A DNA stretch of 64,000 nt, taken from positions 17,730,001-17,794,000 of the forward strand of contig CM049308.1 in the NCBI GenBank assembly GCA_026874595.1, given 5' to 3'. The translations under genes were made by a program, and so were the position numbers. Numbering within the stretch: the first letter of the stretch is position 1; each line of letters opens with the position of its first letter. The notes below the pieces were generated by a model that worked only from the letters and a program-made list of their open reading frames with translations, made no database searches and was not told the origin of the DNA. Shown here in pieces: positions 1 to 64,000 of the stretch. Origin of the DNA: Sipunculus nudus. Taxonomy: Eukaryota > Annelida > Sipuncula > Golfingiida > Sipunculidae.

Positions 1-522
1 GGACGCTCGCATCTATGAAGGTCTAAAAAATATTTTTAAAATGCTTAAAAGTTAAAAAAAACTCCAGTCTGCAGGAACTGATGAAAGAACACTCCAAGAT
101 AAATAAACATGCAAAGAATCATGGCGATCAATACATTAATTATTCAGATACTCGAGCTTTTGTTTCAAATTTTTAATTATTCTGGGGGGGGGGGGGGGTT
201 GTATTTACGAGCCCCATAGCTCAAAGAATATGGGTAACAGAAGCCTAATTTCAGGTTTCCAAGGAGATTTTTCATGGACCTTACTGGATGTCAAGTCAGA
301 AGATTCTAGGTCCAGTGGTTACGATTTGTGCCCTGTTTACAGACGGTGAGACAGACGCAGACAGGCGGACAGCTAGAAAGACAGACGGACGACGGACAAA
401 GAGTGATCGCTAAAGCTCAGATGACTTTCAGTCAGCTGAGCTAAAATCAATTAACCTGATCTATTTGTTTTACAAATAAGAGACCCCTACAGTAGGATAA
501 TGTTTGCAAAGAATTAAACCAT
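1..522. repeat. End of a dispersed repeat with GACGGAC runs and a terminal hairpin
   Basis: Positions 340-410 carry degenerate GACAGACGGAC runs. They are followed by a stem of AGCTCAGATGACT (414-426) and its near-complement (430-442; one mismatch, TTC loop), then CTAAAA. A run of 15 G lies at 184-198. A GACGGAC run ending in a hairpin is, to my knowledge, common at the end of dispersed repeats in bivalve genomes. Confidence 0.5.
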
Positions 523-1555
523 TCAGTTGACAGTTTCATCATAAAACATTTCTAATGCAGTGGCTGAAAGAGGGTAATAATACAAGGCCTTTGCCCCAGC
601 CCTGATGTAGGTGGCGCACATAGACCTCAGTTTCAAAAGTGAGTCTAAACTTGGTGATTCTAGCTCCCGTCGTATCTGAGACTGTAATGTTAGTATGCTT
701 ACTTGGCCAAATGACATAGTGCAAACTATCTGTAACTCGGCTGAAATTCATTGAAATAAAACCAAAAGTTGGGAGCCCAGCTCTGGGATCATTTCTGTGA
801 AATACTGAACAATTTGGCTGAATGATTTCAGAGAAGAAGATTTTCGAAGGTTTTCTAGCTTTTCCACTGGGAAATGAAAGTTGATGCAGGTGGTGCAACA
901 AAAGCTCAATCCCACAACATTTGACATGTGCGTATTTTTTTGCATAAAGTTTGGTGATGCTCGCTATTGCTGTTCCTGACGAATTACGGGTTAATGTACT
1001 GATCACTAATGACTCCCCGTACAACAAAGGTCGATGAAGGTGGCGCAACCAATACTTCAATTTCAAATATGACTCATGAGCTAGCTCCAGCCGTTTCTGA
1101 GATTGTAATTTTAGTATGCTTTTTTGGCCAAATGACAAAGTTCAGCTTCCTGTAATTCGGCCAAAAATCACCGAACTGGTACCATTCGAACAAACTTGAG
1201 AGAATTTGTTCCTAGGATCATATCTGTGAACGATTGGACAATTCGGCTGTACAGCTTCGGAGAAGAAGATTTTTAAAGTTATTTAGCCTTTTCTCTATAA
1301 AATCTAAGTCAATGCAACCCGTTAAAGTTTGACATGTGACGGATTCTCTCACAAAATTTGGCGCTGCGAGCTCTTACAGTTTTTGAGATGTATAGGTTAA
1401 CGTACGGTGGACGAAGGACAGCGGACGCTGGACGGACCAAGCCGCGCCATCGCATAACCTCACAGTGATATATTATACGTATAGAATTTCTAATGGATGG
1501 TATTCCTTTCGGAGAGCACAAGGGAGGAAAATATAAAAGTACAAGAAGCAGCAAA
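523..1555 (-). repeat. Two degenerate ~425-bp repeat units
   Basis: TTGGCCAAATGACA recurs at 703 and 1124 (421 bp). In each unit it is followed by a TGTAA(C/T)TCGGC segment and an AGAAGAAGATTTT block. Both units read MSFGQ on the minus strand and carry an AGGTGG(C/T)GC box (near 610, 889 and 1039). The 199-residue minus-strand frame here spans the repeat, shows no known domain and is probably not a gene. Confidence 0.7.
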
Positions 1556-2202
1556 CTTCAGGTTTATATCCAGTGCAAGTTTAGCTAACTTTAAGATTCA
1601 GATTATGATAAACTATTTTGGATATTTTTATTGCATCTAATGGATTATTGGCTGCTTGTGTGCTGGATATACATTATTAGCTGGAATTTTTAACTAAAAA
1701 GCCTTACCACATGCAGGACCTGGATGCTACAGGGCTGGTCAGATTTGGAAAAATTCCAAGTTTTCAAATACAAAAGTCTCGGAATTTAGAACATTCTTAT
1801 TTTACAGAATATATAAACTGGTCTGAGAGCAGTGGTTTGGTTAATAATTATTAAGGCAAAACTGAAACAATATTTAAAATAACAATATTTAAATATTAAT
1901 ATCTGAAAAGGTAAAATGAATTCCGATTAGACTTAATGACCACCACCAATTAAAGTATTCAGGATGACCCATCTATGTACATGTATTTTCAAGAAAAACA
2001 CAATTATCATACTACAATAAAAGGAATATTAAAGCACAATCCTGGAAAAAGCTATAATGAATGGTACCGGTATGTACATATTCAAGATTTTGTCATCACT
2101 AAACATATTCTTGTTTACAAAAATTGGATAGTAATTTTTTTTCCATCAAAAGTAAAACAGAGTGATATCAACAAACTGATTAGACATAACTGATGCTCTG
2201 TT
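1556..2202. other. No recognisable feature
   Basis: AT-rich unique-looking sequence with only short chance frames. Confidence 0.5.
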
Positions 2203-2505
2203 GTATATACAGAACCACAGGCCTCTGCCGATATTTATCTACGGTCTGTGCAGCACTTTTTGTGACCCAATGTGTTGGGTGCAGGTCCTAGTGATCGGAC
2301 CACTGGTTACACACGTTTTTGTTTCAGCCTACTTTCCGGGGTGGCATGTATTATGGACCAGGAGGTTAGCAGTGGTGTAACACATGCACACCGCTGACTG
2401 AAACAATCACGGCGGTTCACTGGTACAGGAATCCAACACACGGGGTCACAAGTGCTGCGCAGAAGGTAAATGTACGCAGAGGCCTGTGGCTCTGTGTATA
2501 TTACA
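2203..2505. mobile_element. Foldback miniature element, ~125-bp imperfect arms
   Basis: The left arm begins near 2203 (CCACAGGCCTCTGC, GCAGCACTTTTTGTGACCC, GTGTTGG). The right arm is its inverse near 2434-2502 (CCAACACACGGGGTCACAAG, then GCAGAGGCCTGTGG). A weaker inner match includes GTTTCAG against CTGAAAC, so nearly the whole 300 bp can fold. No coding capacity. Target duplications are not clear. Confidence 0.8.
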
Positions 2506-2636
2506 GAGCCACGCCTATACTGGGGCTACACACTGGTACGTACTGGTCCGATCAAACCAAAAACCACGTGTGAAATACTGAGGAAAAAATCAACTGGTTA
2601 CACAATTGGGCAGCTGTTTGGTGATAATAAATATTT

Positions 2637-2640
<4 letters not shown>

Positions 2641-2677
<37 letters not shown>
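2641..2677. repeat. (TA)n microsatellite
   Basis: Uninterrupted TA dinucleotides. Confidence 0.95.
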
Positions 2678-2679
<2 letters not shown>

Positions 2680-2685
2680 GACTGA

Positions 2686-4069
2686 AGGAAACAATATTTA
2701 TGCATACTCAAAACGTCCTGAGACCTTAACAGATATAACGAGTAGAGAAATCAGTAGTTGGATCAGGACAAATTAATAAACATTAACCGGACTGAGGAGA
2801 AGGCAACAACTTGATGACCAGCAAACAATGACCCAAAGGGGATACAAAAAAATGCAGGTAATTGGCCAGATGAGGTGATAACCCCTTCCAATAACCAGAG
2901 TTGTCAGTGATAATTTTAATTAAAGAACTTGGTCATCCAATTTTGCCCCAATGTTGCATACAGAGAAGGAATATATCTGGGGCGGATGGACGTACATTAT
3001 TATACTCAAATCAAATATTTAAAGATGTCTTTAAAAAGGGCTTTAACACGCTTTAATGACTTTATTTAAAGTGCTGTAAACTGGTCAAAAACCTCCTAAA
3101 ATTGTCAGAAACGGAGATAAGCGACACCATTCTTTCACCAAGATCAATATATATGCAAAATTAAGTGAGAATTCTTACAGCCTTTAGTGAAATGAATTAT
3201 CCATTGTGTCTGATTTCAATGAAAATGGGCACGATAAAAATATTGTTTAAAAGGCCATAACACTCAGAAGAGTTCAGTTACTTATTGGCCCACACAAAAC
3301 GCACATAAAATTATCCAAATGTAGATGAAGCTGCCAATTTCTTTTGTCGCGTTCTTGGCCCATTTTACATCTAAATACGAAATTTTTGGAGTATTGTCCA
3401 GCCATTCTTGAGATAAGCTGCTAATGTCAACAGACAGACGACAGGTCATCTGAGACAAGCTACTATTCTCGACATTAAACATTTAATTCAAAAGGTGTAT
3501 GGCTTTTACGTGCATTTTACATACAAATCTATATGATGACTGTGTACTCGAATATAGTAACAAATGCGCACGCCGTGAAGATTGACTTGGTTGACTCTCT
3601 TGTATAATAATTGTCGGGAGCACAGTACGCTCTTTACACAGCGTTTTACCTAAAGCCTACTACCTATATCGTAAGCGCTGTTTGTTTTGACCTCGTATCC
3701 TGAATCGCTACACCAGAGGGGAGCACTGTATCTTGGTCCAATCAGATGAGACCCTGTGCTGGAAGACAAAACGGTTTACCAGCCAAGCGAGGAATAGGGA
3801 ACTGCATTACGGAGCCGATGTTGTTCATTTCGTTTTGAGTGACAGCTCATCGCTCCTGCAACCCTTTGAACAGGCCACAGACTCAGAGAGAATGGCCCTA
3901 CACGTGGTTTCTGGGCGGAGCCTGATGCCTGCCGAGTGTTTGTTGACTGGCATTTGATTGGCGGCTAGTCATATCAGCAGTTTTTTTAGCAGACAGACCC
4001 ACCATCTGGTGTTTAAGTGCATCATAAACGGTCTAAGCAGGCAGCGGGAAAATCAGTTGCTTCTTTAGA
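2686..4069. other. No recognisable gene; GC-richer patch at 3590-3975
   Basis: Mostly AT-rich. The patch around 3700-3960 is more GC-rich and has a 74-codon open frame with no recognised motif. It lies upstream of YIF1 on the same strand, so a 5' leader exon is possible but unsupported. Confidence 0.4.
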
Positions 4070-4161
4070 AGTTATAAAAGAACGTAAACACATTGAGTAT
4101 GGGCACGAGTTATACTGGTATATATGGCCCATAATCAAAGTGTTTACGTTCTTTTATAACT
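4070..4161. mobile_element. 92-nt hairpin with 35-bp arms
   Basis: Arms 4070-4104 and 4127-4161 are inverse complements at 33 of 35 positions (AGTTATAAAAGAACGTAAAC and its complement), around a 22-nt loop. This is either a tiny foldback element or a pre-miRNA-like hairpin. Confidence 0.85.
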
Positions 4162-5980
4162 GGTACATCGCCTATAATTAATGTGTTTAAGGTTTCTAAG
4201 CCATTTTAGTGATAGGAACGAGGGCCTATGGACTGTGGTCGGGAGGAGGTGACAAAATTGCCGATATCTCGTGTAACAGCTTGTACATAAATTAACAATA
4301 TATAACTTCTTATTACAAGTTTTAATTTAATTAAAATTTGCTTAACTTCTGATAACATCTGTTTAAGCGTTTAAATGTTAAACTTTAAACATACCAAATT
4401 TAGTCATTTTTTTAAATTTATTGAATTTTTTATTCCAGACTTTGATATCAGAATATAATATTTTATCTATTTTTATGACAAAATATTTTATAATGAGAAA
4501 AATCAGGGGTTTTTTTCTCGGCACTCAAACACAGGCTTCATTTCTTGCAAATTGAAGACCTGAAGCACAGTTTGGAGATGGAGCACACAAGGCGAAAGGG
4601 TGAACATTTTTTTGTACATGAACATTGAATCACATAACACCAGTTCTATTCATCCGAACAAATTACTCAAGTTGACCGAACTATAGTGAATTAAACAAGT
4701 CCAGACACGTCAAAACCAAAACTGCAAATCAGCACCCGGGAAGAACAGATACCGGGACAAGGTCAATAAAAGACCTTTTCAGTTGATGACTCACAAACTA
4801 AGACTACCAAATGTGATAGATCTTTGATATCATTACATCAATATCTCGTGAACGGGAAAAGGCTAAAGTTGTTTCAAAGGGTTGGTACCGCATGGGCAGG
4901 ATTAAGGCATAGGGGGGACGGGGGGGGGGGTGCTCTCCCACACTGTGTAAACTTTGAAAAATATATATCATTTGTAGACAAATATTATGCACTTGAATAA
5001 GATTGCATTAATTTAAGCAAATTTGTGCTTCCGAAATATTTAATGGCAACCTCTATAAATTTACTAATTGTATATAAACCAAAAAACATAAAAGAAGAAG
5101 AAAAAAAAGACATGACTTAAGTGCATGATCATCGATAAGTCTTAATTATCTCCTGTTTTCTTGCTGTTTTGAATGAAAAAGAATGTTAAAAATACTTCAC
5201 AAATATTTAACTTTTGGGTATATTTTGCAAAATTTTGACACGTATGCCCTGTCAATTTACGAAATTTCAGCACCCTAGACAATTGTGAAACAGATTTATT
5301 GGGGCGCACCTGTTGCGCTATCTAAAGAAAATCATGATTATACTTCACAAGACATCTTTTGTTGTTGTTCTTCATCATCATCATCATCATATTTTTATGG
5401 AACATAAATACAATTAAGGAAATATTTCAACAGAAAAAAGTAATTATGTAGACATGATAAACAATTTATTAATTGGCTACATTTCTTATATAATTTCGAT
5501 CATAAGTTGTGATGGAATTAGTCTCGATATATTATCTGCTAGCTCGAATTAGAAAACCGCTACAGATGACACACTCAGTTTGTCTATTTTACATGGATTC
5601 TGTAAAACTTAAATGTTATAAAATTATGAAAACTATTTTATATGATATATAAAAATATATTATCCATATGTGTAAAAATTATTATGTGTAAAATAGTATT
5701 GTTTCTGATGATTATTTAATTTTTTGTTTAGAAGAATGTATGGAAAAACAACTTATTTTTTTTACTTGTATACTTATATCGAAAACCTTTGTATATATTG
5801 CATTAATATATTATAGTTACCTTATTATACCTTACATTTATTCACTTGATAAAAAGTTTTTTCTGTCAATATTTTGTAATTAATAGGCCTAACTATTAGA
5901 AACGCGACTTTCCAACAATACTAATTAAAATAACAAATAATAATTCGCTTTCCATATGCGTTTTGTATTTTCTGTTACAG
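4162..5980. other. AT-rich sequence upstream of YIF1
   Basis: Contains a G run near 4919-4930 and an (ATC)n tract at 5371-5391. No gene was recognised. Confidence 0.6.
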
Positions 5981-6110
5981 CAAGTCGTGGCAGTCGGCCG
6001 AGTACTTCCGGTTCAGCTCGACGCTGTCAGGTCCGATGCAACACGTCAAAAGTCTGTGAAACCCAACCCTCTTTCACTGATAAATCCCTGGTGACTGGTC
6101 CTGCCAAAAG
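5981..6110 (+). promoter_or_regulatory. YIF1 5' UTR and possible core promoter
   Basis: A short stretch richer in C+G and CpG than its AT-rich surroundings, upstream of the YIF1 ATG. ACTTCCGG at 6004-6011 matches the ETS-factor site often found near start sites of housekeeping genes. The segment follows an acceptor-like TCTGTTACAG, so it may instead be a 5' UTR exon spliced from a leader further upstream. The two readings cannot be separated from sequence alone. Confidence 0.35.
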
Positions 6111-6138
6111 ATGGACCCGTCGGGTGCCGTTCGTCAGC
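6111..6138 (+). CDS. YIF1B: YIF1 coding exon 1 (start codon)
   Basis: Encodes MDPSGAVRQ plus one base of the next codon. The donor is GTAAGT at 6139. The in-frame TAA at 6081-6083 means the protein cannot begin further upstream in this exon. The 5' UTR continues upstream, perhaps to an acceptor-like TCTGTTACAG ending at 5980. Confidence 0.9.
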
Positions 6139-6621
6139 GTAAGTGTAGGTTATATTTCGTAAAATTTAGATGTTGTAGTGAACTGCCTGTGTTTAGCTGT
6201 TCTGAAATGTCATCCTTTTTAATTTGAGCTTGTGCCTGGCTGTTTGATCTCTCTGCAGTGTCTGGCTTGCCTTACAGCAACTGTTGAAGCCACATGCGGC
6301 CAGCAAGGGTCCCACAAAACAGTCCACGTCACCTGGGCACTTATAAGTATAGAAAAAGAAAACGAATAACATTTTAAGGCATTTTCTAAAAAAAAGTTTT
6401 TTTTCGACCTTATCATTAATGGCATCCTTGACATTAGCAGTTTGATATTTTGCTTATTTAAAATGGAAGTGCTTATTTCCACTCCCCCAGGGAGTGGAAA
6501 TAATGGATGCTAATTTCCACTCCCCCTAGGAGGTACCAATCCCCATGATGTTAGATGAAACAGATACGGGTTTGTTAGAATATATATTCATTTACAGCGC
6601 ATCTCCATAGGAGAACACTGA

Positions 6622-6663
<42 letters not shown>

Positions 6664-9600
6664 ACATGAATGTTATTAGGCTTACCTTTGAGATGCATGT
6701 CTATCTAATCAGTATAGTGCCAATTGTCTTAAAGCACCGTATTAGTAATTTAATTTTTCTTTTAATCAAAGTTCTAGTAACTTTTGCCTATTTTGACACC
6801 ACATTAGTCTCACTGAAAATGTTTAAGATGAAATCAGTGGTATGGTAATTACTGAAACAACCTACCAGGGTACAGGTGCCAGTCCAGTTTAACTGTCTGG
6901 GCTTTAACTTGTATTCTGAGCCAAGAGCTGATTGCACCAGTCTGAGCTCTGAGCGGTGTCTGGACATTTCGGTCCCATGCCATTTCGGTCCTGGGGCCGA
7001 TTGAGGTTTGCCAATTGCCCTTTCAGTCCCGCGTGGTTGCCGTTTCGGTCTCGCCCATATATCACGTCTGCCAAATCGGTCCCGCTTCGTTTTTCATTAT
7101 TATACAGATAAATTCACTCCTGTCCCACCCCTTTGATCTACTTCTAAACACAGTGATAGTACACATATTTTATAATAATAAATCAAAAGCACTTTGATCA
7201 AATGAGGTGAACCAGTCTCAAAGTTGTTTATTCTCAAAGATATAAGGTCACGATCCTAGAGAAAAAGATTTTCTGTCAAATGCATAAAAGTTTTCAATGA
7301 AATGGAAAAATCAACGTCATCAGCTGTGAAAACGAATAATTCTCTAACAAAAACTTAAAAAGGTAGCTATTATTTCAAGTGAATAATTAAACATTAAAAT
7401 AATTAATCCAGTTAGCATGTTGATAAAAAAATAGAATTTCTTAGGTATATTTGTGCTGGCTATAACTTGTGCATGTAACATCTCTTTCGGGACCGATTTG
7501 GCAGATGCGATATCTGGCGGGACCGAAACGGCAACCACACGGGACTGAAACGGTAATTGGCAAACCTCAATCGGCCCCGGGACGGAAATGGCATGGGACC
7601 GAAATGTCTTGTATTCTTCTGAGCATATTGGCACAAAACCAGAGCTCACTGATGAGGTGCCAAGAGTCTACTGATAAGGACTCTCAGCCAGTTTATCAAG
7701 TAATGTTGAAATCTCTTACTCTTCATGTGCTACTTTAAATTAGTTCTCATGATCCAAATATATAAATTTTCAAAATGATTAAACAACTAGAAAAATGGCA
7801 ATGCAAAAATACAAATCTATATTTCTTTTAAATTTTTTTTCACACAATTGTAATATAATTGTCAGGGGTAACTCTGCAACTCATTGTTTTAAACTTTGAT
7901 GTTAAATGCATTGAAATTAAAATCAATGTCAGTATAAAAACTGAAAAACTTAATTGTTTAAAGAACTTTGTTCTAGAAATAGTTAACTGTCTAATGTCCC
8001 AGCTGTCCCTGTCAGCGGTTGTATCGATAGAAGTACTTGAGAGAGGATTTTGTAAACAATAGCAATTATTAAACTATGTTTATCACTTGAAAGAATAAAT
8101 ACCCAAGTTTTGGTCACTTAAACTGCCAAAATACTCGATACTTTACCAGCTTTTATCACAAGGGGGAGTGGAAATAAGATTTCCTTATTTCCACTCCCGG
8201 GGAGTGGAAATAAGGCCTGCCATTTTTAAATTATAAAAAAAAAATAAAATGTATAATTATATCCAGTGTCCAGATACCTTTATAAATAAGCAATCAAATC
8301 AAGGGATTTGTCAAATACCAAGTGCACATATTGCAGGCTTTTATATCTACTTTTCAATCAATGCTCAAAGAATATATTGGTGAAACAAATAGAAAAGTGA
8401 TTTGAAGTGATAACGTAGAGAATATGTTACTGGTCAGTATAGTCTGAGGAGCCAGGGGTAAGGAAAGCCTATTGTGAATACAAAGCTAAAGATACCTTAA
8501 TTAGGATTATTAATTAAAGATTCTTGAACATTTCATACTTATACAGACACTGGAAGGTCCTGCGCCTTTGCCGGCAATAAGCAATCTTAAATCCCAGTAC
8601 TGGAGGTTACATTGCTTGAATTAAATAACAGATCAAATTTTGCTCCCTCTGCGTTCCTCCTTCATAGACTTGCTATGACATAAAACTATTTTATTGTAGA
8701 CGTATCTGTTGCCAGCAAAACGGATACCAGCTCTGTGCACTGGGGTTGCTGGGCCGGTGAGCTGACAGTCAATTCAAAATGTAACAACATTGACTCTGGA
8801 CACTCCTCACTGGGCTAGTATCCAATTTGCTGGTAACAGATACATGCCTATGATAAAGAAGTCTTAATGTATTAATAGGTCTATGAAGCGTGGAATGCAG
8901 ATAGAGCAAAATTTGACCTATGATTTAGTAAGAGTAAGGTTACATCTCAGTCCACTTTTCATTATAACCCTGAGGTTAATGACAGGTGTCCACAATACTG
9001 AGGTCAGAGGTGCCCGTTAGGACTTCAGGAGACTGTTTACTTGGCTATATATTACCTTATCTGACTGTTTAGCCTTGCAGTTTAAGAGAACATTTTTGTT
9101 TTCATTCCTTTACTGAACAGGAGTCTTCTATTGCTGTTTTGCTATTCATGTTTTGCTAGAATGCTGCATGAACTTTCATTTTCTGTTTATCTGATGGTAG
9201 GCAAGCTGTTGTTGTGTTGTACATTGTGAAACATGCAGTAGTCCTGAATTTTGTTGTGTTCCTGTAGCAGTGGATTGTCATGTTTTTGACACAAGCCTTG
9301 AGTTTTTTTTTTAAGCAGTAGGGTTTGCGTTTGAGCTGGGTAAAACCTAGTTTATCCAACCCAGTGAGTAAAACCTGGGTTAAACCTGTTTTCTCAGGAT
9401 TTACCCAAGGTTTTGCCCAGTTTATTACTCAAGCTTTTCCCCCATGTTTATTTACTTTTATCAAGCAGGACTGAAGCCTAGTTTCTGATTGGTCAGAAGA
9501 AGTTGTATACACATTTTTAAATATTGGGAGCAAGCCAAGTGGCTCTGACACATCACCCCTGTCTAAAAGAAAGCATTGACTGCAGACACTCTAACTCCTG

Positions 9601-12600
9601 AACTCTAATGAATACAAATTAGGGGTAAAACCCAGGTATTCTTGGTAATTCTAGGGTAAAACCTATTTTACCTAGCTAAGGGGTTACCCAGGCGCTCCGT
9701 GAAACTTGTGAACCCTGTTTAGCCGAGTCCTAAATCCATCAATGGCCTGAAGCAGTATCTTTTTAATAAGGAGTTTTGACAAAGTTAGCTACCAGTGGGT
9801 GCTACAATAAATAAAGAGTCTGTTTCAGTTTCAGGTTGACTTTTTATAAGGCCTTGGAACATAACACAGCATTTTCTGCAATAGGCATTTGTATTTCCAA
9901 GGCATATTAGGGTAAATCATAAATGTGGTACAGTTTCAATATATGCAGCATTAATTAGTAATTTGAGCTTAAACTGATTAACTCAGGCTCTGCTCATCGT
10001 TTGAGCAGTTGAGTAAATTATGGCAAATAGAATTTCACTGTCCATATTGTTGATTGATGGAGTTGAACTTGAAATGCCAAGCTCTGATATATATTGCTCT
10101 TTGGAGGCACCATGGTGACTTACCAAAAATCTTTTCATGAAACGCAAAAAACATATTTACCAATAGAGTTTCTCACCAGCATTACCTCTCATCAAAATTC
10201 ACCCATATTTAATGAGGTCGTCGGTCCTCGGGTGCACGACGTTTGCAGTGCTTTTGTTTATGATTGGGCACCTTTAATTTTAGGATGCTCACTCTCCTAT
10301 TAGGACATATTTTTACTGTGAATATGATCTAGATCTTAATTGTTTAATATTTGAAAGAACACTGCTCCAGAAAGTTAGTTTTTTTTGGGGGGGGGGGTTT
10401 TAATAAAATATTTTTTTGAGGGGAATGAAGTGACAATTTTACAATCCAGACTTTCTCAGTTGTTTGAATGACATTGGTAAACAAAATACTCTGGATCAGC
10501 AGATAAATTTAAACACTTCATTGTACATTTATGGTTAATAAGTTCATTGAGAATTTGATACATGCAGTTCACTACTCATCTGAATTTTACATGCTGATGG
10601 TTTGCACTTCGCTGTAATTCTAAGATATATATTTTATGGTGTAACAGAAATACCCATCTTAAAAAACTAATAGGTAGAGAATGCAAAGTGCTGCAATATA
10701 TTGTTCACATTGTCAGAGTAACGACAGTGAATAATGAGTTGACAAGCATAATTTTGTTTGAAATACTGAAGTAATTGTATAAATTAATTGCATATATGCT
10801 CAAATAATTTGGACAGTGCATATTGTTATATATTTTAATATAGCTTGGGAATTATGTTCATTTTGATATCAAGGGTTTAAATATTTTAATTTTGATTTAT
10901 TTATCTAACTGTAACCTGGTCCATAATGATACTATTTCAATTTGATTCTGTCAAAGAACTGCTGTCTCACAGTTTGTATATAATAACTTTCCTCAACAGC
11001 CGGGAGTCAGAAACGTGGTCGCAGCCGGGGTCAAAGGCCACCACAAGCAAATCCTCAACTTTTTGAAGACACAAGTTCTCATCAAGGTATGGTAATTGAA
11101 AAATGAAACACCCACACAACATACACAGCCAGGAACAATTGAACTGATTTTGATAATTTTAGGTCAGTAAAAATGTTTTAAACATGGACCAGACCCTTTT
11201 CAGATTTGAAAGAGTTTTATAAAAACTCATGTATCTTCCTTTCTTTACCTATTTTGTTTCATAAGATAAAATCATATTGAAGTTGGGTTTTACTTAATCT
11301 GCAAAGTAGAATGGCAGGTCAATTTGAATTATATATACATAGTTAAATATACAATTGTGTCAACATTTTGGACCAAGTAAATTGTATTTGATTATTTTTT
11401 ATAGAAACATCAGTGAGGTGGTAAGGAATGTCCCACATATGAAATTGACAGGGAATTTTTTATGGTAAAGATGATATGGAAATGCTTAGAATTGAGAGAA
11501 TTTCAAAATATGGAGATTGTCATGACATGAAAGTGTTACTGAGATTGATCACCTTGCCCGTGAGTTTCCTCATAGATAACATTTGGTCCAGGTCTAAGAT
11601 ATAATGTTATAGAGATTGATCTTCAGACATTAACCAGGGTTGGCAAGTTTTTCTACACTGGTGTTATTTAAACCTTTATTTTACATTAATTAACATCTCG
11701 TGACAAGCAGCTTTTTTACACCCATGTGTAAAAAAATGTTAAAAACCTAGATGCATGTGGGATTTCTGTTAGGTGATACCAATGAGTTCTACAGATATGT
11801 CAAAAACATAGTACATCACTGCTTGAACTGCACCACATATCACCATATAATTGTTTTAATGATGCTGTTGACATTGTTGACATACAAATCAATATAACAG
11901 GGAAGACTTGCAAAGCGCCGGTGTTTGTGGGTACCACATATTGTACTGTTGTGTTTATATTCAGAGTATACATATATACAAAGCTGAGGCCATACTTTAT
12001 ATGGTTATTGGTTGGTACATGGGTTGTTTGTATGCTGGACTGTATGTTGATATTATCTTGATGTTTACTCTTTTTGTTGTAGACCAGTTAAATCAGATGG
12101 AGAGTGGCATTATGTCACATGGTAAATTGTTTTTAGTTTTGCTCACCAGGGGACTCTGCTGTCAAATAGGGGATGGATTGGCTGTGAAATGTCGTAATAC
12201 ATTAAAATAAGCTAATATATATGTGGTTAATGCTGGCCTAAATCCTGAATGTTGAATGTGAACTAATTACAGATCTATTGATGGTCGTATACAAGGAAAC
12301 CTAGATACTTAGCAACAGAAACTGAAAAATCCTTTGTTTCTAAACTCTTTTGAATATATTTTTGTAATCAACCTTAGGGCAGGAAACTTGAAACATTTTA
12401 ATTTATTTAAATCAGGATTTGGTAGCCCAGGGTGGCACCAGGGATATTAACTGACAAGAAATGTGAAAGGAACTCACTCCTGAAGGAATCACACAATGTC
12501 TCTTTACTAAAATGAAGTTGAAATATCCAGCTTAACATCTTTCTCTAACTGTAATGGGTTCCAATCCAGCCCCTTGTATTCAGGTCATATTTCCACACCC

Positions 12601-15600
12601 AGAATAATAGTGGTATCAGTAGTCAGAAATCCTGTGCGTTGGTGCTTGAACCTTGTGAAACTGGAGTCCTGGTCATTTAAAAGGCAACTAATTTAAACTG
12701 TGCCTGTAACAACTTAATGGGTTATGTAAAGTTAGTGGTTTTCTTGTGGTCTAACATCCTTTGTCACAATCCATGTTTAGAATGATTTCAGCACTACAGA
12801 ATACTATGACTTGCACTGTTTGACAGTGATATGTATGTGTCTGTATCTTGATGTCCAGAGTCCATTGGTAACTTGGGACTGGACATAGTGTCCATAGACA
12901 ACATGCTACATAACATACTGTGGTTTGCTTGATATTAATGATGCTTACCAATTCTTGTTATGCATTATTCAATGATGGTTGTGAAACTGAAACTACAAAA
13001 AAAAACTCACATTGCTGTACATATGAGATTTTTTACATGTTATAACTACATTAGCAGGTGTTTAAAGTCTTTATTAAAATAGCCTTCTTTATACAGCATT
13101 GACAATATTTATAAACCTTTGTGTCCCTTTTTACATCAGAACAAGTTAGCAAAGTTTTGGCAAATAATTTTGTTTCACTTTTATTATGAAAGATTTTATT
13201 GAAAAGAGTTATGCCAAACAAACTGGAAACTGGTGGAGATGTTCCTTGTAAACTCTTTTGTGATATCAGTTGGACTTTGAATGGATTTACTTTTTGATTA
13301 TGCCATGTTTGCTTTCAAAGTTTCATAAGTTTGCCTGGTGGTCATTGACAAATCCACTCTTAAAGCTAAATGCTCCATGCACTTAATAAGTTATTTGTAG
13401 CAGATAGACTATAGCAAGTACATGTACTTGTTTTCAGGTGAACCATTAGATGTTTATAGCAGGTTATAAAAGATTGCAGGGAACTGCATGTTTGATTCTA
13501 CTGATCCATACTGTAAGGCTCAAGCCTCGACAGAAGAGCTTGCCATTTCCTTTCATTTGGACCAGAAAGTCGATTCATCTGCCCCTATATGAGTATTATA
13601 TCTATAAAAACTAGAAATCTGCATCTAAGGAATCCCAATACTGTGTTTGCAACTTTGCATTCACTTACTGTGGTATGCTTTGTTAGTAATCACAGGAAAA
13701 CTGGTCCTGTCTTGTTTAAACAAGCTCCCTATGTTGAGGGTATTTTTACTTGGAATGAGTACAAATTGATGCTCATGTTTTTCTCAAATTACAACAATCG
13801 TCACTGCTGGGACCTGGTGATGCCGCTTCAAAGGGGCACTGGTTTCATAGCTTCGCCATTACATATCAATATAAATAGGGCCCTACACGTACATTACCTT
13901 GATCATATCAAGTTCGGGTTACGTTAATGAAACATCGTTCTATGGATATTACATGTTGGTTACGGAAGGGGCCATCCCTGAAGCGGCCCCGCACGGAAGG
14001 TCTGCCTGATCCCCATGAGTGTGAATGTGAAGAAAGAGCAGAGTTGTTCCAAGTGGCGAATGATCAGGTTGACCGACAGGCGACAAAGCGTTACAAGCAG
14101 GGAGAATACAAGCAGCTCGTTGAAGACAAATGGCTTGTGATCGCAAAGTCTGTCCCATACATTTTAGTTGCATGATAATTAATAATAAATAAATACTTTT
14201 CATTTAAAGCTAGAACGTGGTCACGTCGCATGCTGCGATCAACATGATCGTCATTTGGATTATATTTATTTTCCACTTATGCCCTCGATCGTCATCTGGT
14301 GGCAACTACAGAAACTATCTTCCCATGACAACAAGGGTTTAAATCTACATGGTTTAAATTTCATAGTATTGCCCCGACTGCGAATATACCAAATTTTAAA
14401 CCAACGCGAATATTAAGCCAACCACAGTATTCGGCCCACATTCCAAGGTTCATTCATGCATAACTGACTGTACATTTGTGAAAATTCCTTGATGACTTTT
14501 CTGGTCCACACCAGGATCTAGTAAATTCTTTATCGGCCTATTCCCGAAATGCCATGGAAATTTCAGAGATTCTGTTCATGATTGCATTAATTACTTTGTG
14601 AACAAACACACACACATGAACAGGGATGAACGCTTACCCTCCTGGCGGAGGCAAAAATACCCAAATACTGATGGCAAGGTGTAGAGACAATCTGATAAAT
14701 ATAAGGCTTTTGAATTTAGATATGTGATTCAGCCATTCTGTCTGGTGATTTACTTGGGGTCTTCATCTGCCCATACAACTGCGGAAATTGTTTTCACATG
14801 GGTGTTTCAACAGCAAGTTATTTGATGACAGTTAAGTCATTAACACTCTTTTAAATATGCTCGTTATCCTTTAGAGGGCAAAAATAAATCTTAGCAAAAT
14901 GACCCAAAATGAAAAATATATTGTAAAATTCATCCTCATAAATCCAACCAAATCATCGTCATGGTTTAAACTCCCATTGAATTCAAGGAGATTCATTTTA
15001 GCCATGGATTTATTTCCTTTGATTTTTTCTAAGCATATTATGTAATATGGCATATCCTCTGTATTTTTAGACAGCTGCAATTCTTATCTGATGTGTGGTT
15101 TACTATTCAACTTGTCTTGATTAATGCAGTAAATGATACTGAAATTAAATTGTGTGGTTTATACACTAATCATTGACACTTTTTGAGTTACATCTTAAAG
15201 CATAAAATGCTTATCATAAATTATAAAATCACACAAAACACTACAAGTTTTTTATTTTTTTTTTTTGCTTGATATAGTAAACATACTACATAATTCCACA
15301 ATTTTTAATATTGGGTGATGATTTTGAAAAATCTTAAAATTAAAAATGGCTAATGAATATAATGTAGGTTTACATTTTATTTTTTAGTACATTTTCATAT
15401 ATGCTGCAGAGATCTCAATACATGTGTCTGTGTTATAAAGGGATGCAGTATGACCCAAACCTCTCGCAGCCAGCACCCAATAACCAGATGTACGAAGGCC
15501 AGCCAGGGATGACGCAATACGCCGGACAGCAGTACCTCCAAGACCCGATGGCTAACATGGCAATGCAGTATGGGCAGACCCTGGCAGGCCAGGGGCAGGA

Positions 15601-18600
15601 GTATGTCCAGAAAAATGTAAGAATCAACAAATAGAATTGGAGATTTTGTGTTAACATGGAATTTTATCATTAATGTAGCTAACTCTCTATATTTGGTTGG
15701 AGCTCTTGTATAACATCAGACCGCTGATTCATTTGTGAACCAAAGTTAGATATCAGTTTCAGACTGAATCTGTACACTGTTATTTCACTGGACACTGATG
15801 TCAGATATTTTATAATGTTCTCTCGGCAACATGAAGGCATGGAAGTTGAAAACATATTAACCAGTTGAATACCAGTTTATGGTTTGTGATACTGATGAGA
15901 TGTTTGATTAGTTTTCTTTTAACAAGAAAGAACATTGGCTTGAAATCTAAAGAAAATATACTTCGATGTGTCCCATGATAAATCATAATTTTATTGTCAT
16001 TGTTATATTCTTTCAAATTTTGAAATTATTTTATGGAATATTTTTATGTATAGTGAGTGACTTTTCTCTGCAGATCGACAAATATGTGTCAGCCTCCAAG
16101 TTAAAAACTTATTTCTTTGTGGATACAACATATGTGGGCAAAAAGCTTGGACTCCTGCTGTTTCCATATGCACACAAGGTAGGACATCAGTTGTAGCCAT
16201 CAGTGTGTGAATATGTATATTGTATTTGTTTATTGTATATGTATACTGCATGCTGGGTAGGAGATACCATATAGAAAGTGACTGAACAACAGTGGGAAAA
16301 GCCATAGTTTCAGATGGTCAGACCTCACCAGAGCTGTCACAGAAAATGTTGAAATTTCAGCAGATACCAGAGAGCTGAGAAATTAGCCATGAGTATACAC
16401 CCCGGTTTTTGCCCTCATCATCAGATGGTCAAACTGTTTCTACTCTCAGATCAGGAATACTGTGGTCGGCAGTTTGTTTGTGAGGCTCATTAATTTGCGA
16501 TATTAATTATAGAGAAATTATCACAAAAATAAAACCATTGTGAATATGATGCCTTTACTGCACAGGTGAACATTTTTTTATACCGTAGCCTGATTGGCAT
16601 CTCATAGACAATTTTTGTGTTGGTAATGTTACAAAGCAACATTTTGATATAATTAGTATTTGACATCTAGGATGCTCAGAATATCTTTTCGCACAAATTT
16701 CTAGGCTGTAGGACTGAGAGGAGCAAGATTTGGTCTTGTAGGAGTCCCTGACCATTGTCGGCTGCCTCAAAGAAACCAGTCACTTGTAAACACTGTGCTG
16801 ATAACTCACCCTCACATTTCACTATGATCACATAATGACACGATTTCTAATCATATTATGATACGACAGTGACACAATATGCAAAAAATATTAATTGTAC
16901 ATATTTTACATAAACATTCAAACTTTGCCACTTATCATCTCCCCTTAGGATGATTCAGTCTCAGATGGGACTGTCCATCATTTTAGCCTGAGCGTCCCGG
17001 ACTCTTAGAATTTTCTTACATATGAAGGCTTTGTTACCCTGTTACTTTTTCAAGCTAAAATGTGCTGTTAATATTTGCTTTAACAGGATAACAAGGTAAC
17101 CTTAATGGCTTATATTAATGCTTTCCTGTTCATTTAAGCCTAGTAATAATATGAAGCAGTGAACATTGGTTTTAACTATTCAGGCATATCTAATTAGAGT
17201 AATTATTTGTATTCCTCAGGATTGGTCTATTCAGTACAACCAAGATGAGCCAGTAGCTCCCAGATTTGAAGTCAATGCACCAGACCTGTACATACCAGGT
17301 AGGTCATCAGTCTCAGTTAAAAAAAATAAAGATATATAAACATCCGCACAGACGCAAAACCTGATGATGTTGCCATGGATTATTATATCTAGGCACATCT
17401 GCCATTCATAGAGCTTTGCTACATATTATCACCATCACATTTCGCTTGGTTTGTCATTATACTGTGTGCCACATTCCTGCCAAGTTTGAGGCTTCTGGTT
17501 ATGAATAACATAGTGCTATTTAGTAGGCAAGTAGCAAGCATTTCAGACATAATAGAGTTAAATTCATTCATGTTAAACACTGAATAAAGAATAAATTTTA
17601 TACCTTGCATTCCTTACTGCAGGATCTGGAGTGGAGAAGTTTGCCTCCACTTCAGCTGTGCTTTTGCTTGTGATGACATAATGTCAGGTGTCTGTAATAT
17701 ATGTATATTTGTATTTGATTGCTAAGGCAGGATATATTAATATAAAGCTGCTTTTCCATGAGCACAATTTCTGCGGTGCGATGGGTTTGTGTTTGCATTG
17801 TCCAAAAAATGGTATCCCTAGTGGGAGTTGAACATGTTCCCCTGAATTTGCTACATGGGAAATGTTTCACTGCACGTTGCATAACCTGCATCAATGGGAA
17901 GGCTACATGGAAGCATCACTACAGCAATTCTGACTGTCGACATAGAACCATCAGACCACAGAAAAATTGCATCAGTGGAAATGCTGAAATCTGTGGTGAA
18001 TGCCTTGCATCAATGGATGATTGTCCACTTTATTGTTGTTGTTTTAAATATATAAAATTTGGTATTAAACAATAAATATTTTTCTGACATTACCTTGTAA
18101 TTACAGCTGTGGATGACTTAACATTACCTATTTGATGATAATATATGTATTCATTCCTGTTTCAGTCATGGCCTTTGTAACATACATTCTAGTAGCTGGT
18201 GTAATCCTAGGGACACAAGACAGGTAAGTGAACATAGAAAAATATAAAAACCAATAAAATTATAAAAAATATATAACAGATATCAAATTTTACAACATGA
18301 TTGGCAACATACTTTTCATGGATCATTTTAACTTAATTTTTAGATTGCCCCAAGAGCTTCAGTTAACTAGATGCCATTTCTACAAAACAAAACTCGAAAA
18401 GGTTAGAAATTAATGCAATAACAGTGGATACATTTTTTTAAAGGTCTTGTGCTTACCTTGTACAATAGGTAGGGTGTCACCTGGAAATTGACTCTTTGAA
18501 AACCTGCATGATATTGATTTGTTATACCTCAAATTAAGGGAACTGCATGTGTTGTGTTTGTGTCAGTACTGCTGTTAAATACATGAGTCATGATCAGTCG

Positions 18601-20054
18601 AATTACCAGTGTATTTACACTTGATATTTCAGATTTACACCTGAAAAGCTTGAGGATCACTTTCAGCTCAGCTTTAGTGTGGTTTATTACTGAGATTGTT
18701 ATAATTCTTCTTTATTTGTAAATTTATGTTTGATATTTCAGATTTACACCTGAACAGCTCGGGATCACTTCTAGCTCAGCTTTAGTCTGGTTGATAATTG
18801 AGATTATTATAATTCTCCTGTCTCTGTATGTGATGAATGTCTCCACGGACCTCAAGTACATGGACCTGATTGCCTACTGCGGATATAAATATGTTGGGTA
18901 AATATACGTTTGAAAAACCACTTTTAAACTTTGTCGATATGATATGATTGGGAAAAGAACAGTTAACACTGTTCAGGTTTGGCTGCTTACCTGGACTCCC
19001 TGTATTAACCATACATTTCTATTTTAATTTGGTGTATAATTCATGCGTTGACTTATCAGTTTAATATGTGGGGCTATTACTTATATTTGGGTAATATAAA
19101 CATCTTAATATGATTGACACTCTCCACCTAAGTTAATGAGCATTCAATAGTTTCAAAGTGTTGATCTGTGCAAGACTAGGGAATCCCCAGTAGAAAAATG
19201 CAACAGTTCTTACTTTTCATATTATTTTTAAGTGATTATGTATGCCAGAAAGTTTGAGGTTTGAATTCATTTGATTCAGTGTAGTGTAAGCCATCATGTA
19301 TAACACCCAGCTGACATAAGGCTTTTCATGAACCCTATTCTCTGGAATGCCAGTTATTCATTTAAACCAGTTTTAATGACATTTTGTATATAGAATCTTT
19401 AGATATATGTTAAATTAACCCTGTTCTGTGTTTCAGGATGATCTTGTGTCTTCTGGCTGGCCTGATTTTCCACTCAATGGGTTATTATATAACTCTGCTC
19501 TGGACAAGTATTTCATTAGCATTCTTTCTGGTGAGTTTATTTGTACTTGCTACACCCAGCTAATGATGATGATGTAATGTGGACATAAAATAATGTTTCA
19601 ATGCAGGCCCAGGATCCAAGAATATCAACTTTTGAGCCTTTAGAGTTTAAACAAACAATAGAATGAGACAAGATAGCAAATTATGTTATCTAGAACTTTA
19701 TATCTTGAGTACTTTTTGTCTGCACAGTGATTACAGGATTTTTTTCCTGCATTTATCAATAAATATTCCCCCTCTGAAGGTGATTAGAAACTTAAACATG
19801 GGTGATTGCTTAATTGTTTTAATGTATTTTTGAAATTTCATATTTTACAAAATATGAAAGCTGAGTTATTCTGATTGTAATATTTTTATGTTTCTTATCA
19901 GATCCGCTCACTTAAGATGGCCATCGTTCCTCACGAGGAGCAGGACGCGTTTGCTCGTGGCAGTAAGCGGCGTCTGTACATGTTGTTGTTCATTGCGTGC
20001 ACCCAGCCAGTCTTCATGTGGTGGTTAACTAGTCATCTGATGCCTGCCAAGTAG
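6111..20054 (+). CDS. YIF1B: YIF1A/YIF1B homologue, ER-Golgi transport membrane protein (9 coding exons, complete)
   Basis: Seen: nine segments (6111-6138, 11000-11086, 15441-15616, 16074-16178, 17220-17298, 18166-18223, 18742-18897, 19437-19530, 19902-20054) have GT/AG borders and consistent phases, giving 936 nt or 311 residues plus TAG. Human YIF1A is about 293 residues and YIF1B about 314. Residues 1-100 are a hydrophilic cytosolic tail with LFEDTSS near 30 and DPMANMAM near 75; the conserved core follows ([19 protein letters not shown], then NAPDLYIP). About five hydrophobic segments lie near residues 159-175, 188-211, 221-243, 245-264 and 285-306. Known for the family: YIF1 pairs with YIP1 in ER, ERGIC and early Golgi membranes and supports COPII-linked transport and Golgi structure; mammalian YIF1B also helps target a serotonin receptor. 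One pre-duplication gene for vertebrate YIF1A and YIF1B is likely but inferred. The start has a good context (A at -3, G at +4) and an in-frame TAA at 6081-6083. Confidence 0.96.
6472..8215. mobile_element. 1.74-kb inverted-terminal-repeat element with palindromic ends, in YIF1 intron 1
   Basis: The left end (6472-6527) contains the motif TTATTTCCACTCCC in the order forward, inverted, forward. The right end (8161-8215) is its inverse complement over about 55 bp, so the order is inverted, forward, inverted. At the left the first two copies form a perfect 14-bp stem (6473-6486 with 6490-6503, loop CCA). Each end can fold alone or pair with the other. No transposase is visible in the interior. 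A (TA)n tract lies at 6625-6657 and another inverted-repeat element is nested inside. Confidence 0.85.
6957..7608. mobile_element. Nested 650-bp element with ~128-bp terminal inverted repeats
   Basis: The arms at about 6957-7086 and 7484-7608 are inverse copies, starting GACATTTCGGTCCCATGCCA and ending GGGACCGAAATGTC. Motifs such as TTTCGGTCCC recur within each arm. The roughly 400-bp interior is AT-rich and non-coding. It sits inside the 6472-8215 element, so it probably arrived later. No clear target duplication. Confidence 0.88.
8540..8955. mobile_element. Foldback element, ~150-bp imperfect arms
   Basis: The left arm (about 8626-8770) has CAAATTTTGCTC, TTCATAGAC and GTATCTGTTGCCAGCAAA. 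The right arm (about 8782-8930) has these inverted in matching order (TTTGCTGGTAACAGATAC, GTCTATGAA, GAGCAAAATTTG). The spacer is very short, so this is almost a pure hairpin in YIF1 intron 1. Confidence 0.82.
8956..10999. other. Rest of YIF1 intron 1
   Basis: 9335-9700 holds scattered GGTAAAACC/GGTTTTACC-like blocks in both orientations, probably a decayed repeat. A G run lies near 10387-10399. No exon was recognised. Confidence 0.5.
11000..11086 (+). CDS. YIF1B: YIF1 coding exon 2 (cytosolic tail)
   Basis: Encodes a basic, proline- and glutamine-containing stretch ([12 protein letters not shown]) followed by [11 protein letters not shown], the counterpart of the LFDDTS motif in vertebrate YIF1. 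It is bounded by CTCAACAG and GTATGG. It enters and leaves in phase 1 and joins exon 3 with a split glycine codon. Confidence 0.92.
11087..15440 (+). other. YIF1 intron 2
   Basis: AT-rich, with only one coding-like segment at 13927-14175. No missing YIF1 exon is needed, because exons 2 and 3 join in frame and the residue count fits the family. Nothing else was recognised. Confidence 0.7.
13927..14175 (+). CDS. Unrecognised coding-like frame, possibly a transposase-type or chance exon
   Basis: An 82-codon frame with composition more coding-like than its AT-rich surroundings. It contains [20 protein letters not shown] followed by a charged, helix-prone stretch ([12 protein letters not shown], then [17 protein letters not shown]) and a stop. 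The MDI-x-x-W/F-L start followed by a KRPR nuclear-signal-like motif resembles, from memory, N-termini of some transposase-derived invertebrate proteins. That is a weak resemblance, not an identification. It lies in YIF1 intron 2 on the gene strand, does not fit the YIF1 frame, and has no convincing partner exon. It may be a transposon relic. Confidence 0.2.
   Translation: MKHRSMDITCWLRKGPSLKRPRTEGLPDPHECECEERAELFQVANDQVDRQATKRYKQGEYKQLVEDKWLVIAKSVPYILVA
15441..15616 (+). CDS. YIF1B: YIF1 coding exon 3
   Basis: Encodes the Q/M/Y-rich tail from MQYDPN through [20 protein letters not shown] to [13 protein letters not shown] is a family hallmark. The acceptor is TTATAAAG with a weak pyrimidine tract; the donor is GTAAGA. 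The acceptor was chosen because exon 2 ends in phase 1 and only this AG keeps the conserved frame. An upstream AG at 15409 would shift the frame. Confidence 0.9.
16074..16178 (+). CDS. YIF1B: YIF1 coding exon 4
   Basis: Thirty-five whole codons, [20 protein letters not shown] through [13 protein letters not shown], the best conserved block of the family. It has a strong acceptor (TTTTCTCTGCAG) and a GTAGGA donor. Confidence 0.96.
17220..17298 (+). CDS. YIF1B: YIF1 coding exon 5
   Basis: Encodes [18 protein letters not shown] then NAPDLYIP, matching the vertebrate pre-membrane segment that ends NAPDLYIP. The acceptor is ATTCCTCAG, the donor GTAGGT, and the exon leaves in phase 1. Confidence 0.95.
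17750..18070 (-). repeat. Possible decayed SINE-like sequence
   Basis: On the minus strand around 17825-17840 the sequence reads TGTTCAACTCCCAC, close to a tRNA-type B box (GTTCRANYCC). It is followed by TAGGGATACC and a T run. No convincing A box at the right distance was found. Two ATCAATGG-type repeats follow. The open frame here has no known domain. Confidence 0.3.
18166..18223 (+). CDS. YIF1B: YIF1 coding exon 6 (first membrane segment)
   Basis: Encodes [20 protein letters not shown], a hydrophobic span ending in polar residues. The acceptor is CCTGTTTCAG and the donor GTAAGT. The final arginine codon is split with exon 7. Confidence 0.95.
18633..18730 (+). pseudogene. Decayed tandem copy of YIF1 exon 7 inside intron 6
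   Basis: The sequence from about 18615 through 18730 is clearly similar to the 3' end of intron 6 and first half of exon 7 at 18728-18840. Both begin TTGATATTTCAG then ATTTACACCTGAA. The copy carries a one-base insertion (CTTGAGG against CTCGGG) that shifts the frame, a stop in the shifted region, and no matching donor. It starts 109 bp upstream of the true exon, so it looks like a local partial tandem duplication. Its acceptor is still intact and could be used as a poison exon, but no good donor is visible. Confidence 0.82.
18742..18897 (+). CDS. YIF1B: YIF1 coding exon 7
   Basis: Encodes [20 protein letters not shown] and a strongly hydrophobic isoleucine/leucine run, then [16 protein letters not shown]. 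The last part corresponds to the vertebrate LLAYSGYKYVGMI signature. Donor GTAAAT. Split codons at both ends fit exons 6 and 8. Confidence 0.96.
19437..19530 (+). CDS. YIF1B: YIF1 coding exon 8
   Basis: Encodes [18 protein letters not shown] then [14 protein letters not shown], the third and fourth hydrophobic spans. Acceptor TGTGTTTCAG, donor GTGAGT, leaving in phase 0. Confidence 0.95.
19902..20054 (+). CDS. YIF1B: YIF1 coding exon 9 (C terminus and stop)
   Basis: Fifty codons plus [23 protein letters not shown], a basic SKRRLY, and a final membrane span ending [11 protein letters not shown]. The family ends with a similar 'WLT.HL' motif. Eight bases after the stop there is a strong donor, CTG|GTAAGT, at 20063. 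Confidence 0.95.
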   Translation: MRSLKMAIVPHEEQDAFARGSKRRLYMLLFIACTQPVFMWWLTSHLMPAK

Positions 20055-20062
20055 ATCTGCTG

Positions 20063-21288
20063 GTAAGTATTATTGACCCACAGGTCACACTTTGGAACAC
20101 AATATAATTGATTTGGCCCTACCTGTTTGTTCCTTTGTGTATCCATCCAACACAATTTGTTTGTGTAAGATAACTTGCCTGAATATCATTTAAGGCCTTT
20201 CAAACATAGCTGTGTGTGCCCATAGGAGTAATTTGAATGAGATAGCTTTCTGATTGGCTGTCTTTCCATCCATTTTACAGTCTTGTCAACTGATATTTTC
20301 TAATTGTATAGATATGTGACCCATGGTTTGTAATACAGTCTTTTTTCTTTTTCCTATATTTACAATATATTTTTTATCTTCAAAATGAATGTTATTGCTT
20401 GTACAGTGAAATGTCCATTTTGATTTTCCTTCACCCAAACGATCATGTATCCTAATTAATATTTCTTTAGCTCTTTAGATAGCCTGTGACTTTCATTTCT
20501 TTTTAATGGAAACATTAGGTCTATGGCCATAATTCCTGGGTTACAGGAATATTTGACCTGACCTTTATTCCTGTGTTACAGGAACATTGGACAGTGACTT
20601 TTATTCCTGTGTTACAGGATAAGACTGTGAACTTTACTCCTATGTTACAGGAAAAACATACTGTGGCCTTTATTACATTACACTGTGACCTTTATTCCTG
20701 TGTAACAGGATCATTATACTGTGACCTTTATTTCTGTGTTACAGGAACATTAGGCTGTGACCTTTACTCTTGTGTTACAGGAACATTAGACAGTGACCTT
20801 TATTCCTGTGTTACAGGAATATTAGACTGACCTTTACTCCTGTGTTACAGGAACATAAAACCATGACCTTTACTCCTGTGTTACAGGAACATTAAACCAT
20901 GACCTTTATTCCTGTGTAACAGGATCATGAGACTGTGACCTTTATTTCTATTACAGGAATACCAGACTGCGACCTTTATTCCTGTGTAATAGGAACATGG
21001 ACAGTGACCTTTACTCTTGTGTTACAGGAACATTAGACCGTGACCTTTACTCCTGTGTAACAGGATCATAAGACTGAAACCTTTATTTCTATAAGAGGAA
21101 TACCAGACTGTGACCTTTATTCCTGTGTAATAGGAACATAGACAGTGACCTTTACTCTTGTGTTACAGGAACATTAGACCATGACCTTTATTCCTGTATT
21201 ACAGGAATATTAGAATGTGACCTTTATTCCTCTGGTGAAGATTAGGCCAGTGATTTTTATTCCTGATTAAAAAAATTTCATTCTACAG
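20063..21288 (+). other. Probable intron in the YIF1 3' UTR
   Basis: It runs from GTAAGT at 20063 to the pyrimidine-rich ATTCTACAG ending at 21288. A junction only 8 nt past the stop codon is under the roughly 50-nt limit generally associated with nonsense-mediated decay, so splicing here should not destabilise the mRNA. The acceptor is uncertain because the intron contains many acceptor-like minisatellite units. Splicing is inferred from signal strength only. Confidence 0.55.
20540..21240 (+). repeat. 36-bp minisatellite, each unit acceptor-like
   Basis: About 19 degenerate units of consensus CCTTTATTCCTGTGTTACAG followed by GAACATTAGACTGTGA. Each unit presents a pyrimidine-rich stretch and a CAG/G. 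Some copies have lost it, for example TAATAGGAAC near 20990 and 21130. The array lies in the YIF1 3' UTR intron just before the predicted terminal exon. The apparent 85-residue frame across it is a by-product of a period divisible by three. Confidence 0.93.
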
Positions 21289-23860
21289 GACATCCAGGAA
21301 CCCAGAGCCAGATCCATGATGTTGCCTCCAGTGGGTCAGGCTTGTCACGTCACCCGTTTTCATGGTGATCAACCTGTGTGATGGTGAAACCAGCAGCCAT
21401 GATAGATTTCAAGGGTGACAGATCCTGGTGATGGACCCCATGAAAATCAAATGTAACAGAGAATTACTGTGGATTCGGGAACATTTATAGGCTTTGTATT
21501 TCTTGGGTTTGTGATGAGATACTTTCATGGACCTGATCATAAGTTAGTGATAAGACACACAAACTGAATATGCAGTCGTAAAGACTGTATTAAAAGTTTT
21601 CTGAAAAGGTGATAAAGCTGAGAAATGTTGATTTTACTGTTATTGCTGCTCTATTTAAGAACACTTAGTTTAATTTATTGGGTGTAGGGTACATATGCAG
21701 GCATTTCTTGGATTCTTAATGAAACCACATTGAATTAAGTTATATTTATTGACATGCTTTTAGGATCATTATATCCTTGATGGCAGCTGTTTCAACTTTG
21801 TCTACTTTTTGTCAAAAGATCAATCCCAGTAGTTACAGTTTAATGGCGTAAAGTTATCCACAAAACCCATAAAAAAAATCCACAAATGATCCTGAATCCT
21901 CAGTGTAAGGTCTGATTCAACAGGGAATTCAGGAAGTCAAGCAGACAGATTTAATATGGCGGAGTACCAATGTGATTCTTTCAAGAGAAGTTCTGTAGAA
22001 TATGAAACTGCATGCAAGTTAGAAAGTTTATGTTGATCAGGTAATGACATTACAGACATGCCAAGCTCATCCAGACACTGTATCAGGGTTTGGGTCTTCA
22101 AACAGATGTATTATTGGGGGACAGTCATTAGTTTTCCATATCATATACAATGTAAATGCAAAGTTTATTTTTGCGTCAGTCAGCAACTGAACATCATATG
22201 TACAACTATTTAACTGCAGGCTGCTTTTTGTGTAGTATCATTCTTCATTTTTTGTTATCATGCCATGACATATTTTCCATTCCAAGCATACATAAATGTT
22301 TACGAAGGCTTTAATGATGCATTTTCTCATTGTACAATACATAGTTCGATACATCACCCACAATCTGATACATTAAGGATTTCAAACAAATAATAAGATG
22401 CAGCTTTTAAACTCAGTCTAACCAGTGATGTGTCCTTTTTAGATGTCTTAAATGACACTAAAAAGCTGTTATTGAATGTCAGATAACCAGTTTTTCTTTC
22501 CATCTGATGGTTTGCCCTCGTCCATGTATAGATGCAGGGACAAAGATATTAATCTGATATTTTGTTTTGTGGTGTATCAATGTGCTGGAGTGCTGATATA
22601 GATGGAATGTTTACATTGTATGCCATGCTCAAGTTTAAGATTGTTAAACAGGAAAGAAAAGTGTAATTGGCAACTTTACCAGATTTCACTTTACATCAAA
22701 CACTACATACTTGTCACTCACTTGTATTGTCCATTCACTGGATTTTGTGACTCAACATTCTCAGTGTTTAGCATATGACTAAAAAACTGTGTTTCTTATC
22801 CATTTCCATTGGTGATGATTATACCAGAAATAGTCATGGGTCATTCCTCAGATCTTTAATGATCCTGGTAAATATAATAAAACAGTCCTTGGCAAAGATT
22901 CAGACTGTCAATTTAGTATGTTTGCATTCATGACTATAGGTACATGTGAGGCAGGCATTGCATGGTTAACTGGAGCATAATCAGTCAGTCACAAATACAT
23001 GTACATAACCTGATCATGCGATGCAGCAACAGCTGTGTATCCATGCACATTGCCACTTTTGGATGCCACTCACCACATACAATGCTGTTTATGATACCTG
23101 AACCTGCAGTACAATATTAACCCTGTGCCATAGCTGTATCTTTATCATGTTTGAATATGTTCAGTGGAATCCCACCTTGTGACCACCCTACAAATACAGC
23201 CACCCCATAAATATGACCACTTTGGTCAGTCCTGGGGGCGATCGTAATTGTGAGGTTTCACTGTATGTGAACTCATTTCAGAATCATTATATGAAACAGA
23301 CCATGGTTGCCACAAAGTGTTTCTGTGCCCTTGCCATATCTTTGTTACTGTATTAGTATAGCTTAAAGCCATAGCCAAATTGCCAAAGTGTAGGGCAGTG
23401 TTTAAAATGAACCCTTATATATACATTATAAGGGAAATAAGTTGGCTGGTCATTCAGGTAAATGCATCAATGATGAAGAAATTCTGTTGGTGTCAACATG
23501 AAGCATGAAATTATATTTGGATCATGATTTTTAGGATACAGGCACAACAGTATGCCATAAAAATGTTTTCTACAATATTCAGTTTGTAATTGAATAGAAT
23601 TGAAGGTTTTAGGATTAAGCTAGATTTTCTGAAAGATGATATATGATTTGATATAACTTGGATACCTGCATAAAATGTCATACCTGACCACTTGATAGTT
23701 TATTTCGAAAAAGATCTTTCATGTTTATTTCAGAATAGATCCTTTTTGAGATTTCAGACCTGTTCTATGTATTTTCTGCAAAAGTGAAATGTCAGTTTGT
23801 CAAAATGCTTGACTTGTATATTTATAGCAAATAAAGCATGCTTTGAGAGAGCTTTGAATG
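21289..23860 (+). other. Predicted YIF1 3' UTR terminal exon
   Basis: Non-coding sequence after the last strong acceptor. Possible poly(A) signals AATAAA are at 22876-22881 and 23830-23835; the second is followed by a GT-rich stretch. It contains a miniature element at 23162-23273. No conserved reading frame is visible. The extent is inferred and transcript data would settle it. Confidence 0.4.
23162..23273. mobile_element. 112-bp miniature element of Tc1/mariner-like type in the YIF1 3' UTR
   Basis: Begins CAGTGGAATCCCACC and ends GTGAGGTTTCACTG next to TA. Inside are GACCACC and GACCACTTTGGTCAGTCC, shared with the better preserved copy at 59916-60092. Confidence 0.75.
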
Positions 23861-24177
23861 TACCGTTTTATACATGAGTATTGTTTATGGATGTAGTTTG
23901 TTGCTAGACTCGAAGGAAGGCATAGAGGTAGAGCTTAATTTTGTTCATATATATATAGTACCATGCCCACTTTTGGTATTGAAATTAAAGAAGAAAAATT
24001 AATTCCATTGGATATCCCCATGTACGTGCTGTTTTTGTCAGGTTAATGTATGAACAAGAGAAAGACTAAAAAAACTGTAATGATCCCTTGAAATACCATA
24101 TATTGTGTTGAAAGAATGTTAGCAATATTTTATTTTTATACAAATTATAGCCACAGGCTGATCACAAATCCTTTTGT

Positions 24178-25760
24178 TGCTTGCCGGAAATCTTCGATTT
24201 CCGCAAGCATGTTGGTCAGTTCCTTATGTCCATTTGTCTTTTTGTCTTTTTTTATTTGTCTGTGCTCTCCTGGCTACAATTTTGCAGCAATCGACATGAA
24301 ACTTACAGAGATGATTGACAACCCAAAGTCCTGGAACCCTATTGTTTTTGGTCAACATCGCATCATGGTGAAGGTCAAGGTCATGGAAAGTATACAATAC
24401 AGTTTTTGCTTCATAACTTTGTAACAAATGGTCGTAGCCACTTAAACCATAGCTTGTTTTATTCGTCATTCCATGGCCTTTTATGTGATGGGTACCTGAC
24501 TCAAATCTGCCATTACCATGGTTACACATTTTTGGGTTAAAACTTGATAATTTGAAAATAGTCATGCTACATTTTCTATCTTTGTCAAATTTTAAGCTAC
24601 ACACGTCTGGTTTTGGTCATTATGTAGCTTATAGGCAGCTTGGCATGATGAAACTGAAAGTCTCGCCAAATCTCGCACATGATCTGGTCAAACGTGAAAA
24701 AACGAGATTTCACGGAAATGCTTATAACTCAGCAACTTTTTAAGCTAGACCAGACTGGTTTTCGGCATTTCGTAACATTTGCCAGCCTGGCATGATAAAA
24801 CTGCAAGACTGGCCAAATCTCGCACCATATCTCGTTTAACGAGAAAAAACGAGATTTCGCGGAAATACTTATAACTCAGCGACTTTTACAGCTACACAGG
24901 TCCAGTTTTCGGTATTTCGTAACATTTTGCCAGCTTGACATGATAAAACTACAAGTCTCGTGAAATCTCGCACCTTATGTTGTCAAACGTGAAAAAACGA
25001 GATTTCACTTAAATACTTATAACTCGGCGACTTTTACAGCTACACAGGTCTAGTTTTCAGTATTTCGTAACATTTTGCCAGCTTGACTTAATAAAACTAC
25101 AAGTCTCGTGAAATCTCGCACTATATGTTGTCAAACGAGAAAAAACGAGATTTCACGGAAATGCTTATAACTCGGCGACTTTTACAGCTACACAGGTCTA
25201 GTTTTCGGCATTTCATAAAATATGACCAGCTTGACAAGCCAGAAAAGAAATCAGGCCAAATCTTGCACCATCTCTCATCAAGCGAGGAAAAACGAGAAAT
25301 CACGGAAATGCTTATAACTAGGCGACTTTTACAGCTAGACAGGTCTAGTTTTCGGCATTTCATAACATTTGGCCAGCTTGACATGACAAACCTGCAAGAC
25401 TAGCCAAATCTCGCACCATATGTTGTCAAACTAGAAAAAAACGACATTTCACAGAAATGCTGATAACTCAGCGACTTTTTAAGCTAGACAGGTCTAGTTT
25501 TCGGCATTTCATAACATTTGGCCAGCTTGACATGACAAATCTGAAAACTTCTCACTGCTTCTTGTCAAACGAGATTAACGGGATTTCATGGAAATGTTTG
25601 AACTTTTACACTAGGAAGGTATGCAGCTATTCAAGGTCAGCATGCATACATAAACGTATTATTCGTTTCTGCTGCCCCCACAGTGTTGCTCATTCATATG
25701 ACTGTTTCTACATGCACTCTCTGTCTATCTGTCTGTATTATTTTCATTTCCGGCAAGCAC
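24178..25760. mobile_element. 1.6-kb element with inverted ends, left-end hairpin and 148-bp core array
   Basis: The left end GCTTGCCGGAAAT (from 24178) is inverted as ATTTCCGGCAAGC near 25747-25759. The left end also folds on itself: GCTTGCCGGAAAT pairs with ATTTCCGCAAGC just downstream, leaving one C bulged. The core is a tandem array (listed separately). No transposase. The architecture (hairpin end, central satellite) recalls 'pearl'/HINE-type non-autonomous elements of bivalves. Confidence 0.78.
24560..25600. repeat. Tandem array, 7 units of about 148 bp
   Basis: The CGAGATTT-type box recurs at 24703, 24850, 24998, 25146, 25293, 25442 and 25579, giving spacings of 147, 148, 148, 147, 149 and 137 bp. 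Each unit also carries CTTATAACTC(A/G)GCGACTTTT and TTTCGGCATTTC. Short frames across it are repeat by-products. Confidence 0.92.
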
Positions 25761-25904
25761 GTGACCTCTGGTCATCTTGTTTCTACTTTGCCATAACAAT
25801 ATCAAAAGGCTGATGAAGTGTAGTGAATATGTCTCAGAATTTCTAAAATGCTGAGAGTGAGAGGCATGTATATGGTAAACAATAATATTTGGTTTCTTAT
25901 TGTA

Positions 25905-26690
25905 TCCGCCAAAACGAAGTTTTGCGGATACTATGTTTTTGACCGGGTTCTGCAGCTGCCGCGGCGTTCCTTTCTGGAGAACTCCTCTGAGACTACTGGA
26001 CAGATTTTTCCGAAACTTACACAAATTATCGGGTCACATGTGAACTGGTGCCTAACCAAGTGACCTTGACATCTGACCTTTCGTCTCTGCCCAGCGTCCG
26101 TTTGTGCGTCTGTTTCCACACATAAACCCATATACCTCGGGAACTGTTTGACCGATCGAGAAAAAAAATTTTACACAAATGTAGCCCTGGGATAGCTTTA
26201 TAACATACACAACAAAAGGTGGCGCCACCTGCAACCATGTTTGCACAGTGTCCATCTGTTCATCTGCCTGGGGTTAAAATCACTCATATCTCTGCAGTGG
26301 TTTGACTAATTCACCTAAAATTCGGCATGCATATACATCCTAGATAGCTTTCTAGATTTTATGACAGGTGGCGCCACCTACATTCACGTTAACACTCCAC
26401 ACATAAACCCATATATCTCGGGAACCGTTTGACCGATCCGGAAAAATTTTTTACACAAATGTAGGCCTGTGATAGCTTTATAACATACACAACAAAAGGT
26501 GGCGCCACCTGCAACCATGTTTGCACAGTGTCCATTTGTTCATCTGCCTGGGGTTAAAATCACTCATATCTCTGCAGTGGTTGACTAATTCACCTAAAAA
26601 TCGGCATGCATATACATCCTAGATAGCTTTCTTGATTTTATGACAGGTGGCGCCACCTACATTCACGTTAACACTCCACAACGCTTGTCG
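25905..26690. mobile_element. Hairpin-headed element with a 281-bp repeat pair
   Basis: It starts with GTATCCGCCAAAAC and its partner GTTTTGCGGATAC, again with one bulged C, followed by TATG. It continues into two units (from 26116 and 26397, period 281) sharing CACATAAACCCATATA. Each unit carries the AGGTGGCGCCACCT palindrome twice (near 26218, 26371, 26499 and 26645). No open frame of note. Confidence 0.82.
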
Positions 26691-26699
26691 ACTACCCGT

Positions 26700-27107
26700 A
26701 TTCTAGTTTATAATGAGTATGACTGAATACAATAAAAATCACACCAAAAAAATACAAAATGTAAAAGAATTGTATAAGGACCTGTTCAGCAGAGATGCCA
26801 AGCTGGCATCACTATAGGGTATAGTATAGACTTCTGTTGACATCTGACAATTTGGGGACCCGGACAGACCCAAGTGCAGACAAGACCCAAGGCCAGGGAT
26901 TTTAGACAGACCTCGAATACCTTGTTTACTAATGGTTTGCTACTCCCGGTGACAGAGTTTGTTTCCAAAGTCCAATCTTTGGATGAGACCAGAAAATAAA
27001 ACCAATATTATTAACATTATTGCAATTTTAAATATAGAAGGAAGCAGTGAATAAAAGCCAAAAATACTGATAAGGGTTGATTATATCTTAAGAGGCCCAA
27101 TCACCTA
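26700..27107. other. No recognisable feature
   Basis: AT-rich intergenic DNA without repeats that I could place. Confidence 0.5.
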
Positions 27108-27515
27108 TCTGACCTTTATATACTAAAGGTAATCCCTTGGAGCTTTTATAAAAAAGAAAATAGGCCAGAAAACGAGGATGTCACTGCAGACAGGCTGCTC
27201 GTTATGTTAATATCAATGCGTTTATAATATGTGGGGGCCCGCCAAAATAAAACAAATTCAACAAGGGCATCTGGCAGCAAGTCAGATAAGCTACAAGCTT
27301 TGCAAATGGCATTTTGCAACAAGTGACCTTTCTACCTCTGCATACATGCAACCTACCACAAAAGGTTACACGTTTTTCCTATCTGTCAACCTTGCTGTGT
27401 TTACAAACATTTTGATAAAAAAGTTCTGAATAAAAAAAAATTCACAACAAAAATTACCTTAGATCATTAATATATACTCGAGGAAGCCAGAAATCACCTA
27501 AATGGGCACCTTTAA
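27108..27515 (+). repeat. Dispersed ~430-bp repeat, copy A
   Basis: Matches, in reverse orientation, the sequence at about 36333-36790. Shared blocks include GGTAATCCCTTGGAGCTTTT, GGCCAGAAAAC, TTTGCAAATGG, CAACAAGTGAC and GGGCACCTTTAA. No coding capacity was recognised. Confidence 0.85.
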
Positions 27516-28043
27516 ATATAGGGACCTCCTGAACTCCTCAATTGCTTTTTTTCAGTGACAGACGCATTGTGGAGTCCATAAATTGCACCTGCAGTTAAAT
27601 GTGATTATAACACTCCACACACAACTGTGATATTTAACGTATATCCATTGATTAATGTTCAGTAAATCTATGTGTATTGTATATTTGACCACTAGAAAAC
27701 ATTACTGTTCTGTTCTCAGCACTATTTTGCACCAAGGAAGTGAAAATATGAACATAATAGTACACGGGCCTAAACCATTATACAGGACTGCCACCAAATG
27801 CAAGATGTCTACCGGGGCTGTTAATGCTTCAGTTCTCTCTGGACAAATACTATCAGTTGTTGATGTTACAGGTGCTTCATGCTTTCCAGAATGGTTATTT
27901 TTTTATTACAATACAGGCCTTTCGACATATAAAATTGTGTACATTGGTTTGCTAAAACCATAGGAAATATTTTTAATTAATTTCCTTTCTAAGAGTAACA
28001 GATCGTATCGTGCTATAATTATAAAGTTAGCCCTTTGGTGGGC
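27516..28043. other. No recognisable gene
   Basis: Contains a 102-codon plus-strand frame (27655-27963) with no recognisable domain or splice context. It is treated as chance. Confidence 0.5.
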
Positions 28044-28082
28044 CGGCGACGCAACAGAAACTTGAAATCTGTTGCGTCGCCG
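28044..28082. other. GC-rich perfect 15-bp hairpin
   Basis: CGGCGACGCAACAGA (28044-28058) pairs perfectly with 28068-28082 across the 9-nt loop AACTTGAAA. It is conspicuous in AT-rich DNA. It may be the end hairpin of a repeat element; the function is unknown. Confidence 0.9.
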
Positions 28083-34099
<6,017 letters not shown>

Positions 34100-34196
34100 G
34101 TCTGTGGGAGGGCCACGTGCTAATGTTTTCGCTGCATATATTAACGAGGTCGCGTAAGGTCAAGGGCGGTCACGTCGCATCAGTAAATAAGGTGTT
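34100..34196 (+). promoter_or_regulatory. Possible PACS promoter and 5' UTR
   Basis: This stretch is richer in GC and CpG than its surroundings. It carries an E-box CACGTG at 34114-34119 and a GC-box-like GGGCGG at 34164-34169 just upstream of the PACS start codon. No TATA box at a convincing distance. The assignment rests on position and composition. Confidence 0.35.
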
Positions 34197-34303
34197 ATGG
34201 CGGATAAGGGAGGCAGGGGCTCAGGGGTGGGAGTAAATCCCATGCCCATGAAGCTCTTTGCTACCTGGGAGGTGGAAAAATCTACACCTAACTGCATTCC
34301 AAG
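34197..34303 (+). CDS. PACS1: PACS1/PACS2-type sorting adaptor, first coding exon (partial gene)
   Basis: Seen: ATG at 34197 (G at +4) opens a frame of 35 codons plus two bases, ending at CCAAG|GTAAGT. An in-frame TAA sits at 34188-34190, so this is the true start. The product is a glycine-rich leader then PMPMKLFATWEVEKSTPNC and IPR. This matches the start of the furin-binding region of vertebrate PACS proteins (MNLFATWEIDRSSPSCVPR in PACS1), including the exon border after VPR. Known for the family: PACS proteins bind acidic-cluster motifs and link cargo such as furin to AP-1/AP-3 and COPI for TGN and endosome sorting; PACS2 also acts at ER-mitochondria contacts. Invertebrates usually have one PACS gene, so the PACS1 symbol is nominal. 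No second exon was recognised before the window ends. Confidence 0.85.
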
Positions 34304-36332
34304 GTAAGTTAACCTTTGTTGCTTGTATTTCATTCACTCAAAAGACGCGCTTGTTTTCAGATAGATACGAAACAGCATCAGTCGGGCCGGCGTATACCAG
34401 TCACATCTTCAGACTGAACACCCGCATCAGTTGTATTTATCATCATATGTTTCTGTTTACATTTAGATTATTTAATCAAGCTCCCCCTATCTGATAACAT
34501 TAATTAAAATCCACAATACGTAGGATGATATAAAGAACGGTATACGCCGATCTTGAATTCCATACCTGTGAGTAGAACAGGCCAGTTTTCATATCACATA
34601 TAAGCCTTTGTTGAATGTGACAACATTACTAATACTATTTTGTTCGTTTTGTGAGTCATCCAGGTTATTTCTGCGACTACCTGGAAAAATATTCACTCAC
34701 TACATATTTGCATGACAACCTTTGTGTCCAGCCTGTCAGCGATGCGGTTTATTGTGTGAAAATATGATTTCAATAGAATACTTCAGAGACATAGAAAATA
34801 TAGATTTTTAATTGTTACCGTACTATATCTTTGATTACATCTATCACTTATAATTAATAAACCATAACTTTCTTTTTTATTTCTTAATCCATCATTTAGA
34901 TATACCTAAAAATAAAATTTTTAATTATTTAGTTGTTTAATTATTTAAATTATGGCAAATAAAATATACTTAGTGAAGTTTAATGCCAGATGTCAGGTCA
35001 AGCTTGGGAAATATCTGTCAAATCCATCATAATTGTTAGACATCCAGAAAATTCTATAATAATATCAGATTATTATTAATAGTAGTATTTCTTTATATGA
35101 AAAATCAGATGCTAGTTACATTCACTAAATATGTGATGCTATCCCTACACTTGAGACTTTGTATTATATATATTATATACATACAAACTTATATGTATTT
35201 TCAACATGATTATTGATGCTTGGATTGATTTTTATTTTTGATGAATTCTAGTCCATTACTTTTTCTGTTTTTGTGTCATATTAAGCTTCCTAAGAAGTTC
35301 ATTCATTTTTCTATAATTACAAAAAAATGTAATCAATATCTGGATAGTTGTGTCCTAGCCAGACTACGCCAGTCAAGATCAACTTTTAAAAACTTGAACA
35401 TTGTGCAACATTTTCAATTTGCAATAGGCTTAAAAATAGCTTTTCACAGTTGACATCCCAGTAAAATACTCATCCTTTGATAAACGGTGGTTAGCTTTGG
35501 TTTCTAAGGTTTTTAAATTTGTGATATTCCCAAAGGGAAATTTATTGCAAAATGAATTCATAGAGAATTAAACATCAATTTGTACAGGTGGACAATCAGT
35601 TATAATACAGTAGTCTCACTGGTTCCCCATGTACATTATCCATGGCTGGTGTGTCAAAGGTTGAAAATGAAATGCAAAAGATTGATTTTATATATAGTAA
35701 GAGATAGATCCTTTTTATTAACCATAAACCAAAGACCTGTGTTATATATAATACATTATACATCAGATCTTTTATGTTATCTACAAAAAATGAACAAGAA
35801 TTTCCAACATTTGGTGTTTTCTTGGACCCACTAAAAATTGTTTAGATTTTGGGTACACATTAGATAAAGTTCTCATGTAATAATGCATGTACGCTTTGTG
35901 TTAGTTACTTTTTGATGAAACTGTGAGGACAGAACCCTCACAAATCACTTAAAAAGTGAAAATTATTTCATGAATATGGCACCATCTCACACATGAGAAC
36001 TAGGAACTGTCTCACAGATGACATGTAACTTCCAAGTGACATGTCTTATGTTTCTCTATATGCCGATATCACAGGCTATATATACTGAAGTGTCCCATTT
36101 GGATATGATTATAATTCTTTGACTAGTTATCGATAAAGGGTTCACATTTTCAAGAGAGTGATACATAACTTGACCAATACATTTAAATGTGTTCACATTT
36201 AGTTATGTGTGTCAGATAGTTCACTGAAACAATATCCAAGGTTGTTTATTATAAAGACACGGTGAGACTCAAGTTTCGACAGTGCAGGTGTCAAGCAATT
36301 TTTGACATTATACTTGCCTCACCAACATCCAT

Positions 36333-36790
36333 TGAATTAAAGGTGCCCATTAACCTGCATTTTGAAAAAAAAAAAATTATGTGACTTTTGGGTTCTGGCT
36401 TCCTCTGTGTATTAATGATCTAAGGTTAATTCTGGTTATGAAAAGTTCTTATAACGCCTCAGTGAAGGATGGATGAACTTGTATATCAACATGTTTGTAA
36501 ACACACCAATGTTGACAAACGGGGGAAAATATATAACCTAAGGACTTAGGTGGTAGGTTGCATATATATTCTGAGGTAGAAAAGTCACTTGTTGCAAAAC
36601 ACCATTTGCAAAGCTCTGGCTTATCTGAATTGCCACCAGATGCCCTTGGTGAACTGTTTTGATTATTTTTGCAAGGCCCCCACATATTACAAACATGTTG
36701 ATTTAAACAAAACAAGCGGCCTGTGTGATATCCAAGTTTTCTGGCCAGTTTTTATTAAAGCTCCAAGGGATTACCTTTAAAAGCTACAAG
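36333..36790 (-). repeat. Dispersed ~430-bp repeat, copy B (inverted)
   Basis: Inverse of the 27108-27515 copy, with scattered substitutions and small indels. It lies in PACS intron 1; copy A is intergenic. The 88-residue minus-strand frame here is part of the repeat. Confidence 0.85.
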
Positions 36791-37435
36791 AATGAACAGG
36801 CCTGAAAGACCATGAAGGTAAAGTGTAAAATCAGATGAGAGTGACATCGTCGGTGATATCAGACTATGAAAACACCTTACCTTTACCTTCAATTAAAACA
36901 GATAAAAATTAACACTTCAGTCCCCAGGCATATTAGACAGTATCTCCTAGTTCTGCCTGGCAGAACACCAACTCTGCATCAGTTAATGAAGTTATAATTA
37001 TAGTCATTTATGTTTGTGATATATATTTTTCATGTCTTGTAATAAATTAAAATTTGTCCAGTAAACATTGGGGCTGCAAAATGTGTATTTTTTGCTCAAG
37101 ATTAGCTACTGCTATAATAATCCTATATGGCCCAGCCACGTATATAAACATAAGAGCTAGTATACATACTGTAATACGTGTGGTGCTATCCTTATTCAGG
37201 GCCACTCCTTAAGCTTTAATTACACACGATTAAGCACTTGTGAGTCCACATGTTTACTTGGCATTTAATCAGGCATGGATGGATAAAGCTAGGAAAGGGT
37301 TGCTCTATAGTCCTTGCTGAAACCTCTCCGGCTTCTTATAATGTATCAGACTGGTTAGTGGTGTTACTGCTAATGAGATCAGGTAAAACTGTGGAGAGGA
37401 GGCAAATCCTTGAGGTTAAGGGTTGGTTTCCAGAA

Positions 37436-37622
37436 GCGGATCCAGGGGGGGGTCCAGGGGGTCCGGACCCCCCCTTTTTCACCCGAAGCAACCTTTTTTA
37501 AGGGGTTTTGGACGTAATTTTGCGGCCTGGACCCCCCTTTTCCAGACCTGATGACCTTTTTTTTAGGAATTTCATTAGTCCTCCTGGGTTGGACCCCCCC
37601 TTTTCCTAAATCCTGGATCCGC
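37436..37622. mobile_element. 187-bp miniature inverted-repeat element (GCGGATCCAG ends)
   Basis: GCGGATCCAG at 37436-37445 and CTGGATCCGC at 37613-37622 are exact inverse ends. The interior has GGGGGTCCGGACCCCC and two related GCGGCCTGG/CCTCCTGGGT segments. Partial relatives occur near 31480-31603 and 29470-29492. Confidence 0.82.
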
Positions 37623-37858
37623 CCCTGGTTTCATAGCAGTGCAAATGGACTTCTTCAAGTTTTTATCATTTCTGCAGTCACATCACATGTTGTTACACTG
37701 GTAGAAAAGTTTACTTGGGTGAACATATTTTTAGGCAATGCTTGATTCATTATAACTGTCATACACAGTTTGTCTCTGGATTAATCTTTCCAGTTTACAG
37801 TAGGTTACACTTCATTTCTAAGGGGGTCTTTTTAATTTCCCCAAAGTGCCAGCATGTA

Positions 37859-38045
37859 CAGGAGAACCTGTCTTAAAGACCACCTATCTAATAAGACTTC
37901 CTGTCTATTTAGGCCACCCTTGAGTCCACCAAAAACATTCACAATGGTTATAACTGACCCATCTAATAAAACCACATATCAAATGAATAAAATAAGACCA
38001 CTTTTAGCCAGCCCCACAGATGGTCTTATTACATAGGGTCCTCTG
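37859..38045. mobile_element. 187-bp TA-flanked miniature element
   Basis: TA flanks at 37857-37858 and 38046-38047 bracket CAGGAGAACCTGTCTTAAAG at the left and GGTCTTATTACATAGGGTCC at the right. The repeated AAGACCACC/GGTCTTA interior and the TA flanks suggest a Tc1/mariner-type non-autonomous element. Confidence 0.72.
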
Positions 38046-40239
38046 TATACCCAAATGATGCTACCAATATACTCAGTACCTACCACCCAAACTACTGGTA
38101 CCTGAAACATACATATAACCTCTGCCAATATGGGATGCACTTTAATGAGCCTGTGAACAGTAAACGCCTGTATATCTCTTTGAGCCTCTATTTCAGTGTG
38201 GCTCCTTGTTGTATAGTGAAGAGAGGATATTGATAATCAGTGATTAACAGGGTAAATTGCCATGATTTGCATGCATCTGAAGACACAAGTCTCTGCCTCA
38301 GTGGTAAACATCTAATCAGATCTACAGTATAAGGAATAATTATTCTACCTATGTATTAAGCGAGCTATTTTTCATTTAACTAATCCTGTTAACAATGTTA
38401 CATGAAAAAAAGTAATAAAACGAACACAAGAAAAAACAGAACCTCCATGCTTTTTGGAGAGGTCGCAATTATTTTCTAACACCCAACACCATTCCTGTTT
38501 ATTCTACACTTGTCAGCCATGTCAAGTGCATGTTAATGGTTATTGACTAATGAAATCCGGTAAAGAGTGACTAACAGCACCTCATCAGTCTCATGACCAG
38601 CCAGTTGGCTGCCAGTCAGCTTATCACAGCGGTTGAGTCCTGTCAGCTGTACATAGTTCAGTGTCCTCTTTTATGAACTAGGCCAGTCAGCCAGCTATAA
38701 TATAGGTGATGTTACTCATACAATAATCAGATTAATCATTCATTTAATTATCATCGAGTTTCCTCATTATGAACTGAGGTAGTTGACCATTTATAATTTA
38801 GGCTGCATCACCTTTACAGAATTACAGATTAACATACATGCCACTCTAAGTAGATTTTCTCTTTTATGCCCTTTGCCAGTCGACCAAAATTAACTCAGTC
38901 TGGTTTATTGATCAACAAAGATAATAATTAATACCAATGTCTCTTTTGTGTGGTAAAATAAAGGAGGAAATATATTGTATATTTTGTGCACTTTATAGAT
39001 TGAATGAATGATGATAAGTTTTGTGACCTGCATCAGAAATTGAGATAGAAATGTGATCTCATTATTTCACAGCTGATTATAGAATGAATAGAAAGTTTGT
39101 TCCACATTACTAAAACAGATGGGAGAATCAATTTTTATGCTGTTATCATTATATTACAAAGGAGACTGATTCAGAACTTAATGAGAGAAAGAATGTTAAA
39201 TTTTATTTTATTTTTATTTAAGAACTGAGGGGGGGAATAATTTTCCTTTGCTGGGTATTTTAGAACACATCAGAGAATTAATTTTAATTTGTTTGGTCAC
39301 TTTGGTGTGTTAGGTCTAATTGAGGAATTGCTTTTTTGTTGTCACCAGATCTCAGTACTGATGGGAAATAATAAGGATTTTGTGAGAATGGATTGTTTAT
39401 TTGCAAGCTCTGTATTTCAGAATGATGATAGAATAGCTCTGGGAGTCCCCATATCTTGTAACTGTTATATATATATGTCCCCAGTATTAATCATCCTGTG
39501 AAATGAGGTCAGATTATAAAGATAGCTATATCATTAATAATGTGTTTCTGTTTTATGACTACTTAATATGACTAGCATATTGAGTAAAACCTAGGTTAAA
39601 AATATGTTGCAACAATAATCGCTAAATCAGTGTCAAGGCTTGACTTTTACTATTATTTAATTACTAATAGTTCACTTTTATTTGGATCAACTCACAGCAG
39701 GTGTAGTTCATTCCCCCAAGAGTGTCACTGAACTGCTCTAGTTTCTCTTGTTTTATAAATCACCAGGCAAAAATGTAAAGGTGACATCAGATATATTTAT
39801 TTTCTGAGTTCTTCCTGTTTTGATCCAGGGACTGTGAGGATCTTAACAGATGTTACACAAGAGGTGGATCAGGAAACTAGCCAGGAAGTTTTATGGGTTA
39901 CAGATATCTCTCTGATGGTTTGTGTTCTTGTTATCGGACATATTTTCCTTGGTGTAGGTTCTATTTCTGTTTGTTTCCGGGAGCATGTGTGGCATATCTG
40001 CACCTGTGAAGACTTTCATTACCTCAGCCAAGTATTTATGATGGAATGTGATGTTTTACCTGTCTTGCATTTTCCTGTCTGTTGTTTATTTTCCTTGCCA
40101 TAGTTGAAGATATTTAATTTTTATAACAGTTTTGGATGGATGTCTATAAAATTTATTATTGAGTGAACTATTTGGGCAATGAAGAGTTCAGTTTATTTAA
40201 GAGTCAATCTGCATAATATATTCTAGTGTTTGGGCAATA

Positions 40240-40830
40240 TGCCTTGTCCTTTCAAGACTGCTCTTCTGTTTTGGTGTTTGGGGATGTACATTCTCTGTCT
40301 TGTGTACTTCTGGTATGGGTGGAGATATATATATATTTCTTTTGTACACTTTAGTTCTATTGTTGGAGGCATAGGTTCTCTTCACTGCTCTCTGGTTTGG
40401 GGTTTTTGGTAGAGAAGTGGGCTGTTATGAGAACTTTATAGTTTTATATTGCTTGAGGTGTGTACTCTTCTATGTGCTCTCTAGTTGTGTTGTTGGTTGA
40501 GGTGTGAGATCTATTCACTGCTCTATACTTCTAGTATTTGTGGAGGTATGAGCTCTCTTTATAGCTCTTTACTATAAGTATTTGTGGAGGTATGAGCTCA
40601 CTTCACAGCTCTCTACTTCTAGTATTTGTGGAGGTATGAGCTCACTTCACAGCTCTCTACTTCTAGTATTTGTGGATAATGAGGTCTCTTCACAGCTCTC
40701 TACATCTAGCATTTGTGGAGGTATGAGCTCTCTTCACACCTCTAGAGCTACTTCTTGTGTTGGTGAAGGTATCCAGTGCTTGCTGGCTGTGGTTTTTACT
40801 GAGATGTTCACTTACTCTCCTCAGTAGCCT
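40240..40830 (+). repeat. 44-bp minisatellite, degenerate at the edges
   Basis: GTATTTGTGGAGGTATGAGC recurs near 40535, 40578, 40622, 40666 and 40709 (steps 43-44 bp), with CACAGCTCTCTACTTCTA between. More diverged units extend to both sides. The 81-codon frame over it is a repeat artefact. Confidence 0.9.
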
Positions 40831-43800
40831 CCAGTTCTAATATTGGAGGAGATGTATGCTTTGTTAAGTGTTCTTTAGATTCCTTTGATGTCGATAGAAA
40901 TATTTCTGTAATTACCAGCCACTTGCATCTGTTTTGACCATCAAGTATTTGCTGAAAATGATTTTTTCCCCAACCAATAGTATCTTCTCATTTAAATAAT
41001 ATAAACATCCATTGGTTTTAATATGTGGCTTAAGTGGCGATATTACACTGGGTAAAGCCCAGTATGAATGACACATACAGGGGAGACTACCCTGTTAAGT
41101 ATGGATATTTTTCATCCTGTCACAGAGGGCCCTTACAATGCATCCTTTGACAAAAAAAAGTCAGTAGAAAGGACTGTCACTGAGGCAGGGATTTGAAAAT
41201 TATGGAGATCTCCCTGACCAGGTGTCACATGATGTTTCTGGCCATGTTGGACTGCGGGTGCATGCAAAAACAATTTCTTAGTTGACACATACATGTAGTC
41301 ATATTCTTTTATCACCTCATGGAAACACTTGCAACAAACTACCTCTTTCTGAAGCAAAATGGTCACAAACTGAAAGGTCAGTCAAAGCCCTGTGGTCACC
41401 AGAGTGAGCAATCTGCCATGGCAACCACTGGACCAGATTTCATGTGGAAAAAAGCCTGCTGTATTTAATAGCTAGAATGCCCTCAGGACAGCAAGTAAAA
41501 CAAACTTATCTATGGGAGAGCACTACACAGTCCCTGAAAGCAAGTCTGTCATGGCCTTCCTGACCTGGTTCACCCAAATTGAACAATTACCTTTAGGTAT
41601 ATAATTATATATGTCATGTTGTACTTGCTGTTTTTTGTATTTGTGATTTTTTACTTGATATAGTGACCAATTCTTAGGAGGTTATTTTTCAACTTGGTCT
41701 GTTTGTTTATATGTTGACACAATTGTGCAAAGTTGGATGAACCAATTTCCACAAACCAAGCACTTTGGACATTTGTGGAGGTATCGGGCATTGGCCAGGA
41801 AAAAACATTAAAATTTGGGACATGTCCAGATAAAGGAGCATAACCAGTAAGGTTGTATTTCTTTGGTGGAGGCATGCACACTTCTGAAGTGTGTTCCTGT
41901 AGTTATCTATATATATTTATATGACATAAGCGTACCAAAGGAGACTTCCTTTTTACCTCAACATACAAGATAGATCTGTTAGTAGGTGTCTGTGTGTTTG
42001 TTTGTGAGGTATGGTACTCAGTAGTGCAGTAGGCTCTCAATAAGTTTATTCAGAGAATGTCTGACAGTTACTTGTTACATATTGAAGCTTTGAAGCTTCA
42101 TTGCCAGTCCTTGGTGTGAACTCAAGCTTGTGAGAGGTTACAGCCTACACTGGGATAACATTTTACGTTAATTCATATTTGAAGTACTAGTATGTACCAC
42201 TTATATTATAACACACTGTTACAGATATTTTAATTCAACAATGAACTTAAAGATATTACCACATGATTATAATGGTAACTGTTATGTTTATGCATTATAT
42301 ACAGTCAGTAGCTAGAACTCTCTAAGATTTACAGATGTAAAGCTGAGATTGCTCAAGTTATTTCAGATTGAAAAAGTGATTTGAGTTGTTTGAATCTTCT
42401 TTAGATTGTATAAAATATTAGGATATTTAAGTGATTTGAAAATGAAATCAATTAACTAATCTAAAGTTGTTTTGGAAGTGGTTTTGGATGATTAGAAGCC
42501 TTTGTGGTTGCTGATGTTGTGTGAGATTATTTAAGAGATTTGAGATTATTCCAGAGCTGGGTTATTTAACTGAATTGAGATTATAAAAGAATTATGAGAT
42601 TATTTAGAAGATAGGAGATTACTACAATTGTTTAGTTTATCCTAAAGGTTTTGAAATTAATTGAGATAGTGATGAAAGCTGTGATTTGATCTTGAGTTAT
42701 TTTAGGTTATATATATATACTGGATAGAGGGAAGTTCTTGTAGTGATGATGGCTTAGGACTTCAGGTGTATAATTGTAGTCTACCATTGATAGGCTGCAC
42801 ACATTTCATGGTTGACTCACCCAGACATGACTCATAGAAATAAGGCTCTACTGCTTTTGATTTGTGTGCGTTTTACCTGACTACAATGTGTGTGGCAACT
42901 TCCATTGTGGTAATACAATAATATGCACATCATTTATCACTTCCATATTGCACTTATTGTATATCAGTTCTGAGCCTGCAAAAAAGTTTACAGGAGAAAC
43001 ATTTTGCTGTTATTTTTATTAAATTTGTTCATCAAGTCTATCTATTATGCAGTTGCTCTGTTGAGTCTTTTTTTAAATTTAATTTTTTTATATAAAGGTT
43101 CTAGGTCCATAGCCTGTTGGTGGCACTGTCTTTTGAATGAGAGTAAAGGTACCTGTAGTCATAATATAAGGGTGATAGTCTGATATTTTATTATTAAGCC
43201 CTCTAAGATTTGAGGTTTTAGGGGTTGCATGGTTTTAGCCACCCAGTGATGAAACGGATTAAAAACATGGTTAAAACCATCCTGCTTTAGCCACACTCTT
43301 GAGTTTGGAATGATTTGAGACCTCAGGTTTTATATGTGGCGGGCTGGGAATAATCCAGAAGTCATAAAAACTGTTCATTAGACACAAGTATGACTTTCTG
43401 AGGTTCCATAGAGGTTTTACCTTCTTGCTTTTCTGCACCATGGTCCAATGCCAAAGGCTACGTCCTACCCCTCTATATAGACTCACTGAAGTAAAGGTTT
43501 ATTTGTAAGCAGGATTTACAGTTTGTCTAAACATGTTCACACTACACTGGCACTGTGAATACTGTATCACATACTATGTTATTGCTTCTCAATGAATATA
43601 ATGATCACACTCCACCCGTATCTACTTGTGTTTTGTTCAGCTTTTGTCAAACCATGCTGGGAGGATGTTTTAGTGCTAAATTCATAAATACAGTATTCAT
43701 GCCTGTGCAGTATGAACATGTGTTACTTGCTTTGCATGTCAAATAACTTTTCAACAATGCTTACAAAGCAAGAAGAATATTTAGAAACGCGTGCTTCTGT

Positions 43801-43973
43801 TACCAATTGAAACAGTCTACAATAGGTTTTTGAATATTTTATGACATACACATAAAGTATCAAACTTGCACAAAATATGTATTGATTAGGGTAGCAGAAA
43901 ATAACTAGTGAATGAAGGGAGCATGACAAATATTTTATGCCCAGTATATTATGTTCTGTTTATTAATTTGTTC

Positions 43974-46025
43974 AGTGGCGTCAATTTTTCTTCCAGGGTG
44001 GGGGGGGGGGGTGACTTTGTATATATATATATATATATATATGTCAAGGCCCAGATCGCGATCTGGACGGATCTTAGATCTGTCCAGCCCAAATTGCGAT
44101 CGCAGTTCAGGCCGGCCCAAACTGCGATCGCAATCCAGGCTGGCCAGAACTTAGATCTGTCCAGCCTAGATTGCGATCGCAGTTTAGTCCGGCCAAAACT
44201 GCGATCCTTCTTTCTTGCTTCAGGATTGCAATCTGGTCTGGACAGATCTAAGATCAGTCCAGCCGAGATTGCGATCCTAAACTTGACCAGCCCATATTGC
44301 GATCCATGCTTTTACGATCACAGGAGTGAAACATTGGTTGTTTTACCAACTCATTTGGTATTGCATTGTACCATTTTCCCATAATAAATACAATTATAAT
44401 ACAGAAAGGCAATTTTCACTCCTTCATATCACAGGAGTGAAACATGGGATGTTTCACCAACTCATTTAGTATTGCATGGTTGTTGAAAAAAGGTAACAAG
44501 GAAACCATGGGTTTTATATGCTCACAAAATATGATTTGAAAGAGGAGGTAGCAAGTGCAGGTTTTGTGTGGTAATATAAGCTGCATTATGAGCTGATGGT
44601 GTTTAACTCAAGTTATGTAAGACTATGATAATATCCTTGGAGACAGGGAAGAGGATTGATGTCATTTATATTATTTACAGTTGGAATGGTGTGCTGTTTT
44701 CACATAGGTTTTGACTTGGCCATATAACTTTATCTACATTGCAGTAGAATTATTTGAAAAAAACCTGTCCATTATCAGTCATGGTAATTCTGATTTTTAC
44801 AAATGAGAACTTTAATTTAATAATTACTGGTTATTCCTACCCAAGAATAAAACTTAAATAATATAACTGTTTATTATAAATTAATAAATATTGTGTCAAA
44901 TATAATTTAAATTAAAAATAATAACAGCATCATATGAAAAGATCTTTTAATAATATAATTGAAATAAATGATTATTAAAATAATATTATAGAATATATTC
45001 ATGAATACATTCATGATTACATTTTGAAAGTATTTGCATTTGTATACAAATACTTTCATTTATACCTGTATTCCTATTTTTATGCATGAAATTATGGAGT
45101 ACATATATTCATATTCGCATTCAAATGTTTTTGCAAAGTATTCTTATCATGTCTGGTATTTATTCAGTTTCAGCAAAACAAAGTTCTTGAGAATCCAGAA
45201 TTTACAAATTTCACAAATTGATCATAAGTATGATCATAAACCTGGTTTTATGGCTTTAATTTATATTTAAACATGAAACTATTATATTCACTTTGGACTA
45301 CTTTCACAGCAATCTAAGCACTAGACATAGCAAAGGTCTTATGACAATTATCAACATTACAGAAATCTTAACAAGAACTTGTCTAAGATCTGATTTTTTA
45401 TCATATTTAAAAATTTTTATTTAGAAAAATGTAAAAAATTTAAAAGAAATCTCAGCTATGAAACCATTTTAAGAATAAAAAATAACTCAAGCATAAGAAC
45501 ACCCTATAAATTGTACAAGGAGAAAACTAGAGATGGGCAAGTTTAATTTTATTAACATAAATTGAGGAACCAGCAATACAGATTTTGATTATTTACATAG
45601 TCTTGTGACAGCTGATACAGCCACGAGTCTTAATATTATTAGTGAAACATATTGACATATTTAATCAGTACTTGTCTGAGTAAAATTTTAAAATTTTGAC
45701 ATATTTTACTTTTTTAAATTTTAAAATAACTATAAATTAACAAGCTGAAACACTTGGATCGCATTGATCGCAATATGGGCTGGTCAAGTTTAGGATCGCA
45801 ATCTTGACTGGACAGATCTTAGATCTGTCCAGTCCAGATTGTGATCCTGAAGCAAGAAAGACAAGATCGCAATCCTGGCCAGACTAAACTGCGATCGCAA
45901 TATAGGCTGGACAGATCTAAGATCTGGCCAGCCTGGATTGCGATCGCAGTTTGGGCCGGCCTGAACTGCGATCGCAATTTGGGCTGGACAGATCTAAGAT
46001 CCGTCCAGATCGCAATCTGGGCCTT

Positions 46026-46085
<60 letters not shown>

Positions 46086-46412
46086 TATATATATACACAT
46101 ATATATATATATACCTTTTTCAGCGTCACCAATTTATATATTCAACTATATACATATAATATATAATTATTATTATATATATACTTAATCATTTTTCAAA
46201 TAATTATGTTTTAGAAAATAAGTTATTTTGTGAATTCTAAGCAAGGTTTAGATATAACATTGTTTAATTGTTTAGTAAATGGATCAAAAGTCTTTAATTC
46301 TTTTTATTAATATATTTCATTTGCAATATTATAATATTATTCTCTGAAAAGTTGGGGGGGGGTGATAAAATTGGGTATATATACCCCCATCCCCCCCTAT
46401 ATTGACACCCCT
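43974..46412. mobile_element. Probable outer miniature element split by a nested insertion
   Basis: CAGTGGCGTCAAT near 43974 and ATTGACACCCCTG near 46401 are imperfect inverse ends, each with a G- or C-run just inside. Between them lie (TA)n tracts and the 44042-46029 inverted-repeat element, which seems to have inserted into the TA tract. Moderately supported. Confidence 0.5.
44042..46029. mobile_element. 1.99-kb element with 263-bp GATCGC-rich terminal inverted repeats
   Basis: The left arm 44042-44304 and right arm 45766-46029 are inverse copies, differing by scattered substitutions and about one indel. The ends are TGTCAAGGCCCAGATCGCGA and its complement. Each arm is packed with palindromes: GCGATCGC, ACAGATCTTAGATCTGT, GGCCGGCC-like. 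The interior is AT-rich with a pair of CACAGGAGTGAAACAT segments 111 bp apart. No transposase. Both ends touch (TA)n, hiding any target duplication. Frames with runs of Tyr-Ile are translations of the TA tract. Confidence 0.9.
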
Positions 46413-47996
46413 GACTTTGATCATTGCCTTGATGAGAAAACATGAGCAAATCTATAAACTATATGAATAATTCCTGCCCGTTTTGGCTTATCCAGCGGTG
46501 TGCCCTATGAGCTAATACCTTGGCATTGTGGTGTCTATCAACTGACATTACACGTCACACTAACAGAATTTTCAAAATTGTTCTTCTCCTTATTCTCTTG
46601 ACAGATTTTAATTTCTTAAGTATTTTGAAAATAGTAAAGAGTATTTCAGAAGAAATCATGTTGTCATAAAAATAATGAGCTGAATAAAAGTCATTTGTTG
46701 TCAAAAGCATTTGTTGGTGTTATATGACAGAAATCTAGATCAAATATATAAGATACCCAAGTGAAAGTCACACATCTGCCATTTATACTGTTGTAATCAT
46801 TTAGTTTATGAATAATACAGTAATTTTTGACTATTTCTTTTATGCTTACATCATCACCTTAAGAACATTTTGAAATTTAAATGATTTATTAAGTGTCTGT
46901 ATGTATCCTTTTTATTATGTCGGCACTTTCAGTATATATAAGTTTTATTGCTTTGTTTTGACGTGCCAGTCATTAAAGTATATAGCAGTACCATGATGTG
47001 AAATATCATTCTTGCGTCTCATTGATCTGTACAGATGGTAAATCTCTCATTTAAGTAGGTACAAGGTACCGTGATTGTAACAGTAGACCTAGTAAATAAA
47101 CGTCCCAGAACTTACAGGGAAGTAAATGTGCAGGTAAATACAGGTGATGTGTATGTACATATCATGTAAAATAAATCACAGGTGCAATACCAGGTAGCTA
47201 CATCACCCTAACGAGCTTCACAGTTTATGTAAACAGTAATGTTTATTGTACTTGGAAGAGGAAACCATGCACAACACTCGCTCACATCTACAGTGACAGG
47301 CACACATATACACACATAGACACATTTACATGTAAAGACATAAAAAATGCAAATGGGATGCATGAAATTATTTCAAGGTACACAAATACATTAATGTCAT
47401 AACACTTTCAAATTAAGTACCTATACATGGCATCTATAGAACTATGAATCATAACCTTCCAAAGAAAAGCACTGACTGCTGGATATTTAATGTTTGGTGT
47501 GACATCATGTTGAGAATGTACACCCCTGTCTAATCATGTACACTGACACTGACAGGTAGGCATGTGTCTAATCCCTGTATGCTTTTCTGTGTGATTTTCA
47601 ATGAGTAGGAAAGTCAAGCAAGAAGACACAAGTTGAGATTTTCCATTTATGCTTGCATTCAGCGCACTTCCATTTGTACTTGGAAGAATCTGAAATCTCA
47701 TTTGACCTGGAACAGATTACAGTTACTAAAAACCAAGCTAAATATATTTGTTGTAAGGTGTTACCTCAGATGGCTCAGAATGATATACATGCACATCTTC
47801 AGAACAGGGGAATAACTTCTTTGTCTTTAGAAGAATCATGATTATTTCAGGATTATCTTATCTTATTTTAGAATTCCATGTAGTCCTGGAATGAATATAA
47901 TCAATATCATGTACTGGTAGTCCTTGCAGGTTCTTAATTTTCTCAAATTTAATTAATTTTCTTGGATAAGATATATTATTTATTTGTATTTTATTT

Positions 47997-49267
47997 GTCC
48001 CCCGCCATAAGGAGGGAGGACTACTAAAATAGTCCGTCCATCTGCCTGTCCTTCCGTTGGCCCTCCCCTTCACTGATGCCACACTTTTCTAGATAAACAT
48101 ATGGGTAGGGGGATTTTTGTGTGCCTAGGCCTTTGTTTAGTCTGGTGGTACTATATATGAAAGGCATTTGGAGACAAAAACCATGCCATTTTGAGTGCCA
48201 GATTTAAAGCTTGATGATCTTAACAATGAAGACGAAGAGAGTTCCAACATTAACTGCAAGAGGCTTCATGTTGTTTGAGTAGGTTCTGTGACTGAGGCTA
48301 TGGAGACTTTTGGGGTATATGACTGGAATTTACAAGGATACAGGTGTACCAGCCAGCAGTTACTGTCTCCTAGGTCTGATTGGATCACAGCCTGAATCAC
48401 CCAGACTGTCCTCTAATATCTTCCTGGAGTAGCTTTGCTTGGGAAAGAACAACCTTAACAAAAATGGCTGGGAGCTAATTTTGATGTGTATAGGTACAAG
48501 GTGGGAACCTCATATACATTGACTATTTGTAAGGGATTAAAATTCAGAATATTGAACATCTACCTGGCATAGCATGAGGGGGCTTTGCTCTGATGAGTGT
48601 TGATTTTATGATGTTGTTATTGTATGCTAAGATATCCATGGGATAATGGGCACTGTAAAGTAAGTTTTAATTACATTTTATATTCATTTTAATGTAGGCT
48701 TATGATAATATCCTGTGCATATTGATAATGGTTATAGTATGATTGTATATTAATGCAGAGTAAGACAAAAGAAAATTCCTTTATACCAAAGTAATTCTGT
48801 CGTATAATGATTAATAATTAACATAAGAATGGGATGATTCCAGTAAATTGAATGCTTCTTTATGAATGTCCTTTATGTAGAATTGATTTTGATATTTCAT
48901 GCTTAATATTTAATATAAAAAAGGGATATTGCCTTTAATATTGAGTACATTGTATCAGATATGAATAATATATTAAAACAGGCAGGACAAAAAAATTAAA
49001 AATATAAATTAGTAAAATATTAATTAACTTAATAATACCTTATGTGGATTAGTGTATCGTTGTTACAAGTACTTGTGATCTAACAACAGCAAAAAAATAG
49101 GTTTGAACAGTGATAATTATCAAGATATGAGATATCTATCACTTGATTTATCAATGTTGTTAAGCAACATCAGTAGTCTATAGACTTTACTTATCACAAG
49201 ATCATACTTGTACTGAGCTTGCAATATGAGAAGGCCGATTTGGACTTCCTAGTTACAAATATTGTAC
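47997..49267 (+). repeat. 1.27-kb dispersed repeat, copy 1 (uninterrupted)
   Basis: Starts GTCCCCCGCCATAAGGAGGG and ends TTGTAC. Copy 2 at 49928-53144 is similar along its whole length except for a 1949-bp insertion. Flanks outside these borders do not match, so these look like two insertions of one element family. The left end can fold (GTCC...GGAC), like other hairpin-headed elements here. Confidence 0.9.
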
Positions 49268-50986
49268 AATATTTGAGTCAATGTACAATTGAGACAATTT
49301 CAGTCTTGCCTGAATTGAACTCCATGCTAGCCTATTATTGCTGTATGTTTGATCTTAACTTTTGATAATCAAAAACTTTCTGGTACAAAGCTTTGATTAT
49401 GGGCATCGGTGTGGGACATGAACTGTGACAGGCCACAAGTTGGTGGCCTGCTATTGGGGAACAGAGATATTCTGATGAGACCGGCGCAGTGAAGCACCTT
49501 ATTTGTGACATTCATCATACCACTTATGCCATTTGACAACTAAAACATTTGTACCAACTGTAAATCTTTACATTGTGTATTACTGCTCTAAGTTAACCCT
49601 GGTTCCCCCTGCAGAATCATTTCTTCTTTACTAAATTGGTATATTTGTTTTATTTGTGTCATAATCCTTGACCTTGTGTCATTCTAAATCATTAACTTTA
49701 GTATTTCCTAGCACAATGTACAATAAACAAGCTTGTATAACAATAAAAACATTTTTTTAAATTATTCTATTTTGGTTTAATAGGTTTGGGCATTTTTTAT
49801 ACAATTGAGGAGTGTTAGCCAGTTATAGCCAGTATTGGCCACTTTTGAGATATTGACCTGGCAGGATCCAGCCGGCTTTAGCCAGCGGTTAAAGCTGGGG
49901 GTGGCTCTTACTGGCCAACCCTGATTAGTCCCCTGCCGGAAGGAGGGAGGACTACTACAATAGTCTGTCCATCTCTCTGTCCTTCCATCGCCAAGCCCCA
50001 TCACTGATGCCAGACACTCCTAGATAAACATATGGGGGGGGGGGGGGGGTTATTTGTGTGTCCAGGCCCTTGTTTAGTCTGGTGGTACTATATATGAAAG
50101 GCATTTGGAGATGAAAACAGTTCCATTTTGAGGGGGGTCAGCAATGCCAAATTTATATCTTGACAGAGAGAGCTCCAACATTAACTGTAAGAGGCTTCAT
50201 ATTGTTTGAGTAGGTGCTGTGACAGGGGCTGTGGAGACTTTTTGGGGTATATGACTGTAAGGCAGTCTGAGTTTACAAGGACACAGGTGTACCAGCCAGG
50301 GATTACAGTATCCTAGGTCTGATTGGATCACAGCCTGAAGTGTTCATGACTGTCCTTTAATATCCATTATCCTGGAGTAGTTTGCTTGGGAAAGAACAAC
50401 CTTAACAAAAATGGCTGGGAGCTAATTTTGATGTGTATAGGTACAAGGTGGGAATCTCATATACATTGACCATTTGTATGGGATTAAAATTCAGAATATT
50501 GAACATCTACCTGGCATGGCATGAGGGGGCTTTGCTCTGATGAGTGTTGATTTTATGATGTTGTTATTGTATGCTAAAATATCCATGGGATAATGGGCAC
50601 TGTAAAGTAAGTTTTCATTACATTTTATATTCATTTTAATGTAGGCTTATGATAATATCCTGTGCATATTGATATGGGTTATAGTATGATTGTGTATTAA
50701 GGTAGAGTAAGACAAAAGAAAATTCCTTTATACCAAAGTAATTCTGTCGTATAATGATTAATAATTAACATAAGAATTGGATAATTCCAGTAAATTGAAT
50801 GCTTCTTTATGAATCTCCATTATGTGGAATTGATTTTGATGTTTTATGCTTGATACTTAATATAAACAAGAGATATTGCCTCTTATAATGAGTACATTGT
50901 ATCAGATATGAATTATATATTAAAACAGGCAGGCCAAAAAAAATTAAAATATAAATTAATACGATATTATGTAGATAAGTGTATCA

Positions 50987-52935
50987 TTGTATTGCCAGAC
51001 ATAGTCTGGAGATACTATGGTTTAGGCACGGTCGCGCCGCCGCCGCCGCCGCAGAGATTTCTTTTGGACACAATAACTCAAAAAATATTTCACGGATCTT
51101 TACCAAACTTGGTATATGTATAGATATGGGTGAGAGGACGACGCCTATTTAAAATGAGGTCATGACCTCAACTAGGAGAGTGACCTTGACCTTGAACAGG
51201 GTCAATTTTAGGGAAAATCACACAAATTCTTAAATATCTCAAGAAAACTTGCATGGATTGATCCCAAAATCAAGTTGATCAAAGATCATGGATAGGGTTG
51301 TCATGTTCCAGAAACTGGTGGCGCCACCTATTATTCTTTACTTGTTTTCATGCCGTTTAATATCCCCAAAATTGCTACTTGACAGTACTGTGAGCATTAT
51401 AAGTCAAAAACTAATGGACAGATTTCTTTCATATTATGCAGATACATAGATATGGGTTATGGGATGATGTTTATTTAAATTGGGGTCATGACCTTTCCTA
51501 TGAGAGTGGCCTTGACCTTGAATATTGCCATATATGGTGAAAATCACACAAAATCATTAATATCTCAATAAGGGATGCATTGATTGGTCCAAAAATCAAC
51601 TTGACCGAAGATCTTGGATAGTAATGTCATGTACCGGAAACAGGTGGCGCCACCTGTTATTCTTTTACTTGTTTTTGTGCCGTTTAATACCCCATCATTG
51701 CCCTTAACAGTACATTTATAACCTGTGAGCATTATAAGTCAAAAACTAATGGACAGATTTCTTTCATATTATGCATATACATAGACATGGGTTATGGGAT
51801 GATGTATATATAAATTGGGGTCATGACCTTTCCGATTAGAGTGGCCTTGACCTTGAATATTGCCATATATGGTGAAAATTACACAAAATCATTAATATCT
51901 CAATAAGGGATGCATGCATTGGTCCAAAAATCAACATGTTCTAAGATCTTGGAAAGTATTGTCATGTACCGGAAACAGGTGGCGCCACCTGTTATTCTTT
52001 TACTTGTTTTGTGCCGTTTAATACCCCATCATTGCCATTTATCAGTACTGTGAGCATTATTAGTCAAAAACTAATGGACAGATTTCTTTCATATTATGCA
52101 GATACATAGATATGGGTTATGGGATGATGTTTATTTAAATTGGGGTCATGACCTTTCCTATGAGAGTGGCCTTGACCTTGAAGATTGCCATATATGGTGA
52201 AAATCACACAAACTCATTAATTTCTCAATAAGGGATGCATGCATTGGTCCAAAAATCAACTTGACCGAAGATCTTGGATAGTAATGTCATGTACCGGAAA
52301 CAGGTGGCGCCACCTGTTATTCTTTTACTTGTTTTCGTGCCGTTTAATACCCCATCATTGCCACTTAACAGTACATTTATAACCTGTGAGCATTATAAGT
52401 CAAAAACTAATGGACAAATTTCTTTCATATTATGCATATGCATGGATATGGGTTATAGGATAATGTTTATTTGAATAGGGGTCATGACCTTTCCAATGAG
52501 TGGCCTTGACCTTGAATATTGCCATATATGGTGAAAATCACACAAAATCATTAATTTCTCAATAAGGGATGCATTGATTGGTCCAAAAATCAACTTGAAT
52601 GAAGATCTTGGATAGTGTTGTCATGTACGGGAAACAGGTGGTGCCACCTGTTATTCTTTTACTTGTTTTCGTGCCGTTTAATACCCCATCATTGCCACTT
52701 AACAGTACTGTGAGCATTATAAGTCAAAAACTAATGGACAGATTTCTTGCATATACATAAACATGGGTTAGGGGATGATGTATATTGAAATTTGGATCAT
52801 GACCTTTTCTATGAGAATGACCTTTTCTATGAGTGTGGTCTGATTGTGGCTGAAGATGGGGGGCCTATTCTTAAAGGGGGGGGGGATTAATTCTCTGGCG
52901 ATACTATGGCACCTGCGGTGCCAAGAAATATCTAG
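50987..52935 (+). mobile_element. 1.95-kb non-autonomous element with Helitron/HINE-like ends and tandem core
   Basis: Compared with the empty site in copy 1 the insertion is exact apart from an ambiguous TTGT (50987-50990 or 52936-52939). The left end has a hairpin CCAGAC-ATA-GTCTGG (50995-51009). The right end has GGCACC-TGC-GGTGCC (52908-52922), a 9-nt spacer, then CTAG, followed by T. That is the textbook layout of a Helitron 3' end. CTGG(A/C)GATACTATGG is a direct repeat near both ends (51006-51020, 52895-52909). The core is a ~330-bp tandem array. No Rep/helicase frame, so it would depend on a helper. The usual 5' TC is not at the border. Confidence 0.82.
51050..52860 (+). repeat. Tandem ~330-bp units in a dimeric (~660-bp) arrangement
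   Basis: The palindrome box falls at 51317, 51643, 51978, 52303 and 52637, giving steps of 326, 335, 325 and 334. The alternation comes from about ten extra bases (ATTTATAACC) in every second unit. The box is AGGTGGCGCCACCT in most copies; the last has one change. Confidence 0.92.
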
Positions 52936-53692
52936 TTGTTACAAGTACTTTTGATCTAACATAAGCAAAAAGATAGGTTTGAACAGTGATAATTATCAAG
53001 ATATGAGATATATATCACTTGATTAAACAATGACGTAAGCAGTATCAGTAATCTATATACCTACACTTAATCTCAAGATCACACTTGTACTGAGCTTTTA
53101 ATATGAGAAGGCAGAATTTGACTTCCTAGTTACAGATATTGTACATACACATATTGGGTGAATGTTTATTTGTTGGTGTAAAAACAGAATAATATAAAAC
53201 ATAGTAATAATTACAAAGCCTTGCTGGTGCTGTGTACATACATATATTGTACATATCTCTTGTGATACCCATATGATTGAATGACAGATGAGTAATACAT
53301 CTATTTTTTTGTAGCTATCAGTCTTGTTGCTATAAATAAATTCTGTCCTGTCAATCAAACTAATGGCTTACATCATGTCTGACATAGCATTTTTGCTTTA
53401 TCACAATGATCCTGGAGCATGTAACATAATTAAGGTCTTGTTTTTCCATAAATCTTTTGCCGGAAGTCAGCAACATCTTTTATAAGGAGGATATCAAAAT
53501 GTTTTCTTGTTATAGCTTGTAAAGACTTGTAAAGACTCATGTATTCAACTATTGGATGATATCTTAATATGGAGCTGGTAAAATATAGCAAATGCTGCAC
53601 CAGTTACAGTGTTCACAAAAAAAACTTTCTGGGTTACTTGTGGGTGTGGATATTGCAACAGCTTGTAAAAGTACTGCAGTTTTAGATATTCC

Positions 53693-54644
53693 TGTCAAGG
53701 CCCTGACCCCGATCTGGACCAGATTGGTCCAGAAAGAATCCCGATCGGGATTGAGTCCTGCTTAAACCCTGATCGGGATTTGGGCTAAACCATTGCTGGA
53801 CCAGATCCCGATCAGGGTTTCGGCCAGACTGAATCCTGATCGGGATTAGGCCTGAACCAGTCATTGATTGGCCTGGACCAATTCCCGATTGGTCCAAACC
53901 AAATTCCAAGCAAGATTCTGACCAGTCCAAACCCTGATCAGGATCTGGTTCAGCCCAAATCCTGATTCAGACTGTGAGTTGACATATTACTAAATAAAGG
54001 CTCTAGCACATACTTCTGCATAAATTAAGGACCTTTCACCTTAGTTCTGCTACTCTTGACAAAGTTTTATACATACTAAACTTCAAATGCACAGTTAGTT
54101 TAACAAGTGAATATTAGCAGGACTTGTACCTGACATGAATTAATTAATGGAATAAAAGAATACTAAGTACTGACTTTTGTGGCACATGTTTACCTTTGGA
54201 AAAAATCAAAATATGTTAAATGTGATAAATAAGAATTTTTCTGGCTTGTATAACCTGTTTGCATCATGTATGTATGAATCAAAATAATTAATTTCTGTAT
54301 CTCAAATAAATAAAATCATAAATATAAATAATTTTAAATTAATTTGATAATTAAAAAGAGCCTTGTGGACAAAAAGTTATTGCAAGTAGATTATGTATCT
54401 AAAATAAACAAAAATAAAAATAATTTTAAATTGATTTACTGTAACTGTATCTCATTACTAAGCAAGTAGATACAGTTATGAGCTGGATCAGGGGTATGGG
54501 TTGCCATAACCTTTAACTGATTACACAGGAAATCATTCTCTTTGTTATTAGTTGAAGATTGGGAATAAGGCAGCACTGAATCCCGATCGGGATTTGTTCC
54601 TGACCAATCGCTGATTTGTCCAGATTGGAATCTGGGAGTTGACA
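53693..54644. mobile_element. 952-bp TGTCAA...TTGACA element with GATCGGGAT palindromes
   Basis: Begins TGTCAAGGCCCTGACCCCGA and ends GGGAGTTGACA, flanked by TTCC on both sides (53689-53692, 54645-54648), a possible 4-bp target duplication. The left 290 bp and right 80 bp carry CCCGATCGGGAT palindromes and share the TGTCAAGGCCC start with the 44042 family. The interior is AT-rich. Another GTTGACA occurs at about 53978, so the true right border could be there. Confidence 0.7.
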
Positions 54645-55149
54645 TTCCCATACATTAAAAAATAGACCCTGACTTCACGTGTAGAAATCTATTAATGTTC
54701 TCCTATTTATTCAATCTACATAGTAAATTTGGCCTGATCAGTGCTATTGTAAATATATTGTATAAATTACCAGTCAATTATATAGTACAGTGAACCTGTT
54801 TATACTGAAGTTAAACATTTTTTCTGTGGCAGTAACTGGTAATCCCACCTTGAAACTGCAATGCTTATGCCAGGACATTTATACAGTAATTCAAGCTGAG
54901 TGCTGTGACCCATGGGTCTCTTATAAGTAGAGTGAACCGGTTCTTATAGCAGGGGTAAAGTTTAAATTTCTCACCAGTACCAAAGTGTATTTCATACAAC
55001 AGGAGACATTGTATCTCAAAGGAGTACTTGGCTTTGAAGTACTCTTGATACTAAGAATAACTTACTTTAATCTGTAGGTCTTAAATAAGTCTGCTTTGTT
55101 TTTATTGATTTTCCTGCAAGGTATGGAGAAGTGAAGATTTAGAAGCTGT

Positions 55150-57430
55150 GTACTGTTACTGTATGTCATTAGCCACTCATCATGAAACCTGTACACCATA
55201 ACTGTATCTCATTAGCCACTCTGTCATGGAAACTGTTTCCTGTTACTGTATCTTATTAGCCACTTGGTCATGGAAACTGTTTACTGTTACCGTATTTCAT
55301 TAGCCATTCAGTCATTGAAACTGTTCACTGTTACCATATTTTATTAGCCCCTTAGTCATGGAAACTGTTAACTGTTACCGTATTTCATTAGCCACACAGT
55401 CATGGAAACTGTTTACTGTTACTGTATCTCATTAGCCACTTGGTCATGGAAACTGTTTACTGTTACCGTATTTCATTAGCCATTCAGTCATTGAAACTGT
55501 TCACTGTTACCATATTTTATTAGCCCCTTAGTCATGGAAACTGTTAACTGTTACCGTATTTCATTAGCCACACAGTCATGGAAACTGTTTACTGTTACTG
55601 TATCTCATTATCCACTCATTCATGAAACCTGTTTACTGTTACTGTATCTCATTATCCACTCATTCATGAAACCTGTTTACTGTTACTGTATCTCATTAGC
55701 CACTTGGTCATGGAAACTGTTTACTGTTACTGTATCTCATTAGCCACTTGGTCATGGAAACTGTTTACTGTTACCGTGTTTCATTAGCCACTCAGTCATT
55801 GAAACTGTTCACTTTTACCATATTTTATTAGCCCCTTAGTCATGGAAACTGTTAACTGTTACCGAATATCATTAGCCCCTTAGTCATGAAAACTGTTTCC
55901 TGTTACTGTATCTCATTATCCACTCATTCATGAAACCTGTTTACTGTTACTGTATCTCATTATCCACTCATTCATGAAACCTGTTTACTGTTACTGTATC
56001 TCATTATCCACTCATTCATGAAACCTTTATGAAGTTACTGTATCTCATTAGCCACTTGGTCATGGAAACAGTTTACTGTTACTGTATCTCATTAGCCACT
56101 TGGTCATGGAAACTGTTTACTGTTACTGTATTTCATTAGACACTCAGTCATGAAACCTGTTTACTGTTACTGTATCTCATTAGACACTCAGTCATGAAAC
56201 CTGTTTACTGTTACTGTATCTCATTAGACACTTGGTCATGGAAACTGTTTACTGTTACTGTATCTCATTAGGCACTTGGTCATGGAAACTGTTTACTGTT
56301 ACTGTATTTCATTAGACACTCAGTCATGAAACCTGTTTACTGTTACTGTATCTCATTAGACACTCAGTCATGAAACCTGTTTACTGTTACTGTATCTCAT
56401 TAGACACTTGGTCATGGAAACTGTTTACTGTTACTGTATCTCATTAGCCACTTGGTCATGGAAACTGTTTACTGTTACCGTGTTTCATTAGCCACTCAGT
56501 CATTGAAACTGTTCACTTTTACCATATTTTATTAGCCCCTTAGTCATGGAAACTGTTAACTGTTACCGTATATCATTAGCCCCTTAGTCATGGAAACTGT
56601 TTACTGTTACTGTATCTCATTATCCACTCATTCATGAAACTTGTTTACTGTTACTGTATCTCATTATCCACTCATTCATGAAACCTGTTTACTGTTACTG
56701 TATCTCATTATCCACTCATTCATGAAACCTTTATGAAGTTACTGTATCTCATTAGCCACTTGGTAATGGAAACAGTTTACTGTTACTGTATCTCATTAGC
56801 CACTTGGTCATGGAAACTGTTTACTGTTACTGTATTTCATTAGACACTCAGTCATGAAACCTGTTTACTGTTACTGTATCTCATTAGACACTCAGTCATG
56901 AAACCTGTTTACTGTTACTATATCTCATTAGCCACTTGGTCATGGAAACTGTTTACTGTTACTGTATTTCACTAGCAACTCAGTCATAAAACCTGTTTGC
57001 TGTTACTGTATTTCACTAGCCACTCAGTCATGAAACCTGCTTGCTGTTACTGTATTTCACTAGCCACTTGGTCATGGAAACTGTTTACTGTTACTGTATC
57101 TCATTAGACACTCAGTCATGAAACCTGTTTACTGTTACTGTATCTCATTAGCCACTTGGTCATGGAAACTGTTTACTGTTACTGTATTTCACTAGCCACT
57201 CAGTCTTGAAACCTGTTTACTGTTACTGTATTTCACTAGCCACTCAGTCATGAAACCTGTTTGCTGTTACTGTATTTTACTAGCCACTCAGTCATGAAAC
57301 CTGTTTGCTGTTACTGTATTTCACTAGCCACTAAGTCATGAAACCTGTTTGCTGTTACTGTATTTCACTAGCCACTCAGTCATGGAAACTGTTTACTGTT
57401 ACTGTATCTCATTAGCCACTTGGTCATGAA
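55150..57430 (+). repeat. 44-bp minisatellite array, about 52 units, with higher-order repeats
   Basis: Unit TTACTGTTACTGTATCTCAT followed by TAGCCACTTGGTCATGGAAA and CTGT, with variants. A 16-unit block repeats at exactly 704 bp: GAAGTTACTG at 56031 and 56735, ACCGTGTTTC at 55773 and 56477. An earlier 4-unit block repeats at about 176 bp. It lies in PACS intron 1. Repeat units are contiguous with no unique spacers, so it is not a CRISPR array. Confidence 0.95.
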
Positions 57431-58369
57431 ATTATACTCTTTTAACTTAATTATTCACTGATTTCAGAAAATGACTTACTAACATTGAATGAAACAACAA
57501 GTGATACTGAATATAATAATTGTAAATGTTGACAATAGTTAAATGTTTTAAGATGAGCATTTCCTTAGTTCATTATTCATACAGCACTAACAGCTCTTCC
57601 AGGGTCTTACATCTCATGATCTGACTTTCTGCTGGTGATAAGACCTTCCTGAGGGGACTACCAGACTGTTGCTTTTAATCCTGTATGTTGAGAGCATGTC
57701 CCAGGGCTTAGATTACAGTGTAAACACCACTCTTCAGGTTTTGAAGGACCTTGGCAGACTGTCTTTGTCCCTCTCAGTGTCAGTTGTAAATTTTAACTCA
57801 CAGCTGTAATCCCATGAGTTATGTCAGTAACAAAATGTATGTATGTGATACGGTATAAACATTTAACATATCTCTTTTAAGTCTTTAATTCCTACAGTTT
57901 GCCACCTACAGTGTGCCACTAATCCACTTGTAAACAGTTTTAACTGGAGTGCAGGATTTGGCCTGGTGGTTAAAAGTCAGGTGTAAAATTAATACTACAT
58001 TTGTAACATGTCTGCTCTGCTATCACATCTGCAGGCACAATTCAGGTATAGCATTATGTGTGCAAGATATAAATGCTAAGCACACATTGTGTGAGCAACC
58101 CCCATGCAATTCCTAGCCTCATGCAGAGAAAACCATGTAAATCTTAAATCAATAACTCTATACAAATAAAGATTTTTTCACATGGTCACATTTTTTTCAC
58201 CAGTATTTTGTAGACTCAAACAGGCCATATACCCATCCTTTTTAACATTAAAATGGACATATGTTAAACTGAAATATATTGTCATGTTTATATTCACAAG
58301 TTCAGTATGTGTCTTTGTTAACATTTTTGAATGTTTCTGCAGATAAAATTAATATAATCTTCTGTGTAC

Positions 58370-59317
58370 TGTAGAACATGTTATTTTTGCAAAACTCAAA
58401 TTACACTTATTCGCAAGGTCCAGCCTTTCGCAAGCATGTAATTTTTGCATTTTGATGGTGTTGTTTTCACACCCATGCACAAAATAAATAAATAAATAAA
58501 TTGAGGTTGCAAAATTTGTTGACAGAAGAATGGATTTTCATCAAATGTTGTGTGCTGATGGGTCTTAATGAACCTTAGCTACTCGGTATGAATAGTGGCG
58601 CCACCTGCATTATCTTCATTTTTAAGTATTTTTACCTGTATTTTTGAAAATGCTAGGTCTGTTAAACAAAGGCACAAATCCTACCCGTAAAGGCTAGAAT
58701 CATAAACCTCTGCATCCTGAGAGTTCTTCAAAAGTTCTCCTCACAAACCTGAAATTAAGTCACTGTGACCTATATTCATCAAGTTACAGGGGATGTATGA
58801 GCAGTTTGAGCACCCCAGAAATAATGTAAAATACACATAAATTGCCAGATTCCTCAGGAACGGCTACATAAATTTTCATCAAAATTGGTGTGCTTCTGGG
58901 TCTTAATGAACCTTAGCTACTGGGCATGAATGGTGGTGCCACCTACATTATTTTAATTAGTTGTCTGTGCAAGGACATGTCAACATGTCAGTCAGCTGAG
59001 CGTCATGACCCATGGGTCACTTGTTTCTATGTTGAAAGCATTCAGTTCCTGTTGACACTATACCTTGGTGCAGATGTGAAAATAAGTTTGTGTTTTTTTG
59101 TTAACGTGTTTTTCACTGAACTAATATACAAAGATTTAATTTTACAAAGGTCTAGGTAAATTGAACCTCATAATCTTGCACTGGACATGCTTACTTCTGC
59201 GAGTATTACTGAGTATGGAATGTTATTTTTGCAAGCATTTAATTTTTGCAAATCAAGGTGACCTTGCATAATTTGCAAAAATAACATGCTCGTGAAAAAT
59301 TCCAGTTCTACAGTACT
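58370..59317. mobile_element. ~950-bp element with TACTGTAGAAC ends
   Basis: The left end TACTGTAGAACATGTTATTT and the right end (inverse, GCAAAAATAACATG then GTTCTACAGTA) are inverted, with a 12-bp extra stretch at the right. TA lies at both borders. Inside are two direct units 338 bp apart, each with GGTCTTAATGAACCTTAGCT and the (A/G)GTGGYGCCACCT box (58595, 58933). Confidence 0.8.
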
Positions 59318-59915
59318 TTATTTAACAAAATTTAATTTGAACTATACCTATTCAAAAATTGTTATCCTCTGTCACACCCTATAAAGTAAAAAAGAGGTGC
59401 CTGGATTTTACCTGACCATAGATCTATAACAAGCTCAGAGTGTATAACATCTTGCTATTGCAACACCAAGAAGAATGGCTTAATATCATATATCCTCATG
59501 AAAAATCATCATGTATGTGCCAAAAGGCCAGTCATTATCCACAGATAACGAGTACTTTTTTTTTTTTATCAAATTAGCTTCTGACTGCTATGTTTGATGG
59601 CATTTAACAGAATTAATATTGCAGATTGAATTTTGTATTACTTTGTAAAGGTCATTGCTGTAATAATTGTATGTGGTTATGGCAGAATATATCTCACAAA
59701 AACAACAAAATATTTGTATAATATATACTTATGATTCTCCGTTCCCACTAGCTTATGTTAATTTTGAGGATGTACTTTTTCTTAACAATGGCTAAAAAAT
59801 TATTGCCTTCAGCACCACCAGATCTGGTTATATCAGTACAGTGGTCATAATGATATTTAAACAGGCAGGGATGGGCATCATATCATTTTGAATTTAAATG
59901 CAAAATGCCAATATA

Positions 59916-60092
59916 CAGTGGAACCCCACAACTATGACCACCCTGCAGTTGCAACCACCCCCACATTTTCAACCATTTTCTTGGTCCTGAATATACCATC
60001 CAGGTAATTTAGAGTTTCACAAATATGACCACCCCGAAATTACGACCACTTTGGTCAGTCCCCAAGGTGGTCTTAATTGTGGGGTTCCACTG
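59916..60092. mobile_element. 177-bp Tc1/mariner-like miniature element
   Basis: CAGTGGAACCCCACAA at the left and TTGTGGGGTTCCACTG at the right are perfect 16-bp inverted ends, with TA on each side (59914-59915, 60093-60094). Related to the 3' UTR copy at 23162. Confidence 0.9.
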
Positions 60093-61439
60093 TACCCATA
60101 TACAGTGTTGTAAAGACAGTGATGAAAGACTCGAGTTAGTACTTGGAATCCAGTCCGGACTCACCTTCAACTTTTTAGGGACCTGGACTCTTGACTGAGG
60201 GTCTTTGACTCAGACTCAGAGATATGGGGATAGGGTCCATCTCAAGTCCAGTAGAAGGAGGGTTCTGTCATTTGCTATAAAGTCATTTGTGTACATGTTT
60301 AAACATTTAACAAAATAAGACTAAGTTTATATAAAAAAAAACTTAACATACCAAGGTCCAAGCTTTAGCTCTGTTTCAGGAGGTAAATTCATGTAATTAA
60401 ACATTCAAGTAAAAAGCATGTGTAAAGTAACATAATAAATCTTATGGTAATCTCAATATTCATTTTAAATTTCTTTTAACTTATATATGATAATTCCCAA
60501 TGTGAACTTGTACATTACAATATACCCATCTCAACTTGTGAGTTCCGAACTCAACTGGATTCACATCTACACTGTGACATATACAACAAAGCCCTTCAGA
60601 TGACAGTCTTATGCACAAATCATCTCTGTTTGTAAACCAAGACCAGGAGGTGGCCTCCTCATTATTCTTCTTCATCACCTATTACTTATTACCTTTGGGG
60701 GGGGGGGGGATTTGAAGATGTTTATGTTTTCACCCTTGTTTGTGTAATTTTTGTTGAAGATGTGGTATGCAAAAGTAGTGAGCTGATTTTCATGAATTTT
60801 AGTGTGAAGGCTCTAATGATTCTTTCAATAATTACATGAGACCTGATGCCATCTTGAAAAAAAAATACATTTCATTCATTTTTTCTCAAAATACTCAATG
60901 TTATATCACATTCTGATTTCAGTTGAAATACGAGTTTGTGAACATAATATCACTCATTGAAAACTAAAACCAAAATTGTTAGTGAAAACAAAATTGATTT
61001 TCAGATTTTGCTTATTCTTTATTAAAATTAATGGGAGCTGAGAAGAAAGGATACCGTTTTTAAGGCTTTACTAGTTTTAGTGTCTTGACTGCAAAAGTTA
61101 TATATCCAATCTTTGTTTCTTGTCTTAAAGATTTCTTTGCTGGAAATATTGTTAGGTCATATAATTACACAACAGGACTGAGCACCATGGTCAGAGGGTC
61201 ATTTGATAGAAGAGGATAATGTTTATACCTTGCTAATTGAATATTACTGGCAAAAAATGTTTATGTGCTTTGGTTCCAGGAAGCAAATGTGAAAGTAATG
61301 GATAAACAAACACTGAAAATTAAGAAGATCAACTTGTGTGATAGTATCAGTAAAATTGATATTTATAGCTGTGGTTTTATATTTGTAGTTGTGAATACTG
61401 ATAGCAGCACTGTTACTTATTATATAGTAGTTATAAAGG

Positions 61440-61615
61440 AAAATAATTAGAAATGGACACCAGCCCATTAACTGTAGATATAGTAATTATCAATGGAAAT
61501 TATAAAATATAGACACTAGTCCAGTAACTGTAGATATAGTAATTATCAAAGGAAATAATAAAATATTGACACAAGCCCAGTAACTATATATTTAATAATT
61601 TAAAAGAAAAATAAT
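61440..61615. repeat. 56-bp tandem repeat, three units
   Basis: GACAC(C/T)AG.CCA.TAACTGTA recurs at about 61455, 61511 and 61567, with TAGTAATTATCAA between; the third unit is more diverged. Confidence 0.85.
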
Positions 61616-62919
61616 CAGATTTGGATAAAAGCCCCATCCAGTGATTAAAAAGTCAAATTAACATAATACTTTCATAGTGACATTAAATGACTCCATAATA
61701 ATTGATTATCAAAAACTGATACAGCATATTCATCCAATTGTCAATAATTTAAATAAACTGAAGATATACTATAAAAGCATTACTGGTAGTGTTCCATATA
61801 CACATAATGAAACATTTTTTATTGACTTGTGTGGAAAAAATTGGAAATTGTTCTGGTGAGCACTTTGAAAGAATTTTAGATTGCATAAACCTTGTGAATC
61901 AGCATGGAAATCAGTTGAATTTTCTTCCAGCAATATGCATGAACATTTGCTTTTTATTTATTTTTTACATACTCATGTCTATTTTTATGTAACTTATTAG
62001 ATACAATTTGAACTCATTTTCACGGAGGACCAGATGATGCCCATCTTCAAACTGTTAAGAAATATGAAGGTTGTGAGCTAACCAGTTCATCCCATGCTTG
62101 AAATACAGGTGTATTGATAGTTATTACTAGTGGTAGGAATTCGTTTTAAAATCATCATAATCAGTGATCGAAAAATAAAAACGACCCATGATCAATTTTT
62201 AATCGATTATTTTATGCACTTTCTATGTTACCTTGAAATCTGCTGTACATATACTTGTGCCTAAAATATTGACTTAAGTAAACAGTCTGACATGAACATA
62301 GGTATTCATGCTGAAACCATCAATCCACCAACATCCTAGGTTGACTTGCCGTCAGACAATGGTTGCCTGCGCGAGGTTCCATTTTAATGCTGTTCATTAA
62401 TCTGTGTTTGTATATCTCTGATATAGATTAGATTCTTTGAATGTGCATACATAATCGTTTTTAATGGATTATGCAAAAATGCAATCGATTTAATTGATTT
62501 TGAAAGAAAACGACCAATCATCAACATATTTGATTATTCGGCACACCACTTGTAATTACAAAAGAATTTTTTTTCTATCTTGGTTCTTACAACAAAATAA
62601 AACAAAATAAAAATAACACATTGTACGTCATATTATTGTGTTAAAAATGAAATCAATAACAAATATATTTTGATTTAGAGAGAAAAGCATGAGTTTGTGA
62701 GTGATCATATAAAATATTATATGATATATAATATAGCAAGCAAAGCCTGCAGGGTTAAAAATGTGATTTGAAAGTTACATGCCAGCTTGGCCTGTTGCTT
62801 AGAGTTTTCACAGACCCGCCAGGAAAATTTATCAAAAGGATACAAAACTTAGAGTATGATCTGGTTTATTTACACAAAGAACTTCAAAATAAAGCTTGAT
62901 AGCTTTTTTTCATAATTTT

Positions 62920-63530
62920 ATGTCCAGATCCAAATTGGGGTTTAGGCCAAACTGAATCTTGATCAGGATTTGGTCTGTACCATTCACTGATTTGTCTGGA
63001 CCAATTTCTGATTGGTCCACAAAAAAATTCCTGATTGGGATTCTGACCCTTCCAAACCCCTATCAGGATCTGATCCAGCCCATATCCTGATTCAGACTGA
63101 GCTGACATAATACTTAATAATGCCTTCATCACATACTTCTGATTAAATTCTAAAAAAATTACCTTTGTTCAGCCCACTCATAAACTTAAATCTAATTTCG
63201 CCGTGATAAAATTTGATTAATGCCATGCTAAACTTCAAATACATATTGGTAGTTGAACAAGTGAATTTTATTACAACTGATACGTGACATAAATTTATAA
63301 GGAATAAAAGAATACAGATTATTGTGGCACAACTTAACCTGATTAAAAAATTGTAATATGTTGTACTTTATGAATAATATTTTATACTGTCTTGTATTAC
63401 CTACATGCATCATGAATGTATAAATAAAAAAATAAGCAATAAAGTTTTTATAAATATAAACAATTTTTCATTGATTTGATTATTAAAAGAGCCTTGTGGA
63501 CATGAAGCGAGCATGTAGATACAGTTATGA
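62920..63530. repeat. Second copy of the 53693-type element
   Basis: Shares with 53850-54480: GATCAGGATTTGG-type boxes, CCTGATTCAGACTG, CACATACTTCTG, TAAACTTCAAAT, GAATAAAAGAATAC, AGAGCCTTGTGGACA and TAGATACAGTTATGAGCT in the same order. The TGTCAAGGCC end is missing or diverged, so the copy is older or truncated. Confidence 0.85.
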
Positions 63531-64000
63531 GCTCTGAAAACTCACTAAAAATTCTCTTGTTATTTTCCAGTGTTTTGAAGTTAACATTGGCAGACAACAG
63601 AACCACAGTGTAATTTGATAAACTCAAGAGAGAGACCCCTATTTGTGGAACACTTAGTAATTAATGGTACTTACCTGTAAAGTGATTCAAGCTGATTTGA
63701 AAATTTAGCATCACCTTGTGTTTTGGCCAGAATGGTACACTAGGGATGGATTTTCACATGTAATGATCACTTATAAATACTTACACTAATTTTTTTTCTT
63801 ATTTATCTATATTAATCGGCTACAGTGTTCAATTAAAGGGACATAATCAGGAGCTATATTATGCCTATTCTTTCACAGTATCAGTTAATTTATGCTTCAT
63901 AGTCATACAAAAATTTCCTAGCAACCCCCCCCCCCCCCCAGCACACAGTACCTCCCATGCAGTACCTCCCATAACACTTTTTTATGGTTCTGTGTGTGAG

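Follow-up and report, generated by a model that had tools for sequence, protein, structure and literature searches.

According to Thomas et al. 2014 (PMC4067079), Helentrons and HINEs insert at TT, the number of Ts being variable; TT is likewise the target listed for Helentrons in a study of fungal elements (PMC5148889). HINEs carry subterminal inverted repeats of about 11-15 bp, located a few nucleotides from the 5' end and accompanied by an IR or a palindromic repeat. Cg_HINE of Crassostrea gigas (PMC7492417) combines a left module (subterminal inverted repeat, IR and microsatellite), a satellite core and a right module (subterminal inverted repeat and palindrome); it shows no target site duplication, is preferentially found at TT and forms thousands of arrays. 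In the Helitron2 group, the 5' repeat lies 0-2 bp from the 5' end and forms a hairpin, and the 3' repeat lies about 20-30 bp from the other end, upstream of the 3' hairpin (PMC3627910).

Here we describe an element that shares these features in a 64,000-nucleotide stretch of the Sipunculus nudus genome (hereafter the window). The segment 50987-52935 is, with high confidence, a HINE: a rolling-circle transposon of the Helitron2/Helentron type that is non-autonomous, has a satellite as its core and sits in the second of two copies of a host repeat. Elements of this kind are already known, and the detail of the landing site is the new part. The HINE label as used here spans both a strict Helentron HINE and a non-autonomous Helitron2.

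The two copies of the host repeat (Table 1) are colinear when aligned with 50987-52935 omitted, as the preliminary description of this locus had claimed. At the junction, they differ solely by an A/G at position -1 (...GTATCA^TTGTTACAAG... in copy 2 versus ...GTATCG^TTGTTACAAG... in copy 1, where ^ marks the point of insertion), with small indels and substitutions elsewhere.

Table 1. Coordinates of the host repeat copies and of the parts of the probable HINE in the window.
Feature	Position	Strand	Basis
Host repeat copy 1 (~1.27 kb), uninterrupted, the empty paralogous site	47993..49284	+	alignment
Host repeat copy 2, left of the insertion, ending T-C-A	49924..50986	+	alignment
Probable HINE-type non-autonomous Helitron2/Helentron element, 1949 bp, TTGTAT...CTAG	50987..52935	+	
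5' subterminal (asymmetric) inverted repeat GTATTGCCAGAC; family majority GTATCGCCAGAC	50989..51000	+	
Internal IR GTCTGGAGATAC, the 3' arm of the 5' hairpin	51004..51015	+	
GCC microsatellite of the left module, varying in length from copy to copy	51034..51052	+	
Satellite core, ~330-bp units (5.2 copies), position-specific unit types	51120..52824	+	
3' subterminal inverted repeat CTCTGGCGATAC; majority GTCTGGCGATAC	52893..52904	+	
3' palindrome GGCACC-TGC-GGTGCC	52908..52922	+	
3' terminus CTAG, then host TT	52932..52935	+	
Host repeat copy 2, right of the insertion	52936..53165	+	alignment

The 5' end of the element reads TT + GTATTGCCAGAC + ATA + GTCTGGAGATAC, so that the 12-nt repeat begins 2 nt from the end and its IR follows 3 nt further. 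At the other end, the order is GTCTGGCGATAC (CTCTGGCGATAC in the window copy), TAT, GGCACC-TGC-GGTGCC, 9 nt and CTAG; the 3' repeat ends 31 nt from the element's 3' end, compared with about 38-60 in mite HINEs (PMC4067079). The end pair of the family is TTGTATCGCCAGAC and GGCACC-TGC-GGTGCC-N9-CTAG. The right border (a hairpin, a 9-nt spacer and CTAG before a T) had thus been correctly recognized, as had the motif CTGG(A/C)GATACTATGG shared by both ends (51006-51020 and 52895-52909). This motif corresponds to the 5' hairpin's inner arm at one end and to the 3' subterminal repeat at the other; the true 5' repeat, GTAT(C)GCCAGAC, is the complement of each. The 5' and 3' repeats match at 12/12 positions and the 5' hairpin pairs at 11/12 in 14 of 19 copies, the window copy being weaker (10/12 for both). 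With DNA parameters and the majority 12-mers, computed energies are -14.9 kcal/mol for the duplex and -9.1 kcal/mol for the hairpin. The window ends also fold better than dinucleotide shuffles (z of -5.1 at the 5' end, and of -3.1 or -4.1 at the 3' end according to the stretch taken). We found no ORF of at least 72 aa with an ATG, GTG or TTG start overlapping the element, and an Rfam search of the window gave zero matches at gathering scores.

This anatomy includes the HINE features (subterminal inverted repeats plus an IR, a palindrome downstream of the 3' repeat and insertion at TT without duplication) as well as those of Helitron2 (a 5' hairpin formed from the 5' asymmetric repeat, which recurs upstream of the 3' hairpin). 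The published plan of DINE-1, the HINE of Drosophila, matches it. Rolling-circle movement is inferred from this anatomy and from insertion without duplication. A canonical Helitron (Helitron1), with a 5' TC, a 3' hairpin followed by CTRR and insertion between A and T, would account equally for the 3' palindrome, the 9-nt spacer, the mostly A^T junctions and the terminal CTAG (38/40 copies, in a sample chosen by 3' similarity). Nevertheless, the 37 copies readable at their 5' end start with TTGTAT rather than TC, and they belong to a family that has 12-nt subterminal inverted repeats as well as a 5' hairpin, both absent from Helitron1 as characterized in PMC3627910; we therefore regard this assignment as very unlikely. 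The preliminary description had proposed either a HINE or, for lack of a 5' TC, a new variant. The former stands, while the latter does not, as Helitron2, Helentron and HINE elements start with T or TT.

The family is abundant. Allowing up to 3 mismatches, the genome contains 5,255 matches (2,608 + 2,647) to a 36-base pattern taken from the 3' end, whereas the reversed control pattern does not occur at all, so that the 3' end cannot be due to chance; these occurrences are 3' ends, not necessarily whole elements. Individual copies were collected with a 76-bp query from the 3' end, and the best 40 of 703 candidates were retained (39 of them outside the window). All are 97-100% identical and, being picked by score, they form a biased sample of similar 3' ends. 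Nineteen elements are complete, including that of the window, and range from 953 to 2291 bp in steps of about 330 bp. Nine of 11 further elements measured also fall on these steps; L061 (1083 bp) and L068 (1903 bp), both complete, lie off them. Two loci considered as longer or autonomous elements were rejected: L034 is a copy with a mutated 5' end and L044 a copy with a deletion inside the 5' module. Near base 4514 of L044, on the reverse strand, TTGT is joined to AGGCACGG, the 5' hairpin is gone and the flank is still TTA. Several copies (L038, L043 and L063; L048 and L061) sit in one abundant host repeat family, as judged by eye for L061 and L063, and the L038 and L043 insertions are only a few bases apart.

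The core is indeed a satellite, as had been noticed before, arranged in tandem with a period of 335. When units are counted from the 5' end, those at the same position in different elements are on average 97.2% identical, versus 92.3% for units at different positions, whereas counting from the 3' end makes little difference (94.2 versus 93.2). In addition, units four and five resemble units two and three, respectively. Units are thus position-specific: the array is passed on in order and mostly altered by whole units. Cg_HINE units are mostly 140-180 bp long (PMC7492417) versus about 330 bp here, and the two elements are alike in plan. The satellite nature of the core would also agree with an array formed in situ or through recombination, with fortuitous ends. 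However, the same 3' end is present at 5,255 places with mostly unrelated flanks, empty sites are precise, and the ordered unit types are common to copies by position; the probability of such an origin is negligible.

Other repeats occur in the window. A 44-bp tandem array spans 55142-57452 (about 52 copies, 87% matches) and a 148-bp satellite-like array spans 24590-25599 (about 6.4 units), in the flanks of which no HINE 3' end was obvious by eye. Finally, 44020-44309 and 45761-46051 form an inverted pair, 94.5% identical over 291 bp and with repeats of about 28 bp inside, which may represent the two arms of a foldback element.

The borders of other copies, whose comparison the preliminary description had recommended, bear out those of the window element. 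Flanks were read at the 5' end in 37 of the 40 scored copies (L034, L044 and L054/L026 were left out for an unusable end, and the TTA preceding TTGT in L044 was excluded from the count) and at the 3' end in all 40. As the copies were selected by 3' similarity, the CTAG frequency is biased upward, but the flanks are unselected. All 37 copies with a readable 5' end start with TTGTAT, whatever bases follow CTAG. Their 5' flank reads T-N-A in 34 cases, with T at -3 in 36 of the 37 (as background, T makes up a fraction of 0.334 of the flanks in 20 copies), T, A, C and G at -2 in 15, 14, 7 and 1 copies, respectively, and A at -1 in 34. Since the three exceptions (L047, L057 and L067) carry an A and then one extra T, an A precedes the T-run in 37/37. 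At the other end, the last four bases are CTAG in 38/40 (exceptions L062 and L063) and the flank is TT in 38/40, the exceptions being L048 (= L019), where it is TA, and L063, whose damaged end is followed by AT. Every copy with an undamaged 3' end has a T at +1, so that one T may be counted on either side of the junction. Read from these flanks, the site is TNA^TT or TNAT^T.

Empty sites allow us to separate host from element bases. We compared the joined flanks of the 19 complete elements with the window and the collected loci, and found paralogous empty sites for six of them (window, L031, L038, L043, L045 and L048), with no gap within 10 nt of the junction; a self-match of L035 that spanned the junction by only 12 nt was dropped. 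With ends placed at TTGTAT...CTAG, zero bases are gained or lost at the six sites. The alignment rows are not independent, as the L019/L048 place is counted twice for L043 and many rows represent one host repeat family. T at -3 is found in 44/44 rows and thus belongs to the host sequence. A at -1 is less regular: it is found in 11/12 rows for L038, 1/1 for L045, 13/13 for L048 and 5/15 for L043 (the closest row of which has a T with a nearby gap), and in no paralogue of the window element (G) or of L031 (T, 2/2). Paralogues of only four of the six elements therefore show this A, versus 34/37 filled sites. The paralogues are mostly 70-90% identical, which leaves room for later change. The A facing G or T in the window and L031 may perhaps reflect divergence, or perhaps an A borne by the element, and it is possible that the A at -1 is partly element-derived and replaces one host base.

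The same comparison bears on target duplication. Insertion as A^T without duplication and a duplicated TTGT had been judged to fit equally well; the reading without duplication holds, save for the one assignable T, and a TTGT duplication is ruled out, as the 37 copies read at the 5' end all start with TTGTAT. A two-base duplication of TT is excluded in L048: its paralogues read A^TA in 13/13 rows, yet the element begins with TT, which is thus element sequence in that copy. These results weigh against a MITE-like element that moves by cut and paste and duplicates a short target (TTGT, TT or T), an explanation suggested by the TT flanking both sides of most copies and by the fact that Pearl, a related bivalve element, was first called a MITE (PMC7492417). 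Here TTGT is element sequence, L048 begins with TT at an A^TA site, and the inverted repeats are subterminal and asymmetric, so that a 1-bp duplication of T is the sole duplication still compatible with the data; we consider a MITE-like origin highly improbable. The observations that the preliminary description had named as refuting its proposal, terminal inverted repeats and fixed-length target duplications, are thus not made in this family, with the 1-bp T duplication as the exception.

Under the no-duplication reading, which the family as a whole supports, 50987-52935 are the borders of the Helitron2/Helentron-type element. The window junction alone gives one mismatch fewer if the border is shifted leftward by a single base (50986-52934, C^G), but none of the other four testable elements prefers this shift (one is tied). 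The TTGTAT...CTAG border is preferred by L038, L045 and L048 (tied there with neighbouring rightward shifts); L031 is tied, and the closest empty-site row of L043 is uninformative on border placement.

Thus resolved, to T-N-A^TT with a CTAG terminus, the site is finer than the TT preference described for Cg_HINE (PMC7492417). A similar one has been reported for the fungal Helitron2 elements FoHeli1, FoHeli2 and those of Chaetomium, whose target is TNAT plus a next base given as T in a figure legend and as A in the text (PMC5148889), a resemblance between one family here and one paper there. This is the only paper that a full-text search of the open-licence literature returned for Helitron and TNAT together. 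FoHeli1 and FoHeli2 also have a 5' hairpin and a 12-bp inverted repeat that recurs subterminally at the 3' end. Unlike the window element, the fungal elements are autonomous, lack an endonuclease, end in ATTTT rather than CTAG and are not known to carry a satellite core; those of Chaetomium have no 5' hairpin (PMC5148889). In Phytophthora, proto-Helentron-Pi shares with the window element the 5' TT, the 3' CTAG and A^T insertion without target site duplication, but it is a protein-coding element of about 14 kb, described as having a typical Helitron structure (PMC4067079). The Helitron2 of Chlamydomonas differs from the family studied here by inserting between TTTT and T/C (PMC3627910).

The genome contains potential sources of the transposition proteins, with 143 matches to PF14214 (Rep). 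At L069, OTU-like, Rep, PIF1 and Exo_endo_phos domains lie in one open frame, which makes it a Helentron. L073 carries Rep and PIF1; an endonuclease was detected neither in its 1658-aa frame nor in the 170-aa one that follows. The preliminary description had suggested looking for a Rep-helicase element with the 3' hairpin of the window element. Rep genes are present, but the window element's 3' end is absent from the ~4-5 kb read 3' of each of four Rep loci (L069-L072), where L069 was read on both strands and L070-L072 on the gene strand only, so that a distant end or an opposite gene orientation would escape. Similarly, no Rep was seen by eye within 15 kb of perfect 3' ends on contig C1 among the matches listed, the listed 3' ends being the first of the 5,255 (C1 and the start of C2). 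A second, putative hairpin-CTAG end followed by TTTTT occurs at L072 5042-5082 (C7:71198341-71198381), about 5.6 kb 3' of the L073 frames; no similarity to it was seen in three stretches of 2 kb taken where such an end would be expected near other Rep genes.

Mobilization of the family could proceed as follows. A Rep-helicase supplied in trans would nick at the T-run of the element's 5' end and displace a single strand, and it would read the 3' palindrome and CTAG as the end. The 3' repeat may mark this end by competing with the internal arm for the 5' repeat, as in the published Helitron2 model. The strand would then be joined just before a target TT, the satellite being passive cargo.

These data would provide a near nucleotide-level rule for HINE integration: T-N-A^TT without duplication, with a 5' TT and a 3' CTAG. 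As this rule resembles the site of endonuclease-less fungal Helitron2 elements, the question of which domain selects the target becomes testable. It is conceivable, though we think it rather unlikely, that the whole Helitron2/Helentron branch ancestrally integrated at TNAT^T, a site recognized by the Rep domain and not by the endonuclease captured by Helentrons. If so, the 'TT' or 'T-rich' preference of animal HINEs would be an under-resolved TNA^TT, and the Rep-helicase of L073, in which no endonuclease was detected, would be one plausible driver of the window element's family. The family is, in addition, a clear example of transposon-borne satellite repeats, dispersed as cargo and made of position-specific units.
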